A DNA stretch of 64,000 nucleotides, taken from Methanomicrobia archaeon (GTDB lineage Archaea > Methanobacteriota_B > Thermococci > Methanofastidiosales > NM3). The position numbers and the translations under genes were made by a program. The notes beneath the pieces are model-generated. The model saw nothing but the letters and a program-made list of their open reading frames with translations, was not told the DNA's origin and did no database searches. Shown piece by piece: positions 1 to 64,000 of this stretch. Each line of letters opens with the position of its first letter. The first letter of the stretch is position 1. The stretch covers positions 94,713 to 158,712 of the forward strand of contig JAUVXU010000001.1 of the NCBI GenBank assembly GCA_030603445.1, given 5' to 3'.

Positions 1-1219
1 TCCGTGTGAGGTCTATTGGCGTCCCCATAACGACCGCATCGCAGTTAGTCGCAGTAATGGTATCCTGCAGGTCACGAACTTGGGATTTGTTGTAGCCCAT
101 TGCCGGAACAACGTGTTCTAAGTGAGGATATTTTTCAAATGTTTCCTTAAGCGACCCCACTAGAAACGGCCTTGGATCAACAATTTCTTTCACCCCGTAT
201 TTTTGGGCAGCGATATATCCTGCACCATACCCCATCCCGCCATGGGTCACAGTAGGGCCATCCTCAATGACTAGCACCCGTTTTTCTTTGATAAGGTCCG
301 GATTGTTGATAGTCACTGGAGATGCAGCTTCTATTATTTCTGCTCCCGGATTGATCATTGATATGTTCTTGCGCACCCTTCTTACCTCCTCCCCACATGC
401 GGTGTCTATTTTATTTATTATGCATACGTCCGCCATGCGCACATTAGCCTCCCCGGGATAATAGGTAAGTTCATTACCGGAGCGCAGGGGGTCTAGCACA
501 ACGATATAAAGGTCTGAAACATAAAAAGAGAAATCATTGTTGCCACCATCCCACAGGATAATGTCTGCTTCCATTTCCGCCTCACGTATTATCTTTTCAT
601 AGTTTACTCCGGCAAAAACAACAAAACCATTGTCTATGTGCGGCTCGTACTCTTCTCTTTCCTCTATTGTGGTGTTATATTTGTCGAGGTCTTTGTAAGT
701 AGAAAAACGCTGGCATTCCTGTTCTTGGAGATTTCCATATGGCATTGGGTGGCGGATAACAACAACACGGTAACCCATCTCCTTTAGTTGCAGGGCTATT
801 TTTCGTGTTACTTGGCTTTTTCCACTGCCTGTACGGGATGCGCATACAGAAATAAGGGGCTTGTTACATTTTATCATAGTAGTTTTTGGCCCCATTATCC
901 AATAATCGGCACCAGCCGCCAGGACTCTTGAACCTAGCTGCATAACATGATCATATGGGAGGTCAGAATATGCCATTATCACTCTATCGATTTTATTTTT
1001 CTTTATCAGTTTCTCTAAATCCGCTTCTGGATATATGGGGATGCCTTCTGGATACAAGTCTCCAGTGAGTTTAGAAGGATATCTTCTTTTATCTATATCT
1101 GGTATCTGTGCAGCTGTGAAACACACGACATCATACTTGGAATTATCTTTGAAGTAAACGTTGAAGTTTTGAAAATCCCTTCCGGCAGCACCTAAAATAA
1201 TTACTTTCGTTTTGTTCAT
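1..1219 (-). CDS. COG2403-type GTPase, cyclic 2,3-diphosphoglycerate synthetase-like (3' end beyond window)
   Basis: Partial gene: the reading frame is open from the ATG at 1219 to the window edge, about 405 residues without a stop. The N-terminus (IILGAAGRDF) is a Rossmann-like nucleotide-binding start. A P-loop (SRTGSGKSQ) lies near residue 127, and later come WDGGNNDFSF and INKIDTA, the latter matching an NKxD guanine-specificity motif. This order fits the COG2403 predicted GTPase family, related to archaeal cyclic 2,3-diphosphoglycerate synthetase. Family knowledge suggests ATP- or GTP-dependent ligase or kinase chemistry in the cytoplasm; the exact substrate is not readable. It lies 69 bases downstream of the polyferredoxin gene on the same strand and could be the last gene of that transcript. 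I am sure of the family and unsure whether it makes cyclic diphosphoglycerate. Confidence 0.75.
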   Translation of the reverse strand, partial: MNKTKVIILGAAGRDFQNFNVYFKDNSKYDVVCFTAAQIPDIDKRRYPSKLTGDLYPEGIPIYPEADLEKLIKKNKIDRVIMAYSDLPYDHVMQLGSRVLAAGADYWIMGPKTTMIKCNKPLISVCASRTGSGKSQVTRKIALQLKEMGYRVVVIRHPMPYGNLQEQECQRFSTYKDLDKYNTTIEEREEYEPHIDNGFVVFAGVNYEKIIREAEMEADIILWDGGNNDFSFYVSDLYIVVLDPLRSGNELTYYPGEANVRMADVCIINKIDTACGEEVRRVRKNISMINPGAEIIEAASPVTINNPDLIKEKRVLVIEDGPTVTHGGMGYGAGYIAAQKYGVKEIVDPRPFLVGSLKETFEKYPHLEHVVPAMGYNKSQVRDLQDTITATNCDAVVMGTPIDLTR

Positions 1220-1288
1220 AACCCTTCCACCATTTAATGTATTGAAAAATAAGTTTTATATATCTTATCCATTTACCACGCAAGTATT

Positions 1289-3547
1289 CTATTTTGCATA
1301 TTGTTTTATGATAAAGAGCAAGGTCGCGAAGGTGGAGGGATGGAGATATGATGGTATTTTTTTGGAGTTCACGTATATTTCTGGCATCTTGCCTTCCCAT
1401 TCTGTGATAAAGTACCGTAATTTTCCACCAGAATAAAACGATGCACGCAGCACATTGTTAATAATATCATTTGAGATATCAGAATCCTTTTTGAGAAACA
1501 TTTCAATAGTGACAACAGGTAAGCGCCTTAGTTCTTGGATGTTTTTATCAGAAATTCCTCTTTTTGGAGTTTGTACCATGCTTCCGTGGTGCGCCCGGAT
1601 TAGTGGGACATGGGCACCCTTCCCATACAATGCGAACAAGCCGTCATAGTGGCATGATGCAAGTATTGCCCCAGGAGATTTTGCATTAAACGATGACAAG
1701 GGATACTTTTCATTTGATTTAATGTCTAGAGTTCCAATTATATTACTACAAGTCTTTTGTTTACAAATGTTTGTGCATCGCTGGGCATTGCATGAGATGT
1801 ATATGTCATTGTATGTTTCCTCTACTCTGCGCACAAACTGCAAGAATGCATTTACATTATTAACAGGTCCAGTATATAGCTGGCCATTAGTGATTATAAT
1901 TGGTGTTTCCACAAAACCACTGTACACTGCCTTATAGTAGTCGGCTGATTTTTCATCATAATATATGTTGTGTTTGTGCACAATATAGTCTGAGGAACCC
2001 TCAAGCCGCATTATGGGATTTGACAGTTCCGTATGTGATTTGTAGAATACATCAATATAAACCGGCCGTTTCCATATATGCACTCGAGGTGCATCTACTT
2101 TTGGGATAGGCGGTTTAGGGGCCGGCCTTGTAACAGTGGTAGTGAATTTATTTGTAGATTCTTGGATGCGGGGTTCTCTTTCACGTTTTATTTTTATTTT
2201 TGGAAGTTTAAATTGGGGGCGTGGCACACTAAATTGCGGTTTGTAATCAAATGAGATTGTAAGGGCGCCTGAAACTCTTTTGCATGCCTCAACACATTCA
2301 CCACAAAGAGTACAGTTTGTCTGTTCTTTATTTATTGTGTCAAAAATTATATTGGGTATGGAGCGCTTCTCTTGTTGTTTTTTTAGAAATAGTTCAGGGG
2401 ATAGTTCCATAGGGCATGCTTTTTTGCATAGCCCACAAGAAATGCACCTGCTCTCATCTAGCTTTAATCGCAATAATGAAAAGCGATTGAAGTGTCCTGC
2501 AAGATGCCCCAATGGGCAGAAGAATCTGCACCAGAAGCGTGAAACAACTATAGCAATTAGAAGTAGTGATGTGAAAATTACCACACGCATAACAAAGAGA
2601 GTGTCAGAGAACACGTTGTGGGACAATCTGTATGGAAGTGCAGCTTCAAGCAGGCCTGCTGGGCACAACTTGCAAAACATTGTGTCAACAAACTCCCATG
2701 CAAACAAAATTAGGGCAATAAATACTATGGTGCGGGTTAAGTAAGTCAAGGCGCCCAAATGGTCTAAGCGAGGCCTTGCCGATTTTTTCGGCATGCCGGA
2801 TATTTTTTTCCTAAGCAGTATGCATTTAATTCTGTAAAGATCATGGCTCAAATTTGTTCGGCTATACTTCACATTAGTTATTTTATCAACAACGTCATGT
2901 AGGAATCCGAAAGGACAGGCCCAACCACAAAACGCCCGGCCAACTATTGCGAAGAGGGTAAGGAAGTAACCCAAAAGATAGTAAGGTATCTCGCCCATAA
3001 TGACCCAGTTCTGGAGTAGTCCAATAGGACAACCAGCAGTTGCCCACGGGCATGCATAACAGTGAAGACCGGGTGCTATTAGATGTTTTGCAACTATTCC
3101 CAGCGCCCCTAAATTGAACATTATGAGGGAGAATGTTTGGTAGATTTTTCTCCTGTTCGAAAGTGAGCTGTTTAGTTTTAGTATGATATATGTAAATAAT
3201 ATTATTCCAATTGCAAGCAGTATCGTACCGGGCCAAATAGCAATATTTGTGGATTCTTTTGATCCAGTTATCTCATAGCGTACGAGAGCCAGACCATATA
3301 ACGCGGTAGAGCTAAGAAAAATGGTTACAAAGAATACATACTTCTTATTAAGGATGTTTGATGCCCCTATACCCAAAAGAACTATACCACAATATCCCAT
3401 AGTAAGTGTCACTGCAGAATACCCTTTTGTCCCGAGTATTCCTGTGATCATGGATAGCAGGCTAACAAGCACTATTACTGTGCCTATGGTCACCATGATT
3501 TTCCAGGCGATATTTTGATCATTATTCGTTTTTTTCTGCTGTTCCAA
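1289..3547 (-). CDS. Membrane polyferredoxin (NapH/NosR-like) with C-terminal thioredoxin-like domain
   Basis: 752 residues. About eight hydrophobic segments occupy residues 15-336 and carry four cysteine clusters: C163/C166/C173, C207/C211 (CGWACP), C292/C295 and C340/C344. These are the CxxxCP pattern of NapH/NosR/CcoG-type electron-transfer membrane proteins. Two 4Fe-4S ferredoxin motifs follow (C368-C378 and C412-C422), then a Pro/Lys linker (about 430-490). Residues 495-575 look like a thioredoxin fold (YIDVFYKSHTE, ETPIIITNGQLYTGP with a probable cis-Pro) but Ser/His replace the CxxC cysteines. The last 170 residues are unassigned and contain a small Cys cluster near 586-600. The likely role is passing electrons across or along the membrane. 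It overlaps the upstream membrane thioredoxin gene by 26 bases, which indicates co-translation and a shared function. Confidence 0.8.
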   Translation of the reverse strand: MEQQKKTNNDQNIAWKIMVTIGTVIVLVSLLSMITGILGTKGYSAVTLTMGYCGIVLLGIGASNILNKKYVFFVTIFLSSTALYGLALVRYEITGSKESTNIAIWPGTILLAIGIILFTYIILKLNSSLSNRRKIYQTFSLIMFNLGALGIVAKHLIAPGLHCYACPWATAGCPIGLLQNWVIMGEIPYYLLGYFLTLFAIVGRAFCGWACPFGFLHDVVDKITNVKYSRTNLSHDLYRIKCILLRKKISGMPKKSARPRLDHLGALTYLTRTIVFIALILFAWEFVDTMFCKLCPAGLLEAALPYRLSHNVFSDTLFVMRVVIFTSLLLIAIVVSRFWCRFFCPLGHLAGHFNRFSLLRLKLDESRCISCGLCKKACPMELSPELFLKKQQEKRSIPNIIFDTINKEQTNCTLCGECVEACKRVSGALTISFDYKPQFSVPRPQFKLPKIKIKREREPRIQESTNKFTTTVTRPAPKPPIPKVDAPRVHIWKRPVYIDVFYKSHTELSNPIMRLEGSSDYIVHKHNIYYDEKSADYYKAVYSGFVETPIIITNGQLYTGPVNNVNAFLQFVRRVEETYNDIYISCNAQRCTNICKQKTCSNIIGTLDIKSNEKYPLSSFNAKSPGAILASCHYDGLFALYGKGAHVPLIRAHHGSMVQTPKRGISDKNIQELRRLPVVTIEMFLKKDSDISNDIINNVLRASFYSGGKLRYFITEWEGKMPEIYVNSKKIPSYLHPSTFATLLFIIKQYAK

Positions 3548-4067
3548 GCTCTACCACCATATCAATAACTTGAATAATATACCGTATGTCGTCTGGCCTT
3601 GGGTAGTTGGTAATGTAAGACTCATAAAGCCAGCTTTTGTAGTCATTGTTTTCGTTGGTTACCACGACCCAGGGCACACCAACGCTCTCAGCACCTGAAT
3701 CATACATGGCTGCAAGCTCACGAAATAGTTCGACATCGTTGTCATATTTTACCTCAATGGCGGTCACGTTTTCGGAGAATCTGGCAAGCTCTTGGCACAT
3801 TGCAATGACACGAGGGCAAGATTTACAGGTTTCCGTAGAAAAGATGTATATGGTAATATCTTGTTCGAACTCCGTGTATTGTATTTTGGTCAAGTCATCT
3901 ATTACTAAATAATCGCTTGTTGTATTTGTGATACCCAAACAAGAGAGGCATATCACAGAAGATATATTCCTGCTCCTGGTCACATCATCGTATTGTGGGA
4001 GGACACCAATAATTAGAAAAATGATGCCAAGAATCAAAATAATATACGGAGCAAGTCTTTTTCTCAT
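3522..4067 (-). CDS. Membrane-anchored thioredoxin-like protein
   Basis: 181 residues. One N-terminal hydrophobic anchor (residues 8-24) should place the rest outside the cytoplasm. Residues 70-175 are thioredoxin-like: a strand ending IYIFSTETC, then C81-K-S-C84 as the redox pair, a third cysteine at C91, and GVPWVVV with a candidate cis-Pro at 132. A further CxxC (C40/C43) lies just after the anchor and might bind metal or shuttle disulfides. The start overlaps the DUF116 stop by four bases (ATGA) and the end overlaps the polyferredoxin start by 26 bases. I infer that it exchanges thiols with a partner fed by the polyferredoxin. The substrate is unknown. Confidence 0.75.
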   Translation of the reverse strand: MRKRLAPYIILILGIIFLIIGVLPQYDDVTRSRNISSVICLSCLGITNTTSDYLVIDDLTKIQYTEFEQDITIYIFSTETCKSCPRVIAMCQELARFSENVTAIEVKYDNDVELFRELAAMYDSGAESVGVPWVVVTNENNDYKSWLYESYITNYPRPDDIRYIIQVIDMVVELGTAEKNE

Positions 4068-4738
4068 ATCGTTCTACCTCTATTCACACCCAAATAAAGC
4101 TTTTCATACAATTCATTCCAGTCTAATTTAGTCTCGATGCATCCAAGTGTTTCCAATAATACGCCCTGCACAGCGATACCGGCGTTTTGAACCGCCTTCA
4201 TACCTTCTGCTAGGTCAGCAAAACAACCTACCCCAAGCACTGCTTTTGGATGCTCCATCTTAACGATCCTTTGCACGAAAGTTCCACCCGGAACAATAAA
4301 TACTTTGTACCCCAATTGTTCAGCATTCAATTTGAAATCATCAATGGGGCATTTTTTGCATCCTGCACAGTTAATTCCATACTTCGAGGATAATTTAGCA
4401 GGGCAAGAAATAGAACGCAGGCATTGCGGTAAAACTACGATACGCTTTTTAAGATCCGTTTTTGAAAATTTATTTTCATTTATGCGATTTTTTAATTGTA
4501 TGTCTAGCAAGTCTATTGTATTAGGTTTTATTTTAAGAAGGATCATTATGCCTTTGAAGATGGGATGAAGTGTATCAATAAGGAAGGATTGAAATGTGGG
4601 AAAAATAAATATTTTAGTGTGGATTGAAATAATAAATTGTAAAAGGCCAATTACAACAAGCAGGATAATTATGATGAGTAAATAAAAAACTGCCTCCCCA
4701 ATTATTTGAAACAACGATGTGTCAAGAGTTAAAATCAT
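4064..4738 (-). CDS. DUF116 family membrane protein
   Basis: 224 residues. A hydrophobic N-terminus (about 12-40) is followed by the cysteine-rich DUF116 core: VVLPQCLRS (C106), C112, INCAGCKKC (C124, C127, C130), VLGVGCFADL (C172) and LETLGC (C200). DUF116 is a family of unknown function found mostly in anaerobes; the cysteines suggest an Fe-S cluster or metal site. It is the first gene of the leftward operon with the membrane thioredoxin and the polyferredoxin, joined to the former by an ATGA overlap. An AT-rich promoter-like stretch upstream (about 4775-4795) sits at the divergent junction with the rightward genes. Family assignment is firm and function open. Confidence 0.8.
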   Translation of the reverse strand: MILTLDTSLFQIIGEAVFYLLIIIILLVVIGLLQFIISIHTKIFIFPTFQSFLIDTLHPIFKGIMILLKIKPNTIDLLDIQLKNRINENKFSKTDLKKRIVVLPQCLRSISCPAKLSSKYGINCAGCKKCPIDDFKLNAEQLGYKVFIVPGGTFVQRIVKMEHPKAVLGVGCFADLAEGMKAVQNAGIAVQGVLLETLGCIETKLDWNELYEKLYLGVNRGRTI

Positions 4739-4820
4739 ATTATCTACCTTACTTATAAGAGATTGTTTTTAATATTATACTTAAATATTTCTAGAAAACT
4801 TTCAAAATTCTCTAACAGTA

Positions 4821-4832
4821 AATTTATAAAAG
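4821..4832 (+). promoter_or_regulatory. Probable TATA box for the 82-residue protein/deacetylase pair
   Basis: AATTTATAAAAG lies about 40-50 bases upstream of the ATG at 4872, the expected place for an archaeal TATA element with a short leader. It is inferred from composition and position only. Confidence 0.45.
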
Positions 4833-4859
4833 TAATGGAAAAGATTAATAAAAGGACAA

Positions 4860-4871
4860 CCTTAGCTAAGG
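4860..4871. promoter_or_regulatory. Perfect 12-base palindrome abutting a start codon
   Basis: CCTTAGCTAAGG is a perfect palindrome ending on the base before the ATG at 4872. It occupies the place where a ribosome-binding site would be, so it could be an operator or a short stem controlling initiation. Role inferred, not shown. Confidence 0.4.
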
Positions 4872-5120
4872 ATGGTGAAAAAGGAAATGGAAATGACACC
4901 TGAGGAAATAGAAGAAACAGATAGACAAAACATCAAACGTGTTTTCGAGGTTACAGGCCTATCGTTAAAAGACGACAAATGTGAAGATATCAGAAAGGCG
5001 ATGCTTAAGGCTATTGCATTAAAACAAATCGCAGCAACGGCACTAGTTGACGGCGATGCAAAGGATCCTGACGTACTTGTAGCACTATATACTGTTGCAT
5101 TATCTTCCCTTGTTAAGTGA
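4872..5120 (+). CDS. Small helical protein of unknown function
   Basis: 82 residues, acidic and predicted mostly helical. It starts with a Lys/Glu-rich stretch (MVKKEMEMTPEEIEE) and ends in a hydrophobic helix (VLVALYTVALSSLVK). I do not recognise a family. There is one Cys, no signal peptide and no catalytic motif. A TATA-like box precedes it and a perfect palindrome touches its start codon. Its TGA stop overlaps the GTG start of the deacetylase-like gene by three bases, so the two are probably translated together. Coding status is supported by this coupling and by coding-like composition. Confidence 0.6.
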   Translation: MVKKEMEMTPEEIEETDRQNIKRVFEVTGLSLKDDKCEDIRKAMLKAIALKQIAATALVDGDAKDPDVLVALYTVALSSLVK

Positions 5121-6241
5121 AAGTAATGGTATTTCGAAAATATTATGCTCTGATAGTAGTGGTTGTTATATTTGGGGCTTTATTATTTAGCTTTAATATA
5201 CAAAGATATTTTGCCCCCCTCTCTTCTTTTGAAGATCCCTTGCAACAGGACAATGATTATTTTTCTATAGGGAAATATCCCTTTGGTTATAATGGGGCAT
5301 GCATGGTTACTGTCGATGATGTTTCTTTTTGGACTTTGACAGAAGAGTTGCAATCATTACGAGAAATCACGCGATTGCATGGCGTGCATGCAACATATTT
5401 TGTTATACCGGCGCATGGTGGAGCAGCATATCCCATTTCAAATAACATGGAAGTAGTGGAATTACTGCTTAAATGCATGGGAGAGGGAGATGAAGTGGCC
5501 CTACACGGATACACACATTCCCCCACCACCGAGCTTAAAGGAAAATCCAGGGCAGATCAAGAAGAGATAATACGCAAAGGATTAGCGGAACTGACAAATA
5601 TATTTGGCCCAGTATATGGTTTTAGGCCGCCTGCATTTTGGAAAAATACAGCCACATATTCTGTGCTTGAGGAACTGGAGTTTTTGTACTGTGCATCTGC
5701 TTGTGTGTTTAATGTGAATCCTTACCATCCTTTTGACACATTCTCTCCTTTCTTTGGAGAGGAGATCAACCTTATTGAGATCCCTTGTTTCCCTACCGAT
5801 TATCTGGCAAACATAACATCCGAGAACTCTTCTGAACAACTATTCAAACTCAAAACGCGTTTTGATGGCTGTTATGAAAAAGGTGCGCCATTTGTGTTTT
5901 TTTCACATTTGGAGACTCTTTTATATATTGATAAATCTTCGGGACGCTATGAGGGATTAAGTGCTCTTGATAATTTCCTTAGTTATACACACTCGCTAAA
6001 TATGTGGATGCCCACTATGTTAGAATATGCAAAATGGCAGATTTTTTTAGAAGACATTAAAATAAGCTATAATATCTCTTCAAATAAGATTAATATTTCA
6101 ATGATGTCGGATGATGTCATTGATGGCATTACAATATATATGAATCTCCCCGATGACATCAATGATGTTACAATATCTTTTAATAACGTAGTTTGTTACA
6201 AATGCGATACATGCTCCAAGAACGAGATTATTATTCTCTAA
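5117..6241 (+). CDS. Polysaccharide-deacetylase-like protein (NodB/DUF2334 type), membrane-anchored
   Basis: 374 residues. An N-terminal anchor (10-27) is followed by a NodB-type (beta/alpha) deacetylase fold: VTVDD (D67, D68), ATYFVIPAHGG, and EVALHGYTH with the metal-binding HxxxH pair at H130 and H134. GFRPPAFW corresponds to the RxPY/F-type catalytic motif, and FFSHLETL supplies a late histidine. These fit a metal-dependent carbohydrate deacetylase acting outside the membrane, perhaps on surface glycans; the substrate is inferred. The GTG start at 5117 overlaps the upstream stop; an ATG three codons later is an alternative. The final 60 residues form an Ile/Asn/Asp-rich, probably beta domain. 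It converges on cca with a four-base overlap. Confidence 0.75.
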   Translation: MKVMVFRKYYALIVVVVIFGALLFSFNIQRYFAPLSSFEDPLQQDNDYFSIGKYPFGYNGACMVTVDDVSFWTLTEELQSLREITRLHGVHATYFVIPAHGGAAYPISNNMEVVELLLKCMGEGDEVALHGYTHSPTTELKGKSRADQEEIIRKGLAELTNIFGPVYGFRPPAFWKNTATYSVLEELEFLYCASACVFNVNPYHPFDTFSPFFGEEINLIEIPCFPTDYLANITSENSSEQLFKLKTRFDGCYEKGAPFVFFSHLETLLYIDKSSGRYEGLSALDNFLSYTHSLNMWMPTMLEYAKWQIFLEDIKISYNISSNKINISMMSDDVIDGITIYMNLPDDINDVTISFNNVVCYKCDTCSKNEIIIL

Positions 6242-7479
6242 TAATATACTATTTTTTCTTTTATGTGTTCTATGGCCAAATGACCTTTGTATATTTTTTT
6301 CTCCGCTTTCTTGAGGTAAGTTCCCATGCCTCTTCCATTCTTGATAATATCTTCAATGAGGTCATTAACATCACAATACTTCCGTTTTCGAAATGAATAT
6401 AGTTTTCCTTTTTCGACATAAGTTTTGGGATTGACGTGTTTAAATTTTGATACATTATCGTAGTTATCTATTGGGGGGCCAACATGTTTTTTAAATTCAG
6501 GAAGAGATTTTATCTCAACGTCAATTGCCACTCCTCTTTCATAAACCCCATGTTTATATATGGAAAATCCATAATGTTCACACTCTTGAACAGTAGACTC
6601 TACGAACCTCCTAGCTTGGGCATAGAATGTAGATTCATGTACGTCTGTATAAAGATCTATTAATATTAATAATCCACTATCTACAGAGTCATATCCTTTT
6701 TTAGGGCCAATAAACATCGTGTTGTCCTTTGTCTCTTCATAGGTGTGGCAGGCATCCATAAATAAGGAGAAAGAATTAAGAGATACAGCAGAGGCAACAT
6801 TGCGTTTTGGGTCTACAGGGTCCACAACAATCAATGGGTCAGAGAATTCCTTTACTGGGTCTATGAAATTTATTTGGGTGCCTATTTTCCATTTTGTTGC
6901 ATTAGCAACTAAATTGATAAACGTTCTATAGTGTATTATTAATAATTCACAAAGATATCCAGAAAATCCATTTGTCCTTGAATCTGCACCATATATTTTC
7001 TGTGCTTTTAAGAATCGTTTGAGTAATCTAACTTCATCCCTTTGCTCAGGCTTTAAATTAGCTAAGACATATTCCAAGTGAAAAGGCGTTCTATCAACAG
7101 CAGAAATAATCTCGGGCGCTGTTTGCACGTTGTAGCATGGAACTAATTCAACAGAGAATTTATCGACAATTCCCGATACGTAAGGATGTTCAGCATAGGA
7201 TATTTTATATTGAATTCCAAGATGTCTGAATACAGATTTACCTATTTCAATGCCTTCTTTTACTAATATTCTTATCGGCGTATTAGGTGGGAAAAAAATG
7301 AAAATGTCCAGATCTTTATCATTTTTTAGAAAAGTGTCTTTTGCTACCGATCCAACTAAAATTGATTCTTTGCCATAATCAGATTTTATATAGGAATATA
7401 TTTTTTTATATATCTCGATGGCATTATCCTTTTCTTCATCGGAGGGTCGGATATTGTTTTTTATAGTATCTAGGTTCAT
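6238..7479 (-). CDS. cca: CCA-adding enzyme, archaeal class I tRNA nucleotidyltransferase
   Basis: 413 residues, close to the archaeal norm. The nucleotidyltransferase signature is clear: VGSVAKDTF (G43, S44) followed by DLD (D56, D58), the two metal-binding aspartates. The tRNA nucleotidyltransferase domain 2 and the RNA-binding C-terminus follow (RRFVESTVQECEHYGF). It adds or repairs the CCA end of tRNAs without a template, in the cytoplasm. It is needed here: tRNA-Lys in this window lacks an encoded CCA, while tRNA-His has one. The start overlaps the stop of thpR by four bases, making it the third gene of a translationally coupled operon. Confidence 0.92.
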   Translation of the reverse strand: MNLDTIKNNIRPSDEEKDNAIEIYKKIYSYIKSDYGKESILVGSVAKDTFLKNDKDLDIFIFFPPNTPIRILVKEGIEIGKSVFRHLGIQYKISYAEHPYVSGIVDKFSVELVPCYNVQTAPEIISAVDRTPFHLEYVLANLKPEQRDEVRLLKRFLKAQKIYGADSRTNGFSGYLCELLIIHYRTFINLVANATKWKIGTQINFIDPVKEFSDPLIVVDPVDPKRNVASAVSLNSFSLFMDACHTYEETKDNTMFIGPKKGYDSVDSGLLILIDLYTDVHESTFYAQARRFVESTVQECEHYGFSIYKHGVYERGVAIDVEIKSLPEFKKHVGPPIDNYDNVSKFKHVNPKTYVEKGKLYSFRKRKYCDVNDLIEDIIKNGRGMGTYLKKAEKKIYKGHLAIEHIKEKIVYY

Positions 7480-8027
7480 AGCTTAAACACCTTTTCATCG
7501 GAATACATTGGTCCATTTGGCGTGAGAACACTTTTTTTCAAATAAATTTTATTTACTTTGTCTTTACCAAGAACAGTATCTTTTAATGACACAATGATAT
7601 CATTGGTCTTTTGTTTATTATAAACTTCCTTAACACGCGCAATCGTGATGTGAGGCGAAAATGGCCTTGTTTCCTTAGCAATACCTATTGTAGCAAAATT
7701 TGTATCTATATTCTTGGATAATTCAAGCATACGGGGGCTGCTACAGCCCACCCATATTATTTTTGGATTTCGCGAATTCGGAAATGCACCAACTTTTTTA
7801 TAATCAATTTCAAATTGGGATATATCATTGCATGATTTATTTATAGCTTCAATGATGTCGTTGATGTCATCGTAAGGTTTTTCTCCAATGAATTTCAACG
7901 TTATATGCATATTATTTTTGGTTGTAAATTTGGCTCGTAAAATAGAATCAGGAAAGTTATACTTCATTTTTTTTATCTTTTCTTTTATTTCATCTGATAA
8001 TTCTATTGAAACAAAGAGGCGTGTCAT
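7476..8027 (-). CDS. thpR: RNA 2',3'-cyclic phosphodiesterase, LigT/ThpR family
   Basis: 183 residues from the ATG at 8027, which gives the family start MTRLFVSIEL and a four-base overlap with the stop of the upstream gene. An ATG at 8084 is in frame but would lie inside that gene. Two HxTx motifs define the 2H phosphoesterase fold: H41-I-T-L in MHITLKFIGE and H126-I-T-I in PHITIARV. Family members hydrolyse 2',3'-cyclic phosphate RNA ends to 2'-phosphates. The position between a phosphoribosyltransferase and cca, with overlaps at both ends, suggests a tRNA-processing link, which is inference. Confidence 0.88.
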   Translation of the reverse strand: MTRLFVSIELSDEIKEKIKKMKYNFPDSILRAKFTTKNNMHITLKFIGEKPYDDINDIIEAINKSCNDISQFEIDYKKVGAFPNSRNPKIIWVGCSSPRMLELSKNIDTNFATIGIAKETRPFSPHITIARVKEVYNKQKTNDIIVSLKDTVLGKDKVNKIYLKKSVLTPNGPMYSDEKVFKL

Positions 8028-8500
8028 CTTATAACTCCATTTCCTCTTGATATTGGTATTTTTTCCCAAGGAAATATTATCCATTTGTCAGTTTCAAATA
8101 CATAATAATCTGGATCTATAATACTATGTGATTTTTTTGCTATAACGGCTATTCTTATTTCTTTGGCGTTTTTATTACTCAAATGTTCTTTAATTGCCAT
8201 AAGGGTTTTACCAGTATCAGCGACATCATCAACAATTAAAACGTTTAAATTATCTATTTTATCGGTCAAAGGAACCATAATATTGGGTTTTTCTCTTCTT
8301 TTTTCTACATCTTTATAAAATTTTACATCAACAACCCTCATAAGAATATTATTTGAGATATGAGATAATCTTACGGCAGGAATAAGTCCTCCTCTTGCTA
8401 CACCTACAATCATGTCTGGCGTGAAGTCTTTTAGAATTTCATCTTTTAGAGTCCACACTGCTTCATCAATTTTTATCCAATCTAAATATTCTTTGTTCAT
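8024..8500 (-). CDS. Purine-type phosphoribosyltransferase
   Basis: 158 residues. Type I phosphoribosyltransferase fold: IVGVARGGLIPAVRLSH (residues 31-47) and the PRPP-binding loop VLIVDDVADTGKTL (87-100) with adjacent aspartates D91-D92. FYKD in the hood region fits a xanthine/hypoxanthine-guanine (Gpt-like) enzyme of nucleotide salvage; exact base specificity cannot be read. It is the first gene of the leftward operon with thpR and cca, sharing an ATGA overlap with thpR. A divergent promoter region separates it from the HTH gene at 8615. Confidence 0.8.
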   Translation of the reverse strand: MNKEYLDWIKIDEAVWTLKDEILKDFTPDMIVGVARGGLIPAVRLSHISNNILMRVVDVKFYKDVEKRREKPNIMVPLTDKIDNLNVLIVDDVADTGKTLMAIKEHLSNKNAKEIRIAVIAKKSHSIIDPDYYVFETDKWIIFPWEKIPISRGNGVIR

Positions 8501-8551
8501 ATCTATATCACAAAATTACTCTAGTTTTCATTATATAAATATTGTCATAGC

Positions 8552-8568
8552 AAGGTTTATATATATTT
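8552..8568 (+). promoter_or_regulatory. BRE/TATA element for the HTH gene
   Basis: AAGGTTTATATATATTT is a strong archaeal TATA candidate with a purine-rich upstream element, about 25 bases before the inverted repeat and 55 before the ATG at 8615. Function inferred from position. Confidence 0.5.
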
Positions 8569-8582
8569 TTAAGTTATACTAT

Positions 8583-8602
8583 GTCAAGTAAAATGACTTG
8601 AC
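8583..8602. promoter_or_regulatory. Inverted repeat, candidate operator over the transcription start
   Basis: GTCAAGT and ACTTGAC form perfect seven-base arms around a six-base spacer. The repeat sits about 25 bases downstream of a strong TATA box, so it should cover the transcription start. It immediately precedes a gene for an HTH protein, which suggests autorepression. Confidence 0.5.
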
Positions 8603-8614
8603 TTGGTGTTTGTT

Positions 8615-9016
8615 ATGAAATACTCTTTCAATTATGTGGAAAAATGGATAGATACAGATTATTTTGCTAATAAATTATTAGATATGAGTTATTTTACTAA
8701 AATTCAATTAAAAGATTACGTTTCTTACGTTTGGAACAAAGAATATGGAGATAATGTTACATATATCGAGTTAGCAAACAATAGAAATGTATCAAAACAG
8801 GCGATTTCTGATAATATACGCCTTGCAAAAGATAATATTGACAAAGCAATCTCAACTTTTATTTTAGGTATTTACGCTAATCTCATCCCGTTGGAATCTA
8901 TTGAAATATATACAGAATTTTTAGAGCTTTTGAAGGAAGCAAAAGAAAGCGAAAGTGAACGAGACTTTCAAAAAATGAGAAAAAGAATGATAAATGTTTT
9001 GGATGAATTATTGTGA
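8615..9016 (+). CDS. HTH DNA-binding protein, sigma-like helix-turn-helix, unknown family
   Basis: 133 residues from the ATG at 8615; upstream in-frame TTG and GTG codons give up to four more residues. Residues around 45-75 (TYIELANNRNVSKQAISDNIRLAKDN) read as a helix-turn-helix like the region-4/HTH-Tnp class. The C-terminal half is a Glu/Lys-rich helix. A GGTG ribosome-binding-like site lies at 8605-8608. The upstream inverted repeat over the expected transcription start suggests autoregulation. I cannot name the targets. The coding sequence is very AT-rich, like the neighbouring gene at 9057-9668. Confidence 0.6.
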   Translation: MKYSFNYVEKWIDTDYFANKLLDMSYFTKIQLKDYVSYVWNKEYGDNVTYIELANNRNVSKQAISDNIRLAKDNIDKAISTFILGIYANLIPLESIEIYTEFLELLKEAKESESERDFQKMRKRMINVLDELL

Positions 9017-9056
9017 TATCAATGATGTCATAATGATGTTATTGATGTCATCGATA
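9017..9056. repeat. Cluster of ATGATGTCA-like motifs
   Basis: The short gap contains TCAATGATGTCAT, AATGATGTTATT and TTGATGTCATCG in a row, iterations of a TGATGTCA core. Related copies occur at 9706-9716, 9778-9797 and 9811-9831. This could be a binding-site cluster or a consequence of AT-rich drift. Confidence 0.35.
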
Positions 9057-9668
9057 TTATAACTTGTTATAAATATATTCTTTCCCTTTTCGTTTTCTTG
9101 AGAGATATCCTTTTTTGTGCAGTGCTTTAAGTATTCTTGATATATGCCCTTTGGACATCTTTGTTTCTTCTACGATCATATCTGTGGTAATATTCGTTGA
9201 ATACTTACTGAGTATTTCTTCTTCGAATTCTGTTAGTGTTTCCTCGTTTTGAATTATTTCTTTTTTAGAAACTATTGGTCTTTTATTTAAGGCGAAATCT
9301 ATAAATTTTTCAGTTATTTTATTTTGGGACTCTTTTATGTCTTTTATTTCGTTTTGAACCATTTCTATTTCTTTTTTTGTTAAATTTAATTCATCTTTAT
9401 ATACAACTTTTAACATTTCATTATCCGTTTCCATTATTTTCTCTGCCAATTTATTTAGTTTGAATTCGTGTTTATCGCTTACTGTGTTAATATCTTTTAA
9501 TTCCAGTTTTATATCTTGTATCTCAGAAAATATGGTTCTTACGTCTGTTTTAAAGATTTGAAAGTCTTGGATATTTTGTTCTTCTAGCGTTGTCTTTATT
9601 ATTTCAAGTTCTTTTTCTATTTTATTGTCTTCTTTCTTTTTTAATCCCAACAATGATAATAATCCCAT
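9057..9668 (-). CDS. Coiled-coil protein with C-terminal winged helix
   Basis: 203 residues. Residues 10-130 are a long charged helix/coiled coil. Residues 143-203 form a winged helix-turn-helix (TTDMIVEETKMSKGHISRIL, then GYLSRKRKGKEYIY as the wing), of the MarR/ArsR-like type. No signal peptide or membrane segment is seen. The architecture suggests a dimeric or oligomeric DNA-binding regulator or chromatin-associated protein; the target is unknown. The gene is markedly AT-rich. Short TGATGTCA-type motifs flank it on both sides (9016-9056 and 9700-9835). Confidence 0.65.
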   Translation of the reverse strand: MGLLSLLGLKKKEDNKIEKELEIIKTTLEEQNIQDFQIFKTDVRTIFSEIQDIKLELKDINTVSDKHEFKLNKLAEKIMETDNEMLKVVYKDELNLTKKEIEMVQNEIKDIKESQNKITEKFIDFALNKRPIVSKKEIIQNEETLTEFEEEILSKYSTNITTDMIVEETKMSKGHISRILKALHKKGYLSRKRKGKEYIYNKL

Positions 9669-9804
9669 GAGTAAATAATTAATATTTTCCTATATATATC
9701 TTTCGATGATGTCATTGAAACTAGCATAATATTTGATATTTTTTTAATTAAAATGATATTTTTTAATTAAAACAATTCAATGATATCAATGATGTAATTT
9801 AATA

Positions 9805-10470
9805 TTATTTAACATCAATGATGTTATCGTGTGCGATTATTATTTTGCATGGTCGTGTGAATATACCATTTTCTACTACGCCGGGTATATTGTTTAATTT
9901 TTGTTCTAATGTTGGTGGGTCATTAATCATAATCTTTAGATCTATTATGAAGTTTCCATTATCTGAGATCACAGGCCCGTCTTTAGCTTTTGCTTCTCTT
10001 AGTATTGGTTTTCCTATTTTTTCTAATTTATTCATAACGGTGGTTAAGCTCATGGGTATAATTTCTATTGGGAGTGCAAAATTCGTTCCTAGTGTGGCAA
10101 CGAGTTTTGACTTATCAATAAGCACGTAGAATTCCTTTGCTGCATAATCTACGATTTTTTCTTGTGTTAGAGCTCCACCCCTCCCTTTTATTAGATGATT
10201 ATGTGGATTGACCTCATCTGCCCCATCAAATGCTACTTCTGGTAGGTGCTCTGGTAAACTTGTGATTCGTAGGTTATTTTCTATGCATAAATTATATGAT
10301 TGGTAAGAGGTAGGTATAGCATAAAATTCCTCCCCTTGTTCTATGCGTTTTCTTAGAGCTTTAGCATAGAGTGCTATAGTACTGCCCGTACCTAACCCAA
10401 TTACTTGCCCTTCTTTTGTTAAGTTTGCAGCATAATCAGCAACTTTCTGTTTCTGTTGTATTATATTCAT
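9805..10470 (-). CDS. rpiA: Ribose-5-phosphate isomerase A
   Basis: 221 residues, the usual length. Family motifs: GLGTGSTIALYAKAL (residues 25-39, phosphate binding), DGADEVNPHNHLIKGRGGAL (substrate loop with catalytic Asp, Glu and Lys) and a C-terminal GVVENGIFTRPC. It interconverts ribose 5-phosphate and ribulose 5-phosphate in the cytoplasm, providing the precursor for PRPP. It is divergently transcribed from the TPR/thioredoxin gene across about 44 AT-rich bases that must hold both promoters. Confidence 0.95.
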   Translation of the reverse strand: MNIIQQKQKVADYAANLTKEGQVIGLGTGSTIALYAKALRKRIEQGEEFYAIPTSYQSYNLCIENNLRITSLPEHLPEVAFDGADEVNPHNHLIKGRGGALTQEKIVDYAAKEFYVLIDKSKLVATLGTNFALPIEIIPMSLTTVMNKLEKIGKPILREAKAKDGPVISDNGNFIIDLKIMINDPPTLEQKLNNIPGVVENGIFTRPCKIIIAHDNIIDVK

Positions 10471-10514
10471 ATTGGTAAAAACATTTTTATTATTTTTATA
10501 TATATCTTATATTG

Positions 10515-12143
10515 ATGCAACATATACGATATTTTTCATTGATATTTATTTTTTTATTGTTTTTTGAATCATTCTCTTTTTGTGCATCTCTTGAATCGAA
10601 TGAAAATGTAGATTTAGCTTTGGATAGTGGAAAAATTGTAGTTTTATATTTTTGGCAATCTGATTGTTCTTCATGTGGTAGCGTAGATGTTTCTATGACA
10701 TCTATAGAAACAATGTATGGCGATAGTATTGTTCTTTTCAGGCTTAATTTAGATCAAGGGGAAATTGTGTTAGAAACACGTTATTCTGTCAGCGTTACCC
10801 CAACTGTTGTTATTTTTGATAGTTTAGGTAGAATTTTTGATACTTTGGCGGGTGCTAAAACCTTATCTTATTACATTGATCGCATTGATGCAGCATTTGC
10901 TGCAGAGGGGGGATTTAGAGATGAGGCCAATAAATATTATGACAATGCTTTACTCTTTTTTAATATTGAAAAGTATTCCAATGCAAAACAGTACTTTACG
11001 AAGGCACGTGAATTGTATTCAAAAATAGGCGATGTTACTAAGACCATATTATGTGACCAGTTTATTCAGAAATCCGATAAATATATGGATGCAGCATTAT
11101 ATTTGGAACAGGCCGATGATAATTTTTTGGAAGAAGATTACCTACTTGCTAAATCTAATTATAATGTTGCTTTATCTTATTATTTGAATTTAAACGATTT
11201 AGATAAGATGGATTATTGTAGTTTACAAATTGATAAATGTGATTTGTATCCCTCTCTTGAAGAGAATATGATTATTGCACAAAGGTATGTGTATGAACAT
11301 AAATATGCATCTGCAAAAGTAGCTTTAATAGAAATTCGCAATGGATATGAGCAGTTAGGTGAGACAGAGAAAGTTGTTGAAATAGAAAATACTATCAAAT
11401 TATGTAGCGACTATATCTTAGCAAACCAATATTTTTCAGATGCGACTGTAGCAATTAATAACAAAAATTACGAAGTTGCAATTTCTAATTTTAATGAAGC
11501 AAAAAATATCTATATTTCTTATGGCGACGAGGAAAAAATAATGTTATGTGACCAAAACATTGCTATTGCAAATCAATTATTGGAATTGCAGGTATCAATT
11601 ACGCCCCCCCCTGCTGGTTTAGGAACGGATTACAGTAAGTATTATCCTTATGTGGCATTCATAGTATTTTGTGTATTAATTATAGGCGGAATAATAATAT
11701 ATTATACTAAAAGAAAAAAGAATAAATCTGGTGTTTCATCTTCTTCAAAAGTCCCTGCAATTGACAGAATATCTAAACAGTTGGATATTTCTTTTGATAA
11801 AAATACAATTGAAGAAGCAGAAATTCTAAGCGAAGAGGAGGATAAAGAACCGTCTTTTATACCCGAGGACCCGTTTAATTCTTATAAAAGTACTACTATT
11901 GAAGCAAAAAATGAGCTTCTTTCTAACTTTTTACAGTGGGCAGAAGAGCTTGTTAAAGAACTCGATAATGCAAATTCAAAGGATTATTTTATATATCGTG
12001 ACAAATTGGATCAATTGTATTCTTTTTTCACACGTTCTTTTAGCTCGGATGAAGCATATCTTGACAAAGACCTACTTTCCTTGGTAAATGAACGCATTCA
12101 TATTTGTCAAACAAAGCTTACTGACTTGATAGACATAATATGA
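10515..12143 (+). CDS. Secreted/membrane thioredoxin-TPR protein
   Basis: 542 residues from the ATG at 10515. A signal peptide (about 1-24, FLLFFESFSFCAS) is followed by a thioredoxin domain (VVLYFWQSDCSSCGSV with a CxxC, then VTPTVVIF carrying the cis-Pro). Several tetratricopeptide repeats follow (about residues 130-350, recurring NKYYDNALLFF and KYSNAKQYFTKA-type helices), then a transmembrane helix (about 375-395), a basic KRKKNK stop-transfer and a 140-residue acidic cytoplasmic tail. I infer an extracytoplasmic redox/scaffold protein with an internal signalling or docking tail. The TPR-plus-membrane-helix design recurs in the gene at 23132-24565. trm1 starts ten bases downstream, so the two may be co-transcribed. 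Confidence 0.75.
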   Translation: MQHIRYFSLIFIFLLFFESFSFCASLESNENVDLALDSGKIVVLYFWQSDCSSCGSVDVSMTSIETMYGDSIVLFRLNLDQGEIVLETRYSVSVTPTVVIFDSLGRIFDTLAGAKTLSYYIDRIDAAFAAEGGFRDEANKYYDNALLFFNIEKYSNAKQYFTKARELYSKIGDVTKTILCDQFIQKSDKYMDAALYLEQADDNFLEEDYLLAKSNYNVALSYYLNLNDLDKMDYCSLQIDKCDLYPSLEENMIIAQRYVYEHKYASAKVALIEIRNGYEQLGETEKVVEIENTIKLCSDYILANQYFSDATVAINNKNYEVAISNFNEAKNIYISYGDEEKIMLCDQNIAIANQLLELQVSITPPPAGLGTDYSKYYPYVAFIVFCVLIIGGIIIYYTKRKKNKSGVSSSSKVPAIDRISKQLDISFDKNTIEEAEILSEEEDKEPSFIPEDPFNSYKSTTIEAKNELLSNFLQWAEELVKELDNANSKDYFIYRDKLDQLYSFFTRSFSSDEAYLDKDLLSLVNERIHICQTKLTDLIDII

Positions 12144-12153
12144 GGCCATAATA

Positions 12154-13254
12154 ATGTTAGAGTTCACTGAAGGTAAGGCAGTAATTTCTGTACCCAAATT
12201 TGACAAAATTACTTCACGCAATGCAGTTTTCTATAATCCCCTCATGTATTTTAATAGAGATATTTCTGTGCTATTTGTTGATGGCCTATCTGATGATTAT
12301 ACTATCCTTTGTGGCATGGCAGGTACAGGTATTCGTCCTTTAAGATATTTTTTGGAATCACGAAAGCGTGTTTTTGCCAATGATATAAATCCACGCGCTG
12401 CTGATATTATTAAGAAAAATGCAAAGAAAAACAATGTTATTTTGGAATATTTTAATGAGGATTTCAATGTATTAAAGGGCAAGTATGATATTATTGATAT
12501 AGACCCATTCGGATCACCGGCAAGATATATGTCTGCTGGCATGCGCATGCTGCGAAAAGAGGGATATATATTTGCAACTGCAACAGATACTGCAGCGCTT
12601 TGCGGCTCTTCCCAAAAATCATGCCTGCGTAAGTATGGTGCCCACCCCTTAAAAACACATTATTGTCATGAGACCGGACTTCGAATCCTTATAGGCACAA
12701 TTGTGAGTGATGCGGCCAGGTGGGGATATGGTGCTACCCCACAACTTTGTTTTTATAAAGATCATTATATGCGGGTGCATGTTAAAATGGTAAAAGGAAA
12801 GCGACGCGCTGTTACTTCTATGAAACAGCTTGGTTTTATTAATCATTGTTGGTCGTGTCTTGATAGGTCCTTTTCTACAAAACCGGTAAGTGTTTGCAAG
12901 TGTGGTAACAATTACGCACACGCATATCCTGTGTGGGGAGGCCCCATAAATGATAATGATGTAATTGAGCGCATGCTATCTGGAATTGAAAATTCATCAA
13001 TTGATAATAAGGAACAAATAGAGAATTTTCTTTTAACCCTTAAATCTGAAGTTGATATACCCTTCCATTGGGACGCTCATGAGATTTCTTCATATTTGAA
13101 GATCCCTGCCCCAAAAATGGAGAAAATTCTTGAAGTTCTTGATAAAGAGGGGCACGAAAGCTCAAAAACACACTTTTCGCCTACAGCATTCAAGACTCGG
13201 GCAACGATTCAGCAGCTGTCTCGTCTGTTTCGTGATGAAACCCTTTTCCGATAA
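12154..13254 (+). CDS. trm1: tRNA (guanine26-N2/N2)-dimethyltransferase Trm1
   Basis: 366 residues. N-terminal TSRNAVFYNPLMYFNRD is the family opening. The SAM-binding motif GMAGTGIRPLRYF, then FANDINPRA, the catalytic IDPFGSPARYM and HETGLRILIG follow. A Zn-binding set lies near residues 231-250 (HCWSCLDR, VCKCGN). It methylates G26 of tRNAs using SAM in the cytoplasm. The gene converges on rlmE and overlaps it by 65 bases at the 3' end. Confidence 0.95.
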   Translation: MLEFTEGKAVISVPKFDKITSRNAVFYNPLMYFNRDISVLFVDGLSDDYTILCGMAGTGIRPLRYFLESRKRVFANDINPRAADIIKKNAKKNNVILEYFNEDFNVLKGKYDIIDIDPFGSPARYMSAGMRMLRKEGYIFATATDTAALCGSSQKSCLRKYGAHPLKTHYCHETGLRILIGTIVSDAARWGYGATPQLCFYKDHYMRVHVKMVKGKRRAVTSMKQLGFINHCWSCLDRSFSTKPVSVCKCGNNYAHAYPVWGGPINDNDVIERMLSGIENSSIDNKEQIENFLLTLKSEVDIPFHWDAHEISSYLKIPAPKMEKILEVLDKEGHESSKTHFSPTAFKTRATIQQLSRLFRDETLFR

Positions 13255-13816
13255 AGTATATCTCCGCACTTCTTTTCCTTGTAGAAGGAGGACGGAAGCG
13301 CTTGGAGTAACCAAAAGAATTTTTTATATCCATAAACAGCTCTTCACTTTCTTGGCTTTGAAATACTTTGGTAAGAAAGTTACCCCCTGTTTTTAGTGTA
13401 CCCCTTGCTATTTCGAGTGATTGCATAGATAAGATGGCCGAACGTGACCTATCCAGGTCCACAATCCCAGTAGTTTTAGGGGCGATATCTGAAATGACAC
13501 ATCCCACATTTCCGGCCGTAGATAATATTAGGTCAACTGTTTTTTCGTCTGTAATGTCTCCTTGTAGTATTGTTATGTTCTTGTTGGCCAATGGTTTCAT
13601 TTCTAAAATATCAACACTGATAACGCGCCCTTCAGGGCCTACAAGTTCTGATGCCACCTGGGACCAGCCCCCGGGTGCAGCGCCAATGTCTACAACAGTT
13701 GTCCCTTTCTTAATTATTTTAAATTTGTTATTTATCTGCTGCAGCTTGTAAGCTGATCTTGCCCGATACCCTTGTAATTTTGCTTCTTTATGATAATGAT
13801 CTTTTTTTTCGTACAC
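13190..13816 (-). CDS. rlmE: 23S rRNA 2'-O-ribose methyltransferase RlmE (FtsJ/RrmJ family)
   Basis: 208 residues. YRARSAYKLQQI provides the first catalytic Lys, VVDIGAAPGGWSQVA is the SAM-binding glycine loop, DIAPKTTGIVDLD carries the catalytic Asp and GGNFLTKVFQ the second Lys: the FtsJ K-D-K set. It methylates a ribose in the A-loop of large-subunit rRNA; a tRNA target is possible in archaea. The end overlaps trm1 on the other strand. The last 20 residues (HHETDETAAESLPES) extend beyond the conserved fold and lie in that overlap. Confidence 0.92.
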   Translation of the reverse strand: MYEKKDHYHKEAKLQGYRARSAYKLQQINNKFKIIKKGTTVVDIGAAPGGWSQVASELVGPEGRVISVDILEMKPLANKNITILQGDITDEKTVDLILSTAGNVGCVISDIAPKTTGIVDLDRSRSAILSMQSLEIARGTLKTGGNFLTKVFQSQESEELFMDIKNSFGYSKRFRPPSTRKRSAEIYFIGKGFHHETDETAAESLPES

Positions 13817-13930
13817 ACTTTCACCTGTTCCTGCGGTCCTTTTATCATTTTCTATTATTATTTTATCTCAACCGAGTCTTCAATAAACAAAATCGGCAGA
13901 TATTTATGATAATATGAGCTAATAATATAG

Positions 13931-14494
13931 ATGCGCCTGAAAGCAGAAATAAGGATCCTTGGCATAGATGATGCTTTTTTTAACTCCAATGATGACAATG
14001 TGCTTATTATTGGTGTTATTTTTCGTGGAGGATTCTGGATAGATGGCCTATTATCCACAACAATTGCAGTAGATGGCCTAGACGCCACAGATAAGCTAAT
14101 AGACATGGTCAACTACTCAAAATATAAGGATCTGCGCATAATCATGCTTTCGGGCGTTACATTTGGAGGTTTCAATGTTGTTGACATAGCGAGGCTTTCA
14201 GAAGAAACAGGATTACCTGTAATTGCAGTCACAGAGAGGCACCCTAATTTTGATAAAATATATTCTGCCGTACAAAATGTGTCAAAACCACAAGAACGGA
14301 TTGATATAATGAAACGCGCAGGAGACGTTTATCATGCCCATAATGAAGTATGTTTTCAAGTGCATGGCATAGATGTTGTAACTGCCAGGTCATTAATAAG
14401 AAAGACAAGCACACACTCCAATATTCCAGAACCATTGAGAGTGAGCCATATTATAGCTTCTGGATTGACGCGTGGCGAGGCTTCCAAGAGATAA
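13931..14494 (+). CDS. DUF99 (UPF0215) family protein, endonuclease V-like fold
   Basis: 187 residues. Diagnostic motifs are ILGIDDAFF (residues 9-17), VIFRGGFWIDG and MLSGVTFGGFNVVDI (76-90). DUF99 is an archaeal family distantly related to endonuclease V and thought to act on nucleic acids, without a settled function. D13 and D14 could be metal ligands. It stands alone after rlmE and precedes the signal-peptidase operon by 71 bases. Confidence 0.85.
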   Translation: MRLKAEIRILGIDDAFFNSNDDNVLIIGVIFRGGFWIDGLLSTTIAVDGLDATDKLIDMVNYSKYKDLRIIMLSGVTFGGFNVVDIARLSEETGLPVIAVTERHPNFDKIYSAVQNVSKPQERIDIMKRAGDVYHAHNEVCFQVHGIDVVTARSLIRKTSTHSNIPEPLRVSHIIASGLTRGEASKR

Positions 14495-14524
14495 GTTTAG
14501 GGCCAGTCCAGAGCATTAAAAGTA

Positions 14525-14540
14525 ACCGAAAGTTTTTAAT
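14525..14540 (+). promoter_or_regulatory. BRE/TATA promoter of the signal peptidase operon
   Basis: ACCGAAAGTTTTTAAT combines a CGAAA-type BRE with a TTTTTAAT TATA element. The ATG at 14566 lies 26 bases downstream, which implies a near-leaderless transcript. The same ACCGAAAGTTTTT core recurs at 63965. Confidence 0.6.
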
Positions 14541-14565
14541 TAGTTAAGGATGGTTCGATATTATA

Positions 14566-15123
14566 ATGGCTAATGCTAAGAAAGAATTAAAAGAAGTGCT
14601 AAAAGGCATCCTCTTGGCAATTATCATATACTTTGTCATACAAGTTTCCCTTGTTGTTTCTACAGGTGTGGATAATCCTATTTCAGTTGTTATATCCGGG
14701 AGCATGGATCACAAGGGATATGATTTTGATCAGTGGTGGGACATAAAGGAAAGCGAATATCATAATTATGGTATAAATAAAGATATGTTCGAGTTATTTC
14801 CTTGCACCAATGGATTTTCTAAGGGAGACCTTCTTTTAATAAAAAGTATACACCCCACTAATATCAAGGTCGGCGATGTTATAGTATTCCAAAGGGAGAA
14901 TGATTCTATTCCAATCGTACATAGGGTGGTGCATATCTCTATGTATCAAGACGTGTTGTATTTCCTTACTAAAGGAGATTATAATCCTGTGGCAGATAAT
15001 TATTATAGTGGCAGCATTCAGGGCATAAACGAAGAGCATGTAATTGGCAAAGTTCGTAGCGTCTTTCCAGATATAGGCAACATAACACTTTGGTTTAGAG
15101 GGGTTTTAGGACAAGATGCATAA
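14566..15123 (+). CDS. Signal peptidase I, archaeal/ER type (S26B)
   Basis: 185 residues. A transmembrane helix (about 14-33) is followed by VVISGSMDH, in which S46 is the nucleophile of the SGSM motif. VGDVIVFQR and IPIVHRVV (H119) match the Ser-His type found in archaea and the ER, rather than the bacterial Ser-Lys dyad. GDYNPVAD supplies a conserved Asp. It removes signal peptides from exported proteins, several of which are in this window. An insertion of about 30 residues separates the Ser and GD motifs. The following Nudix gene overlaps it by eight bases. Confidence 0.85.
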   Translation: MANAKKELKEVLKGILLAIIIYFVIQVSLVVSTGVDNPISVVISGSMDHKGYDFDQWWDIKESEYHNYGINKDMFELFPCTNGFSKGDLLLIKSIHPTNIKVGDVIVFQRENDSIPIVHRVVHISMYQDVLYFLTKGDYNPVADNYYSGSIQGINEEHVIGKVRSVFPDIGNITLWFRGVLGQDA

Positions 15124-15550
15124 ACAAAAACGGCCTTCATTGGCAGTAGATGGTTTTTTGACCGACGGAAAATACATACTGCTCATACGCCGTAAAAATC
15201 CGCCATACGAATCTTTCTGGGCTTTACCAGGCGGTTTTGTAGAATACGGGGAAACGGTCGAAAATGCCGTTATAAGGGAAATAAAGGAGGAAACAGGGCT
15301 TGTTATTTTTGCCCCAATTCTAATAGGGGTGTTCTCTAAGAAGAATAGAGATCCTCGTGGCCATGTGGTGTCATGCGCTTTTTTGTGCAATCATACCCTA
15401 GAGAACTTCTCACCAGGCAGCGATGCAGCAGATGCTAGAATATTTGAGCTTGGCAACATGCCAAAGAACATCGCATTTGATCATCAGGACATAATCAAGC
15501 AAGGCAAAAAACTTTTAAATGGTTCTGGCTATTTTATGAATATAAAATAG
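15116..15550 (+). CDS. Nudix hydrolase
   Basis: 144 residues with a full Nudix box: G40-x5-E46-x7-R54-E55-I-K-E58-E59-T-G61-L. An ALPGGFVEYGE start and short length fit the ADP-ribose pyrophosphatase/MutT-like group that cleaves nucleoside diphosphate derivatives. The substrate cannot be read. It overlaps the signal peptidase gene by eight bases and is 16 bases from the lipid synthase gene, so it belongs to the same transcript. Confidence 0.88.
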   Translation: MHKQKRPSLAVDGFLTDGKYILLIRRKNPPYESFWALPGGFVEYGETVENAVIREIKEETGLVIFAPILIGVFSKKNRDPRGHVVSCAFLCNHTLENFSPGSDAADARIFELGNMPKNIAFDHQDIIKQGKKLLNGSGYFMNIK

Positions 15551-15566
15551 TTGGTCGTTTGTCAGC

Positions 15567-16145
15567 ATGTTAGCTCGGTATAGGGGATCTTATCAAAGAA
15601 TATTTTCTGGAATAGGCAGCTTAATGGCCAAAACAGGCCTTTCTCCAAACACATTCACGATACTGTCCCTAGTACCTGCAACAATAATGGGATACTTTTT
15701 TTATACTGGAAATGTATGGTTGGGTCTTCTGTTTTTTATTGTAACATCTTTTGTGGATGTAATTGACGGCAGTGTTGCAAGGGCAACTGGCAAAGTGAGC
15801 GTTTTTGGAAAGGTGCTAGACCATACAATCGACCGTTACACCGAGTTTATTTTAATTGGCGGCATTGTCATGGGAGGACTTGCATCGTTCTTTTCAGGAT
15901 GTTTTGCAATATCCGGGATGATAATGGCTTCGTATGTACGCGCAAAGGCCGAGTCTGAAGGCGCCAAGAATTGCGATATTGGTTTTATGGACAGGGCTGA
16001 AAAGCTAATTATAATAATGATAGGATGCATTGTACTAAATTGGAATGATGCTTCGTTGGAGTATGCTTTGATAATTGTTGGCTTGCTTTCGCATGTCACC
16101 GTCGTCCAACGGTTATTATATACAAAAAAACAGTTTGAGGTTTAA
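15567..16145 (+). CDS. CDP-alcohol phosphatidyltransferase, probable archaetidylinositol-phosphate synthase
   Basis: 192 residues, integral membrane. The CDP-alcohol motif is complete: D64-x2-D67-G-x2-A-R-x8-G81-x3-D85-x3-D89, with several hydrophobic helices around it. Family members join a CDP-activated lipid to an alcohol phosphate. The archaeal short form, together with an inositol-1-phosphate synthase at 29325, makes archaetidylinositol-phosphate synthase the best guess. It is two bases upstream of the PfkB kinase gene, hence co-transcribed. Confidence 0.8.
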   Translation: MLARYRGSYQRIFSGIGSLMAKTGLSPNTFTILSLVPATIMGYFFYTGNVWLGLLFFIVTSFVDVIDGSVARATGKVSVFGKVLDHTIDRYTEFILIGGIVMGGLASFFSGCFAISGMIMASYVRAKAESEGAKNCDIGFMDRAEKLIIIMIGCIVLNWNDASLEYALIIVGLLSHVTVVQRLLYTKKQFEV

Positions 16146-16147
16146 TT

Positions 16148-17047
16148 ATGATAGTCGCTGTAGGCAACCCAGTTTATGATAATATAAATACCCCATATAC
16201 TTCCACAGGAGGCAGGGTCCTGTCGGGATGTTCCACAAACACATGCATCATTGATTCCCTTTTGGGGATGAAATGTGCATTAACAGGATGTGTAGGGGAG
16301 GACTTCAGGCACAGATTTGAGGAAGATCTTGCTTCATTTAAGATAGAACATGTAGTACAGCCTTCAGGTGAAACAGGCGGATTCGATTTGGATTATGATG
16401 TTTCAGGGGATAGAAAACTAAACTTGCTTGGCATAGCGGACCCTATCAAATACTTTCCTGAGAAATACCTTTCAGCAGATACCATAGTTATAGGCCCGAT
16501 ACTAGGGGAAGTATCCTATGAACTCCTAAGAGATATACGCGATAAGGCAGATGGATTAATATTTCTTGATCCCCAGGGTTTTGTAAGGCAGATAAGGGAC
16601 AAGAAGGCAATACGCATAGAGAATCCACATATAAAAGAGATAGTCGCTTCAGTAGATATAGTGAAACCCAACGAGTATGAGGCAAAGATAATGACAGGGT
16701 TTGACGCGCACAAGGAGACTAAAAAAATATGCGAGACGCTCTACTCATGGGGGGCAAATATTGCTATTGTCACCCTTGGTGAGGCAGGGTCCATGATATA
16801 TGACGGCGACGAGTTTATCAAAATCCCCGCATACGAAACGTTTGCAAAGGATCCAACAGGTGCCGGAGATACTTATATGGGCGGATTTATTTTTGAGTAT
16901 TTCAATAAGAAAGACCTGCTTGACGTGGGGCTTTTTGCATCATGCACCTCTTCGATAGTAGTTGAGAACGTCGGCCCAAACTTTCCTATAACAGAAGGAG
17001 AGATACGAAGACGCGTTGAAGTGCTAAAGGACAAATATAATCTTTGA
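16148..17047 (+). CDS. PfkB family carbohydrate/nucleoside kinase
   Basis: 299 residues. N-terminal GGRVLSGCSTNTC resembles the substrate-binding GG motif. The C-terminal signature KDPTGAGDTYMGGF (near residues 237-250) carries the anion hole and catalytic Asp of PfkB kinases, and IVTLGEAGSMIYD is the usual strand before it. It phosphorylates a sugar or nucleoside with ATP; the substrate is not identified. Next to a lipid inositol-phosphate gene, a sugar or inositol kinase is possible but unsupported. It is the last gene of the operon that begins at 14566. Confidence 0.85.
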   Translation: MIVAVGNPVYDNINTPYTSTGGRVLSGCSTNTCIIDSLLGMKCALTGCVGEDFRHRFEEDLASFKIEHVVQPSGETGGFDLDYDVSGDRKLNLLGIADPIKYFPEKYLSADTIVIGPILGEVSYELLRDIRDKADGLIFLDPQGFVRQIRDKKAIRIENPHIKEIVASVDIVKPNEYEAKIMTGFDAHKETKKICETLYSWGANIAIVTLGEAGSMIYDGDEFIKIPAYETFAKDPTGAGDTYMGGFIFEYFNKKDLLDVGLFASCTSSIVVENVGPNFPITEGEIRRRVEVLKDKYNL

Positions 17048-17134
17048 ATCTAAATAAATCCTAGAAAAGCATATATTTTTTTAATAGAAAAATTTAAATG
17101 TATTTTTAGGATAACTAATATGGGTTGATTTTCC

Positions 17135-17362
17135 ATGGTAGTAGCATTTGTGTTATGTGTGACTGAGGCAGGAACGGAAAGGGACGTAGTTGAAAGATTA
17201 GAGACGTTTGATGAAGTGGACGAGGCTTTCGTTGTTTATGGGGAATATGATGTTATTGCAAAAGTAAACGTCCAAGAAATCAAAATGTTAGATAAGTTCA
17301 TAACGGAAAATATGCGCTCGATAAAAGAGATCCAGATGACATCAACAATGATATCTGTATGA
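17135..17362 (+). CDS. Stand-alone Lrp/AsnC ligand-binding (RAM) domain protein
   Basis: 75 residues. The whole protein is one RAM domain: VVAFVLCVTEAGTERDVVER, then VDEAFVVYGEYDVIAKV and a C-terminal IKEIQMTSTMISV. The DNA-binding helix-turn-helix of full Lrp proteins is absent. Such short archaeal proteins form amino-acid-binding oligomers and may modulate full-length regulators. The ligand is unknown. It has its own upstream AT-rich promoter region. Confidence 0.85.
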   Translation: MVVAFVLCVTEAGTERDVVERLETFDEVDEAFVVYGEYDVIAKVNVQEIKMLDKFITENMRSIKEIQMTSTMISV

Positions 17363-17425
17363 TAACCACATGATTTTTATATATCGCTCCTTAGGATGTT
17401 GTATGCATTCTAAGAGGAGATTTCA

Positions 17426-18382
17426 ATGAAAACATTTATTCTATGTTCAGGTGCAACACATTTAAAAGGGGCTTTTGATAAGGCGGGCGCAGAGACTTGT
17501 TATTCTTTCAACAACTATGATAATAAACGTTTTTTTATGAATTCGGACATATACAGCCGGCTTCCAGTTGATAAGTTCGAAGGAAAGGATGTAGTTGTTG
17601 TGCAAAGCGCGACGCTCTCAAAGTCCGGAAACGAGTGGTATACGACCCAAGATAGAATATTTGAGCTTATGGAGTTTCTATCTATACTACGCCGCCCCCA
17701 GGAAGTTTTGGCGACAGGGCATAAACAATATTCTTACAAGGATTTGGAACCACCTGCCTCTATTGAGGTTGTCTATACCTGCATGCCTTGTGCCAAGCAG
17801 GATCATGCATGTTTAACAGGAGAGGTAAATTCAGCAAAGCTTGCATTGGATCTTGCCTTGGGAATGGCAGAAAAGGTGCATATCATAGATCCACATCCCC
17901 CACTGTCCATTGATTGGTTTGGCTCACTGGTAAATAAGGGAAAAATACAGACCATCTCTATTGTAAAAGAACTTTTGGCACAAGCCCAAAAAGAAATGCC
18001 GGACGCTATTATATTGGGCCCAGATGAGGGATCATCCGCACGTCTTGGGATAGAATCATTCTCAAAATCCCGCATCTCTTCTGTAGAATCTACAATTTCA
18101 GGTTCATTTGATGTGAAAGGAAGCGATGTTATCATATTAGATGATATGGTCCTTTCAGGAGGAACGCTTCGAAGAACGCGTGAGAAACTAAAGGAACTCG
18201 GTGCAAACAATATTGGGGCTGCCCTTACACACACAATGCCTGTATGGGGGGGAGAGGAAAATCTTCAGAAAATCAGGGATTCCTTTGGGAACAACCTCTT
18301 CGTATCTGATACTATTTATACAGAAACGTTCGAAGATATCGCGTTAAGCTGCGTAGGCGAGCTGCTAAGAAGCGTGAAGTAA
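17426..18382 (+). CDS. Divergent ribose-phosphate pyrophosphokinase (PRPP synthetase) homologue
   Basis: 318 residues. It keeps the PRPP synthetase layout: an N-terminal domain with AKQDHACLTGEVNSAKLALDL (compare RQDRR...GE.ISAK), HIIDPHPP in place of the usual DLH region, LGPDEGSSARL, and the PRPP-binding loop VIILDDMVLSGGTLRRT. Key residues are partly changed, so it may make PRPP or act on a related substrate. A strong ribosome-binding site (GAGGAGA, 17412-17418) precedes the ATG. With RpiA and the phosphoribosyltransferase, a PRPP role fits. Fold is sure; activity less so. Confidence 0.75.
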   Translation: MKTFILCSGATHLKGAFDKAGAETCYSFNNYDNKRFFMNSDIYSRLPVDKFEGKDVVVVQSATLSKSGNEWYTTQDRIFELMEFLSILRRPQEVLATGHKQYSYKDLEPPASIEVVYTCMPCAKQDHACLTGEVNSAKLALDLALGMAEKVHIIDPHPPLSIDWFGSLVNKGKIQTISIVKELLAQAQKEMPDAIILGPDEGSSARLGIESFSKSRISSVESTISGSFDVKGSDVIILDDMVLSGGTLRRTREKLKELGANNIGAALTHTMPVWGGEENLQKIRDSFGNNLFVSDTIYTETFEDIALSCVGELLRSVK

Positions 18383-18477
18383 GGTCTTGGTATTCAAAAG
18401 CCCCGGCACTAAAAAGTCTTGTTTGGTGCATATATGGACATACTAATTTTGCAATGTTTCTTTCCAAGACTTAGGTA

Positions 18478-18490
18478 ACATTTAAAAAGT
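18478..18490 (+). promoter_or_regulatory. TATA-type promoter for the CARF-like gene
   Basis: AACATTTAAAAAG lies 36-48 bases before the ATG at 18526, the expected archaeal TATA spacing. Inferred from sequence and position. Confidence 0.45.
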
Positions 18491-18525
18491 AATATATTAT
18501 TGAGTGAATATACTGAGGTTATTTT

Positions 18526-18882
18526 ATGAAAACATTGATTGTCACATTAGGTATTGGAAAAGGCACGTGGGGAAAGGTCAAACGTATCTGCAACGAAGAA
18601 TGGGATAATATACTCATCCTTGGAAATCAATGGGCAAATGATACATTCAAGTCTGATAAGTCTTATGAATGGATAACACTTGACGACCAAAAGGATGTCT
18701 GCCAGCTCGTTGACGATATTTCCAAAGAGTTGGACAACAAAGAGTTGGGAGAAGTATATGTAAATATCTTGTCAGGAAGCGGAAGGGAACACAATGCCGT
18801 ACTATCCGCCCTTGTTAAGAAAAATGTAAATTACAAGATGGCTGTTGTATGTGATGATGGTCTTCACTATTACGGCGAATAA
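18526..18882 (+). CDS. Stand-alone Rossmann-like protein, possibly CARF-like
   Basis: 118 residues. It begins with a strand and glycine-rich loop (KTLIVTLGIGKGTWGKV), followed by NILILGNQWAND and YVNILSGSGREHNAVLSAL. The last resembles the conserved S/T-G-G loop and helix of CARF/Csa3-type ligand-binding domains. There is no HTH, nuclease or membrane segment. I infer a Rossmann-type ligand-binding protein; CARF membership is a structural guess and no CRISPR locus is nearby. It is followed after 14 bases by a tiny basic gene and has its own promoter. Confidence 0.55.
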   Translation: MKTLIVTLGIGKGTWGKVKRICNEEWDNILILGNQWANDTFKSDKSYEWITLDDQKDVCQLVDDISKELDNKELGEVYVNILSGSGREHNAVLSALVKKNVNYKMAVVCDDGLHYYGE

Positions 18883-18896
18883 GTTGGTGATTACAC

Positions 18897-19040
18897 ATGA
18901 TGAAACATCGGAAACATTTATCTAGGACACAAAAAAGACGCGACAAAACAGCGAACAAACGCGTTTTGAAAGGATTATCCACCTCCGTAAAGAAAGAAAA
19001 GAGAAAACTGGCAGCTAAAACATCTAGTGTGACAGATTAA
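18897..19040 (+). CDS. 47-residue highly basic protein
   Basis: MMKHRKHLSRTQKRRDK opens a 47-residue protein of which over a third is Lys, Arg or His, ending KTSSVTD. A good ribosome-binding site (GGTGAT, 18886-18891) lies five bases before the ATG. The composition suggests binding to RNA or ribosomes. It lies between the CARF-like gene and trpS with short gaps, so it is probably co-transcribed. No family recognised. Confidence 0.6.
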   Translation: MMKHRKHLSRTQKRRDKTANKRVLKGLSTSVKKEKRKLAAKTSSVTD

Positions 19041-19059
19041 TTAGGTCACATGATGCGGG

Positions 19060-20184
19060 ATGCATATGACAGAGTTCAAAGTTACCCCCTGGAATGTTGA
19101 AGGCGACATTGATTATAATAAACTTATAGAGCAGTTTGGGACCCAACCAATTGATGATAAGCTTATTGATAGAGTAAAATCTCTTACAGGTGAAGTGCAC
19201 CCTTTATTGAGACGGAAAATATTCTTCTCTCATCGGGATTTTGACTGGATACTTTCAAAATACGAGAAGGGCGAAGAGTTCGCCTTATATACAGGAAGAG
19301 GCCCATCTGGCCATACTCATCTGGGCCACATACTTCCGTGGATATTTACAAAATACTTGCAAGATGCTTTCGGATGCGAGCTTTGGTTCCAGCTAACTGA
19401 TGATGAGAAGTTTGTATTGTCCCCGCAGCTTTCCATAGAAGATACTATAAAATATTCTTACGAAAATGCCCTTGACATCATTGCACTAGGTTTCGATCCC
19501 AAGAAAACAAGGATTTTTTCAGATATATCTTACGCAAAGACCATGTACAAACATGCGCTTCAAGTTGCTAAGAAGGTAACGTTTTCTACAGCCAAGGCCG
19601 TGTTTGGATTTGATAATTCAACTAACATAGGTTTGATATTCTTTACATCTATGCAGTCAGTGCCTGCTTTTCTTCCTTCTATAATGCATAAGAAAAAGAT
19701 CCCAGTGCTTATACCAAGCGCAATCGATCAGGACCCTCATTTTAGGATAACGCGCGATGTTGCAGAAAAGATGGGCTACTACAAACCAGCACTTATCCAA
19801 AGCATGTTCTTGCCGTCACTTGAAGGACCAAATTCAAAAATGTCTGCTTCAAAACAGAATTCTGCAATATTTACTGTGGACACGCCTAAACAGGCACGCA
19901 AGAAGATAATGAATGCTTTTACCGGAGGGTGCAGCACCCTTGAAGAGCAAAGGGTGAAAGGAGGGGACCCGACCGTATGTACTATCTATCAGTATCTATA
20001 TATTCTCTTTGAGCATGATGACGAGAAGTTAAATGAGATTAAGAGGCGGTGCATGAGTGGCGAGGAGATGTGTGGAAACTGTAAGAAATATCTTGCAGAA
20101 AAGGTCGTTACATTCCTAAAGGCACACCAAGAGCGTCGAGAAGCTGCAAAAGACAGGTTAGACGAGTTCATGATTTCTGATTAG
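19060..20184 (+). CDS. trpS: Tryptophanyl-tRNA synthetase
   Basis: 374 residues. Class I signatures are H87-L-G-H90 (in GPSGHTHLGH, the HIGH motif) and KMSAS (the KMSKS loop, in GPNSKMSASKQN). FQLTDDEKFV and AIDQDPHFRITRDVA are conserved in the archaeal/eukaryal TrpRS type. It charges tRNA-Trp in the cytoplasm. An ATG at 19066 is an alternative start. The 3' end overlaps priL on the other strand by 17 bases. Confidence 0.95.
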   Translation: MHMTEFKVTPWNVEGDIDYNKLIEQFGTQPIDDKLIDRVKSLTGEVHPLLRRKIFFSHRDFDWILSKYEKGEEFALYTGRGPSGHTHLGHILPWIFTKYLQDAFGCELWFQLTDDEKFVLSPQLSIEDTIKYSYENALDIIALGFDPKKTRIFSDISYAKTMYKHALQVAKKVTFSTAKAVFGFDNSTNIGLIFFTSMQSVPAFLPSIMHKKKIPVLIPSAIDQDPHFRITRDVAEKMGYYKPALIQSMFLPSLEGPNSKMSASKQNSAIFTVDTPKQARKKIMNAFTGGCSTLEEQRVKGGDPTVCTIYQYLYILFEHDDEKLNEIKRRCMSGEEMCGNCKKYLAEKVVTFLKAHQERREAAKDRLDEFMISD

Positions 20185-21550
20185 ATGCCCTTTTTTTACG
20201 AATGTAATATATTATTGGGTTTGTTATTTTCCTCTTCCTCACTAGCTTGTTTTTTGTCAGTGTTCCAAGCACAAAAGAGAGCTCTTTTTCATCAGACCCC
20301 AGTGTTTCAGAGAGTTCCTTTAAGGTCTTTGGACTCTTAAATAATATTTTCAGAACATCCTCCCCCAAGGCGGTCTTGTCCTTCTCAGCTACTTTTTTTA
20401 GAATGCCATCTACTTTTTCCCAGTCTACGATGCCCCAAGTTACCTCTTTACAAAATTCATCGGGCTGACAGAGTTGTGGCGCGTTTTCAGATATCTTGGA
20501 GCAGGATGGCGGAAGATACCATTTTGATTTACCATAGTCTGTAACATTGGGATGATTTGTCATGCCAAATCCAAGATGGTAAAATATGTTAAGTTTCTCT
20601 AACGAGTGTTCCTTAAAAAGAGGGGGTTCGCATCTGTTTCCCGCTTCTATTATAGTTGGGATGACATCATTTATTAGAAGTTCAACATCATTTTGGGATA
20701 GAGTAAAAGAAGAATCACGATCAAATATCTTTGTTGAGGGCATAAGGCGGGCGTAGGATAGAAATGATGTCAGGAGAATCGTTATGGCATAGTTTCGTTG
20801 TCCTGAGGATACACCGCCCAAGGCTATTTTCACACAAGGCGGGAAGAGTCCCTCTGAAAGGTTTCCTGGAGCGTGTTCTATTGTCGTTCGAACTTTAATA
20901 AGGGACCTTACCATAGAAGATATTTGTTCATACACTGGATGGGATATTTCCTCCATTTTAATAGAGGTTTTCTTCATATACTCCTTGCACCGTTTTTTTA
21001 GTGTCTTTGAATACAGGTCGATTAGCTCCCACTTAGTAACAAACATATAGGAGCCTATGATATATTGTTTTGTAATATTAGTGACATCATAAACATCACT
21101 CCACAGGACCATGTAGTTTACCTCGCCTCGTTTTTTGTCCTTGAGCCTGAAGAGGTCTTCTCTTGGCACTATAATACCTAGTGATGGGAAGTCTATTGCC
21201 TTTAAGGGACGGGCCCTGTCAGCGTGCTCATCTATATCATAGATGTTTATCAGCGTCTTCATCTCATCGATAACTTCTTGGGAGAAGTAAGTGGTTATTC
21301 TTTCTTTCATAAGATTTTCAAAAGCATTAAGTGCAACCAACACTTCAGGCGCATATGGGGTCTTGGATAAGCTTTGTAGGAGGAGAAAGAGCGAAATTAT
21401 GTCTTTATCATCATCCAGATCTATATATTTTTCATTGTTATTCTCGTTTGATCGAGCTATTGCTAACCTGATTAGGGACTTGTCAATCTTGTTAATATCT
21501 ATATTTAGATAGTGTCTGGACTCTTGTGAAAAAGGATTAACAACTACCAT
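20168..21550 (-). CDS. priL: DNA primase large subunit PriL with C-terminal winged-helix extension
   Basis: 460 residues. The N-terminal helical region contains PSLGIIVPRED and MVLW-type PriL patterns. The Fe-S domain has FPPCVK (C239), EAGNRCEPPLF (C307), YLPPSC (C350) and C361/C367, the ligand set for the essential 4Fe-4S cluster. PriL partners PriS in RNA primer synthesis at the replication fork; PriS is not in this window. Residues about 390-455 add a winged helix-turn-helix (SPKTLKELSETLGSDEKEL, then NKLVRKRK), beyond the usual PriL length. A set of repeated TGAACATAAA-type boxes lies upstream. Confidence 0.88.
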   Translation of the reverse strand: MVVVNPFSQESRHYLNIDINKIDKSLIRLAIARSNENNNEKYIDLDDDKDIISLFLLLQSLSKTPYAPEVLVALNAFENLMKERITTYFSQEVIDEMKTLINIYDIDEHADRARPLKAIDFPSLGIIVPREDLFRLKDKKRGEVNYMVLWSDVYDVTNITKQYIIGSYMFVTKWELIDLYSKTLKKRCKEYMKKTSIKMEEISHPVYEQISSMVRSLIKVRTTIEHAPGNLSEGLFPPCVKIALGGVSSGQRNYAITILLTSFLSYARLMPSTKIFDRDSSFTLSQNDVELLINDVIPTIIEAGNRCEPPLFKEHSLEKLNIFYHLGFGMTNHPNVTDYGKSKWYLPPSCSKISENAPQLCQPDEFCKEVTWGIVDWEKVDGILKKVAEKDKTALGEDVLKILFKSPKTLKELSETLGSDEKELSFVLGTLTKNKLVRKRKITNPIIYYIRKKRASNQKS

Positions 21551-21593
21551 TATTTTCCCTTTCTTTTTTAGTTATTAATTGTTTCTAAAGATA

Positions 21594-21645
21594 AACACAT
21601 AAAGTACCCAATTGAACATAAAGTATCAGAAAATGAACGTAAGTT
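21594..21645. repeat. Three phased TGAACATAAAGT-like boxes upstream of priL
   Basis: Box starts are 21594 (AACACATAAAGT), 21613 (TGAACATAAAGT) and 21634 (TGAACGTAAGTT). The third is also an inverted repeat, TGAAC-GTAA-GTTCA. Spacing near 20 bases would place protein on one face of the DNA. An operator or origin-like protein-binding array is possible. Confidence 0.45.
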
Positions 21646-21821
21646 CACTTTACCCTTGTTCTCTTTCCATAGGCTTTTATTGCCATTAGTTCAATGTTAA
21701 TTCAAATGTATGTCACACATATACTGTCATACAAAAGGCATTCCCCAAAACTTTCGCAGAGGGGATAGAGGATGTCAGCTTGCATCCAGCACGCATGACA
21801 ATGTGATCTGTGTGCGAATGA

Positions 21822-21845
21822 ACATAAACTTTCGATAGTTTATGT
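21822..21845. repeat. Nine-base-arm inverted repeat
   Basis: ACATAAACT and AGTTTATGT pair perfectly around TTCGAT. The left arm is a copy of the box repeated near priL. It lies just past the stop of the COG1784 gene, so it could also be the 3' hairpin of that leftward transcript. Confidence 0.45.
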
Positions 21846-21852
21846 GCAAAGC

Positions 21853-23067
21853 CTAAAGATATGTGAGCAAAACGGGCATGAGAAGAAATGCCATAAGCGT
21901 CGTCCTGTTAACATTTAATAGGGGGGGCATGATTCCAATGCAAAATGCAATCGTGCATAGCAACAACCCAGTCGGTCCGGAAAGAATGGCAATTATAATG
22001 AGTTGCACTCCCACACCAACTAACGTCACTACACTATATTTTATTGAAGAAATCCTCTTTAGAAGTATTTGTGAGAGCTGCAGCAATACAACAAACGACA
22101 GGCCGGAAGCACACAGCATTATGGCAAATAAAATGGAGAACTCGCTCTTTGAAAGGGTGTCTAAAAGTGACTGCACGTGGAGCAGGGCGCCGTTTCGTGC
22201 CTTCCCGAAGAGATAAAGCACAATAAGTGCGAATATGGCATTTGCGGTGTTTATTGAGCAACAGGTAGCAATAAACTGCCGTTCCCCTATTCCTTCTTCA
22301 TTTGAGGATGCAACATTTGAAACGATTGTTGCCTGGCTTGCCCCAACCCCTGGGATCGTGGCAACAAGCATGCCGGCAAGCGACCCTTTCAAGCAGGAAC
22401 TAAAAATCGCTCTTCTCCCCATAAGGATAGTCCCATCTGGGTTTTGGACGGGAATGGAGGTTGAGCTCTTCATACTTAATATTAGGGTGCTTATACCGAA
22501 AAATCCTGAAAATATCGGGAACAGCGGATCCGGCGATATCCAGGGATTGAATAAAACAACGCACCCATAACAACCGCTTATGAAAAATATAACGATTGCC
22601 CACAGTTTGGTATTTATTGTCTTGTTGGCATTTATTGTTATTATTGAAAATATTATAAGAAGCAAAGGAATCGTCTTGGTTATTAGTGGATAGAGCGTAT
22701 TTATCATTAAGATAATTATGGGAAGCAGGATAAGGATCGTAATTACAGAAAAAAGGCTTGCTATGCCGGAGAGGCGTATGGCCTCAAACCCCCTGCCGCT
22801 TAACACCATCTTATGGGCAGGGAGAACTGCAAGCGCAGTTTCTGCTTCAGGAACTCCAAGAAGTGTTGCAGGTATGAAGTCTATGAAAGTGTGTGTCACT
22901 GACATTGCACATATAAACGACGACGCAGCTAGCACGTCTATCCCTGCATAACTTACCATAGAAGCTGCCAACGGGGAGGCAGTGTTTACATGGATTCCAG
23001 GCATAAGACCTGTTAATATGCCACAGCACATGCCCAAAATTCCAAGAAGTAGCACATGCGAAAACAC
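21853..23067 (-). CDS. COG1784/TctA-like multi-pass membrane permease
   Basis: 404 residues with about ten hydrophobic helices. The N-terminus GILTGLMPGIHVNTASPLAA carries the conserved glycine/proline loop of the TctA-like archaeal COG1784 family, and a mid-protein GMLVATIPGVGASQATIVS repeats it, showing the internal duplication typical of these transporters. Bacterial TctA imports tricarboxylates with periplasmic and small membrane partners, neither of which is encoded nearby, so the archaeal substrate and mechanism are open. Confidence 0.8.
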   Translation of the reverse strand: MFSHVLLLGILGMCCGILTGLMPGIHVNTASPLAASMVSYAGIDVLAASSFICAMSVTHTFIDFIPATLLGVPEAETALAVLPAHKMVLSGRGFEAIRLSGIASLFSVITILILLPIIILMINTLYPLITKTIPLLLIIFSIITINANKTINTKLWAIVIFFISGCYGCVVLFNPWISPDPLFPIFSGFFGISTLILSMKSSTSIPVQNPDGTILMGRRAIFSSCLKGSLAGMLVATIPGVGASQATIVSNVASSNEEGIGERQFIATCCSINTANAIFALIVLYLFGKARNGALLHVQSLLDTLSKSEFSILFAIMLCASGLSFVVLLQLSQILLKRISSIKYSVVTLVGVGVQLIIIAILSGPTGLLLCTIAFCIGIMPPLLNVNRTTLMAFLLMPVLLTYL

Positions 23068-23131
23068 AAGATCTCCTTATTTATAAAGGATATATAGAAT
23101 ATGCGAAAAGAAAAGTATAATGTTATTAGGC

Positions 23132-24565
23132 CTAGTTGTTGAAAAGTCGTTTCTTCCACTTTTCTGTGAGATTTTTATAAGTTTCCTCGCTAATTTCTCC
23201 GTCTGCGTATTTTTTTTCAAGATCGTTAAATATGAACGCATAACGGTCATTTGTGTCATCTTGTCGTGCCACAAACTTTTCCTTGTTCGTTAATCCTATA
23301 TATATTGCAATGGCCCCCAAAGGAATGGCAAACGCGTACCATGGGTAGGTTGACATGGCGTTTTCATCTTCTTTACATAAAATAAGAAGCTTATTAAAAC
23401 ATGAATTTATCATATCCCTATCTTCAAGTTCAGTGTAGATTGCTTCTGCAGCTTTGAACTTTTCCTTTGCCAGTTCAAAGTTCCCTTCAGCTTCGGCAGC
23501 CAATCCTTCGTTATATAGGTCTTGAGCTTTTATGTAGTTATTACATAGCCCAATATACAATTGAGCAAGCGAGGCGTTGAAGGCATCACCTTTAGCTTCA
23601 AATGCCATTTTTGACATCTCAAATGAATTTAAGGCCTCATTCCACTCCATTGCCCCAAAGTGTGCCATGCCTTCATTATAATATTCTTCACCAAAGTTAC
23701 GCTCAATATCTGGTGGCCCAACTTCAAGGGACAGGAAGTAAAAATTATTAGAGACTATTTTTTCATGAGGGGGTGATGAAATGAAGAACTTCAGTTCGTA
23801 AATTCCTTCAAGCGAAGCCCATTGCACATCGACATTTCCTGTTTCTCCCGCATCAAGAGAGAATATACTGTAAGCGATCCTTTCGTTTGTATGCTTGTCA
23901 TACACTGCACACATCACGTCTCCTGTGCCAGTAGTGCCATTGTTTGTTACAGATGCCTGAAAAGTTACGACCTCTCCTTCATTTGGCGCGTCTGATAAAA
24001 TGCTGACTTCATTTAAAATCATGTCAATATATTCCAAAACAGTTGCAGTGACCTCTACAGTTGCATAATGCCCGGAGTTTGACCGTAGGTGAATGGGGAT
24101 TTTGTATTCTCCAGGAATAATATCTTGGGATGCGTACACCTCGACACTCACATGCTCTTCTTCGTTGAACACGGCGTTAAGTTCGGACCGGGAGAATTTG
24201 ACAGTAAAGCCTTCTGGCGGATTGCTTGTTAGCATAAGACGAGACGTTGTTAGCATAGGTCTGATATGCGAGGGCATTGAGAGATTGTAGCTTCTACTTA
24301 CATTTAGTAAATTATCTGGTGGTGGTGGCGGATCAGGGCCTGTTGTTGTAGTTGGTGGTGGAGAGTAGGTGTTAGGGGGCGAAGTACTTGTTTGCGTATC
24401 CTCCCCATTAGAAATAACTGTTATATCAAAGGTTTCGGTCTGCCCGGGGTACAATGTTATCGATGATATCGATATATTTAGTTGTACATCGTTTTCCGAT
24501 GCGCTTATTGTTGCCATCGAACCAAGGATTAATAGCAAGAAAATGGAGGCACTGATTCTTTTCAT
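23132..24565 (-). CDS. Secreted CARDB/TPR protein with membrane anchor and SHOCT-like tail
   Basis: 477 residues. A signal peptide (1-22) precedes a beta domain with SITLYPGQTETFDITV (NEW3/CARDB-like), then a Thr/Pro-rich linker rich in PPP (about 62-88). A CARDB-type domain follows (VTFQASVTNNGTTGTGDV and DAGETGNVDVQW), then TPR-like helices (about 290-400: AMEWNEALNSFEMSKMAFEA, GNFELAKEKFKAAE), a transmembrane helix (about 410-428), and a short cytoplasmic tail ending in a SHOCT-like module (KKYADGEISEETYKNL). It is probably a cell-surface scaffold or adhesin-like receptor. The plan resembles the thioredoxin/TPR protein at 10515. Confidence 0.75.
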   Translation of the reverse strand: MKRISASIFLLLILGSMATISASENDVQLNISISSITLYPGQTETFDITVISNGEDTQTSTSPPNTYSPPPTTTTGPDPPPPPDNLLNVSRSYNLSMPSHIRPMLTTSRLMLTSNPPEGFTVKFSRSELNAVFNEEEHVSVEVYASQDIIPGEYKIPIHLRSNSGHYATVEVTATVLEYIDMILNEVSILSDAPNEGEVVTFQASVTNNGTTGTGDVMCAVYDKHTNERIAYSIFSLDAGETGNVDVQWASLEGIYELKFFISSPPHEKIVSNNFYFLSLEVGPPDIERNFGEEYYNEGMAHFGAMEWNEALNSFEMSKMAFEAKGDAFNASLAQLYIGLCNNYIKAQDLYNEGLAAEAEGNFELAKEKFKAAEAIYTELEDRDMINSCFNKLLILCKEDENAMSTYPWYAFAIPLGAIAIYIGLTNKEKFVARQDDTNDRYAFIFNDLEKKYADGEISEETYKNLTEKWKKRLFNN

Positions 24566-24619
24566 TACACAATAACGATGAGCAATACTTAAAAAGTTTT
24601 CTTATAGGGAAAATAGGGC

Positions 24620-24754
24620 TCACTCAGTAGAAAGCTTTCTGAAAATACCACGCTTCTCTTCTTCTTTCATGTGTTTTTTCGCATGTTTCATAAGGACTGG
24701 GAGGAATTCTTTTGAAAGTTTATTTTGTTTTTTTTTCAGAGTAGTAGCCCTCAT
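24620..24754 (-). CDS. 44-residue basic protein
   Basis: MRATTLKKKQNKLSKEF begins a Lys-rich helix-forming protein ending RGIFRKLSTE. It lies 25 bases downstream of the OB-fold gene on the same strand. No clear ribosome-binding site precedes the ATG. It could be a real small RNA-binding-type protein; coding status rests on composition, an uninterrupted frame and operon position. Confidence 0.45.
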   Translation of the reverse strand: MRATTLKKKQNKLSKEFLPVLMKHAKKHMKEEEKRGIFRKLSTE

Positions 24755-24779
24755 TGCTTTAATTATTATGTTGGGTTTC

Positions 24780-25958
24780 CTATTTAATTATTTGTATTTC
24801 CCATAGTTCAAAGTCGATGATCTTTGCATCAGGCAGTTTGCAATCTGTGATAATCTCTAAACACACAAGAATAGTGCATCCGGTTTTTAGGGATGTTGCA
24901 TCCTTTCCCCTCTTTAGAAGGTCCTTTTTTTCAGTAGCATAAATATGGGCTTGAATAATGCCAAAGGGCGCATCTAACTTTAGTATCTGGTGATTTCCCT
25001 TGAAGTAGATGTCATCTACTGTTGCCATAACAACCACTTTTTTCCCTTTTTCTAGCACAATATCATTATCTGGTCCCCTTGTTCTTTGCACCCCTATGGG
25101 TGCAGACGATGGAACATACAGCACAGTTTGATGGTAGTATTGCCTATACAATCCCCTGGCCGTTATAGTGTCATTTGGAAATACGTCTAGCCCGTTGGTA
25201 CTGTATACACACTTTGTTGCCGTGCCGTCATCTACCTCAAGCAAAATTCCTTTATAATATGATTTTACGGACTTAACAGTTCCTTGTATGAGATATGGCG
25301 TTCCTTCGTGCTGTACCTTGGATAGCGGAGTGATATCTGCTTCATGGATTGTAAGTTTTAGGGGTATGTTGGATATTTTTCCATGATCTTCCACAATCAG
25401 AACGAAACCTTCTACCATATCACCTATTTTTGGGGACAAGGTCGTTTCCAATTCTAAGTCGCCTACAGCTACTCCATTAGGGAGCATTGCCGTAACTTTA
25501 CCGTTTACTTGCAACACACTGCCAGCCTCATTTACAGTATAATAGGTTGCACGAGGCAGTGAATCATAGTCGCATGGGAGTATTTCTATATGATCACATT
25601 TTTCAATATCGAGGAAAAAGTGAGGCCAGTATTGGCGTAGATATTCTTGTTTCACACTGGAGAGGATGCCTTGGGCATATACCCAGTCTCCAAGTTCAGG
25701 GACTTGCGAAAGACATTCCTTAAGCCCGTAAAATAGAGGTATCTCAACTTCGTGATCCCCTTTTATTACTAAAAATAGATTGCCTTTAGACTCCAATTTT
25801 CTGGATACTACACCCTCCACAGACACGTAAGAACCCACATACGGAGCTAAAGGGCCCCGTGGTTTTATTGGCACGGTATTATCTGCTTCGAAGAAAAGGA
25901 ATCCGACCCCTGCAATGGAAAGTAGAATACTTAAAACAATTATTTTCCTGTCTTTCAT
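24780..25958 (-). CDS. Exported multi-OB-fold protein
   Basis: 392 residues. An N-terminal hydrophobic segment (5-23) suggests export or membrane anchoring. The rest appears to be several OB-fold units: SVEGVVSRKLESKGNLFLVI, VLQVNGKVTAMLPNGVAVGD, PYLIQGTVKSVKSYYKGILLE and VVVMATVDDIYFKGNHQIL each show the tOB/NirD-like strand-turn-strand pattern of archaeal OB proteins. Exported OB-fold proteins of this type are known from archaea but their ligand is not. It is divergent from the PAP2 gene and followed by a 44-residue gene. Confidence 0.65.
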   Translation of the reverse strand: MKDRKIIVLSILLSIAGVGFLFFEADNTVPIKPRGPLAPYVGSYVSVEGVVSRKLESKGNLFLVIKGDHEVEIPLFYGLKECLSQVPELGDWVYAQGILSSVKQEYLRQYWPHFFLDIEKCDHIEILPCDYDSLPRATYYTVNEAGSVLQVNGKVTAMLPNGVAVGDLELETTLSPKIGDMVEGFVLIVEDHGKISNIPLKLTIHEADITPLSKVQHEGTPYLIQGTVKSVKSYYKGILLEVDDGTATKCVYSTNGLDVFPNDTITARGLYRQYYHQTVLYVPSSAPIGVQRTRGPDNDIVLEKGKKVVVMATVDDIYFKGNHQILKLDAPFGIIQAHIYATEKKDLLKRGKDATSLKTGCTILVCLEIITDCKLPDAKIIDFELWEIQIIK

Positions 25959-26018
25959 AAATATAGGTCATTTGGCAGTAATAAAAATAAACGCTGATAC
26001 AAATTATATAATAAATGG

Positions 26019-26032
26019 AAAAATTTATAAAG
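26019..26032 (+). promoter_or_regulatory. TATA-type promoter of the PAP2 gene
   Basis: AAAAATTTATAAAG lies about 15-28 bases before the ATG at 26047. It sits downstream of the in-frame ATG at 25915, so the shorter start is the more likely one and the message should be nearly leaderless. Confidence 0.5.
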
Positions 26033-26046
26033 TGCATTTTCCCAAA

Positions 26047-26742
26047 ATGGGTATGGTATCCACGTTATCTAAGATGACGCATAACGTAATTGATGAGGCA
26101 AAAGAGTTCTTATCACATAATAAAAATAGAACCTATGTCATATTTACGACTATTTTTCTTATAGGATACCAGTCACTGCAATTCTTCATAGAACATCCAA
26201 AATGGTACATTACATTTTCTCCTGACCTTACCATTTGGCTGCAAAAGACATTCTCGACCCAGGCACTAGATCATATACTATCTTTTTATTATCCTGTGGG
26301 ATTTATTCTTTGCCTGATACTTTTGAATTATATGGTAATTAAGGAGGGCAAAAATGGATGGAAGTGGGGATATGCAATTCTTTGCTGCTGGATTGCACAT
26401 TTTATCATAGAGATGGTATATCCCGTCGCGCCGCCATTACGCTGGGATTCTGGGGCTCGGCCCATACGTCTTGAAGTGTTTCCTCTTTCTGATATATTAG
26501 TCAGCGTAAAATATGGTGGTCTACCCTCAGGCCACTTCGGGTACACATTTATCGGTTTCCTAATAGCACGCTATAAGTTCTTGCAAACGAAATCTAGTGC
26601 ATATAGGAAGTATATGCTATTCTTTTTAGTTAATCTCATACTCACAACTTTTGTTGTATTGTATCTTGGCGAGCACACGTGGGAGGACCTTGTAGCATCA
26701 GTATTGATATTTGGTGGAATATTTTGGATATTCTCGCGATAA
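26047..26742 (+). CDS. PAP2-superfamily phosphatase, membrane
   Basis: 231 residues from the ATG at 26047, chosen because a TATA box lies just upstream and the longer form would overlap the divergent OB-fold gene. Several hydrophobic helices are present. Catalytic motifs are GGLPSGHFGYTF (motif 2, His of PSGH) and LGEHTWEDL (motif 3, H-x3-D). A charged ARPIRLEVF stretch precedes motif 2. Such enzymes remove phosphate from lipid phosphates or prenyl pyrophosphates on the outer membrane face; the form resembles inositol-phosphoceramide-synthase-like PAP2 proteins. The substrate is inferred only as a lipid-linked phosphate. Confidence 0.8.
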   Translation: MGMVSTLSKMTHNVIDEAKEFLSHNKNRTYVIFTTIFLIGYQSLQFFIEHPKWYITFSPDLTIWLQKTFSTQALDHILSFYYPVGFILCLILLNYMVIKEGKNGWKWGYAILCCWIAHFIIEMVYPVAPPLRWDSGARPIRLEVFPLSDILVSVKYGGLPSGHFGYTFIGFLIARYKFLQTKSSAYRKYMLFFLVNLILTTFVVLYLGEHTWEDLVASVLIFGGIFWIFSR

Positions 26743-26774
26743 CTTTCAGAAGAGATTAGGCAATGCTCATAGTT

Positions 26775-27248
26775 TTACGGGTTGTAACGTTCTGCGATAG
26801 CTGTTGCAAAAGAGCGCTTTTTATATATTGCAGTCTTTTCTGATTTTATATAGTTCAATGCATCAGTTGGGCAGATGCTGCAACATTTTGGATCGCCGTC
26901 GCACAAATCGCATTTGAATATCTTATGGGTGTCCTTATCATATCCAATACATCCATAGGGACATGCAATCATACACATTTTACACCCTATGCAGTTGTCT
27001 TCAATAACAAGTATCCCTCCTGTGGCAGGATCTCGCCACAAGGCTTCGAATTTGCAGGCAACCATACAAGGAGCATCATCGCAATGGCTGCATACCACTG
27101 GCACGCTAACACCCTCTTCTGCCCATATGATGGCGTGTATGCGCGATTTAGAAGGATTGCAACACTTTTCGTGGTGCAAAGAGCACGCCAACTCACACAG
27201 CCTGCACCCGGTGCACTTCTCCACGTTAATTACAATGAGCTTATCCAT
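26775..27248 (-). CDS. Four-cluster ferredoxin subunit (HycB/CooF-like)
   Basis: 157 residues with four 4Fe-4S motifs: CTGCRLCELAC (residues 12-22), CSHCDDAPCMVAC, CIGCKMCMIACPYGC and CDLCDGDPKCCSICP. This is the DMSO-reductase/formate-dehydrogenase electron-transfer subunit pattern. It should relay electrons between redox enzymes in the cytoplasm. Its start overlaps the end of the FrhB-like gene by eight bases, so the two proteins are probably one complex. The stop is close to the convergent PAP2 gene. Confidence 0.9.
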   Translation of the reverse strand: MDKLIVINVEKCTGCRLCELACSLHHEKCCNPSKSRIHAIIWAEEGVSVPVVCSHCDDAPCMVACKFEALWRDPATGGILVIEDNCIGCKMCMIACPYGCIGYDKDTHKIFKCDLCDGDPKCCSICPTDALNYIKSEKTAIYKKRSFATAIAERYNP

Positions 27249-28215
27249 CCTTATTCCTCATGACCTTTTTTTCCTGCATAAAAAGAATATCCTTTAACAC
27301 TACTTTTTCATCTGCTACTATAAAATGTTTTTCTACTGCAGATTTAAACAGCGTCTCTGCTTCCTTGGTCCTTGCAATAACAGTAGTATACCCTTTCCCC
27401 GTTCCAACAGATCCAAATACAATATCACTCTTAAATGCACAAAAGTCCATACAGTAGTCACACCCCGGCACAACACATCCTTTCAATGATGAGAGTGATA
27501 TTTTTCGTTTCTCTCCGTTATCAAGGGTAAGTGTGAATCTTTTTGATATTTCCATTTTTTTTATCTCATCCATCTTGATGCCCCTTGCTTCAATAATGTC
27601 ACGCAGCGGCTCAAAGATGAAGTTCTTTGTACAAAAGAGCCCTACTTTGAGAGTTATTTCTGGCAAAAGGCCGTGTTTTTGTGCACTAGTGATGCCAGAC
27701 ATCTGGCATGGAAGACCTACAAATGCGATTTTATTGTGACGAAAGGGCAGAATGGATAGGGAGGATGTGGCGCTATATTTCGAACCTGCGGCAGTACGGG
27801 GTTCTTTTCCAAAAACGACATCTGGACGCCACTGTTTATCCCTAACATTTACTATACTATGTTTTGTGAGCGATTCAAGAAAAGCTGTGCACGCCCCTCC
27901 ATCCTGGCAATCCTGGCGCAGCGAATCATCTACAGCGCGGGCACGCCACACAGCAACTATATTTCCAATACCATCGTTTTTCTCCTGGTCCTGGATTGGG
28001 CAGGTATCAAGGCAAAGATTGCACACTTCGTCTGAATGGGTCTTCACGCCCAGGGAGTTAAGTGAAGCAGCCATAAGGGGATTGTAAGAGCGGCGTTCTC
28101 TGTTCTTAGGGCATACGGCAGCACACGTTCCACAACGGCAGCATTTGTTAGTGTCAACAATTTCTTTTTTAAGCCCCTGTTCATAGCCACATTGTGACAA
28201 TCCAACGCCATCCAT
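27241..28215 (-). CDS. F420 hydrogenase/dehydrogenase beta-subunit (FrhB) family protein
   Basis: 324 residues. An N-terminal 4Fe-4S motif (CCRCGTCAAVCPKN) is followed by LCLDTCPIQ, CQDGGACTAF, FVGLPCQMSG and CVVPGCDYCMDFCAFKSDIVFGS, the cysteine-rich FrhB C-terminal signature. Family members bind FAD and exchange hydride with coenzyme F420, coupling it to ferredoxin or enzyme-specific clusters. With the overlapping four-cluster ferredoxin this is probably an F420- or ferredoxin-linked oxidoreductase. No catalytic partner such as a formate dehydrogenase or hydrogenase subunit lies nearby, so the donor is unknown. Confidence 0.85.
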   Translation of the reverse strand: MDGVGLSQCGYEQGLKKEIVDTNKCCRCGTCAAVCPKNRERRSYNPLMAASLNSLGVKTHSDEVCNLCLDTCPIQDQEKNDGIGNIVAVWRARAVDDSLRQDCQDGGACTAFLESLTKHSIVNVRDKQWRPDVVFGKEPRTAAGSKYSATSSLSILPFRHNKIAFVGLPCQMSGITSAQKHGLLPEITLKVGLFCTKNFIFEPLRDIIEARGIKMDEIKKMEISKRFTLTLDNGEKRKISLSSLKGCVVPGCDYCMDFCAFKSDIVFGSVGTGKGYTTVIARTKEAETLFKSAVEKHFIVADEKVVLKDILFMQEKKVMRNKDG

Positions 28216-28239
28216 AACAAACCACTGTTAATTATTAGT

Positions 28240-28959
28240 TTATACCCGAACTAAACGCAGCTCCAGTCTTTTTCTTCCTCTTCCTTTGTTGATAGTTTTA
28301 AATATCTCTATCTTGCCTATTTCTTGGGTGTTATGCACATGCGTTCCGCCGCAGGCATCAATGTCAACACCCCCAACTTCTACCAAACGTATGTTTTTGA
28401 TAGAAGGAGGTATAAGGTCAAGACGCGTTATTTTTGGGTCAACTATTGCTATAGCATCTTCTCGTGTAACTTCCCGAACAGTAACTGCCATATTTTTTTC
28501 TATATGACTGTTAGTGTCCTCTTCTATCTTTTTTACAACCTCTTTATCGAGTCCTTCAAGCGTCAGGTCGATACGTGCCTTTTCCTGTGTTATCTGATTT
28601 CCAGTTATTGTTGCACCATACGTAGAATATGCCACTTTTGAGAGGATGTGAAGGGCGGTGTGGTATTTCATGTGGGTGTAGCGCCGCTCCCAGTCAAGTT
28701 TAAGCTTCACTTTGTCGCCTTCATGGATTTCTGATGTCCCTTCTTCTAGGAAGTGAACAATGTTTTCCCCTTCTTTTTTTACACTTTTCACAGTATATGA
28801 CGTCCCCTGTAGATTAATTGTCCCTGTGTCCGTATCCTGCCCGCCGCCAAGCGGGTAAAATATGGTCTTGTCAAGCACGACGCCTTCTGGAAAGACTTTA
28901 GTTACATAGACATCTGCTTTGGTCATATACGCATCCTTTAAGAAAAGCAGTTTGGTCAT
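28240..28959 (-). CDS. alaX: Alanyl-tRNA editing protein AlaX
   Basis: 239 residues, the AlaX-M size. The start MTKLLFLKDAY, a GGGQDTDTG segment, the HxxxH-type metal motif HTALHIL and the second motif CGGTHV (with ACGGTHVHN) are those of the AlaRS editing domain. It hydrolyses Ser- or Gly-tRNA(Ala) in trans, using zinc. It is divergent from the ubiquitin-like gene and follows the FrhB gene on the same strand by 24 bases. Confidence 0.92.
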   Translation of the reverse strand: MTKLLFLKDAYMTKADVYVTKVFPEGVVLDKTIFYPLGGGQDTDTGTINLQGTSYTVKSVKKEGENIVHFLEEGTSEIHEGDKVKLKLDWERRYTHMKYHTALHILSKVAYSTYGATITGNQITQEKARIDLTLEGLDKEVVKKIEEDTNSHIEKNMAVTVREVTREDAIAIVDPKITRLDLIPPSIKNIRLVEVGGVDIDACGGTHVHNTQEIGKIEIFKTINKGRGRKRLELRLVRV

Positions 28960-29054
28960 ATATTTAGGGAATCTTTTCTATCATTTAAGTTTTTGGCATA
29001 AAAATACAATTATAGACAACAATTATATATTTGGTAATTATATTCTGTGGTCAT

Positions 29055-29324
29055 ATGATTATCACAGTTTCATTCTTGGCACAATTAAGGGAAATTATTG
29101 GAAATAACAAGGTGGTACTGAATATGGATTCAGCCACAATAAGCGATGTAATTGCCTTGCTCGAAATAAAATATGGTAGTAAGATAGTTAATGAAATACT
29201 TGAAGATGGGAAATTAAGTGAACTTGTAGTTGTAATGCACAATGGCGATATAACATACGACTTAAAAGAAAAATTAGAGGATGGGGACGAAGTAACCTTC
29301 CTTCCCCCTGCTTTTGGCGGTTGA
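29055..29324 (+). CDS. MoaD/ThiS-family ubiquitin-like protein (SAMP-like), diglycine end
   Basis: 89 residues from the ATG at 29055, which yields the family opening MIITVSFLAQLREI; the ATG at 29031 adds an unconserved tail. The beta-grasp signature VVMHNGDITYDL and EDGDEVTFLPPAFGG ends in Gly-Gly, required for adenylation and thiocarboxylate or protein conjugation. It may supply sulfur for molybdopterin or thio-tRNA or act as a protein modifier; no MoaE or E1 partner is adjacent. Its stop abuts the convergent inositol synthase stop with no gap. Confidence 0.88.
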   Translation: MIITVSFLAQLREIIGNNKVVLNMDSATISDVIALLEIKYGSKIVNEILEDGKLSELVVVMHNGDITYDLKEKLEDGDEVTFLPPAFGG

Positions 29325-30401
29325 TTACCTTTCCCTTTCTCCGCGGATAAACTCTTCTACCATATCTTTGCACACATCGTCTGGGAATTGTTGTGGTGGA
29401 TGTTTGAAAGAGTATGATGATATTGATATTAATTGGCCGGCAATGCCGCGATCAATACCAATTTTTGTTGCACGAACAGCATCAATCATTACACCTGCGG
29501 AGTTTGGAGAGTCCTCAACGGACAGCTTGAGGTCAAGCTCAAAATTCACATCCCCAAACTTCTTTCCAGTCATCTTTATGTAACACACTTTATTGTCTTT
29601 TAGGAATGAGACATAGTCTGATGGACCAATTCTTAGCGGCACTTTGTATGGAACAAGGGATTGGACCGCTTCTGTTTTAGATATTCTCTTTGAGACTAGG
29701 CGCTCTTCTTCTTGCATGTTGTAAAAGTCGGTGTTGCCGCCTATGTTAAGCTGGTAGGAATCAACGATCTCAGCTCCCCTGTCAATGAAAAGCCGTGAGA
29801 GCACGCGATGAAGGATAGTTGCACCTACCTGTGACTTTATATCGTCACCTGCACACGGGATCCCTGCTTTCTTGAATTTGTTTGCCCATTCATCTGTTGA
29901 GCAGATGAACTCTGGCATTGCGTTTATGAATGCGGTCCCTGATTTGATGCACTCACTTGCATAGAACCTGGCTGCATCTGCAGAACCTACTGGCATATAC
30001 GACAGCAAAACGTCAGCGTTTGCGTCTTCTAGAGTCTTGGCTACATCCACTGTTTTTGCGCTCTTGTCAACGGGTATAACCTCTGAGAGCCTTTTCCCTA
30101 TGCCATCTAGAACAGGGGCCCGTTCAACAGTTATATTGGTTTTCGGGCCGTCTGAAAACTTCTTTGTACAGTTTTCGCCAGCAAATATTGCCTCCTCAAG
30201 CGGAAGGCCTATCTTTCTATTATCAACATCAAAAGCGGCTACAAGCTCTATATCTGATATTTTATAGTCGCCAAATACATTATGCATCAGTCCCGGAACG
30301 AGTTTATCTTTCTCATCTACGTCTTTGTAATATTCTAAACCCTGAATAAGTGAAGATGCACAGTTACCGATACCTGCAATAGCAAGCCTTATTTTACTCA
30401 T
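29325..30401 (-). CDS. ino1: myo-Inositol-1-phosphate synthase
   Basis: 358 residues, the short archaeal type. The NAD-binding start RLAIAGIGNCASSLIQGLEY, SYMPVGSADAARFYA, DDIKSQVGATILHRVL and LNIGGNTDFYNM are the family blocks. It converts glucose 6-phosphate to inositol 1-phosphate using NAD. With the CDP-alcohol transferase at 15567 it supplies archaetidylinositol lipids. The gene converges on the ubiquitin-like gene, stop codon to stop codon. Confidence 0.95.
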   Translation of the reverse strand: MSKIRLAIAGIGNCASSLIQGLEYYKDVDEKDKLVPGLMHNVFGDYKISDIELVAAFDVDNRKIGLPLEEAIFAGENCTKKFSDGPKTNITVERAPVLDGIGKRLSEVIPVDKSAKTVDVAKTLEDANADVLLSYMPVGSADAARFYASECIKSGTAFINAMPEFICSTDEWANKFKKAGIPCAGDDIKSQVGATILHRVLSRLFIDRGAEIVDSYQLNIGGNTDFYNMQEEERLVSKRISKTEAVQSLVPYKVPLRIGPSDYVSFLKDNKVCYIKMTGKKFGDVNFELDLKLSVEDSPNSAGVMIDAVRATKIGIDRGIAGQLISISSYSFKHPPQQFPDDVCKDMVEEFIRGERER

Positions 30402-30553
30402 ACCATCACCTCTTTCTTTTTCAAGCTAAGTTATTTATATATTTTATGGTTATAAAATAGTTCATGAACGATTATTTCATGTGTACTGGCTTTTGCGGCT
30501 TATAGGATGAGGTAAGTACACGGGCATTGTTCCCCCCCTACTTAAAAGGCAAA

Positions 30554-30571
30554 AACCATAAACTTTAAAAG
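30554..30571 (+). promoter_or_regulatory. tRNA-His promoter box
   Basis: AACCATAAACTTTAAAAG, identical over 18 bases to the box before tRNA-Lys. It contains a TTTAAAAG TATA element and ends 30 bases before the tRNA. Shared identity outside the genes supports a real promoter. Confidence 0.75.
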
Positions 30572-30601
30572 CATATCATTTGTTGTAGGTACTGTTTTAA
30601 T

Positions 30602-30679
30602 GGCCGGGGTAGGGTAGCATGGTTATCCTAAAGGACTGTGGATCCTTTGACTCGGGTTCAAATCTCGGCCCTGGCCCCA
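30602..30679 (+). tRNA. tRNA-His (GTG), with encoded G-1 and CCA
   Basis: Cloverleaf folds fully: acceptor GCCGGGG pairs with CCCTGGC with one G-U. The anticodon loop CTGTGGA holds GTG on an AAGGA/TCCTT stem, and the T arm carries TTCAAAT. The extra 5' G at 30602 faces C73, the identity pair of tRNA-His. The 3' CCA is in the DNA. No intron. Confidence 0.95.
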
Positions 30680-30741
30680 TTATTCTTACTAAGTTTATTT
30701 TATCATAGTGGCGCCTTGTTTTAATTTATATTAATAATCTA

Positions 30742-30759
30742 AACCATAAACTTTAAAAG
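30742..30759 (+). promoter_or_regulatory. tRNA-Lys promoter box
   Basis: Exact 18-base copy of the tRNA-His promoter box, ending 21 bases before the tRNA-Lys. TATA core TTTAAAAG. Confidence 0.75.
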
Positions 30760-30780
30760 GAAAACATTTGAAGGAAAAAC

Positions 30781-30854
30781 GGGCCGTTGGCTTAGTCTGG
30801 TAGAGCAATGGACTCTTAATCCATCGGTCGGGGGTTCGAATCCCTCACGGCCCG
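30781..30854 (+). tRNA. tRNA-Lys (CTT)
   Basis: Acceptor GGGCCGT pairs with ACGGCCC, discriminator G. Anticodon loop CTCTTAA presents CTT on an ATGGA/TCCAT stem. The T arm is GGGGG-TTCGAAT-CCCTC. CCA is not encoded (CTT follows the discriminator), so Cca must add it. No intron. Confidence 0.95.
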
Positions 30855-30923
30855 CTTTAATAATTTCTTAATATGCTTATATTTCCAAAAGGTTTATTTT
30901 CTTCAACACACCTACTTTTTTTC

Positions 30924-31769
30924 ATGGAAGATAAGCATGTAATCGAAACTATGGGTATGACAAGAGTTGTCATTAAGAATGGTAGAGTGGTTTCGGTTGG
31001 CGAACCAAAGCTTAGATATTGTCCTCTTTTCCACAAGCATCGTGGCATTAAGAGAATAGATAAGGGCTCTGTTAAGAAGAACATAGAGCAACGAATCCGT
31101 GAATTTGGACTATTTACTGCCGACAGGGACATTGAACAGGAAGCTTTTGTTGGGTTTGGGGCATCTGAGGTATTCATGACAGCATTGCGATGCAACATGT
31201 TAGATTCTGTTGTGAGCGTATGTGACGGGGCAGGTACCGTTGTTACTTCCAATCCTGCGCTAGTACAAGGCATTGGGGCGCGCCTCTCAGGGCTTATGAG
31301 CACTTCCCCAATAAAAAGGCTTATTGAGAGAATAGAGGACGCCTCAGGGCATGTGCTTTATTCGGACAATGCAAAGATAGACCAGATAGAAGGGGTAAAA
31401 TGGGCAATAGAACAGGGGTTTAGGAACATTGGGGTGACCCTTACTTCTTTAAAGGATGCGAAAGCGTGCAAATGTTTGGAATCAGAAGGCGTTCGCGTCA
31501 TTACTTTCATCGTACACGCTTCGGAGTTGTCATTTAAAGGTAATATTGATCACTGCGACCTTGTCACATCATGCGCCTCAAAGGCGTTAAGGTCACAACT
31601 AAATGGAAAAGCATGCTTACAGGCTGGAAAATCTATACCCATATTTGCACTAAGCCAATTTGGGAAGGAACTACTACTGGAACGGGCCAAGGAAATAAAA
31701 ACACCTATACTGATGTTTTCCTCAGAACTTCCGGTATGCACCGCCCCTCACCCAGAACCTTTGTTATAG
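30924..31769 (+). CDS. Methanogenesis marker protein 8 (DUF2099)
   Basis: 281 residues from the ATG at 30924 (MEDKHVIETMG); an upstream ATG adds 17 unconserved residues. Strong DUF2099 blocks: TRVVIKNGRVVSVGEPKLRY, CPLFHKHRGI, VVSVCDGAGTVVTSNPALVQ and GLMSTSPIKRLIERIE. The family occurs almost only in methanogens and their relatives and is of unknown function; links to methyl-coenzyme M reductase maturation have been proposed. It stands alone after two tRNAs. A promoter-like ATATTT run precedes it. Confidence 0.88.
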   Translation: MEDKHVIETMGMTRVVIKNGRVVSVGEPKLRYCPLFHKHRGIKRIDKGSVKKNIEQRIREFGLFTADRDIEQEAFVGFGASEVFMTALRCNMLDSVVSVCDGAGTVVTSNPALVQGIGARLSGLMSTSPIKRLIERIEDASGHVLYSDNAKIDQIEGVKWAIEQGFRNIGVTLTSLKDAKACKCLESEGVRVITFIVHASELSFKGNIDHCDLVTSCASKALRSQLNGKACLQAGKSIPIFALSQFGKELLLERAKEIKTPILMFSSELPVCTAPHPEPLL

Positions 31770-31880
31770 GTGATAAAAAATGCTAATAGATGCAAATGAG
31801 AAGGGTCCTGAATTGGCACATGTTGAAGATTCTTTTATATAAATATGGTAAAAATAAGAAATAAAGAGAAAAGAAAGAAT

Positions 31881-32342
31881 CTAAATTCCTTTTGCTTTCT
31901 CAACAAGATCTGTTGCAGACTTCTTTGATATTCCTTTTACTTTTACTAGATCTTCAATGTCTGCTTTACATATATCACTTATATAATTGTAACCAGCCTC
32001 TTTGAGGCGTTCTGCGGTCTTTGGCCCAATGCCTGGTATCTTTTCTAGAGGAATATTTATCTCCTCAGGCTTAGCTTTAGATTTCGGTGCTTTCTTTGCA
32101 ACTGGTTTTTTCTTTGGAGTTGGAGTTTCTTCTTCAGGACCCTCAAGCTGGCTCATGATGCTTACAAGCGCCTCGACATTCTCATCATGCAGGCTTTTTC
32201 GCATCATATCAACTGGAAGCCCTATCCAGAGGGCATCATCAATATTGAGGCCGGATGCATTGAGCTCCTTACGGGAAAATCCCCTTCCTCTTCTTTTCAC
32301 ATTCTTATTTTGATAAGCAATACGCACTTTTGGTTCTATCAT
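31881..32342 (-). CDS. eL13-like domain fused to helix-hairpin-helix domain
   Basis: 153 residues. Residues 16-66 (KRRGRGFSRKELNASGL, GLPVDMMRKSLHDENVEAL) look like ribosomal protein eL13, with the GRGFS motif and R-K-S-x-x-E-N-V-E pattern. A Lys/Pro/Ala linker (70-92) leads to a pair of helix-hairpin-helix motifs (IPGIGPKTAERLKEAG at 102-117 and KVKGISKKSATDLVEKA at 134-150) that bind nucleic acid. A good ribosome-binding site (AGGTGAT, 32345-32351) and a TATA box (about 32375-32390) serve it. It may be a ribosomal protein with an added RNA/DNA-binding tail or a separate RNA-binding protein. Confidence 0.7.
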   Translation of the reverse strand: MIEPKVRIAYQNKNVKRRGRGFSRKELNASGLNIDDALWIGLPVDMMRKSLHDENVEALVSIMSQLEGPEEETPTPKKKPVAKKAPKSKAKPEEINIPLEKIPGIGPKTAERLKEAGYNYISDICKADIEDLVKVKGISKKSATDLVEKAKGI

Positions 32343-32478
32343 ATTATCACCTGAATATTTGATTTAAAAGTAAGGTTGTTTATATATTTTTCTTATATTT
32401 TTTAAAAAAGAGGACAATTCATCAAAATTCGGGCATTAAACTATATTATTTTTAAATGATGCATAACAAGATTATGCT

Positions 32479-32937
32479 ATGAAGGCACGAACAGTATACG
32501 CTTTAGCCCTTTTGTTCGAGATTATCTGGCTATGTGGTATTTTGGCTGCCCCATATATGGAATCAATCGGATTGGAGGGAGTTTCCACGGGAGTGTATAA
32601 ATCATACGCTTCTGTCTGCCACCAGCGAGCTGAGCGATCTTTTTTCATATTCGGTGAAAAGATGGCAGTTTGTGCCCGTTGTTTTGGTATCTACGCAGGT
32701 TTCTTGGTAGGCACCGTGGCATACGCATTGTATAGGAAATTAGAAAACAAAAAAATGCCAGATTACAAGGTGGTCTTACTAGCTCTTCTGCCACTTGCAA
32801 TAGACGGCATAACACAACTTCTTGGTTTTCGTGAAAGCACGAACATGCTGCGCCTTGTAACTGGGATGTTGTTTGGGATAATTTTTATGCAGTACTTTAT
32901 GCCATTGGCTGTGGTCCGCTTGGGGGAACGCCCGTAA
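32479..32937 (+). CDS. DUF2085 membrane protein
   Basis: 152 residues with about four hydrophobic helices. The DUF2085 cysteine motifs are clear: YASVCHQRAERSFF and MAVCARCFGIYAGF. The family is of unknown function, widespread in archaea and bacteria, and the cysteines may bind a metal. It converges on the membrane protein at 32897 with 41 bases of overlap. Confidence 0.8.
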   Translation: MKARTVYALALLFEIIWLCGILAAPYMESIGLEGVSTGVYKSYASVCHQRAERSFFIFGEKMAVCARCFGIYAGFLVGTVAYALYRKLENKKMPDYKVVLLALLPLAIDGITQLLGFRESTNMLRLVTGMLFGIIFMQYFMPLAVVRLGERP

Positions 32938-33625
32938 GGCGGATGTAGTACAAAGTGAACACAACTGTGAAGAAACCCCCAACAAGCGGTGAGACAAATG
33001 ATCCAAGATATGGAATAAATCCTAGCACGACAATAGCGATTAAGTATACTATAAATATCATAAGCACATCAGGCCATACAGTCTTTGCCAAATCAAACGA
33101 TTTAGAGAACGATTCTGTCAGTTGCATATCATCAAGCACGATGCCTTGCTTCACGAACACTGTGGCTATTATCACTACCACATAACCTATGCAGCACGCA
33201 AGTATCCCTATGAACTGAAACACTGCAATAATTATGGCGGCAACAATTAGGATAATCCACTTGTCTTTCATGAAATCAAAAGCTTTGTTTAGATTTACTT
33301 CTCTTCCTGCAACTGCATCAGCAACCATCACAATGGCTATCGCACTTACAAGTATAGCTACAATCTCTGTAATTATGGAAACTAATCCACCCAACATCAT
33401 CATTTTTCCCATGCTAGGGAAAAGATCCCCAAAATTTATATTTCCTCCATTAGAATCAAGGTTATTGAAATAGATTCCAGCATTCTCACTAATTGCTGCA
33501 TTCCCAATTAGAGAGATAACGGCTGGGACAAGGAATATCATCAAAATTATAGGATATTTACTAACAATTGTTAGGGCTTCGTTCATGATAGGCCCAACAT
33601 TTAGTTTGTTGTTATATTGTGCCAT
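32897..33625 (-). CDS. Multi-pass membrane protein, DUF4013-like
   Basis: 242 residues with about six hydrophobic helices and a soluble loop (INFGDLFPSMGKM). NEALTIVSKYPIILMIFLVP and GREVNLNKAFDFMKDKWI resemble the DUF4013/GPDPase-membrane-domain group of archaeal membrane proteins. No catalytic motif. It overlaps the DUF2085 gene in a convergent arrangement. Function unknown. Confidence 0.65.
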   Translation of the reverse strand: MAQYNNKLNVGPIMNEALTIVSKYPIILMIFLVPAVISLIGNAAISENAGIYFNNLDSNGGNINFGDLFPSMGKMMMLGGLVSIITEIVAILVSAIAIVMVADAVAGREVNLNKAFDFMKDKWIILIVAAIIIAVFQFIGILACCIGYVVVIIATVFVKQGIVLDDMQLTESFSKSFDLAKTVWPDVLMIFIVYLIAIVVLGFIPYLGSFVSPLVGGFFTVVFTLYYIRLTGVPPSGPQPMA

Positions 33626-33794
33626 ATGTTTTATTATAATATTCTGTTTTTATATTTTTTGTTAAATTTGCTCTAGTTATAACTTAACGTAACGAAATGA
33701 TAGAATAAAAATAAGTTATGGCACTTATCAAAAACAGAATCTGCAGTGGATTTGTTTTTCCCTAATTATAGAAAAAAAGAAGAATAAAAAGGTA

Positions 33795-36221
33795 TTATGG
33801 ATTAATACCAAGCGTTTTCTCCTTCTCTGCTATTAGCAGCTTCGTCTTGATGACGGTATCTGGGTTAAGGGAGATAGAGTCTATCCCCTGTTCCACAAGG
33901 AACTCTGCAAACTCTGGGAAGTCTGAGGGCGCCTGTCCGCAGATGCCTATCTTTTTCCCTTTCTTCTTTGCAGTCTTAATTACCATCTCAATCATGCGCT
34001 TGACAGCGATATTGCGCTCATCATAAATATGTGCTACAAGCTCCGAATCCCTATCAAGTCCGAGAGTAAGCTGCGTCAGATCATTTGAACCTATTGAAAA
34101 GCCGTCGAATACCTCACAAAATTCCTCTGCTGCGATGACGTTGGAGGGTATCTCTGCCATTACATATACCTCCAGGCCGTTCTCGCCTTGCACAAGCCCG
34201 TACTCTTTCATGATCTCGATAACTTTCTTTCCTTCCTCCGGCGTCCTACAAAACGGCACCATGGTCTTAACGTTCGTAAGCCCCATCTCCTCACGAACAC
34301 GTTTTATGGCTACGCACTCAAGACCAAATGCTGGTTTGAAATTCTCGTCGTAGTAGCGTGACGCGCCGCGCCATCCTATCATAGGGTTATTCTCCTCAGG
34401 TTCATAAATAGAGCCACCGATAAGATTAGCGTACTCGTTGGTCTTGAAGTCTGATAGTCGTACAATGACGTCGTTAGGGTAAAATCCTGCAGCTATGCGG
34501 GCAACGCCATGGCTTAGCTTCTCAATGAAAAATTCCCTCTTGTCATCATATCCTCGCGTCTTCTTATCTATTTTTTCAATTATTTTTTTGATTTTCTTAT
34601 CAGTCTTTGCCTTTTCCTTGAGCTCGTTGTAGTTGAGGAGTGCTAAAGGGTGTATGCCTATATAGGAATTTATGATGAATTCCTCTCTTGCGAGGCCAAC
34701 ACCATCATTTGGCATCTGCCCGTGTGAGAATGCCTGTTCTGGAATTCCTGCATTCATCATAACTTTAGTGTGAGTTTTTGGAATACTGTCAAGATTCGTT
34801 TCTTGTACCTCAAAACCGAGAAGACCATCGTATACTTTGCCGGTCTCATCAACACAAGATACTGTGACCTCTTGGCCGGATTTCAGAACTTCCGTTGCGT
34901 TCTCTGTGCCGATAACTGCGGCTATGCCCAATTCGCGCGATACGATGGCTGCATGGCAGGTCCTCCCGCCTTTGTTCGTAACTATGGCTGCGGCAATTTT
35001 CATGATGGGTTCCCAGTCAGGGTCGGTCATATTCGTAACTAGGACCTGCCCCTTCTTGAAGTGTTCAATATCCTCAGGGGAACGAATGTTATTTACTACG
35101 CCTTGGCTAATTTTTTCTCCAACAGAGAGGCCTTCAACAAGCACATCACTAGTCTCTTTCAATTTGTAGTTTCTTATAATATTCACATCTTTTCGTGAAT
35201 GGATCGTTTCGGGCCTGGCCTGCACGATGAATAATTCTCCTGTCCCGACGTTGGTCCCGTCTCCATCCTTTGCCCATTCTATATCCATTGGCTTTTTGTA
35301 GTGATTCTCAATAATTACTGCCCATCTTCCAAGTTGTAGTATCTCATCATCGGTAATGACATACTTGAATCTTTCTTCCTCTGGGACTTTGATGTTTTTT
35401 ACTGGCTTATCGCCATCACCATATACCATCCTAATGCTCTTTGTACCTAGCTTTTTGGATATGATGGGGCGGTGCGTTTCTATCGTGGGCTTGAAAACAT
35501 AGTATTCATCAGGATTTACTGCACCTTGGACGATATTCTCGCCAAGCCCGTAGGACCCCGTAATAAATACTGCATTATCGAATCCGGATTCTGTGTCAAT
35601 AGAGAACAAGACGCCTGATGATGAAGCATCAGAACGTATCATTTTCTGGACGCCTATAGAAAGGTAAACATCAAAATGGTCAAATCCTTTGTCTTCCCTG
35701 TATGAGATTGCCCTGTCAGTAAAGAGGGAGGCAAAACATCTTCTGCAAGATTCAATAAGGGCTTTATCGCCACGCACGTTTAGATAAGTTTCCTGCTGTC
35801 CTGCAAAAGATGCATCAGGAAGGTCCTCTGCAGTTGCAGATGATCGTACTGCAACATCTGGATTTTCTTCATATCCAAACTTTTTTGGCATTTCCTTGTA
35901 ATGATCTATTATCTCTTCTTCAAGATCCTTTGGAAATTTTGTTTCAAATATAAGTTTTCGTACCTTTTCTCCCCTTTCACGCAAGTTTTTCATATTGTGC
36001 GTGTCAAGATCAGAAAGTACTTCTTTGATACTATCCATCGTACCCGATTCTTCAATAAGGTAACGGTATCCTTTAGATGTAATTGCAAAACCATTAGGGA
36101 CATTCACACCTTCCGATGTTAGATGTCTTATCATCTCGCCCAATGACGCATTCTTGCCACCGACAAGAGGAATATCCTCAATACCTATGTCTTCAAACCA
36201 TTCTACATACTTCGCGCTCAT
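33795..36221 (-). CDS. ppsA: Phosphoenolpyruvate synthase
   Basis: About 808 residues from the ATG at 36221 (MSAKYVEWFEDIG); an ATG at 36242 adds seven residues. Domains in order: N-terminal ATP-binding (VGGKNASLGEMI, VRSSATAEDLPDASFAGQQE), the phosphohistidine swivel domain (GGRTCHAAIVSRELGI, catalytic His near residue 420), and the C-terminal PEP/pyruvate-binding TIM barrel (GWRGASRYYD, GSNDLTQLTLGLDRDS, GICGQAPSDFPEF). It converts pyruvate, ATP and water to PEP, AMP and phosphate for gluconeogenesis. A long AT-rich non-coding stretch lies upstream. Confidence 0.95.
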   Translation of the reverse strand: MSAKYVEWFEDIGIEDIPLVGGKNASLGEMIRHLTSEGVNVPNGFAITSKGYRYLIEESGTMDSIKEVLSDLDTHNMKNLRERGEKVRKLIFETKFPKDLEEEIIDHYKEMPKKFGYEENPDVAVRSSATAEDLPDASFAGQQETYLNVRGDKALIESCRRCFASLFTDRAISYREDKGFDHFDVYLSIGVQKMIRSDASSSGVLFSIDTESGFDNAVFITGSYGLGENIVQGAVNPDEYYVFKPTIETHRPIISKKLGTKSIRMVYGDGDKPVKNIKVPEEERFKYVITDDEILQLGRWAVIIENHYKKPMDIEWAKDGDGTNVGTGELFIVQARPETIHSRKDVNIIRNYKLKETSDVLVEGLSVGEKISQGVVNNIRSPEDIEHFKKGQVLVTNMTDPDWEPIMKIAAAIVTNKGGRTCHAAIVSRELGIAAVIGTENATEVLKSGQEVTVSCVDETGKVYDGLLGFEVQETNLDSIPKTHTKVMMNAGIPEQAFSHGQMPNDGVGLAREEFIINSYIGIHPLALLNYNELKEKAKTDKKIKKIIEKIDKKTRGYDDKREFFIEKLSHGVARIAAGFYPNDVIVRLSDFKTNEYANLIGGSIYEPEENNPMIGWRGASRYYDENFKPAFGLECVAIKRVREEMGLTNVKTMVPFCRTPEEGKKVIEIMKEYGLVQGENGLEVYVMAEIPSNVIAAEEFCEVFDGFSIGSNDLTQLTLGLDRDSELVAHIYDERNIAVKRMIEMVIKTAKKKGKKIGICGQAPSDFPEFAEFLVEQGIDSISLNPDTVIKTKLLIAEKEKTLGINP

Positions 36222-36242
36222 AACAGAACCCCTCGTCATCAA

Positions 36243-36663
36243 GTATTTATCAAGTTCTACTTACTTTATTTTAAAAGGTTTTTGTATTTATATAATACAA
36301 ATATTCTATTAATTGAAATTATTTTATAAGATATGTATAGGTAATCTGGTGTTTTATTGTCTTTTTGACATATTATCAACTAATATTGATTATACATTGT
36401 ACATTGTTTAATAATTGTGCCATAACTACGTTAGCAATGAGTTCTTTTTTGTCATTGTAATGAGATACTATTTAATAATTTGCTTTTTCATAATTGCAAA
36501 ACCTTCTATTTTTTAATAAAACTATTCTAATTTTTTAAAAAACAAGAAAATATAAGTGTTTTTTCTTATTTTAGTAAAATTAATCGATTTTTATTAAGAA
36601 AAACTTAAATAGAACGATATTACATCTTATTTCAGACAAGTTATTGTCAAGAGGTGAAATGAA
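36243..36663. other. AT-rich intergenic region upstream of ppsA
   Basis: About 420 bases, very AT-rich, holding the leftward ppsA promoter and the rightward promoter of the 56-residue gene (AAACTTAAATAG near 36601). No RNA gene, repeat or longer frame is seen. Confidence 0.4.
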
Positions 36664-36834
36664 ATGTATGGCATGTTTATGAAAAAAAGGTTCGTTGGCA
36701 CTTTCTCGTTTATGAGAAACGGCGTGAACAAAATTTCAAATGATAACGAAACTATTAAACCCAGCACAGATGAAATAACGTTTAGGGCAGAAACACCTTA
36801 CTCTGATAAAATAACTTTCAACATTATATTTTAA
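36664..36834 (+). CDS. Putative 56-residue protein
   Basis: MYGMFMKKRFVGTFSF starts a 56-residue frame ending DKITFNIIF. A good GGTGA ribosome-binding site (36653-36657) lies six bases before the ATG, and a TATA-like box lies about 55 bases upstream. The tail is beta-like (ITFRAETPYSDKITF). No family recognised. Coding status rests on the initiation signals and placement between two genes. Confidence 0.5.
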   Translation: MYGMFMKKRFVGTFSFMRNGVNKISNDNETIKPSTDEITFRAETPYSDKITFNIIF

Positions 36835-36949
36835 AGAGGCGTATCATCAGTTAACTAAAACAAACAGGACACATGCCATTTACCGGCACTATAGTATCGG
36901 GGATTGTGCTCTGCATTATTAATAATGGGCGCGCGTTTAGGTAGATTAT

Positions 36950-38224
36950 ATGGGTCATGAGAGAACAAAGTTCAAGGATGTGCTACGGGTACGAAATTTC
37001 AGTCTGCTCTGGGTTGGGCAGATAATATCGAACTTCGGCGATCGTTTCAATTATATGGCCGTTATGGGGCTTATACTCTTCAAATGGGAGGGAAGTGCCC
37101 TGGATGCAGGCATGATGTTTATATTTATGTCACTGCCTGCGCTTATTTTTGGCCCTTTCGCAGGTGTGTTCGTTGACCGTTACAATAAAAAGAAGGTCAT
37201 GATAATGTGCGATGTTATTCGTGCAGGTCTTGTTGGTCTCTTGCCGTTTGTTTCTTCGTTGGCGCAAATATATGTTATAATATTTTTAATATCCTCTGTA
37301 TCACGCTTTTTTTATCCTGCCAGAAGCGCGATTATACCAGAAATAGTTGAGAGTGATAAGCTGCTGATAGCAAATTCACTTTCCCAATCTACCTACCAGG
37401 TATCGGCAATAGTAGGGTATGCTATTGGCGGTGCCTTGGTGGCAATTGTTGGGCCAACATGCGTTTTTTACATAGATGGCATATCATATTTAATATCTGC
37501 ATTCTTAATATTCAGTATTGTGCACAGCGCCAGACAGAAATTGCCTGATGCGTCTGGAAATACAATAGGGCGTGTCAAGAACGAGTTAGTGGATGGCCTA
37601 AGATACTCTTACAATGAGAAGCGCGTGCTGTTCCTTCTTGTATCCTTTACTGCCGTGCTTCTATTTTTTGGAGGAATAAATATCCTTTGGATAATACTCG
37701 TACGCGATATTCTTGGACTAGGGATCGAAGGCATGGGGATAATAGAGTCTGTTGTAGGGGTGGGAATGCTTTTTGGCACCCTTGTTGTGGGGTATGTCGG
37801 GCATAGATTCAAGATAAAGACAATGATTGTCGGCGGATTTTTTGTGTTTTCCCTTTCATTTATGGCAATAGGGGCATGGATGACACTTCTAAATGTTGTG
37901 TTTTGGGTGTTTATGGCTGGGTTTTCTATGTCTTTTGTCAACATACCGGGGGTTACAGTTTTCCAAAAGATAGTGCCTGAAGACATGAGGGGGCGGGTTT
38001 TTAGTGTTCTGGGCACACTAACAGACGTAGCCGCATTGATTTCTATGGCTATTATGGGTGTTTTGGCCAATGTTTTTCCCATACAGGCACTCTTAATCGC
38101 ATCATCAATAGGCATGCTAACAGTAGCCATAGTGTCTGCTTTTGCACGTATAAACTTTGAAGATGATTTAGAGGAAACGCACCTTTCACTAGAGATGACA
38201 TCTAGTGGCAATCCCGACAACTAA
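36950..38224 (+). CDS. Major facilitator superfamily transporter (EntS/DHA3-like exporter)
   Basis: 424 residues, about 12 hydrophobic helices. The start NFSLLWVGQIISNFGDRFNYMAV and the loop GPFAGVFVDRYNKKKVMIM (motif A, D-R-x-x-[KR]-[KR]) are typical of the MFS DHA3/enterobactin-exporter-like group. Such proteins export small molecules using the proton or sodium gradient; the substrate is unknown. The gene stands alone between long intergenic regions. Confidence 0.85.
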   Translation: MGHERTKFKDVLRVRNFSLLWVGQIISNFGDRFNYMAVMGLILFKWEGSALDAGMMFIFMSLPALIFGPFAGVFVDRYNKKKVMIMCDVIRAGLVGLLPFVSSLAQIYVIIFLISSVSRFFYPARSAIIPEIVESDKLLIANSLSQSTYQVSAIVGYAIGGALVAIVGPTCVFYIDGISYLISAFLIFSIVHSARQKLPDASGNTIGRVKNELVDGLRYSYNEKRVLFLLVSFTAVLLFFGGINILWIILVRDILGLGIEGMGIIESVVGVGMLFGTLVVGYVGHRFKIKTMIVGGFFVFSLSFMAIGAWMTLLNVVFWVFMAGFSMSFVNIPGVTVFQKIVPEDMRGRVFSVLGTLTDVAALISMAIMGVLANVFPIQALLIASSIGMLTVAIVSAFARINFEDDLEETHLSLEMTSSGNPDN

Positions 38225-38572
38225 GAAGCGACCTAGCCTAGCAGCTGATTTAATTAATAAAATGTAAATATTTACAATAATACAAATACATAGTTTTTCC
38301 ATATCCTTTTGATGGAGACAAAAACACGTATTGTAAAGATATGAATTAGAAAGTAACAACTAACAGAAAGACATAAAAGGAAATTTTGTAATTTTTACTT
38401 CTTATGCATCATTTAATTTTGATGTAAAAAATGCTTCACACAACCTTTATTTATGATGAACAATATTATCATCTTGTAATAGTAAATATGCATCTGGTGG
38501 TACAGAGCACTAATTGCAACAATGTGATTAAAAATTAGATTTTGGTGCTTCCTTCTAGGCAATGTTTGCACT
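38225..38572. other. Intergenic region upstream of nrdD
   Basis: About 350 AT-rich bases before the dNTP operon. Visible items are a TATA-like CTTTATTTATG near 38447 and a 16-residue frame at 38488-38538 (MHLVVQSTNC...) that ends before the nrdD start. The latter could be a leader peptide, but nothing else supports it. No RNA gene seen. Confidence 0.35.
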
Positions 38573-40987
38573 ATGGACACTAAATATTATCGACGAAGTT
38601 ATTCGTCGCCTGATGGCTATGATGGAGGGTTATATATGGTACTCAAGAAGAACAGAATGACTGAAAAAACGAGGCAAATGCTACTCACTGAAATTTTTGG
38701 ACAGCACAAGATGATGATTGAAAAGTTGCCTCTGGTCATGACAATTCATCAAGATTTGGAAAAGTTTGATCCTACAAAAATAGTCAATGTGTATATAGAA
38801 GAAGCGGATCTGTCTCTTGATACGGCGGAAGTATACACTAATAAGATACTCTTTGTGTTGGAGTCATTGTTCATAAAGGGAAAATTGAAGTATATCACAA
38901 CGCGCATGATACGGGAGCTAATGTGCGTTATTGCGATTATGGAAGGAGACTTTTCCACTCGCGACAAGCTCACTGTGGTTGGCATGCCGGTAAACGATGT
39001 GGATAAAATGTTCTTCGGATTCGGATTTGATAATTCTAATCAGATACCTTGTGAGGAGTTTATACATAAAACCAAAGGCGACATTGTGGACGAACAATAC
39101 TCCCTTCTTAAATTATATAATATTGATACGCCTTCTGGAAATCCTGCATATGGTCACCTTAACAAGGATATATATATCCATGACAGGGACTATCCAGCCC
39201 GGCCATTTTGCTATCAGCATTCGGGTCGTTTCATATTTAGGAATGGACTACGCATCGATGGAAGTGGAAATTTTACAAATGTATCAAAACCACCCAAACG
39301 CCTAGATGTTGCAATACGCCATACATGTGAATTCCTTGGGGCCGCCAGTAGAAATTGGAATGGGGGACAGGGTTTTAGAAATCTTTTCTGGGAACTTGGC
39401 CCTTTCATAGAGGATGAGGCAAAAAGAAATACAGAAACTAAGGAGATATGGGGAAAAGAGGTCCCAGTCGGAGTTATACAAGCTGCGCAAATGCTTCGTT
39501 TCGAACCAAACCACATTTTTGTTGGTAGAGGCAGCCAGGCAGCATTTTCATCACTTGTGAATTTCGCGCTTCCGCCAAAATATCTCACTGAGGATTGTGA
39601 TGTGGTGCTTCCTGGAGGAAAAGTTGTGCGCGGCAATTATGAAGAATATCGAGAAAGCGTTCTTCAGTTCTGGCTGGCCTATACTCACGAGTCTGTAAAG
39701 GGGGATGCCAACGGGGGCATGTTCCATTGGATGAAGGATGATGTGGGCATCAAACCGTCGTGGTTCAAAGAAGATGATCTTAAAGAGTATATATTTGAGC
39801 CTACAATGCGCTACATAGCCAAGTTTGGGGGACCATATATCTACAATGTGAAGAATGTCCTAGACGAGGAGGTCGCATGTACATCATGCTGTTCTTTGGT
39901 GTTGTCTACCAATGATCCGGAGGACTATGAACTAGCGCGCCAGGGAACACTTGGAATGGGTGCACTACAATGTGGTTCTTTCAATTTACCTCGTCTTGCA
40001 TACCTTTCAAATGGCGATGATGATAAAGTGTTTGAATTGATGCGTGAACGCATGGACCTTCTAAAGGAGGCTATGATAGCAAAACGTAACTTTATGCGCA
40101 AAGTGTTAGCTTCAGGTCTATCCCCATTTCTCACACAACCCAAAATTCCGGGGGTCGATGAGAGCCCGTACTTTGATTTGGATAAACAATCGGTCTTATT
40201 GTCTTTTTGTGGCTTGAACGAGTTTATGATGGCCCACATGGGTTCGGAGCTGCATGAGAACAAGGATGCGCATAACTTCGGCATGAGGATCCTTATAGAA
40301 GCTTTAAATTATTGTAAGGAGCTTACTGAACAGACAGGCATCAACTTCGCCATTTGGAGGCAGCCTGGGGAGACCATGACGGGAAAATTCGCCCAAGACG
40401 ATTGGAACAAGTTTAGAAGCAAGGCAGTTGTGCAAGGGGATCCAAAATCCGGCAGTGCCTATTATTCAAACTTCACACACTGCAACGTTAATTCAGGAAT
40501 AGATGTGTTTAATAAAATAAAAAATGAAACACCATTCCACGGTCTTACAACATCCAATTTGCTCCACATATGGTTAGGAGAACAAGATCCTAGCCCCGAC
40601 TCCATATGGGAGCTTACAAAGAAGATTGTAGATAGGTCTCTTGCTAGTTACTTTGCTTTCACAAAGGAGATCACAATATGTAACAAATGCCACTCCACAT
40701 ACTCTGGCGTGGTATCCAGGTGCAAGTGCGGTGCCGGGGCATCTGAGTTAGTTGTACAGTCAAGGATAACAGGTTATTATTCAACAGTTGGGACTGTAGA
40801 ATCAATACTAAAGTGGAGGGAAGGAAAACATAAAGAGGGTTTAAAGCATGCGCATTGGCAACCTTCTAAATTCTCGGAATTTAATGAGCGTATGGCAAAT
40901 GCTTGTGGCAGCAGATTCTCAAAGCTTGAATCAAAACAACAGGCAGACGTTGCTATGATGAAGAAGGAACTTGTAGAAGCGGTGTGA
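38573..40987 (+). CDS. nrdD: Anaerobic ribonucleoside-triphosphate reductase
   Basis: 804 residues. NrdD features: substrate-site cysteines in EVACTSCCSLVLS, GALQCGSFNLPRLAYLS, a C-terminal zinc ribbon (ICNKCHSTYSG...CKCG) and the glycyl-radical motif R731-I-T-G734-Y. It reduces NTPs to dNTPs without oxygen after activation by NrdG, encoded five genes downstream. No ATP cone is evident, so allosteric activity control may differ. It heads an operon devoted to deoxynucleotide and thymidylate synthesis. Confidence 0.93.
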   Translation: MDTKYYRRSYSSPDGYDGGLYMVLKKNRMTEKTRQMLLTEIFGQHKMMIEKLPLVMTIHQDLEKFDPTKIVNVYIEEADLSLDTAEVYTNKILFVLESLFIKGKLKYITTRMIRELMCVIAIMEGDFSTRDKLTVVGMPVNDVDKMFFGFGFDNSNQIPCEEFIHKTKGDIVDEQYSLLKLYNIDTPSGNPAYGHLNKDIYIHDRDYPARPFCYQHSGRFIFRNGLRIDGSGNFTNVSKPPKRLDVAIRHTCEFLGAASRNWNGGQGFRNLFWELGPFIEDEAKRNTETKEIWGKEVPVGVIQAAQMLRFEPNHIFVGRGSQAAFSSLVNFALPPKYLTEDCDVVLPGGKVVRGNYEEYRESVLQFWLAYTHESVKGDANGGMFHWMKDDVGIKPSWFKEDDLKEYIFEPTMRYIAKFGGPYIYNVKNVLDEEVACTSCCSLVLSTNDPEDYELARQGTLGMGALQCGSFNLPRLAYLSNGDDDKVFELMRERMDLLKEAMIAKRNFMRKVLASGLSPFLTQPKIPGVDESPYFDLDKQSVLLSFCGLNEFMMAHMGSELHENKDAHNFGMRILIEALNYCKELTEQTGINFAIWRQPGETMTGKFAQDDWNKFRSKAVVQGDPKSGSAYYSNFTHCNVNSGIDVFNKIKNETPFHGLTTSNLLHIWLGEQDPSPDSIWELTKKIVDRSLASYFAFTKEITICNKCHSTYSGVVSRCKCGAGASELVVQSRITGYYSTVGTVESILKWREGKHKEGLKHAHWQPSKFSEFNERMANACGSRFSKLESKQQADVAMMKKELVEAV

Positions 40988-41098
40988 TAGTTGTCACACC
41001 TTCTTCAATTATACTTAGTTTATATGCTCTCAAGAGGTAAACAGCGAGAATATGCGCATTTGTTTTAGTAACATAACGATAATATTAATAACAGTGAT

Positions 41099-41368
41099 AT
41101 GAAAAAAGCAATCATGAAAATTATCTTTTTTAAATCCAAAGATTGTCCCCAGTGCCCAAGGGCACAGGCAAATGTTGAGGAAGTAATGGCAGATTTAGAA
41201 GTGAAGCATCCTATCGATTACGTTGACATATCAACGACTGAAGGAAGGATAGAGGCACTCAACAATATGGTCATGAGCACCCCATCTATTATAATTGACG
41301 ATGAGTTATACGGAAAAGATGTATTGCTGGACAAGGGCAGGCTCAAGGAGCTGTTTATAAAAGAGTGA
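41099..41368 (+). CDS. Glutaredoxin/NrdH-like redox protein
   Basis: 89 residues. IIFFKSKDCPQCPRAQANV carries the CxxC redox pair, and STPSIIIDDELYG has the cis-Pro loop and the hydrophobic strand of glutaredoxins. The length and position right after nrdD suggest it reduces the ribonucleotide reductase or another operon enzyme. Five bases separate it from dut. An in-frame ATG at 41114 is an alternative start. Confidence 0.85.
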   Translation: MKKAIMKIIFFKSKDCPQCPRAQANVEEVMADLEVKHPIDYVDISTTEGRIEALNNMVMSTPSIIIDDELYGKDVLLDKGRLKELFIKE

Positions 41369-41372
41369 TTAC

Positions 41373-41885
41373 ATGGGCGCATTCTCAAAGAAAAAGATAT
41401 TAGACTACGTCCTAAAACGTAATCTATTTGAAGAATATAAAGATCTTGGCATACAAGTAACATCAAATGGAATCGACATGTCGCTCTCTAAAGTAGAGGC
41501 GTTTACAACAGCTGGCAGAGTTGACTTCTCCAATGAGGAGAGGATAATATCGGAGACCAAAGAAATGCCTTTTGATGAAGCAGGATGGGTACACCTGCCC
41601 AAAGGTACGTATAAGATAACATACAACGAGGTGGTGTCAATACCTACTGATGCAATTGCAATTGCACGTACCCGTTCATCTCTTCTGCGTTGTGGAGCAA
41701 CGATAGAGACAGGCGTTTGGGATGCCGGATATCGCGGTAGATCCTCATCAATGCTTCACGTTGCAAATGAGAAAGGAATTTACCTAAAGAAAGATGCTCG
41801 TGTCCTGCAGCTCGTGTTTTTCGACCTAGACAATGACACTGAAAGTTATTCTGGCACGTACCAAAATGAGAATGTTGTTGATTAG
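41373..41885 (+). CDS. dut: dUTP diphosphatase / dCTP deaminase superfamily enzyme, archaeal type
   Basis: 170 residues. The superfamily signature is AIARTRSSLLRCGATIETGVWDAGYRG (about 93-119) and ARVLQLVFFDL near the C-terminus. The pattern is that of archaeal dUTPase (COG0717-like) rather than a classic bacterial dUTPase. It hydrolyses dUTP to dUMP, or deaminates dCTP, feeding ThyX downstream. Its stop is one base before the ThyX start. Confidence 0.85.
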   Translation: MGAFSKKKILDYVLKRNLFEEYKDLGIQVTSNGIDMSLSKVEAFTTAGRVDFSNEERIISETKEMPFDEAGWVHLPKGTYKITYNEVVSIPTDAIAIARTRSSLLRCGATIETGVWDAGYRGRSSSMLHVANEKGIYLKKDARVLQLVFFDLDNDTESYSGTYQNENVVD

Positions 41886-41886
41886 A

Positions 41887-42567
41887 ATGAATGTAGTACT
41901 CTTATCACACACACCAGAGCCTGAACGTGTTTGTGCGGCCGCCGCCCTTACATCTTACTGGTACAAAGGCGCATCGGAGACGCATGCTGTTTTGTCAGAT
42001 AAGGAGATAGATGATATATTGACAAAGGTCATGGGATATGGCCACGTTTCAGTTATTGAGCATGCATCGTTCACATTCTCTGTGGAGGATATATCACGGG
42101 CCTGTTCGCATCAGCTGGTGCGCCATCGACTCGCTTCGTATACTCAACAATCCCAGCGCTATGTGAGGGTAGAGGAACTCTCGCCAGTCATACCGGAATC
42201 GATAAAATGCAAACCTGAAGCGATGGAGACTTTTTACAAGAGCATTGATTCTATAAAGGAAACATACAATAAACTTGTTGGGATGGGAATTCCTACGGAG
42301 GATGCCAGATTCATACTTCCAAACGCTACACCTACAAATATTGTGGTCACTATGAATGCGCGGGAGTTGCGGCATTTTTTCAAGTATCGCTGCTGTGAGA
42401 GGGCGCAATGGGAAATACGTGACGTTGCACGTGAGATGTTATCACTTGTGAATAAACTCGCACCTAGGATTTTTAAAAATGCAGGCCCAAGCTGCGTATG
42501 CGAGCGTTATTGCCCAGAAGGGGACATGTCTTGTGGTAGAATAAAGGTGAACAATGATGGCACGTGA
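41887..42567 (+). CDS. thyX: FAD-dependent thymidylate synthase ThyX
   Basis: 226 residues from the ATG at 41887 (MNVVLLSHTPEPE); upstream in-frame codons lie inside dut. The ThyX motif RHRLASYTQQSQRY (RHRxxSxxxxSxR) and the C-terminal RCCERAQWEIRDVAREML are present, with a cysteine-rich tail (SCVCERYCPEGDMSCG) typical of archaeal ThyX. It methylates dUMP to dTMP using methylene-tetrahydropterin and FAD. It overlaps the dCMP deaminase gene by 14 bases. Confidence 0.93.
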   Translation: MNVVLLSHTPEPERVCAAAALTSYWYKGASETHAVLSDKEIDDILTKVMGYGHVSVIEHASFTFSVEDISRACSHQLVRHRLASYTQQSQRYVRVEELSPVIPESIKCKPEAMETFYKSIDSIKETYNKLVGMGIPTEDARFILPNATPTNIVVTMNARELRHFFKYRCCERAQWEIRDVAREMLSLVNKLAPRIFKNAGPSCVCERYCPEGDMSCGRIKVNNDGT

Positions 42568-43003
42568 TGATGCTACAACATATTTTTCTAAGATTGCCGC
42601 ACTCGTTTCTACTAGATCAACATGCATTAAACAGCATGTAGGCGCGATCTTGGTAAAGGACATGCATATAATATCCACTGGTTATAATGGCGCGCCAAGA
42701 GGGGTTTCGCACTGTTCTAAGAAGACCTGCCTGCGTCAGTCTCTAACATCATTACAAAATGCACATCTTTGCCGCGGGGTTCATGCAGAGCAAAATGCCA
42801 TAATTCAAGCTGCTATACATGGTACATCAACAAAAGGGGCCACACTATATACCACCCACTTTCCGTGCATGTCTTGTACAAAGATCATAATAAATGCAGG
42901 CATAAGTGAAATTGTATATTTGAAGGATTATGATATGGAAAATGGGGTCAAAATGGACCTCTTGCGTGAAGCAGGCATAAAATTTGGAAAAGTGGTGATA
43001 TAA
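42554..43003 (+). CDS. dCMP deaminase (ComEB-like)
   Basis: 149 residues. Zinc motifs HAEQNAIIQAA (HAE, catalytic Glu) and FPCMSCTKIIINAG (PCxxC) define the cytidine-deaminase fold of the dCMP deaminase group. It makes dUMP from dCMP for ThyX. It overlaps thyX and is one base upstream of nrdG. Confidence 0.92.
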   Translation: MMARDDATTYFSKIAALVSTRSTCIKQHVGAILVKDMHIISTGYNGAPRGVSHCSKKTCLRQSLTSLQNAHLCRGVHAEQNAIIQAAIHGTSTKGATLYTTHFPCMSCTKIIINAGISEIVYLKDYDMENGVKMDLLREAGIKFGKVVI

Positions 43004-43004
43004 A

Positions 43005-43691
43005 ATGGGAATCAAGAGCTTTATTGAGACATCGCTAACAGATTGGGATGGGAAAGTATCAGCAGTGGTCTTTATAGGGGGTTGTGATTTCCGCTGCCCA
43101 TATTGTCATAATTGGCAACTTGTTGAGGATCCGGATACCACAGAAGACTTAGATCTGGACAAGATTGTGAACTATATAAAATCCTCTTCAGAATGGCTTG
43201 ATGGAGTGGTCCTAACAGGGGGAGAACCAACATTTTATCCCGGCATTATAGAACTTGCAGAAACATTCAAAGCCCTAGGCATGGAGGTAAAGATTGATAC
43301 AAACGGATCGAATCCCTATATCCTCCATGAATTAATACAAAAAGATCTTATCGACTACATTGCTATGGATGTAAAGAATTCTTTTGAGAAGTATGCTGAA
43401 ACAAGCGGGGCAGCAGTAGATATAGATGATATTGAAAGAAGCATAGAGTTGGTAAAGGATTTTCAGCAGTATGAGTTTAGAACAACAGTAGTTCCAGGAT
43501 TGGTAACAGAAGAGGATATTGAAAAAATTTGTTCATATATTAAGGGCGCCAGGCGTTTTGTACTGCAGCGCTTCCATCCAGAAAATATAATAAACAAGGA
43601 GTTTTCTGAGATTTCCCCCCAAATAGATGAAGAAATGGAACATTTAACACAATTGTGTTCTAAATACGTCCCTACGACATGGAGGGGATAA
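43005..43691 (+). CDS. nrdG: Anaerobic ribonucleotide reductase activating protein (radical SAM)
   Basis: 228 residues. Radical SAM motif CDFRCPYC (CxxxCxxC) in FIGGCDFRCPYCHNWQL, followed by GVVLTGGEPTFYPG (GGE motif). It uses SAM and a 4Fe-4S cluster to install the glycyl radical on NrdD. It ends the enzyme block of the operon, 16 bases before a small gene of unknown function. Confidence 0.9.
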   Translation: MGIKSFIETSLTDWDGKVSAVVFIGGCDFRCPYCHNWQLVEDPDTTEDLDLDKIVNYIKSSSEWLDGVVLTGGEPTFYPGIIELAETFKALGMEVKIDTNGSNPYILHELIQKDLIDYIAMDVKNSFEKYAETSGAAVDIDDIERSIELVKDFQQYEFRTTVVPGLVTEEDIEKICSYIKGARRFVLQRFHPENIINKEFSEISPQIDEEMEHLTQLCSKYVPTTWRG

Positions 43692-43707
43692 TATAGAACG
43701 GCAGTTA

Positions 43708-43908
43708 GTGGAGGAACTCTACATTGCCATACGCCCTTATCTTTCCAATGCGCATTTAGTAAGGGAGTTTCTTGATGCGCACCTTTTACTGCAAGCAGAC
43801 GAGTTTGAACAGGATATTCTTAAAGAGATAAATAGCAGAAGCGGTCTTGAAAAAACAGATTTCACCATACTGCATACAGCACTCAAGAAAATGCAACATA
43901 AAAAGTAG
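43708..43908 (+). CDS. Small helical protein at the end of the dNTP operon
   Basis: 66 residues, all-helical by composition (VEELYIAIRPYLSNAHLVRE to HTALKKMQHKK), starting at GTG 43708. No family recognised. It lies 16 bases downstream of nrdG on the same strand and may be co-transcribed. The start codon is uncertain because no ATG lies at the head of the frame. Confidence 0.45.
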   Translation: MEELYIAIRPYLSNAHLVREFLDAHLLLQADEFEQDILKEINSRSGLEKTDFTILHTALKKMQHKK

Positions 43909-43965
43909 CTTAAGTCTAATTCAAAATTAGAAAGATTTAAAAAGGAGTTATCTCACTCAAAAACA

Positions 43966-44550
43966 ATGATTGGAGCAGAAGAGTTTATTGAGGTATTTAT
44001 ACCCTTGTTTATAATTATCAACCCGCTGGCGATTTTCCCAAACTTTGAGGAGATTACAAACCAGATGGATAAAAATTTTGTTTCAAAATTATCAACCCGC
44101 ACAACGATTTCTGCTTTTCTGTTGCTCGCTTTATTTATTTTGATAGGGCGGCCTTTCCTTAATATTATAGGTGTATCTACCTCCGCATTCATGATAGCAT
44201 GTGGTGTTCTCTTACTCTATATATCTTTAGGAATGTTATCAGGAAATCCACCTGTTACTCGCAATGTGGAGTTTGACAAGGATTCTATAGTCCCTATGTC
44301 CATACCACTCCTTGCTGGACCCGGGTCTATTGCAACAGTTATAGTTTTTGAGGAATCATACGGGAAGCCTTTAGTTTTCCTCTCCTTAGTATTATGCGTT
44401 GTTATATCAAAACTAATGTTGCAGTACTATATTCCAATAAGTAAAATGCTAGGAAAGAACGGTATTAATGCATGGATACGTCTCTCAGCAATGTTTTTTG
44501 CCGCGATTTCTGTAAGTCTTATCACACAGGGAATATTATTAATATGGTGA
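43966..44550 (+). CDS. MarC family membrane protein, copy 1
   Basis: 194 residues with six hydrophobic helices. NPLAIFPNFEEITNQM and AGPGSIATVIVFEE are MarC-family motifs. The family is of unknown function; the E. coli member was named for a multiple antibiotic resistance locus but that role is disputed. A second, related copy follows four bases downstream, suggesting tandem duplication and perhaps a heteromeric pair. Confidence 0.85.
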   Translation: MIGAEEFIEVFIPLFIIINPLAIFPNFEEITNQMDKNFVSKLSTRTTISAFLLLALFILIGRPFLNIIGVSTSAFMIACGVLLLYISLGMLSGNPPVTRNVEFDKDSIVPMSIPLLAGPGSIATVIVFEESYGKPLVFLSLVLCVVISKLMLQYYIPISKMLGKNGINAWIRLSAMFFAAISVSLITQGILLIW

Positions 44551-44554
44551 TAAT

Positions 44555-45127
44555 ATGCTTGCTGCCATTATGGAAGGTGCCCTTGCACTGTTTGTGATAA
44601 TGGATCCTATAGGCAACATACCTATATACCTTCCATTGGTTAAGGAATTTAGTGATAAGGAACGCACCCATACAGTTTATGTTGCATCATTGTTTGCATT
44701 ATTTTTTCTTCTACTGTTTCTTTTTGGAGGAAATGTAATATTTTCGTATCTTAACATACAGCTGGAGCACATAATGATTGCAGGAGGAATAGTCCTGGCT
44801 CTTTTAGGATTTGGCATGATGTTCGGAAAGGATTTGAAGTCGCACTATGGGAGCGATATTGCGATAGTTCCTCTAGGCATGCCATTAATGTCTGGACCAG
44901 GAGCCATAGCGACAGTTCTTCTGCTTGTTGCAAAAAATGGCAGCACCATAACTTTGTTGTCAATAATAGTGGTAATGGTCATACAGGCGCCCATTTATCT
45001 TGGGGCAAACAGCATACTGCGTCTTGCGGGCAAAAATGGCCTTAGGATAATGGGAAACATAGCAGCGCTTGTTGCTGTTTCATTTGGTATAAATATCATA
45101 ATACTAGGCATATCAGGAATTGCATAA
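44555..45127 (+). CDS. MarC family membrane protein, copy 2
   Basis: 190 residues with six hydrophobic helices. IMDPIGNIPIYLPLVKEFSD and MSGPGAIATVLLLV match MarC. It differs clearly in sequence from copy 1 (for example MDPIGNIP against NPLAIFP), so the duplication is old. The pair is probably co-transcribed. Confidence 0.85.
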   Translation: MLAAIMEGALALFVIMDPIGNIPIYLPLVKEFSDKERTHTVYVASLFALFFLLLFLFGGNVIFSYLNIQLEHIMIAGGIVLALLGFGMMFGKDLKSHYGSDIAIVPLGMPLMSGPGAIATVLLLVAKNGSTITLLSIIVVMVIQAPIYLGANSILRLAGKNGLRIMGNIAALVAVSFGINIIILGISGIA

Positions 45128-45135
45128 ACGCTTCT

Positions 45136-45468
45136 TTATTTGCGTTTCAATGTCCAGATGACCTCTTTATCTACATCATCACAAACATTTTCTGAAAGTC
45201 TTATTGGCAAAAAAATGTTTACAGTATGCATATGTCCTATACCAGGATATAAAGTGAAACTTAAATCCCCAATAGGCCTGCCATTGAGATATATTGTTCT
45301 TTCTGCCCCACTGCACATAGAGATGATTCCTTTATCCGTGAGTATGGATATTGCTTTAGAAGAGGCGTTACGAGGATCAAGAAATTCATAAGCAGCATCA
45401 TGGTTCTCTGCATTTAGGTAAAATAACATATCGTTTTGAATGTTATTCTCCTTTTGTTCCATCCCCAT
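45136..45468 (-). CDS. Protein of unknown function
   Basis: 110 residues, mixed alpha/beta (LDPRNASSKAISILTDKGI, RTIYLNGRPIGDLSFTLYPG). No signal peptide, membrane segment or recognised family. It converges on MarC copy 2. It may be a small cytoplasmic enzyme or binding protein, and coding status rests on composition. Confidence 0.55.
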   Translation of the reverse strand: MGMEQKENNIQNDMLFYLNAENHDAAYEFLDPRNASSKAISILTDKGIISMCSGAERTIYLNGRPIGDLSFTLYPGIGHMHTVNIFLPIRLSENVCDDVDKEVIWTLKRK

Positions 45469-45551
45469 ATTATAGTATTATGTTGATATATACTTTTCTA
45501 TGTTAAATCACAATCAACGGCCTTGCGCATTTAGTTATGTGGTCAAAAGGT

Positions 45552-46094
45552 TTAGAATGAATGGAGAAAAACAAGATTTTCTTCAGTTAGGAAATGTACT
45601 GTCTTCTTATGTTTTACACTAAGGCGCACATCATTTGTTTCTATGATTTTCTCGACATCGGAAAACGCGTCAATAAGATTTTCATTCACGACCTCAAATG
45701 TTTTTTCTTTTCCCTTTGATTCTATTGCATTTATTAGGCATATGTCAAGAATTTCAGCTAAGATATTTTCATGTATTTTCTTGGCACTATAACCTCTTTC
45801 GCTTAACCTTTGATAAAGTGTTCGTGGGGGGCATCGCAAGATGATTATCATATCATTGTAGAACATTTCAGCATAATGGGAATCAATCACGGCATCATCA
45901 TAAGAACCAATATATGCACGCGCCATAGCAACGTCAATAACATCGGTGTCTTTGTCATCGTCTCGTTCTACAATCCAACCCCTCTCGTGGGCAAGGGCAG
46001 AGACATCCAGGTGGGGAATGTTCCTATCATTTGCTATACGTTTGGCTATTGTCGTCTTACCAGTTCCAGGAGTTCCACCAATACATATCCTCAT
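45552..46094 (-). CDS. AK6/Fap7-type adenylate kinase or kinase-like NTPase
   Basis: 180 residues. Walker A GGTPGTGKTTIAKRIA (residues 6-21), then IPHLDVSALAHERG and a lid-region IILRCPPRTLYQRLSERGYS fit the AK6/Fap7 branch of adenylate kinases, which in eukaryotes and archaea also serves small-subunit rRNA maturation. It uses ATP in the cytoplasm. Its start overlaps the end of the response regulator gene by four bases, so they are co-transcribed. Confidence 0.85.
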   Translation of the reverse strand: MRICIGGTPGTGKTTIAKRIANDRNIPHLDVSALAHERGWIVERDDDKDTDVIDVAMARAYIGSYDDAVIDSHYAEMFYNDMIIILRCPPRTLYQRLSERGYSAKKIHENILAEILDICLINAIESKGKEKTFEVVNENLIDAFSDVEKIIETNDVRLSVKHKKTVHFLTEENLVFLHSF

Positions 46095-46912
46095 TTTCTT
46101 TTTCCACCCATGTATTCTCTCATTTCTTTTATGAAGAGTTCGAGTTTGTTGAAATGCAGTTCTGTCATTGGTTTAGGATGGGCAATATCATTTCGTATAT
46201 GATTGAGCTCTATTAGTCTAGCCTTTATCCATCCTATGTTGATAAAGTAGGGTTCGAATACATTTCTCCAGTTGTCAACACCCTCAAATTCATTCTTGTA
46301 AAGTATTATTGGCACGTAAAATGAGAAATCTGAGTAAAATAGGAGTGGCATCGTTATTTTCTTGCGCAGTTGTGCATTTGTTCTGCGTTGTTCGCATTTT
46401 GTTTTCACATAAGGAGGAATGCCGTTATCCCACCATTCGTTCCCATAATACTTATTAAGTGTTTTTTGTAGGAAAATGTTAAACTCTTCTTCAAAGGAGG
46501 ATAGCAGTTCATACGCTGCAGCATTGCTGTGGCTCTTCTTCTTTTTATCTTGTTTTGATAGTATGTTTTTGACAGCTGTTACGACCTCGTCTTTGCGCAA
46601 CGGCTTGTTTATAAGGTAGTCTTCAGCCCCGCTTCGCAACGTCTGAACAGCAGTTTCTTCGCTTCCATATGCAGTAAGCACTACTATTGGAATATCGGGG
46701 TCGTGTTCCTTGACTCTTTTTAATACCTCAAGGCCACTGATCTTTGGAAGCATTAAATCCAAGAGTATGAGGTCTGGTCTTTCTGAGAATGCCTTCTCCA
46801 AGGCTTCTTCCCCGTCTTGGGCGGTGATAATATCATAGTCTTCTCCAGCAAGAAATGCTTTAAGCAGTTTGATATTATCTGGCGTGTCATCAACTATGAG
46901 TATCTTTTTCAT
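46091..46912 (-). CDS. Response regulator with a HEPN-like output domain
   Basis: 273 residues from the ATG at 46912 (MKKILIVDD); the longer frame reaches into the kinase gene. Receiver domain residues are all present: D8-D9, phospho-acceptor D52 (LLDLM), T80 and K103. After a Lys/Ser linker, residues 130-265 form a helical domain with EPYFINIGWIKARLIELN and R240-N-D-I-A-H245, matching the R-x4-H signature of HEPN domains (Swt1-like group). HEPN proteins are often RNases or nucleotidyltransferase partners, so this output may act on RNA or protein rather than DNA. It overlaps the histidine kinase gene by 23 bases. Confidence 0.75.
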   Translation of the reverse strand: MKKILIVDDTPDNIKLLKAFLAGEDYDIITAQDGEEALEKAFSERPDLILLDLMLPKISGLEVLKRVKEHDPDIPIVVLTAYGSEETAVQTLRSGAEDYLINKPLRKDEVVTAVKNILSKQDKKKKSHSNAAAYELLSSFEEEFNIFLQKTLNKYYGNEWWDNGIPPYVKTKCEQRRTNAQLRKKITMPLLFYSDFSFYVPIILYKNEFEGVDNWRNVFEPYFINIGWIKARLIELNHIRNDIAHPKPMTELHFNKLELFIKEMREYMGGKRK

Positions 46913-48893
46913 TATTTGTCTCCTCCTTTTGAGAAATGGGAAGCGTAAATACGAATTTGGACCATTCATTCATTTTGCTTTCTACCCATATCTTTCCACC
47001 AAGCATTTCAACGTACTTCTTGGTGATAGCAAGCCCAAGCCCTGTTCCTTCAAAGTCCCGTGTATCTGTTCCATCTATTTGACGGAATTCGTCAAAGATG
47101 ACTTCAAAGTCCTTTTTATTTATCCCGATCCCTGTATCAGAAACTTCTATTTTCAAATAATCTTTATTGTCATCATAATATGATACTGTTGTTTTAACTA
47201 GTCCACCTTCTTTATTAAATTTGATGGCGTTTGTAAGAAGATTTATCAATATTTGGCGTAATTTGGTCTTATCTACTTTTATTTCTGGAATTATATCACT
47301 TTCAATTACCATAGTAATGTTTCTGTCTTTGGCAATAGGCGTCATAAGTTTGTATACTCTTCTAATGAGTTCATCTAACTTCACTTTCTGATACACTACT
47401 TCCATCTTGTTTGCCTCTATCTTGGAGAGATCAAGCATATCATTTATCAATTGAAGAAGATTTTCGCTGTTTTTTAGAATGGTCTGAAGGTAATCTTGCT
47501 GTTCGTCAGTAAGATTTTCTTCGTCTAGAAGCACATCACTAAAACCTATAATGGCGTTGAGCGGTGTGCGTAGTTCGTGGGATATGTTTGATACGAACTG
47601 CGATTTAAGCCTAGATGCTTCCTTTGTTTGCAAGTTGGCCTCACGTAGTTCTTGAACGAGTGCATTTAGGCGTTCATTTGCTAATTGTAGCCTTCTGGTA
47701 CGTTCTTTTACCTTATCTTCTAATATAGTATAGGAACCCTGTAATTCTTTTCCCATCTCGTTGAAAGATCTTGCCAAAAATCCAAGCTCATCATCCGAGG
47801 GTATGTTTATTTGATAACTCAAATCTTTCTTTGCAAGTTTCCTCGTCCCACGCACAAGTTCGCGTAGCGGCCTAGTTATGGTCTGTGTTACCATAATGGC
47901 GGCGATAATAGATACAAAGATGGCAACGACTATAAGTAGTATAAATATATTGGTGAATGATTCAACATTGGAAAATACCACATCTCTTGGTATTACCTCA
48001 ACAAGAACAAGGAATTCGTCTTTATTATTTGGATCAATGAATACTGGGGTGTATGTGATAATCCAATTTTTTTGATCTGTTAGTGTCCCAGATTCACCGG
48101 ATATGATATTTTTATCTCCAGATAATACAAATGTGGCTATCTCCACTATTTCACCAGTTTTTATGTCTTCTCCTACTCTATGGGCGAGATATACGTTTGT
48201 ATTTGAGATTAAAAACAGAGAAGATCGCTTCTTTGGTGTGTCATTCAAATCAAATGAATATTTAACTGGATTTAAGAAGAATTCAGCTGACATAGTGGTC
48301 ATGATTATTCCTCTATTGTTTCCAAGTGTATCAAATACAGGGGTGGCATAGGTTACCAGTGTTGTTTTTGATGTGGGAGAAGTTGATGATACAGTAATGT
48401 AGCTTTGATCATTCTCGAGCTTCATAGTTTCAAGGAAGTACTGTTGCGATGCAACGTTTGTAAGTTCATCATAAGGTTTATTAAAAAATGATAATCCGTC
48501 CCCCTCGATACATATAATTTCGTTACCATTCGCATCTATAAAGGCAATTTTTTCATATATCTCTCTGCTTTCACAAAATATGAGAAAATGTTCCTGGAGT
48601 AGTTTGCGCCATCTTTCTATCTCTGACGTACTGTGTGTGGCCTTTGCAAAAAAATAATCTCTTATGGCCGGACTTTTCGAAAGAAATATCACGTCGCTTT
48701 CATTATAATTTATAAAGTCATATATCTTCTCTGCCGACGAAAAAAGATCAAATTGAGTATTCTCAAGTGTTATTGCTTCAAATGACTGCGTTGCAAGATT
48801 TATGGAATAAAATCCTGCAATTGTAATTGGTATAACAGATATAAGGAGGAATGTGATGATTAGTTTATGCGAAATACGAGAAAATATGCGCAT
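46890..48893 (-). CDS. Membrane sensor histidine kinase
   Basis: 667 residues. Transmembrane helix (about 11-31), an extracytoplasmic Cache-like sensor (35-310), a second helix (about 315-336), a HAMP domain (338-385), a coiled coil, HisKA with phospho-H439 (SNISHELRTPLN), and a HATPase with N555 (N box), DTGIGI (586-591) and GTGLGLAI. It senses an external signal and phosphorylates the overlapping response regulator. The ligand is unknown. Confidence 0.92.
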   Translation of the reverse strand: MRIFSRISHKLIITFLLISVIPITIAGFYSINLATQSFEAITLENTQFDLFSSAEKIYDFINYNESDVIFLSKSPAIRDYFFAKATHSTSEIERWRKLLQEHFLIFCESREIYEKIAFIDANGNEIICIEGDGLSFFNKPYDELTNVASQQYFLETMKLENDQSYITVSSTSPTSKTTLVTYATPVFDTLGNNRGIIMTTMSAEFFLNPVKYSFDLNDTPKKRSSLFLISNTNVYLAHRVGEDIKTGEIVEIATFVLSGDKNIISGESGTLTDQKNWIITYTPVFIDPNNKDEFLVLVEVIPRDVVFSNVESFTNIFILLIVVAIFVSIIAAIMVTQTITRPLRELVRGTRKLAKKDLSYQINIPSDDELGFLARSFNEMGKELQGSYTILEDKVKERTRRLQLANERLNALVQELREANLQTKEASRLKSQFVSNISHELRTPLNAIIGFSDVLLDEENLTDEQQDYLQTILKNSENLLQLINDMLDLSKIEANKMEVVYQKVKLDELIRRVYKLMTPIAKDRNITMVIESDIIPEIKVDKTKLRQILINLLTNAIKFNKEGGLVKTTVSYYDDNKDYLKIEVSDTGIGINKKDFEVIFDEFRQIDGTDTRDFEGTGLGLAITKKYVEMLGGKIWVESKMNEWSKFVFTLPISQKEETNNEKDTHS

Positions 48894-49015
48894 TGATTCA
48901 CAAAGTGATTTTTTTATATTAAATCTTTCGGTATCGTGGGCTTGAATACAAATTTTCTATTTTTTTTAAAAAGAGGTAGGCAATATTTTATATGTTTAGA
49001 CAGAATTTTTTACAC

Positions 49016-49426
49016 ATGCATCTCCTGTTGCTTGCGTGCTCACAAAAGAAAGTGAATACAAAAGATGCGCTTCCGGCAATTGAACTTTATGATGGTCCGG
49101 CATACAGGATTGTTAGAAAGATGGGAAGGGAAGGTAAAATTCCAAACTATTTAGATATTTATATTGTTTCTGGCAAGTATGGCCTTATTCCTTCTTGGCA
49201 GAAAATAAATACTTATGATCAGAGATTGACATATGATATCATCGTTAAGACTGGTGCACACGCAAAACTTAGGGAACTGCTCTATTTGCCCTATCAACAG
49301 GTGTTGGCGAATATGGGAAAAGAGTATTTGTCTTATTTTGAGGATATTTTGGGTGGAGCTATTTTAGTAAAAGGAAGAATTGGGGAAAAAAATTCCCTAA
49401 TGAAAAAATGGCTTTTGCAACTTTGA
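49016..49426 (+). CDS. DUF6884-type protein
   Basis: 136 residues from the ATG at 49016; an ATG at 48992 lies within the probable TATA box (ATATTTTATATG, 48983-48994), so the shorter, near-leaderless start is preferred. LLLLACSQKKVNTKDALPAI and IYIVSGKYGLIPSWQKI match the DUF6884 pattern, related to the YaaA/TGT-like proteins thought to handle modified nucleic acids. Function not established. It converges on the secreted gene at 49427 with no gap. Confidence 0.65.
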   Translation: MHLLLLACSQKKVNTKDALPAIELYDGPAYRIVRKMGREGKIPNYLDIYIVSGKYGLIPSWQKINTYDQRLTYDIIVKTGAHAKLRELLYLPYQQVLANMGKEYLSYFEDILGGAILVKGRIGEKNSLMKKWLLQL

Positions 49427-50578
49427 TTAGTTTTCGTCGGTGCCATGCTCTCGTTCTTCAAGCTCTTCTTGGTAGAGATCAAGAACCTCCACCATGGCTT
49501 TGATAGCTATACCTGGGCATGATGAGCATCCAAAAAGCGTGCCAATTATTGCTCCTGCGGCTATGCTCCCATACAAGAACATGAGGACCTCCTCGTCATC
49601 GTGTAGGTTAATCCCACTACTACCGATGAGGGGATCTAACGGATCGTGATCTGCCATATCACCTACACCGTCATTATCAGTATCGCGAGAACATGGATCA
49701 TATCCAAGGAGAATTTCCTGATAATCTGATATGCCGTCCCTATCAGTGTCTTGTAGGTACATATTTGTACCAAGCCTTTTTTCATCCTTATCAGATAGGC
49801 CGTCCCAATCTGTGTCATTATCTTCTGTGTAGAATGGGTTATCTGTCAGTGTTTCTCCCGGATTAGGGGGTTTTGTTTCTGGGGGCATGTTATCTGTTGG
49901 TTTATTTTCTATAGGGGGAGTGATACCAACAGGAGGCGCAATAAGGAGGCCATAAATATTATCCGCTGCACGGGTTTTTGGATTTTTCTTAAAATAATTG
50001 TACTGTTCCAAAAGATAAGTTTCGTATTCTCTTATTGTAGAATGAGCTCCAAACTGCAACAGTTGTTCCTTCTTGTAGAGAGAACTTGCGTAATCTATTA
50101 GGAAAGGCACCTCGTTATTTAGGTATGTTTCTATAGTTCTTAACTGTTCGTTAAGTGTTCTTCCTTTTGGGAACATGTCAAGTATTATAGGCTGGCTAAC
50201 CATATCGTAATTTGCGTTATTTAGGGCTTTTTGCATAATCGAGTCAAAGAGTTTCATGGCATCTTTATCGTTTGCGTACACGAAAAGCGCTGTGATGCTT
50301 GCATTCAACTTGGCACTTGCAATTATCGTTTCCTCAATAAGTACACGCCTTTTATGCAGTGGCATATACTTTGACGTGTCCATGGCTTCCTTATATAGAG
50401 TTACATACGAATTTGCATCCTGTGTGTAGGCATTAAATGCAGTGAGGACCTGTTTTGGGTCTTTTGAATTGCGTGGAGGAGGAGCAATTCCTCCTCTTGG
50501 ACGAGCAAGAACAGGTTCGCAAAACGATGCACAAAGGAGCATGAACAATATAATTATTCCAATTTTTTTGTTTCTCAT
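49427..50578 (-). CDS. Secreted protein with thrombospondin-3/calcium-binding repeats
   Basis: 383 residues. A signal peptide (1-25) is followed by a helical domain (about 35-205), a Pro/Thr linker (about 210-240) and three tandem DxDxDG calcium loops: DTDWDGLSDKDEKRLGT, DTDRDGISDYQEILLGYDP and DTDNDGVGDMADHDPLD. A late hydrophobic stretch (about 326-350, FLYGSIAAGAIIGTLFG) with CSSCPG may anchor the protein. It is probably a cell-surface protein stabilised by calcium; binding partner unknown. Confidence 0.75.
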   Translation of the reverse strand: MRNKKIGIIILFMLLCASFCEPVLARPRGGIAPPPRNSKDPKQVLTAFNAYTQDANSYVTLYKEAMDTSKYMPLHKRRVLIEETIIASAKLNASITALFVYANDKDAMKLFDSIMQKALNNANYDMVSQPIILDMFPKGRTLNEQLRTIETYLNNEVPFLIDYASSLYKKEQLLQFGAHSTIREYETYLLEQYNYFKKNPKTRAADNIYGLLIAPPVGITPPIENKPTDNMPPETKPPNPGETLTDNPFYTEDNDTDWDGLSDKDEKRLGTNMYLQDTDRDGISDYQEILLGYDPCSRDTDNDGVGDMADHDPLDPLIGSSGINLHDDEEVLMFLYGSIAAGAIIGTLFGCSSCPGIAIKAMVEVLDLYQEELEEREHGTDEN

Positions 50579-50706
50579 GCTTTCACCACTTTATTAGCTG
50601 GTGATAGATTACTTAACCAATAACATAGAAGAAATATTTAATTTTGTGAGTTTTTTAGTCTCCAATATCCAAAGGTATTTATTTTATATGCAGCTAGCAT
50701 AACGAA

Positions 50707-53511
50707 ATGGCATCGTCTTTTACATTACTTCATCCAAAATTGCGCAAAGTCATCGACTCTAAAAAGTTTGTCACACAGACACTACCTCAGGCAAAGGGAA
50801 TACCTGTGATACTTAATGGAGAAAATGTACTAATCATAGCTCGAACAGGTTCTGGGAAAACAGAGAGCGCTATGTTCCCTATTTTTTCAAAGATTCTTGG
50901 CATGAAAGACAAAGTTACAGGTATAAAATTATTATATATTGCACCCTTGCGAGCCCTTAATAGGGATCTTATAGATCGTATTGGTTGGTGGGCTGATGAA
51001 ATAGGCCTTACAGCTCAAGTACGCCACGGGGATACAACACAATATCAAAGAAGAAAACAAGCCCTATCGCCACCAGATATTCTCATTATAACTCCGGAGA
51101 CATTACAGGCAATGCTTACAGGGAAGCTTATGCGCGATAATCTAAAAACCGTTCGCCATGTTGTTATTGATGAAATTCACGAACTTGCGCCAGATAAAAG
51201 GGGAATGCAGCTTTCTGTGGGTCTTGAGCGCTTGCTCAGGATATCGGGCGAATTTCAGAGAATAGGTCTTTCAGCAACGGTAGGTTCTCCCGAAGAAATA
51301 GCAAGATTTCTTACTGGAATGCGCCCGTGCAGGATAATAGATGCTACTGAAAAGAAGATGTTCGACATCAAAGTTGAATACATCAAAGTTAAACCAGAAG
51401 ATGAAGAATTCGCACAAAGCCTCTCTACAAGCGCGGAGAATGCAGCTCGTGTGAACAGGATAAACGAGCTTGTGAATGAGAATGAGAGCGTGCTTACGTT
51501 TGTCAATACCCGTGAGATGGCAGAGGCTCTGTCGTCCAGATTCAATATATTCTCTGATGAGGTGGATGTACACCATTCGTCTCTTTCAAAAAAAGTGAGG
51601 ATAGAAACAGAGAAGAAGTTCAAATCGCAGCACATAAAGTGCATAATTTGTACTTCATCAATGGAACTCGGAATCGATGTTGGATCAGTATCACTTGTGA
51701 TACAATACATGTCGCCTAGGCAGGTATCGCGCCTTATACAGCGTGTTGGCCGTTCGGGCCATAAATACAATGAAAATCCAAAGGGAATTATTATTTCTGT
51801 AGATGCAGACGACATCTTAGAAGCGGCGGTCATTGCGCGACGTGCAAAGGAAAACGAGCTTGAGGAAATAAAAGTATGTAACAAACCATTGGATGTTCTT
51901 GCCCACCAGCTTATTGGTCTTTCTATGGAGATAGGGGATGTGAACAAAGATGAGGCTTTTGAGCTTGTCACACGTGCAGCACCCTACATTTCCCTTAAAC
52001 GAGAGGAGTTTGAGGATGTGCTTTCCTTGTTATCTTCACTTCGTCTTGTTTGGCTTGAAGATGAATCTTATCATAAGTCGAAATTTGCACTCAAATACTA
52101 CTTTGAAAATCTCTCTGTCATCCCGGATGTAAAAAAGTTTAGAGTAGTGGAGATAGCATCAAATCGTTCCATCGGAGTACTTGATGAGGAATTTGTCATT
52201 GAGCGGGCGAACATAGGAATGACTTTTATTATGAAGGGCCGTGCGTGGAACGTGATAGATGTTGGGGATGATATCCTAATTGTTGAGGAAACTTCCGGTA
52301 TGGCAGCAGCACCGGCATGGGAAGGAGAACTTATCCCAATTCCTTTCGAAATTGCCCGAGAGGTCTTTCATCTACGGGAAAGGATAGCTGAACATGCCCA
52401 CGAAATTAACTTCTCTGAGGAAATTTGTAGAAAATACCCTATGAACGAGGAGGCTTATAATATTGTGGAGCAGTATGTATTATCCCAAAAACCAAAAGGA
52501 ATCCCAACAGCCAATGGCATATATTTGGAGTTCTTGCAATCTCTTGCTATTTTTCACACAGGGTTTGGTTCTGTTATCAATGAAACAATTGGCAGGGTGT
52601 TAGCTGCGCTTTACTCCACAAAGTTTGGAACAAGCGTTGCTATGAAATCGGGTGCGTATCATATTGGATTCAAGTTTCCGTCCAATGTCACGCTCGAAGA
52701 TGTTACATGCATACTTGACTCACTACGCCCCGAGGACATTCGACCAATCCTGGAGCTTTCCCTTAAACGATCTAATATGTTTTTCTGGAAGTTCTCGCAT
52801 GTGGCCTCACGCTTTGGCGTCCTTTCAAATGATGTTGAAAAGTTCAAGATAAAATCTATAATGAATTCTTATGAGGACACTCCTGTATATCGCGAAACGT
52901 ACAATGAATTATTTAGTAAAAAGCTAGACGTTTCAATGGCCGAGACTATTGTAAGAGACTACAAAGATGGAAAGATACTCCTTAGTGTAAAGGAGCGCAA
53001 GCATGCTTCTCCATTTGCCCAAGCCTTACTTGCAAAGTTTGGTTATGGTGAGTTAATAGGGCCCAGGAGGCCAGAACGCGAGATACTAAAACTTCTTAAG
53101 AAGCGCTTGGAAGATCGCCGCATAAGGCTTTTTTGTATCTATTGCGGCAGATGGCACGCTTCGGTAAAGATAGGACATATGAACGAGAGCCCCAAATGCC
53201 CCCTTTGTGGAGCGCGTTTTTTGGCGATAATTGATAAGAAGGATGAGAAGACAAGAAAAGCTGTAATCAAGCGTATGAAAAAACAAGATATTTCTGAAGA
53301 GGAAGAAGAGCTTGTCATACGTGCGAAACGAACTGCTGATCTAATCTTGGTGTATGGGAAGAGGGCTGCAATGGCGTTATCTGCCCGCGGGATTGGGGCG
53401 CAGACCGCTGCCCGCGTTCTTGCAAAGATGCATCCAGATGAGGAATCGTTCTTAAAGGACGTGTTGGAGACTGAAAAGACATACGCTAGAACCAGGCGTT
53501 TTTGGGATTAG
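50707..53511 (+). CDS. lhr: Lhr-type superfamily 2 DNA helicase
   Basis: 934 residues. Helicase motifs: I ARTGSGKTES (K51), II DEIHELA (near 156), III GLSATVGS, V SSMELGIDVGS, VI QRVGRSGH. The Lhr-specific winged helix and beta domain follow, with a C-terminal zinc-like cluster (FCIYCGRWHASV, KCPLCGARF) and a helix-hairpin-helix-like end. Archaeal Lhr unwinds DNA 3'-5' and helps repair or replication restart. It is a single-gene unit. Confidence 0.92.
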   Translation: MASSFTLLHPKLRKVIDSKKFVTQTLPQAKGIPVILNGENVLIIARTGSGKTESAMFPIFSKILGMKDKVTGIKLLYIAPLRALNRDLIDRIGWWADEIGLTAQVRHGDTTQYQRRKQALSPPDILIITPETLQAMLTGKLMRDNLKTVRHVVIDEIHELAPDKRGMQLSVGLERLLRISGEFQRIGLSATVGSPEEIARFLTGMRPCRIIDATEKKMFDIKVEYIKVKPEDEEFAQSLSTSAENAARVNRINELVNENESVLTFVNTREMAEALSSRFNIFSDEVDVHHSSLSKKVRIETEKKFKSQHIKCIICTSSMELGIDVGSVSLVIQYMSPRQVSRLIQRVGRSGHKYNENPKGIIISVDADDILEAAVIARRAKENELEEIKVCNKPLDVLAHQLIGLSMEIGDVNKDEAFELVTRAAPYISLKREEFEDVLSLLSSLRLVWLEDESYHKSKFALKYYFENLSVIPDVKKFRVVEIASNRSIGVLDEEFVIERANIGMTFIMKGRAWNVIDVGDDILIVEETSGMAAAPAWEGELIPIPFEIAREVFHLRERIAEHAHEINFSEEICRKYPMNEEAYNIVEQYVLSQKPKGIPTANGIYLEFLQSLAIFHTGFGSVINETIGRVLAALYSTKFGTSVAMKSGAYHIGFKFPSNVTLEDVTCILDSLRPEDIRPILELSLKRSNMFFWKFSHVASRFGVLSNDVEKFKIKSIMNSYEDTPVYRETYNELFSKKLDVSMAETIVRDYKDGKILLSVKERKHASPFAQALLAKFGYGELIGPRRPEREILKLLKKRLEDRRIRLFCIYCGRWHASVKIGHMNESPKCPLCGARFLAIIDKKDEKTRKAVIKRMKKQDISEEEEELVIRAKRTADLILVYGKRAAMALSARGIGAQTAARVLAKMHPDEESFLKDVLETEKTYARTRRFWD

Positions 53512-53582
53512 ACGCATATTATTCGTTTAGCAAGATAAGATACGTATAATTGTATTTATCTTATCTCTATTTATGGAATTTC

Positions 53583-53939
53583 CTAAAGAACGCATTCTTT
53601 GCATGTCGTAAGGCCGCATTCCTTATTGCCCATTTTCCATTTAAGGCCCCATCTTTTCATTTCTTGCACGACACAGAGCAGCTCTTCACCTTTCTTTGTA
53701 AGCGCGTATTCGCTTTTTATTGGAACAAAAGAACTGTCAACATTTTTTTGAACAAGTTCTATTTTTTCCATCTCTTTCAATCGTCCCGAGAGAACTTTGG
53801 GAGTGATATCTTGCAACCCATTTTTTATTTCATTGAAGCGCTTGTACTTTTCCTGCCCTTTATATAGTTCCAGAAGGATGAGCAGCGTCCATTTTTTCCC
53901 AATCATATCTATGGTTTTGTATACAGTGCATTCTTTCAT
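53583..53939 (-). CDS. HxlR-family transcription regulator
   Basis: 118 residues from the ATG at 53939 (MKECTVYKTIDMIG); the ATG at 53948 adds three residues. A winged helix (KKWTLLILLELYKG, KVLSGRLKEMEK, TKKGEELL) with the N-terminal Cys (C4) typical of HxlR regulators, and extra cysteines at the tail (KECGLTTCKECVL). Such cysteines often sense thiol, NO or electrophile stress. It is divergent from hcp, with two palindromic boxes in the shared promoter. Confidence 0.88.
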   Translation of the reverse strand: MKECTVYKTIDMIGKKWTLLILLELYKGQEKYKRFNEIKNGLQDITPKVLSGRLKEMEKIELVQKNVDSSFVPIKSEYALTKKGEELLCVVQEMKRWGLKWKMGNKECGLTTCKECVL

Positions 53940-53957
53940 AGTATACATTTGGAAACT

Positions 53958-53989
53958 TACTAGTATATAAAGGTATATTTACTATAGTA
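53958..53989. promoter_or_regulatory. Two palindromic boxes in the HxlR/hcp promoter
   Basis: TACTAGTA (53958-53965) and TACTATAGTA (53980-53989) are both palindromes, centred about 23 bases apart, flanking a TATATAAAGG element. The layout suits a dimeric HxlR regulator blocking TATA-binding protein. Inferred. Confidence 0.45.
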
Positions 53990-54028
53990 GATATAATTAT
54001 AATACTGGCTTGTGTTATGTATTATGAT

Positions 54029-54034
54029 GGAGGA
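54029..54034 (+). promoter_or_regulatory. Ribosome-binding site deciding the hcp start
   Basis: GGAGGA seven bases before the ATG at 54042 selects that codon over the upstream GTG at 54012 and the ATGs at 54024 and 54027. Confidence 0.6.
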
Positions 54035-54041
54035 ATCAAAA

Positions 54042-55637
54042 ATGTTTTGTTACCAATGTGAGGAAACGGCCAAAGGGACGGGATGCACAGTCTCTGGGGT
54101 CTGTGGGAAAAAGGGAGATGTTGCTGATTTACAGGACAAGCTCATATACATGTTGAAAGGTATTTCATACTATGCAGTAGAAGCCAGAAAAGAAAATATA
54201 GAAGATGAAGAGGTTAATAAATTTATAATGGATGCTATCTTTGCAACAATAACAAATACCAACTTTGATGCCAAATATTTTGAGTCCATGATAGACAAGG
54301 CGTTTGAGTTACGCGATAGGATTGGAAAAAATGCGGGAAGAACGGATGCGCCTAATGGGGCAATTATAACTAAAGACGAACTGATGAGCAAGGATGTCGG
54401 GGTCCTAAATACAAAAAATGAGGATATAAGGTCCCTAAGGGAGCTTCTCATATACGGCATCAAGGGATTAGCTGCTTATGCGTATCATGCAGACGTGCTG
54501 GGTTACAAAGACCCTAAATTATTTGCGTTTATGCAAGAGGCCCTTATGGCAACAACAAAAGATCTCTCGGCAGATGAACTTGTGGCCCTTGTCATGAAGT
54601 GCGGTGCTATGGGGGTAGACGTAATGGCGTTGCTTGATAAGGCCAATACAGACACGTATGGCAATCCTGAGCCAACAAAGGTAAATATAGGGGTGCGTAA
54701 CAATCCGGGCATACTTATCAGCGGCCATGATCTTAAAGACCTGGAGATGCTGCTAAAGCAAACCGAGGGAACCGGAATAGATGTATACACTCATGGAGAG
54801 ATGTTGCCATCTATGTCATATCCTATGTTCAAGAAGTATCCTAATCTTGTGGGGAATTATGGGGGCGCATGGTGGAAACAAAAAGAAGAGTTTGACAAGT
54901 TCAATGGTCCTATACTTCTTACAACAAACTGTCTTGTCCCGCCCAAGGAATCCTATAAGGATCGCGTCTATACTACCGGGGTAGTTGGATATGAAGGCCT
55001 TGTCTATATCCAAGAAGTAGACGGAGAGAAGGATTTTTCACAAATTATAGAACACGCAAAGAAATGTGCTTCACCCCAAGAGATTGAAAGAGGAGAGATA
55101 TGGGGGGGCTTTGCCCATACTGCTGTGCTGTCTGTAGCAGACAAGATAGTTGATGCAGTCAAGGCCGGAAAGATAAAGCGCTTTATTGTCATGGCGGGCT
55201 GTGATGGCCGCCATAAACAGAGGCAGTACTACACGGACTTTGCAAATGCCTTACCAAAAGATACAGTAATACTTACTGCAGGATGCGCCAAATATAGATA
55301 CAATAAATTGGACCTAGGTGACATAGACGGCATCCCAAGGGTTCTTGACGCTGGACAATGCAACGACTCTTACTCGCTTGTCGTCATAGCATTGAAGCTT
55401 GCCGAAGCCTTTGGGCTGGATGATATAAACAAGCTTCCAATATCATATAATATCGCTTGGTATGAACAAAAGGCAGTACTGGTGCTTCTTGCGCTGCTAC
55501 ATCTTGGCGTAAAAAATATAATGTTAGGCCCTGTGTTGCCCGCATTCGTTTCCCCCAATGTTCTTAACGTTCTTGTGGAGAAGTTTGGCCTAAGGCCAAA
55601 CAGCGATGTTGAGCAAGATATTCCTGCACTTATTTAG
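54042..55637 (+). CDS. hcp: Hybrid cluster protein (hydroxylamine reductase)
   Basis: 531 residues from ATG 54042. N-terminal [15 protein letters not shown] and GVCG give the first cluster (C3, C6, C15, C21). Hybrid-cluster ligands lie in [53 protein letters not shown] and [10 protein letters not shown]. Hcp reduces NO to N2O or hydroxylamine to ammonia and protects anaerobes from nitrosative stress. Control by the divergent HxlR protein is likely. A terminator follows at 55644. Confidence 0.95.
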
Positions 55638-55643
55638 TATTTT

Positions 55644-55680
55644 GGTGGCTTTGCCATCAATATTTTTTAATTTTTTTTTT
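55644..55680 (+). terminator. Terminator after hcp
   Basis: GGTGGC-TTT-GCCATC forms a six-base stem (one G-U) at 55644-55658, followed by two long T runs (about 55663-55680). Consistent with T-rich archaeal termination. Confidence 0.6.
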
Positions 55681-55771
55681 ATTACATTTTATAAACAGTA
55701 AGAAATGAGGATTTATCCTTTTATTATGTGAAATGGAGGGCGCGAAATGGCGTATTAGGGGCCCCGTATCC

Positions 55772-56464
55772 TTATAGGGATATGACAGTTTTCTTTAATT
55801 CTTGCAACGAAGTTATAACAGCATCCGCAGCAGCTGGTGAGTCTTCTCCATATCTACATAAAAACACTGCATGGATCCCGGCGGCTTTTGCCCCTTCTAT
55901 ATCGGCCTTTTCATCATCGCCGATGTATACCACTTCATCAGCTTCTAATCCTAAATTTTCTAATGCCCTGTTAAATATGATCTGATTTGGTTTTGCAATG
56001 CCAATGTCTTCTGAGATGACAGAGACACAAAAATATTTATCTATCCCCATATGGGCGAGTTTTCTGCGCTGCTGTCTGCTGCCCCCATTTGAAATAATGC
56101 CCAATTTGTATATGCCTTTGAGTTCCTTTAGGCATGCAAGCGCGTCGCCATACAAAGACCAGTGGCGTTCATAGAACTCCATATATTCCATAAACCGTTC
56201 GTAAGCCTCACGTTCTGAAAGAAGAACATCGAACTGCTTGAATACATATTGTGCACGCAGCGAACGGATCCTCTTAAATGTTATCTCTCCATTAACATAC
56301 TTTTCGAAGTAGTAGCCGCTGGCATATTCCCAGCATGAAATAAATTTATCGATGTTATCGATCTCTTCTGAACGGGTGGTTGCATACTCATAGAGTGCTT
56401 TTTCTTGGGCAGATTTGTGGTCTAATAAAGTGCCATCGATGTCAAATAGTACTGCACTAATCAT
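55772..56464 (-). CDS. HAD-superfamily phosphatase
   Basis: 230 residues. HAD motifs: I LFDIDGTLLDHKS (nucleophile and acid Asp), II GIISNGGSRQ, III K in IGIAKPNQIIF, and IV VYIGDDEKADIEGAKAAG. The helical cap between I and II puts it in class IA. It probably hydrolyses a small phosphorylated metabolite; substrate unknown. It has no co-transcribed neighbour. Confidence 0.9.
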   Translation of the reverse strand: MISAVLFDIDGTLLDHKSAQEKALYEYATTRSEEIDNIDKFISCWEYASGYYFEKYVNGEITFKRIRSLRAQYVFKQFDVLLSEREAYERFMEYMEFYERHWSLYGDALACLKELKGIYKLGIISNGGSRQQRRKLAHMGIDKYFCVSVISEDIGIAKPNQIIFNRALENLGLEADEVVYIGDDEKADIEGAKAAGIHAVFLCRYGEDSPAAADAVITSLQELKKTVISL

Positions 56465-56521
56465 ACTATAACAAAAAAATTACTCATTAAAAAAAGTTTG
56501 GGAAAAGAAAAGAAGATGGAC

Positions 56522-57376
56522 CTACAACAGGTCCTTGAGCAACTGCGGAACTTCGTGCGGCATTGTTGCAACTGGCACGCCCACTGCGTTTAGTGCTTTT
56601 ATCTTGCTCTCAGCAGTTCCGGTGTTTCCAGAGATAACGGCGCCTGCATGCCCCATCCTCTTGCCTGGTGGTGCAGTCTTACCTGCGATGTATGATACCA
56701 CTGGTTTTGTTATGTATTCTTTGATATATTCTGCTGCAAGCTCTTCTGCGTTGCCACCAATCTCGCCTATCATCACTATTGCTTTTGTGTCCTTATCTTG
56801 CTCAAAGCGCTCAAGTGTGGAAATGAAGTCCATTCCTATGACAGGGTCGCCTCCTATTCCCAGAGCTGTCGTTTGCCCCAGATCGTTGCGGGTCATCTCA
56901 TCGATTATTTCGTATGTCAAGGTGCCGCTTCGAGACAATAGGCCTATTGGGCCTTCCTTGAAAATATGGGGCGGGAGGATTCCAAGAAGCGCTTTTCCAG
57001 GTGAAATAAGTCCCGGGGTGTTTGGCCCAACTATATCTACTTCCTGTTCCTTTGCATGTTCTATAATAAACATTGCATCCTGCACGGGGACATGTTCCGT
57101 GATACAAACAACAGGAGATAATCCTAAAGAAATTGCCTCAAGGGCCGCATCTTTCATAAATCGCGATGGAACAAATATTATTGAGGCATCTGCTTCAACT
57201 TCTTCTACGGTATCATATATTGGTATGTCGCCCATCATTTGTCCGCCTTTACCTGGCGTTACGCCACCCACTATTTTTGAACCGTATAACTTCATCCTGT
57301 TTGAGTGGAACTGGCCCTGGCGGCCTGTTGCACCTTGCACAACTATCCTTGTTTTTTCATCTACGAGTATGGCCAT
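56522..57376 (-). CDS. sucD: Succinate-CoA ligase, alpha subunit
   Basis: 284 residues. N-terminal CoA-binding RIVVQGATGRQGQFHSNRM, a mid TPGLISPGKALLGILP, and the C-terminal GHAGAVISGNTGTAESK with the phosphorylated His. The enzyme interconverts succinyl-CoA and succinate with NDP phosphorylation, in the cytoplasm. Its gene follows sucC by five bases, an operon. Confidence 0.95.
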   Translation of the reverse strand: MAILVDEKTRIVVQGATGRQGQFHSNRMKLYGSKIVGGVTPGKGGQMMGDIPIYDTVEEVEADASIIFVPSRFMKDAALEAISLGLSPVVCITEHVPVQDAMFIIEHAKEQEVDIVGPNTPGLISPGKALLGILPPHIFKEGPIGLLSRSGTLTYEIIDEMTRNDLGQTTALGIGGDPVIGMDFISTLERFEQDKDTKAIVMIGEIGGNAEELAAEYIKEYITKPVVSYIAGKTAPPGKRMGHAGAVISGNTGTAESKIKALNAVGVPVATMPHEVPQLLKDLL

Positions 57377-57381
57377 TTAGT

Positions 57382-58497
57382 TCACACCCCTTTGACTGCT
57401 GCTTTTGCAGCTTCCTGCATGGATTGGTATAGTTCGTATCCTTTTTCGTTTAATATCTTTCTTGCTTCTTTTTCGTTGGTACCCATCATCCTGACATAAA
57501 CAGGCACTGAGGGATCAAATTCTAAAATTCCTCGTGCTATCTCGTCACACTTTGTGATACCGCCGAATATGTTGATAAAGATGGACTTTACTCCTTTCTT
57601 CAAATTTATTATCTCTAGGGCTTTTTTCATGTTCTCTGCGCTAGCCCCGCCCCCGATATCAAGGAAGTTTGCAGGTTTTCCTCCGTAATGATTTACAACA
57701 TCAAGTGACGCCATTACAAGTCCTGCACCACATCCTATGATGCCTACGTCGCCATCAAGTTCTACATATGCTAGTCCTGCTTCCATGGCTTTAATCTCAA
57801 TTGGAGTGTACTCCTGCGAGTCTTTAAAATCCTCTTTAAATTCTGTCTGTCTGAAGAGCGAGTTGTCGTCAATTACGAGCTTGGCATCAAGTGCCTCAAA
57901 ACCATTTGGAGTAATAGCAAGCGGATTTATTTCGATAAGTTCTGCATCCTTGTCTTGCATTATCTGCCCTAATTTGTAAATTATAGTTGCAAGGGATAGC
58001 ATTTCTTTCCCTTTATATCCCATTTTCGAGGCAACATTGCGGCATTGAAATTCCTGAATCCCTATTATAGGATCTATAAGTACGCGCTGTATTTTCTCAG
58101 GTGAAGTGGCTGCCACCTGCTCTATATCCACCCCTCCTTCTGTAGATGCTAGAAGGGTCATCTTCTTCTTGTTTCGGTCAATGACGAATCCAACGTAAAG
58201 TTCCTTTTGTATTTCAGAAGGCGTACATACAAGGAGTTTCTTGACAGGAAGTCCTTTTATTTCCATATTGAGGATTTTATTTGCCATTTCCATGGCCTCA
58301 TCCTCTGTTTTTGCAAATTTGATACCGCCTGCTTTTCCTCTTCCTCCAACTAGCACTTGCGCTTTAAGAATTACAGGAAGGCCAAGTTTGTACAGCACTG
58401 CCTTTAAATTTTCTACATTTTCAACCATGTATCCGGTCGAAGTAGGTATATCGTACTGTACAAAGATATCTTTTGCTTCATATTCCATTAACTTCAT
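57382..58497 (-). CDS. sucC: Succinate-CoA ligase, beta subunit
   Basis: 371 residues. ATP-grasp start MKLMEYEAKDIFVQYDIPT, VLVGGRGKAGGIKFAKTEDEA, ELIEINPLAI and the C-terminal NIFGGITKCDEIA, all typical. It provides the nucleotide-binding half. First gene of the sucCD pair, with an AT-rich promoter region upstream (58500-58760). Confidence 0.95.
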   Translation of the reverse strand: MKLMEYEAKDIFVQYDIPTSTGYMVENVENLKAVLYKLGLPVILKAQVLVGGRGKAGGIKFAKTEDEAMEMANKILNMEIKGLPVKKLLVCTPSEIQKELYVGFVIDRNKKKMTLLASTEGGVDIEQVAATSPEKIQRVLIDPIIGIQEFQCRNVASKMGYKGKEMLSLATIIYKLGQIMQDKDAELIEINPLAITPNGFEALDAKLVIDDNSLFRQTEFKEDFKDSQEYTPIEIKAMEAGLAYVELDGDVGIIGCGAGLVMASLDVVNHYGGKPANFLDIGGGASAENMKKALEIINLKKGVKSIFINIFGGITKCDEIARGILEFDPSVPVYVRMMGTNEKEARKILNEKGYELYQSMQEAAKAAVKGV

Positions 58498-58759
58498 AAG
58501 ACATACCTCTATACCATTTTCTAAAAATTAAATATTTTTAATTTAAATATCTTTTGGAAACTTATTTTAACTATTTGCCTTTATAATACATATATTTCAA
58601 TAAAAATTTTCTAATAAAAATAGTAATATGAAGTTATAGGCATGTTTAACCAGAATATTTTTGACATAATGATAATAAAAATTATTCTATTTATGCCCAC
58701 TAAACTGAATATAATGGAAAAAAGAATGGAAATGACAGAATAAAAAATAGAATAAACAG

Positions 58760-59176
58760 CTATCCTATATCACAAATTTTCCATTTCTCATTCTCAAATA
58801 CAAGTTTGAATGAATAAGGTATGCGTGACACTTCAGTGGAACCTTTTGGATAAATTTTAAGATCAGCGTCAACAACTGCAGATAGCCCCGTTATATGAGA
58901 TGAGATGTTTTCTATCTCAAATATTAGGTTTATGGCCTCTAGATCTTTAAATGTATCATTTAGGGTTTCAAGAATGGCCTTTTCACCCCCGGCACTGTCG
59001 ATAACTGCTGATGAGAGGGTTCTAATTACTTTTTGTGCATCACGTTCGTTTAACCCGTCATAATATATGCGGATAACGTCTTCAGGTGTTTCCTCTTTAC
59101 TATTCGAATCTATGCAAGCGCAGGAACCCACAACCAGAATAAGAATAAGTAGTGCCAATATTGGGTATTTTCCCAT
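58760..59176 (-). CDS. NTF2-like lipoprotein
   Basis: 138 residues. A hydrophobic leader (about 6-17) ends in VVGSCACID, a lipobox-like site. The body (EDVIRIYYDGLNERDAQKVI to YSFKLVFENEKWKICDIG) has the cone-shaped NTF2-like/DUF4878 pattern seen in exported proteins with unknown ligands. It stands alone between two AT-rich gaps. Confidence 0.65.
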   Translation of the reverse strand: MGKYPILALLILILVVGSCACIDSNSKEETPEDVIRIYYDGLNERDAQKVIRTLSSAVIDSAGGEKAILETLNDTFKDLEAINLIFEIENISSHITGLSAVVDADLKIYPKGSTEVSRIPYSFKLVFENEKWKICDIG

Positions 59177-59424
59177 AAGTTAGCTCTTATTGTATGCTTA
59201 AATATTTTTTGTTAAAAATGTGCACTTTATTCATGCGATGGATTGTTAATTCCCCTAATATATGCTCTTTTCATGTAATTTTAAATATTTCTTATTAAAA
59301 ATCCTACAATTCCTATAATTTACTTCTCAATTGTATATTTATGTGGATAAGGATTCATAACTATTGCACATCGCTTGTTATTTTTGCAATAGATATTAAT
59401 ATGTTCCAATAACATATTATTTTC

Positions 59425-60369
59425 ATGGCACTTGTTGCTGAGATGATATCCAAAAGTAAGAAGGACCATCTTATAGATGACCTTAAGAATACATATTTGC
59501 ACGAGGAGAAAGCAGAGATAAACGGCTGTTGTATAAAACTTATAACAGATAATACAAGTTTTAAAGAAATGTGGCAAGACAACTTCAATCACATCTCTGA
59601 ATTTATTAGGCCGCACGGCCGTATATTTTCTCTAAACGACCCTAGTAAACCATCTCTTGATTTGTATTACGAGCCTATCTCTAAAACGTGTTTCTTGTAC
59701 AATTGCACATATTATGGCTACGTAAAAAGCTTGGCACTGGCTATTGCTGGTGATTTTTTAGAAGAGTACCACTCGATACATTCCCGCTATTCTGTGCATG
59801 GCGCAGCAATAGATGTTTTTGGAAAAGGCATAGCCCTTATTGCTCCATCAGGGACTGGCAAGACAACTCTTTCGTACGGCCTGCTACTTGATTCACATTC
59901 CCGTTTAGTGAGCGATGACTGGTTCTATGCCCAGATAATGGGCGATCTGGTAATTTGCCGTGCATCAGAGAAAAATGTCTATATCCGCGATTCCATACAA
60001 AAAACCTATCCTGAGTTTAAGAGCGTCATACAATCAGCGAAGATGGATAACACTAACAGGGGCATTATAGATATAGGGGATGTGTTAGGCGACACTAAGA
60101 AAGCAGATTCCACAATAATGGCCCACACAGTATTTTTAGAGCGCGATATAGACGATGACGTTTTCTATAACATGTCGGTCAAGGAGGCACTCTCCTACTT
60201 AGTAAAGCATGATTTTTGTAATCCCCACATGATCATAAGCAATAAGCGCAAGGTAAGTATTCGTAAGAAATTTTTTAAGCAGTACTTCGAACGCACTAAG
60301 ATTTATATGCTAAATACGATAGAAACTCCAGCCCAATCACTTGAACACCTAAAACGCCTTATACACTAA
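59425..60369 (+). CDS. HPr kinase/PEPCK-like kinase of unknown substrate
   Basis: 314 residues. Residues 139-148 form the P-loop (IAPSGTGKTTLS) and LVSDDWFYA, an Asp pair, follows: the HPr-kinase/PEP-carboxykinase-like arrangement. HPr itself is not seen here, so the substrate is probably another protein or small molecule. Similar proteins occur near surface- and peptide-modification genes in other organisms. The N-terminal 130 residues match no known domain. Neighbouring CPBP-like and HerA-like genes lie on the same strand. Confidence 0.7.
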   Translation: MALVAEMISKSKKDHLIDDLKNTYLHEEKAEINGCCIKLITDNTSFKEMWQDNFNHISEFIRPHGRIFSLNDPSKPSLDLYYEPISKTCFLYNCTYYGYVKSLALAIAGDFLEEYHSIHSRYSVHGAAIDVFGKGIALIAPSGTGKTTLSYGLLLDSHSRLVSDDWFYAQIMGDLVICRASEKNVYIRDSIQKTYPEFKSVIQSAKMDNTNRGIIDIGDVLGDTKKADSTIMAHTVFLERDIDDDVFYNMSVKEALSYLVKHDFCNPHMIISNKRKVSIRKKFFKQYFERTKIYMLNTIETPAQSLEHLKRLIH

Positions 60370-60424
60370 TTTGGAAGGAAAAACCTTTTATGTTCCTTTT
60401 TTTCTTAGATAGTGTGGTGGAGTA

Positions 60425-61114
60425 ATGGCAGAGATATTACAAATTACCGTTATTGCAATTGGTTTGGGCCTGTTATCCGTGGCCCTACTTCGTTCGATTA
60501 TACCAAGTTTATACAAGCAGGACAGGAGGCTTGCCCAGTTAATCTACCTTAATTTTTTTTGGGTAGCGGTTTTCTTTGTTGTGTATCTTTATGAGAGAAA
60601 TACTATATCATCTCTTGGATTCACACTGGGAACTAGCCCAATAGTTACATTAGAGTATACTATTCTAGCAGTTCTTGTTACACTGTTTTTGTACATATTC
60701 TCTGCACGCAGGGAAAAGAACAAAGGCACGCTTCGTGTAGAGGAGGGTTTTCTGGTAATCGACAAAGAAAAGGTCGATTTGAGGATGATTTCCTATTTCG
60801 GATTTGCACAGACATTTCTTATGCAAATAATGTGGGTCGCATTGCCTCTTGAAATATTTTTCAGAGGCTACCTTATAACACGCATTGCGATGTCGTTCTC
60901 AGACTTTGCAGCAGTATTGTTATCGTCACTGGTATTCTTTGTTGCATATTTTGATAGACCTATCTTCGGAAATATTAACCTAATACTTGCGTTGATGTGG
61001 GGGTACTGCTTCATAGCAACAGGGAGTATTATCCCTGGACTTGTGGCGCATATGTTTATAAACACTATGAGTTTCTACTTTGCTAGAAACATCGCAATTT
61101 CAAGAAGAGTATAA
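60425..61114 (+). CDS. CPBP-family membrane protein with incomplete active site
   Basis: 229 residues with six or seven hydrophobic helices. The C-terminal CPBP (Rce1-like) region has L142-E143-I-F-F-R147-G in place of the usual EExxxR, F172-V-A-Y-F176 in place of FxxxH, and keeps H209-M-F-I-N213. Two of the catalytic or metal residues are thus missing, so it is probably not a protease. It may act as a chaperone or binding protein. A ribosome-binding-like GGTGG lies just before the ATG. Confidence 0.7.
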   Translation: MAEILQITVIAIGLGLLSVALLRSIIPSLYKQDRRLAQLIYLNFFWVAVFFVVYLYERNTISSLGFTLGTSPIVTLEYTILAVLVTLFLYIFSARREKNKGTLRVEEGFLVIDKEKVDLRMISYFGFAQTFLMQIMWVALPLEIFFRGYLITRIAMSFSDFAAVLLSSLVFFVAYFDRPIFGNINLILALMWGYCFIATGSIIPGLVAHMFINTMSFYFARNIAISRRV

Positions 61115-61158
61115 AGGGATAATAGTCCTTATATTCTATTTGTATTTTGGGCGATACA

Positions 61159-63741
61159 ATGGAGAAAGACCGTATAGTGCTAAACGATAAACTGCACCTA
61201 TTGCAGGATGACATCAATGTGTATATTGGTAGAAAGCAATCAGTTTTTAATAAATATAAGGACAAGGCAGGCCTGTACATAGGGAAGGTGGCAGAGAGTG
61301 AAACGCTGGGTACAGACCAATACAATAGGAATATACTTTTGGACTCAATTTCCCCGCATGCCATATTTATATGTGGTATGAGGGGTTCAGGAAAGTCCTA
61401 TACTCTTGGTGTTATTGCAGAAGAGATGGCAGCCAAGAACAGTGGTGCAGGCGTCATTATTATAGATCCTATGGGCATTTTCTGGTCTATGCGCAATGCT
61501 AATAAGGTGGCCCAGGAGAAGAGCTTCCTTCGCAAATGGGGCATGTCTGCAAAGAGCTTCAAGAATGTTTCTGTTTTTCTGCCGCCAGGCTATACAAAAG
61601 ATGTACCAAAGGGAACATACGATCATGAATTTACCATCCGCCCTTCAGAGATATCTATTGAGGAATGGTGTCTTACGTTTGGCATCGACCGCTTTGATAC
61701 AATGGGACTGCTTATCGAACGCGTGGTAGACCGTGTGAGAAAGGGATATACCACATTTGATGAGGCAGCTATACCTGAAAGGGGCGATGATTATGATATC
61801 TCCGATCTAATTGATTGTATAACTCTTGAAGAGTCTATACGTTCAAAATCACACGGTTTCAAGCAGACAACGCGCCGCGCACTAATTGCCCGTCTTAATG
61901 GTGCTATCGAGTGGGGAATATTCTCGAAAAAAGGAACACAGCTAAAAGAGCTTTCACGCAGAGGGATGGTGTCTATTATTGACGTGTCCTTCTTGGGAGA
62001 CAATGTTCGTTCACTAGTGGTAGGCATACTTGCACGTAACATATTAAACACCCGTAAGATGGTATCGCGTCATGAAGCAACAGGCAACCTAAAGAACGTT
62101 TTTGGAAGCATACCAGTAACATGGCTCATGATAGATGAGGCCCATATCCTCGTTCCTTCTTCCGGACAAAAAACAGCTGCTACGGATTCTCTCATAGAGT
62201 ATGTAAGGCAAGGACGCCAACCTGGTTGCTCACTTGTGCTTGCTACCCAGCAACCATCAGCCATTGACTCTAGAGTACTATCACAGACAGACATCTTGAT
62301 ATGCCACAAGCTAGTTTATGATGATGATACAAAGGCAGTGTTTCGCAGAATGCCTTCTGAGATGCCTTCGGCTTTCAAAGACTCCCATTTTATCAAGAGC
62401 CTTCCTATTGGAATGGCAATTATTGGAGACAAACAAGAACAGACATCACGTGCGTTCCTAGCGCGAATCAGGCCCCGCATCTCCCAGCACGAAGGCCGTG
62501 AGTGCACAGCAACTCTAGAGGCTGATTCAGACATTGTGCGCTCTAATCTAAAGGAACTACTTGTCGAACGTTATAATGCGGGTGGGGAAGAGGGCCTGCC
62601 CGAACTTGTAGCAAGTATAGAAGAGGACTACAACGTGCAACTGAATCTAGATGAGCTTTTAAATGAACTTTCTGTTGAGGGTAAAATAGAGCGAGAGGTC
62701 GTTGAAATAAATGAATCAAAAAGAGGCAAGAAGCGCAAAAAACATGTTGAGCAAGAAATGCCTGCGACTGAAAATGATACGTTAGATGAGGAAAAATTGG
62801 TTTCTGAAACATCTTCTATTTGCACTGATAAACCTGAAGGGAAGACACAACCTGACTCTAACCAAGGGCAGTCAATTTCTTTAGAGGTAGTTGAACCAAT
62901 TATAACAGACGACATAATTATGCAATACCTTGAGTTGGACCAAGTTAGCCAAGAAGAAGATACTACTCGCGATGTAGACTACTCTAAAGTAAATATAGTG
63001 CTAGAGTACATAGGCATAGATGAGATAACAGAACTTGCAGAGAAGAAAAGGAAGAAGCGCCGTTTATTTGGAAAAACTGAGATGATAATATGCCATTATC
63101 TTATTTATTATCCTTTTTGGCGCGTTATATACGACTATTTTCCGAAAAATAAGAGATATACGTCACTTGAAACATATGTCGATGGCATCACAGGGGAACT
63201 AGTCATAAAAGAAAAAACACTTACAAGAACCAAAGGCGTGCGTGATATTGTGAATCTCAAGAAAAACGAGAGGGATTTCATGCTTTACATTAACTCTCGG
63301 GAGAATCCAACAAATGAGGATATACAGAATGAACTTGGAATGACCTACAAAAAGGTCGATAACCTATTAGATAGTCTTATATCAAAAAATCTAGTCAAAA
63401 TTAAGAAGGTGGGACAGCATAGCGAGGTGCATTCTACAATTGATTTTAATGTAGTGGAGGGCCCCAATGACAAACGCTTTAAGAACCTCGATTTAGAGAT
63501 TAAAGAGGAGCTTGTAGAAACCGATGCGCTTATAAATTTTATAATTCCCGAATCCCAGGCCAGAAAGTCTATTGAGATATTTAGTGGCACTAAGATATGG
63601 CGTGTTGATCGTACATATTATCCTTACTGGGTGGTGGTGTATGATAATGGAGAGCGAAAGCGCGTGGAGATCTTTGATGCATTGAACGGAAGTATAGATA
63701 ACGATGCAAAGAGCATGCTGCGCTTCAGACTTCAAAGTTAA
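61159..63741 (+). CDS. HerA-family (DUF87) ATPase with repeated C-terminal modules
   Basis: 860 residues from the ATG at 61159; a TTG four codons earlier is the alternative. Walker A ICGMRGSGKSYT (K79), Walker B WLMIDEAHILVP (near 322) and the sensor/arginine region ATQQPSAIDSRVLSQTD mark the FtsK/HerA translocase family. An acidic, low-complexity linker (about 515-600) precedes two related modules at about 650 and 820 with YYPFWRVIYD and YYPYWVVVYD cores, and a winged-helix-like stretch between them (NPTNEDIQNELGMTYKKVDN). HerA proteins translocate DNA or remodel complexes; without NurA or Mre11/Rad50 nearby its process is open. Confidence 0.8.
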   Translation: MEKDRIVLNDKLHLLQDDINVYIGRKQSVFNKYKDKAGLYIGKVAESETLGTDQYNRNILLDSISPHAIFICGMRGSGKSYTLGVIAEEMAAKNSGAGVIIIDPMGIFWSMRNANKVAQEKSFLRKWGMSAKSFKNVSVFLPPGYTKDVPKGTYDHEFTIRPSEISIEEWCLTFGIDRFDTMGLLIERVVDRVRKGYTTFDEAAIPERGDDYDISDLIDCITLEESIRSKSHGFKQTTRRALIARLNGAIEWGIFSKKGTQLKELSRRGMVSIIDVSFLGDNVRSLVVGILARNILNTRKMVSRHEATGNLKNVFGSIPVTWLMIDEAHILVPSSGQKTAATDSLIEYVRQGRQPGCSLVLATQQPSAIDSRVLSQTDILICHKLVYDDDTKAVFRRMPSEMPSAFKDSHFIKSLPIGMAIIGDKQEQTSRAFLARIRPRISQHEGRECTATLEADSDIVRSNLKELLVERYNAGGEEGLPELVASIEEDYNVQLNLDELLNELSVEGKIEREVVEINESKRGKKRKKHVEQEMPATENDTLDEEKLVSETSSICTDKPEGKTQPDSNQGQSISLEVVEPIITDDIIMQYLELDQVSQEEDTTRDVDYSKVNIVLEYIGIDEITELAEKKRKKRRLFGKTEMIICHYLIYYPFWRVIYDYFPKNKRYTSLETYVDGITGELVIKEKTLTRTKGVRDIVNLKKNERDFMLYINSRENPTNEDIQNELGMTYKKVDNLLDSLISKNLVKIKKVGQHSEVHSTIDFNVVEGPNDKRFKNLDLEIKEELVETDALINFIIPESQARKSIEIFSGTKIWRVDRTYYPYWVVVYDNGERKRVEIFDALNGSIDNDAKSMLRFRLQS

Positions 63742-63964
63742 TAATCCTTTTTTTTGCATATATCTACTGCATGGCTAAAATGTTTTATAATAAAATATTT
63801 TGGTAATATCGTAAGTCTCAACACATCTTTTACATGTTCTTATATTTCAAATCCCCTCCATTTTCAACAGCATCATGTGCATGCAGCCATGGAGTCAGCG
63901 TACTTGTTGTACCATATATGCTTATTTTAAAAAAACACTTCCAAAACATCCATTTGCAACGTTT

Positions 63965-63981
63965 ACCGAAAGTTTTTTATA
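63965..63981 (+). promoter_or_regulatory. BRE/TATA promoter facing out of the window
   Basis: ACCGAAAGTTTTTTATA matches the signal-peptidase promoter core (ACCGAAAGTTTTT). It ends 19 bases before the window edge, implying a rightward transcript starting near 64000. Confidence 0.6.
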
Positions 63982-64000
63982 GGCTTTAATAAAAGCGAAT

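Follow-up and report, generated by a model that had tools for sequence, protein, structure and literature searches.

A conserved archaeal two-component system in which the response regulator carries a predicted HEPN output domain

The minus strand of the window (the whole 64,000-nucleotide stretch of DNA that was analyzed) encodes a sensor histidine kinase, designated here HK, followed by a response regulator, designated RR, in which a receiver domain (REC) is joined to an HEPN domain by a variable linker (Table 1). The RR reading frame starts with an ATG at position 46912 and its stop codon ends at 46091; an open reading frame entered from 46969 is the same frame with a longer upstream start. 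The RR start falls within the HK frame, and the resulting overlap of 23 nucleotides agrees with an earlier note on this DNA, which had described a Cache-type histidine kinase overlapping a response regulator. HK has an N-terminal transmembrane segment, a Cache-type extracellular sensor, and HAMP, HisKA (SHELRTP) and HATPase_c domains. Matches of HK to HAMP, HisKA, HATPase_c and HK_sensor_dom_bact are all above cut-off, yet its Pfam match to dCache_1 (6.6e-10) is under the cut-off for that family. The DUF6884 (YaaA-like) gene divergent from HK matches the PADLOC candidate PDC-M57A (1.3e-7).

Table 1. Positions of genes, domains and other features at the locus
Feature	Position	Strand	Basis or remark
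AK6-like nucleotide kinase	45555..46094	-	NCBIfam PRK03839 'putative kinase' 1.2e-31, below cut-off
Response regulator (RR), REC + HEPN_Swt1, 273 aa	46094-46912	-	Pfam, ortholog alignment
HEPN domain, residues 133-269	46106..46516	-	Pfam, structure model, alignment
R240-N-D-I-A-H245 motif of HEPN domain	about 46178-46195	-	
Variable linker, residues 119-132	46517..46558	-	ortholog alignment
Receiver domain, residues 1-118	46559..46912	-	Pfam, ortholog alignment
Receiver residues 99-104	46601-46618	-	
Sensor histidine kinase (HK), 667 aa	46890-48893	-	Pfam/domain matches, orthologs
Possible archaeal BRE/TATA element CGAAAGATTTAATATAAA	48905..48930	-	~30 nt before HK start; candidate, read from sequence
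DUF6884 protein	48992-49426	+	

The N-terminal part of RR matches the Pfam family Response_reg (PF00072, 1.7e-30) and has the residues of a two-component receiver, namely D8, D9, the phospho-acceptor D52, T80 and K103. The C-terminal part matches HEPN_Swt1 (PF18731; 2.9e-7, 31.2 bits against a cut-off of 27.5) and includes the motif R240-N-D-I-A-H245, as anticipated in the earlier note, which had read an R-x4-H motif in a Swt1-like context. HEPN was the sole output match for RR in the Pfam scan, which found no DNA-binding domain of the HTH or wHTH type, and assignment of RR to the DNA-binding OmpR/PhoB, NarL or NtrC types was rejected on this ground. The REC-HEPN architecture of RR is nearly certain. 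Two minor features of the receiver are that it has one extra residue before the conserved lysine (YLINKP) relative to the nearest solved receivers, with I101, N102 and K103 invariant across all orthologs, and that it also matches the PADLOC profiles for SduA (8e-10) and PDC-M60B, which suggests that receiver-like domains are present in those defense proteins.

The HEPN C-terminal domain was found in 17 of 115 genomes of the class, all of them inside the window's own order, while four genomes of that order had no match for it; the REC-HEPN system is common in the order and not universal. Complete REC-HEPN regulators could be read and aligned from 14 of the 17 genomes, which belong to families f1, f2 and f3, and a fifteenth (G014), in which a contig end truncates the regulator gene, was left out of the alignment. 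RR and the kinase are present as one copy in the 14 genomes. These orthologs are 50-77% identical to RR from the window, and all of them keep D8, D9, D52, T80 and K103 in the receiver and R240, N241 and H245 in the HEPN domain unchanged. The conservation of R240 and H245, which the earlier note had proposed to check, thus extends to every aligned ortholog, and the motif takes the form RN[DE]xxH. Invariant columns make up 36% of the HEPN domain versus 42% of the receiver, so the invariance of R and H is by itself modest evidence. Based on these alignment counts, the HEPN domain is nearly as conserved as the receiver, which would favor a housekeeping role over that of a fast-evolving toxin. The linker has no invariant column among the 14 sequences, and its length varies by up to 6 amino acids among families.

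HK lies immediately upstream of RR at every sufficiently long locus in the three families, with frames that overlap by 4-23 nucleotides in most orthologous loci and otherwise abut, and the HK domains were confirmed in two of these loci (L047 and L049). Judged from sequence, HK and RR appear to be a cognate pair that is conserved as a unit. The earlier note had also coupled the AK6-type gene to the operon, and the start of this gene does overlap the RR stop by 4 nucleotides (ATGA), but the coupling was found only in the window's own family, f1 (L044-L046), and other genes follow RR in f2 and f3. Since it adjoins RR in one family only, the AK6-like gene was rejected as a partner and is probably outside the two-component system. 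With HK upstream at all of these loci and the AK6-like gene only in f1, the functional unit is therefore most likely the kinase plus the regulator.

Relatives of the HEPN domain also occur on other architectures. In family f4 (two genomes) the domain is on a different N-terminus, with neither a receiver nor an adjoining kinase. The f4 proteins (L053:7385-8656 and L054:172-1449, both on the minus strand) have 423-425 amino acids and a C-terminus of the same HEPN subfamily with 49-51% identity; their N-terminal 280 residues have no recognized Pfam domain and a sole, weak PDB match to MarR (E 0.8). Genome G009 of family f3 has no REC-HEPN match and encodes a GmrSD_N domain joined to HEPN_Swt1 (L041:566-3274, minus strand), which is a defense-type architecture. 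A set of 34 distant HEPN open reading frames was drawn from f4, G009 and about 1,090 bacterial genomes sampled from three phyla. R-x4-H is retained in 33 of the 34 by pattern count, 15 of which were checked in an alignment, and none of the 34 has a receiver according to a profile that did detect other receivers of the same genomes. One further gene, L065:1462-3342 (plus strand), joins a HEPN_Swt1-like N-terminal part, which scored under the cut-off in the open frame that was scanned, to a downstream NB-ARC ATPase, and adjoins an open reading frame resembling a type I restriction specificity subunit.

An AlphaFold2 model of the HEPN domain alone, obtained with a 13-row alignment, has a pLDDT of 91.5 and a pTM of 0.85. 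When 304 candidate PDB chains were realigned to this model, the C-terminal domain of yeast Swt1 ranked highest (Z 7.8, 3.0 A, 104 residues), followed by the abortive-infection RNase AbiF in complex with its ncRNA (Z 7.4) and then by the AbiA HEPN region, Csm6 and the annotated archaeal HEPN protein AF_0298. The best HEPN rows have Z scores of 6-8, and a Z below 13 between helical bundles may reflect a common helix arrangement. Foldseek returned no significant match for the HEPN model (best E 2.3), a fold search with the full-length RR model returned receivers only, and PDB sequences searched with a profile of the HEPN alignment yielded no relative. Since the Foldseek scores are not significant, the structural evidence is supportive and not decisive, and the sequence profile outweighs structure as evidence for HEPN. 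The Pfam match and the realigned AlphaFold2 model both predict an all-helical HEPN-like fold for the output domain, so that neither of the two outcomes named in the earlier note as refuting its reading, a fold other than HEPN and unconserved R240/H245, was seen.

HEPN RNases function as dimers with the arginine and histidine at the dimer interface, and receivers often alter their pairing when phosphorylated. We consider it slightly more probable than the converse that HK and RR form a two-component system whose output is directed at RNA, in which phosphorylation controls pairing of the HEPN domains and hence RNA cleavage. The Cache domain of membrane-bound HK would sense an extracellular ligand, whereupon HK would autophosphorylate and hand the phosphate to D52 of RR, as the domain identities and conserved residues suggest. 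Phosphorylation would then alter receiver pairing and, via the loose linker, bring two HEPN domains together or misalign them, such that RNA cleavage is turned on or, less likely, off. The variability of the linker leads us to favor proximity control over a rigid signaling helix. Cellular RNA is the probable target, for instance tRNA or a restricted set of mRNAs, and its cleavage would exert growth or metabolic control. The architecture, the HEPN family membership, the conserved motif and the pairing of kinase and regulator are established by the analysis, and from them we infer catalysis, the gating by dimerization, the direction of the switch and the RNA target. RNA cleavage by the HEPN domain appears likely from its motif, as RNxxxH fits the catalytic pattern R-[N/H/D]-x3-H that is tied to RNase activity. 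In AbiF from C. difficile, the equivalent R202 and H207 of RNQCAH are required for toxicity and lie at the modeled dimer interface (PMC12373285).

Alternatively, the HEPN domain could be a module for RNA binding, protein binding or dimerization and not an enzyme, with phosphorylation controlling binding of RNA or a partner as in the ANTAR regulators. This alternative is unlikely in our estimation. In its favor, AbiA has an intact R-x6-H but was without RNase activity in vitro, and its HEPN domain served dimerization (PMC11077055), and the HEPN domain of eukaryotic Swt1 is regarded as inactive (PMC3710099). The slow evolution of the domain here, at about the conservation of the receiver and unlike that of typical toxins, is also in keeping with a binding module. 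The invariant R, N and H in canonical form, together with the R-x4-H of the distant relatives, are more easily explained by catalysis.

A defense or abortive-infection switch, in which HK senses infection or envelope damage and RR degrades RNA to arrest the cell, seems improbable. HEPN_Swt1 relatives do occur in defense-type architectures (the GmrSD and NB-ARC fusions) and there is a match to the PADLOC candidate PDC-M34B (1.1e-17), but regulator and kinase are conserved together as a single copy in 14 genomes, no obvious defense island surrounds the HK-RR loci examined, and neither the phage collection nor the viral contigs had a match. That the C-terminal domain is instead a helical domain unrelated to HEPN, serving in DNA binding or as another output, with a fortuitous HEPN match, is very improbable. 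While the Foldseek result would be compatible with this, the curated Pfam family matched above cut-off in 15 genomes (14 REC-HEPN regulators and the GmrSD fusion in G009; best ortholog 1.6e-11), tblastn against plasmids found proteins annotated 'Swt1 family HEPN domain-containing protein' down to 1e-7, and HEPN proteins fill the top structural rows. The match moreover exceeds chance because 14 orthologs have invariant R240, N241 and H245.

RR shares with the Abi2/Swt1 HEPN clade (PF18731; AbiF/AbiD; PADLOC PDC-M34B) the RNxxxH motif, the all-helical fold and a family-level sequence match. Members of the clade have been described as stand-alone proteins or as fusions to PIN, AAA+/DUF499, TM, STAND or restriction domains, whereas in RR the HEPN domain is the output half behind a receiver that has the residues for phosphorylation and is paired with a cognate kinase; classification of RR as a stand-alone HEPN RNase of the AbiF/AbiD type was rejected, as it is fused to REC and paired with HK in 14 genomes. 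ANTAR regulators (AmiR/NasR/EutV) share with the scheme proposed for RR a two-component output that acts on RNA and not DNA. Unlike the HEPN domain of RR, the ANTAR domain is small and helical, binds RNA as an antiterminator and has no nuclease motif. The CARF-HEPN RNases (Csm6/Csx1) are also signal-controlled dimeric HEPN RNases, but they are gated by cyclic oligoadenylate, in contrast to the phosphotransfer proposed for RR, for which activity is predicted from sequence. Other archaeal regulators, including HalX, MetOD1-5 and NitrOD, likewise have lineage-limited outputs on REC (PMC5847659).

The lone receiver mention in a 2013 survey of HEPN domains refers to proteins carrying a receiver in place of HEPN, unfused (PMC3710099), HEPN and Swt1 are absent from the main text of a 2018 census of archaeal two-component systems (PMC5847659), and a full-text search of open-licence papers found no REC-HEPN response regulator described before. 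What is new is the HEPN domain as output of a response regulator, the HEPN_Swt1 family and response regulators per se being known. There is about an even chance that this is the first two-component system with an RNase output, in which receiver phosphorylation directly gates an HEPN ribonuclease by dimerization without a transcription factor.

Most archaeal response regulators lack a DNA-binding output, and their mode of action is an open question (PMC5847659). RR has a conserved output with predictable chemistry and three named residues, which makes its mode of action testable in vitro. A signal from outside the cell may be turned straight into the cleavage or binding of RNA; if the domain is active, a conflict-type RNase would have been recruited as a reversible signaling output, and the proposed mechanism would let an archaeal lineage with mcrA exert post-transcriptional control by cutting RNA. 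The genome has mcrA and 12 receiver domains, and the host is an mcrA-bearing, probably methane-producing archaeon that is likely to belong near Thermococci and Methanofastidiosa. 'NM3 Acherontia' has been named as one of the lineages for which methyl-reducing methanogenesis is predicted or shown (PMC9723798), and the regulator at locus L018, from the MAG NM3, is identical in sequence to the regulator open reading frame of genome G017, which is from the same genus as the window.
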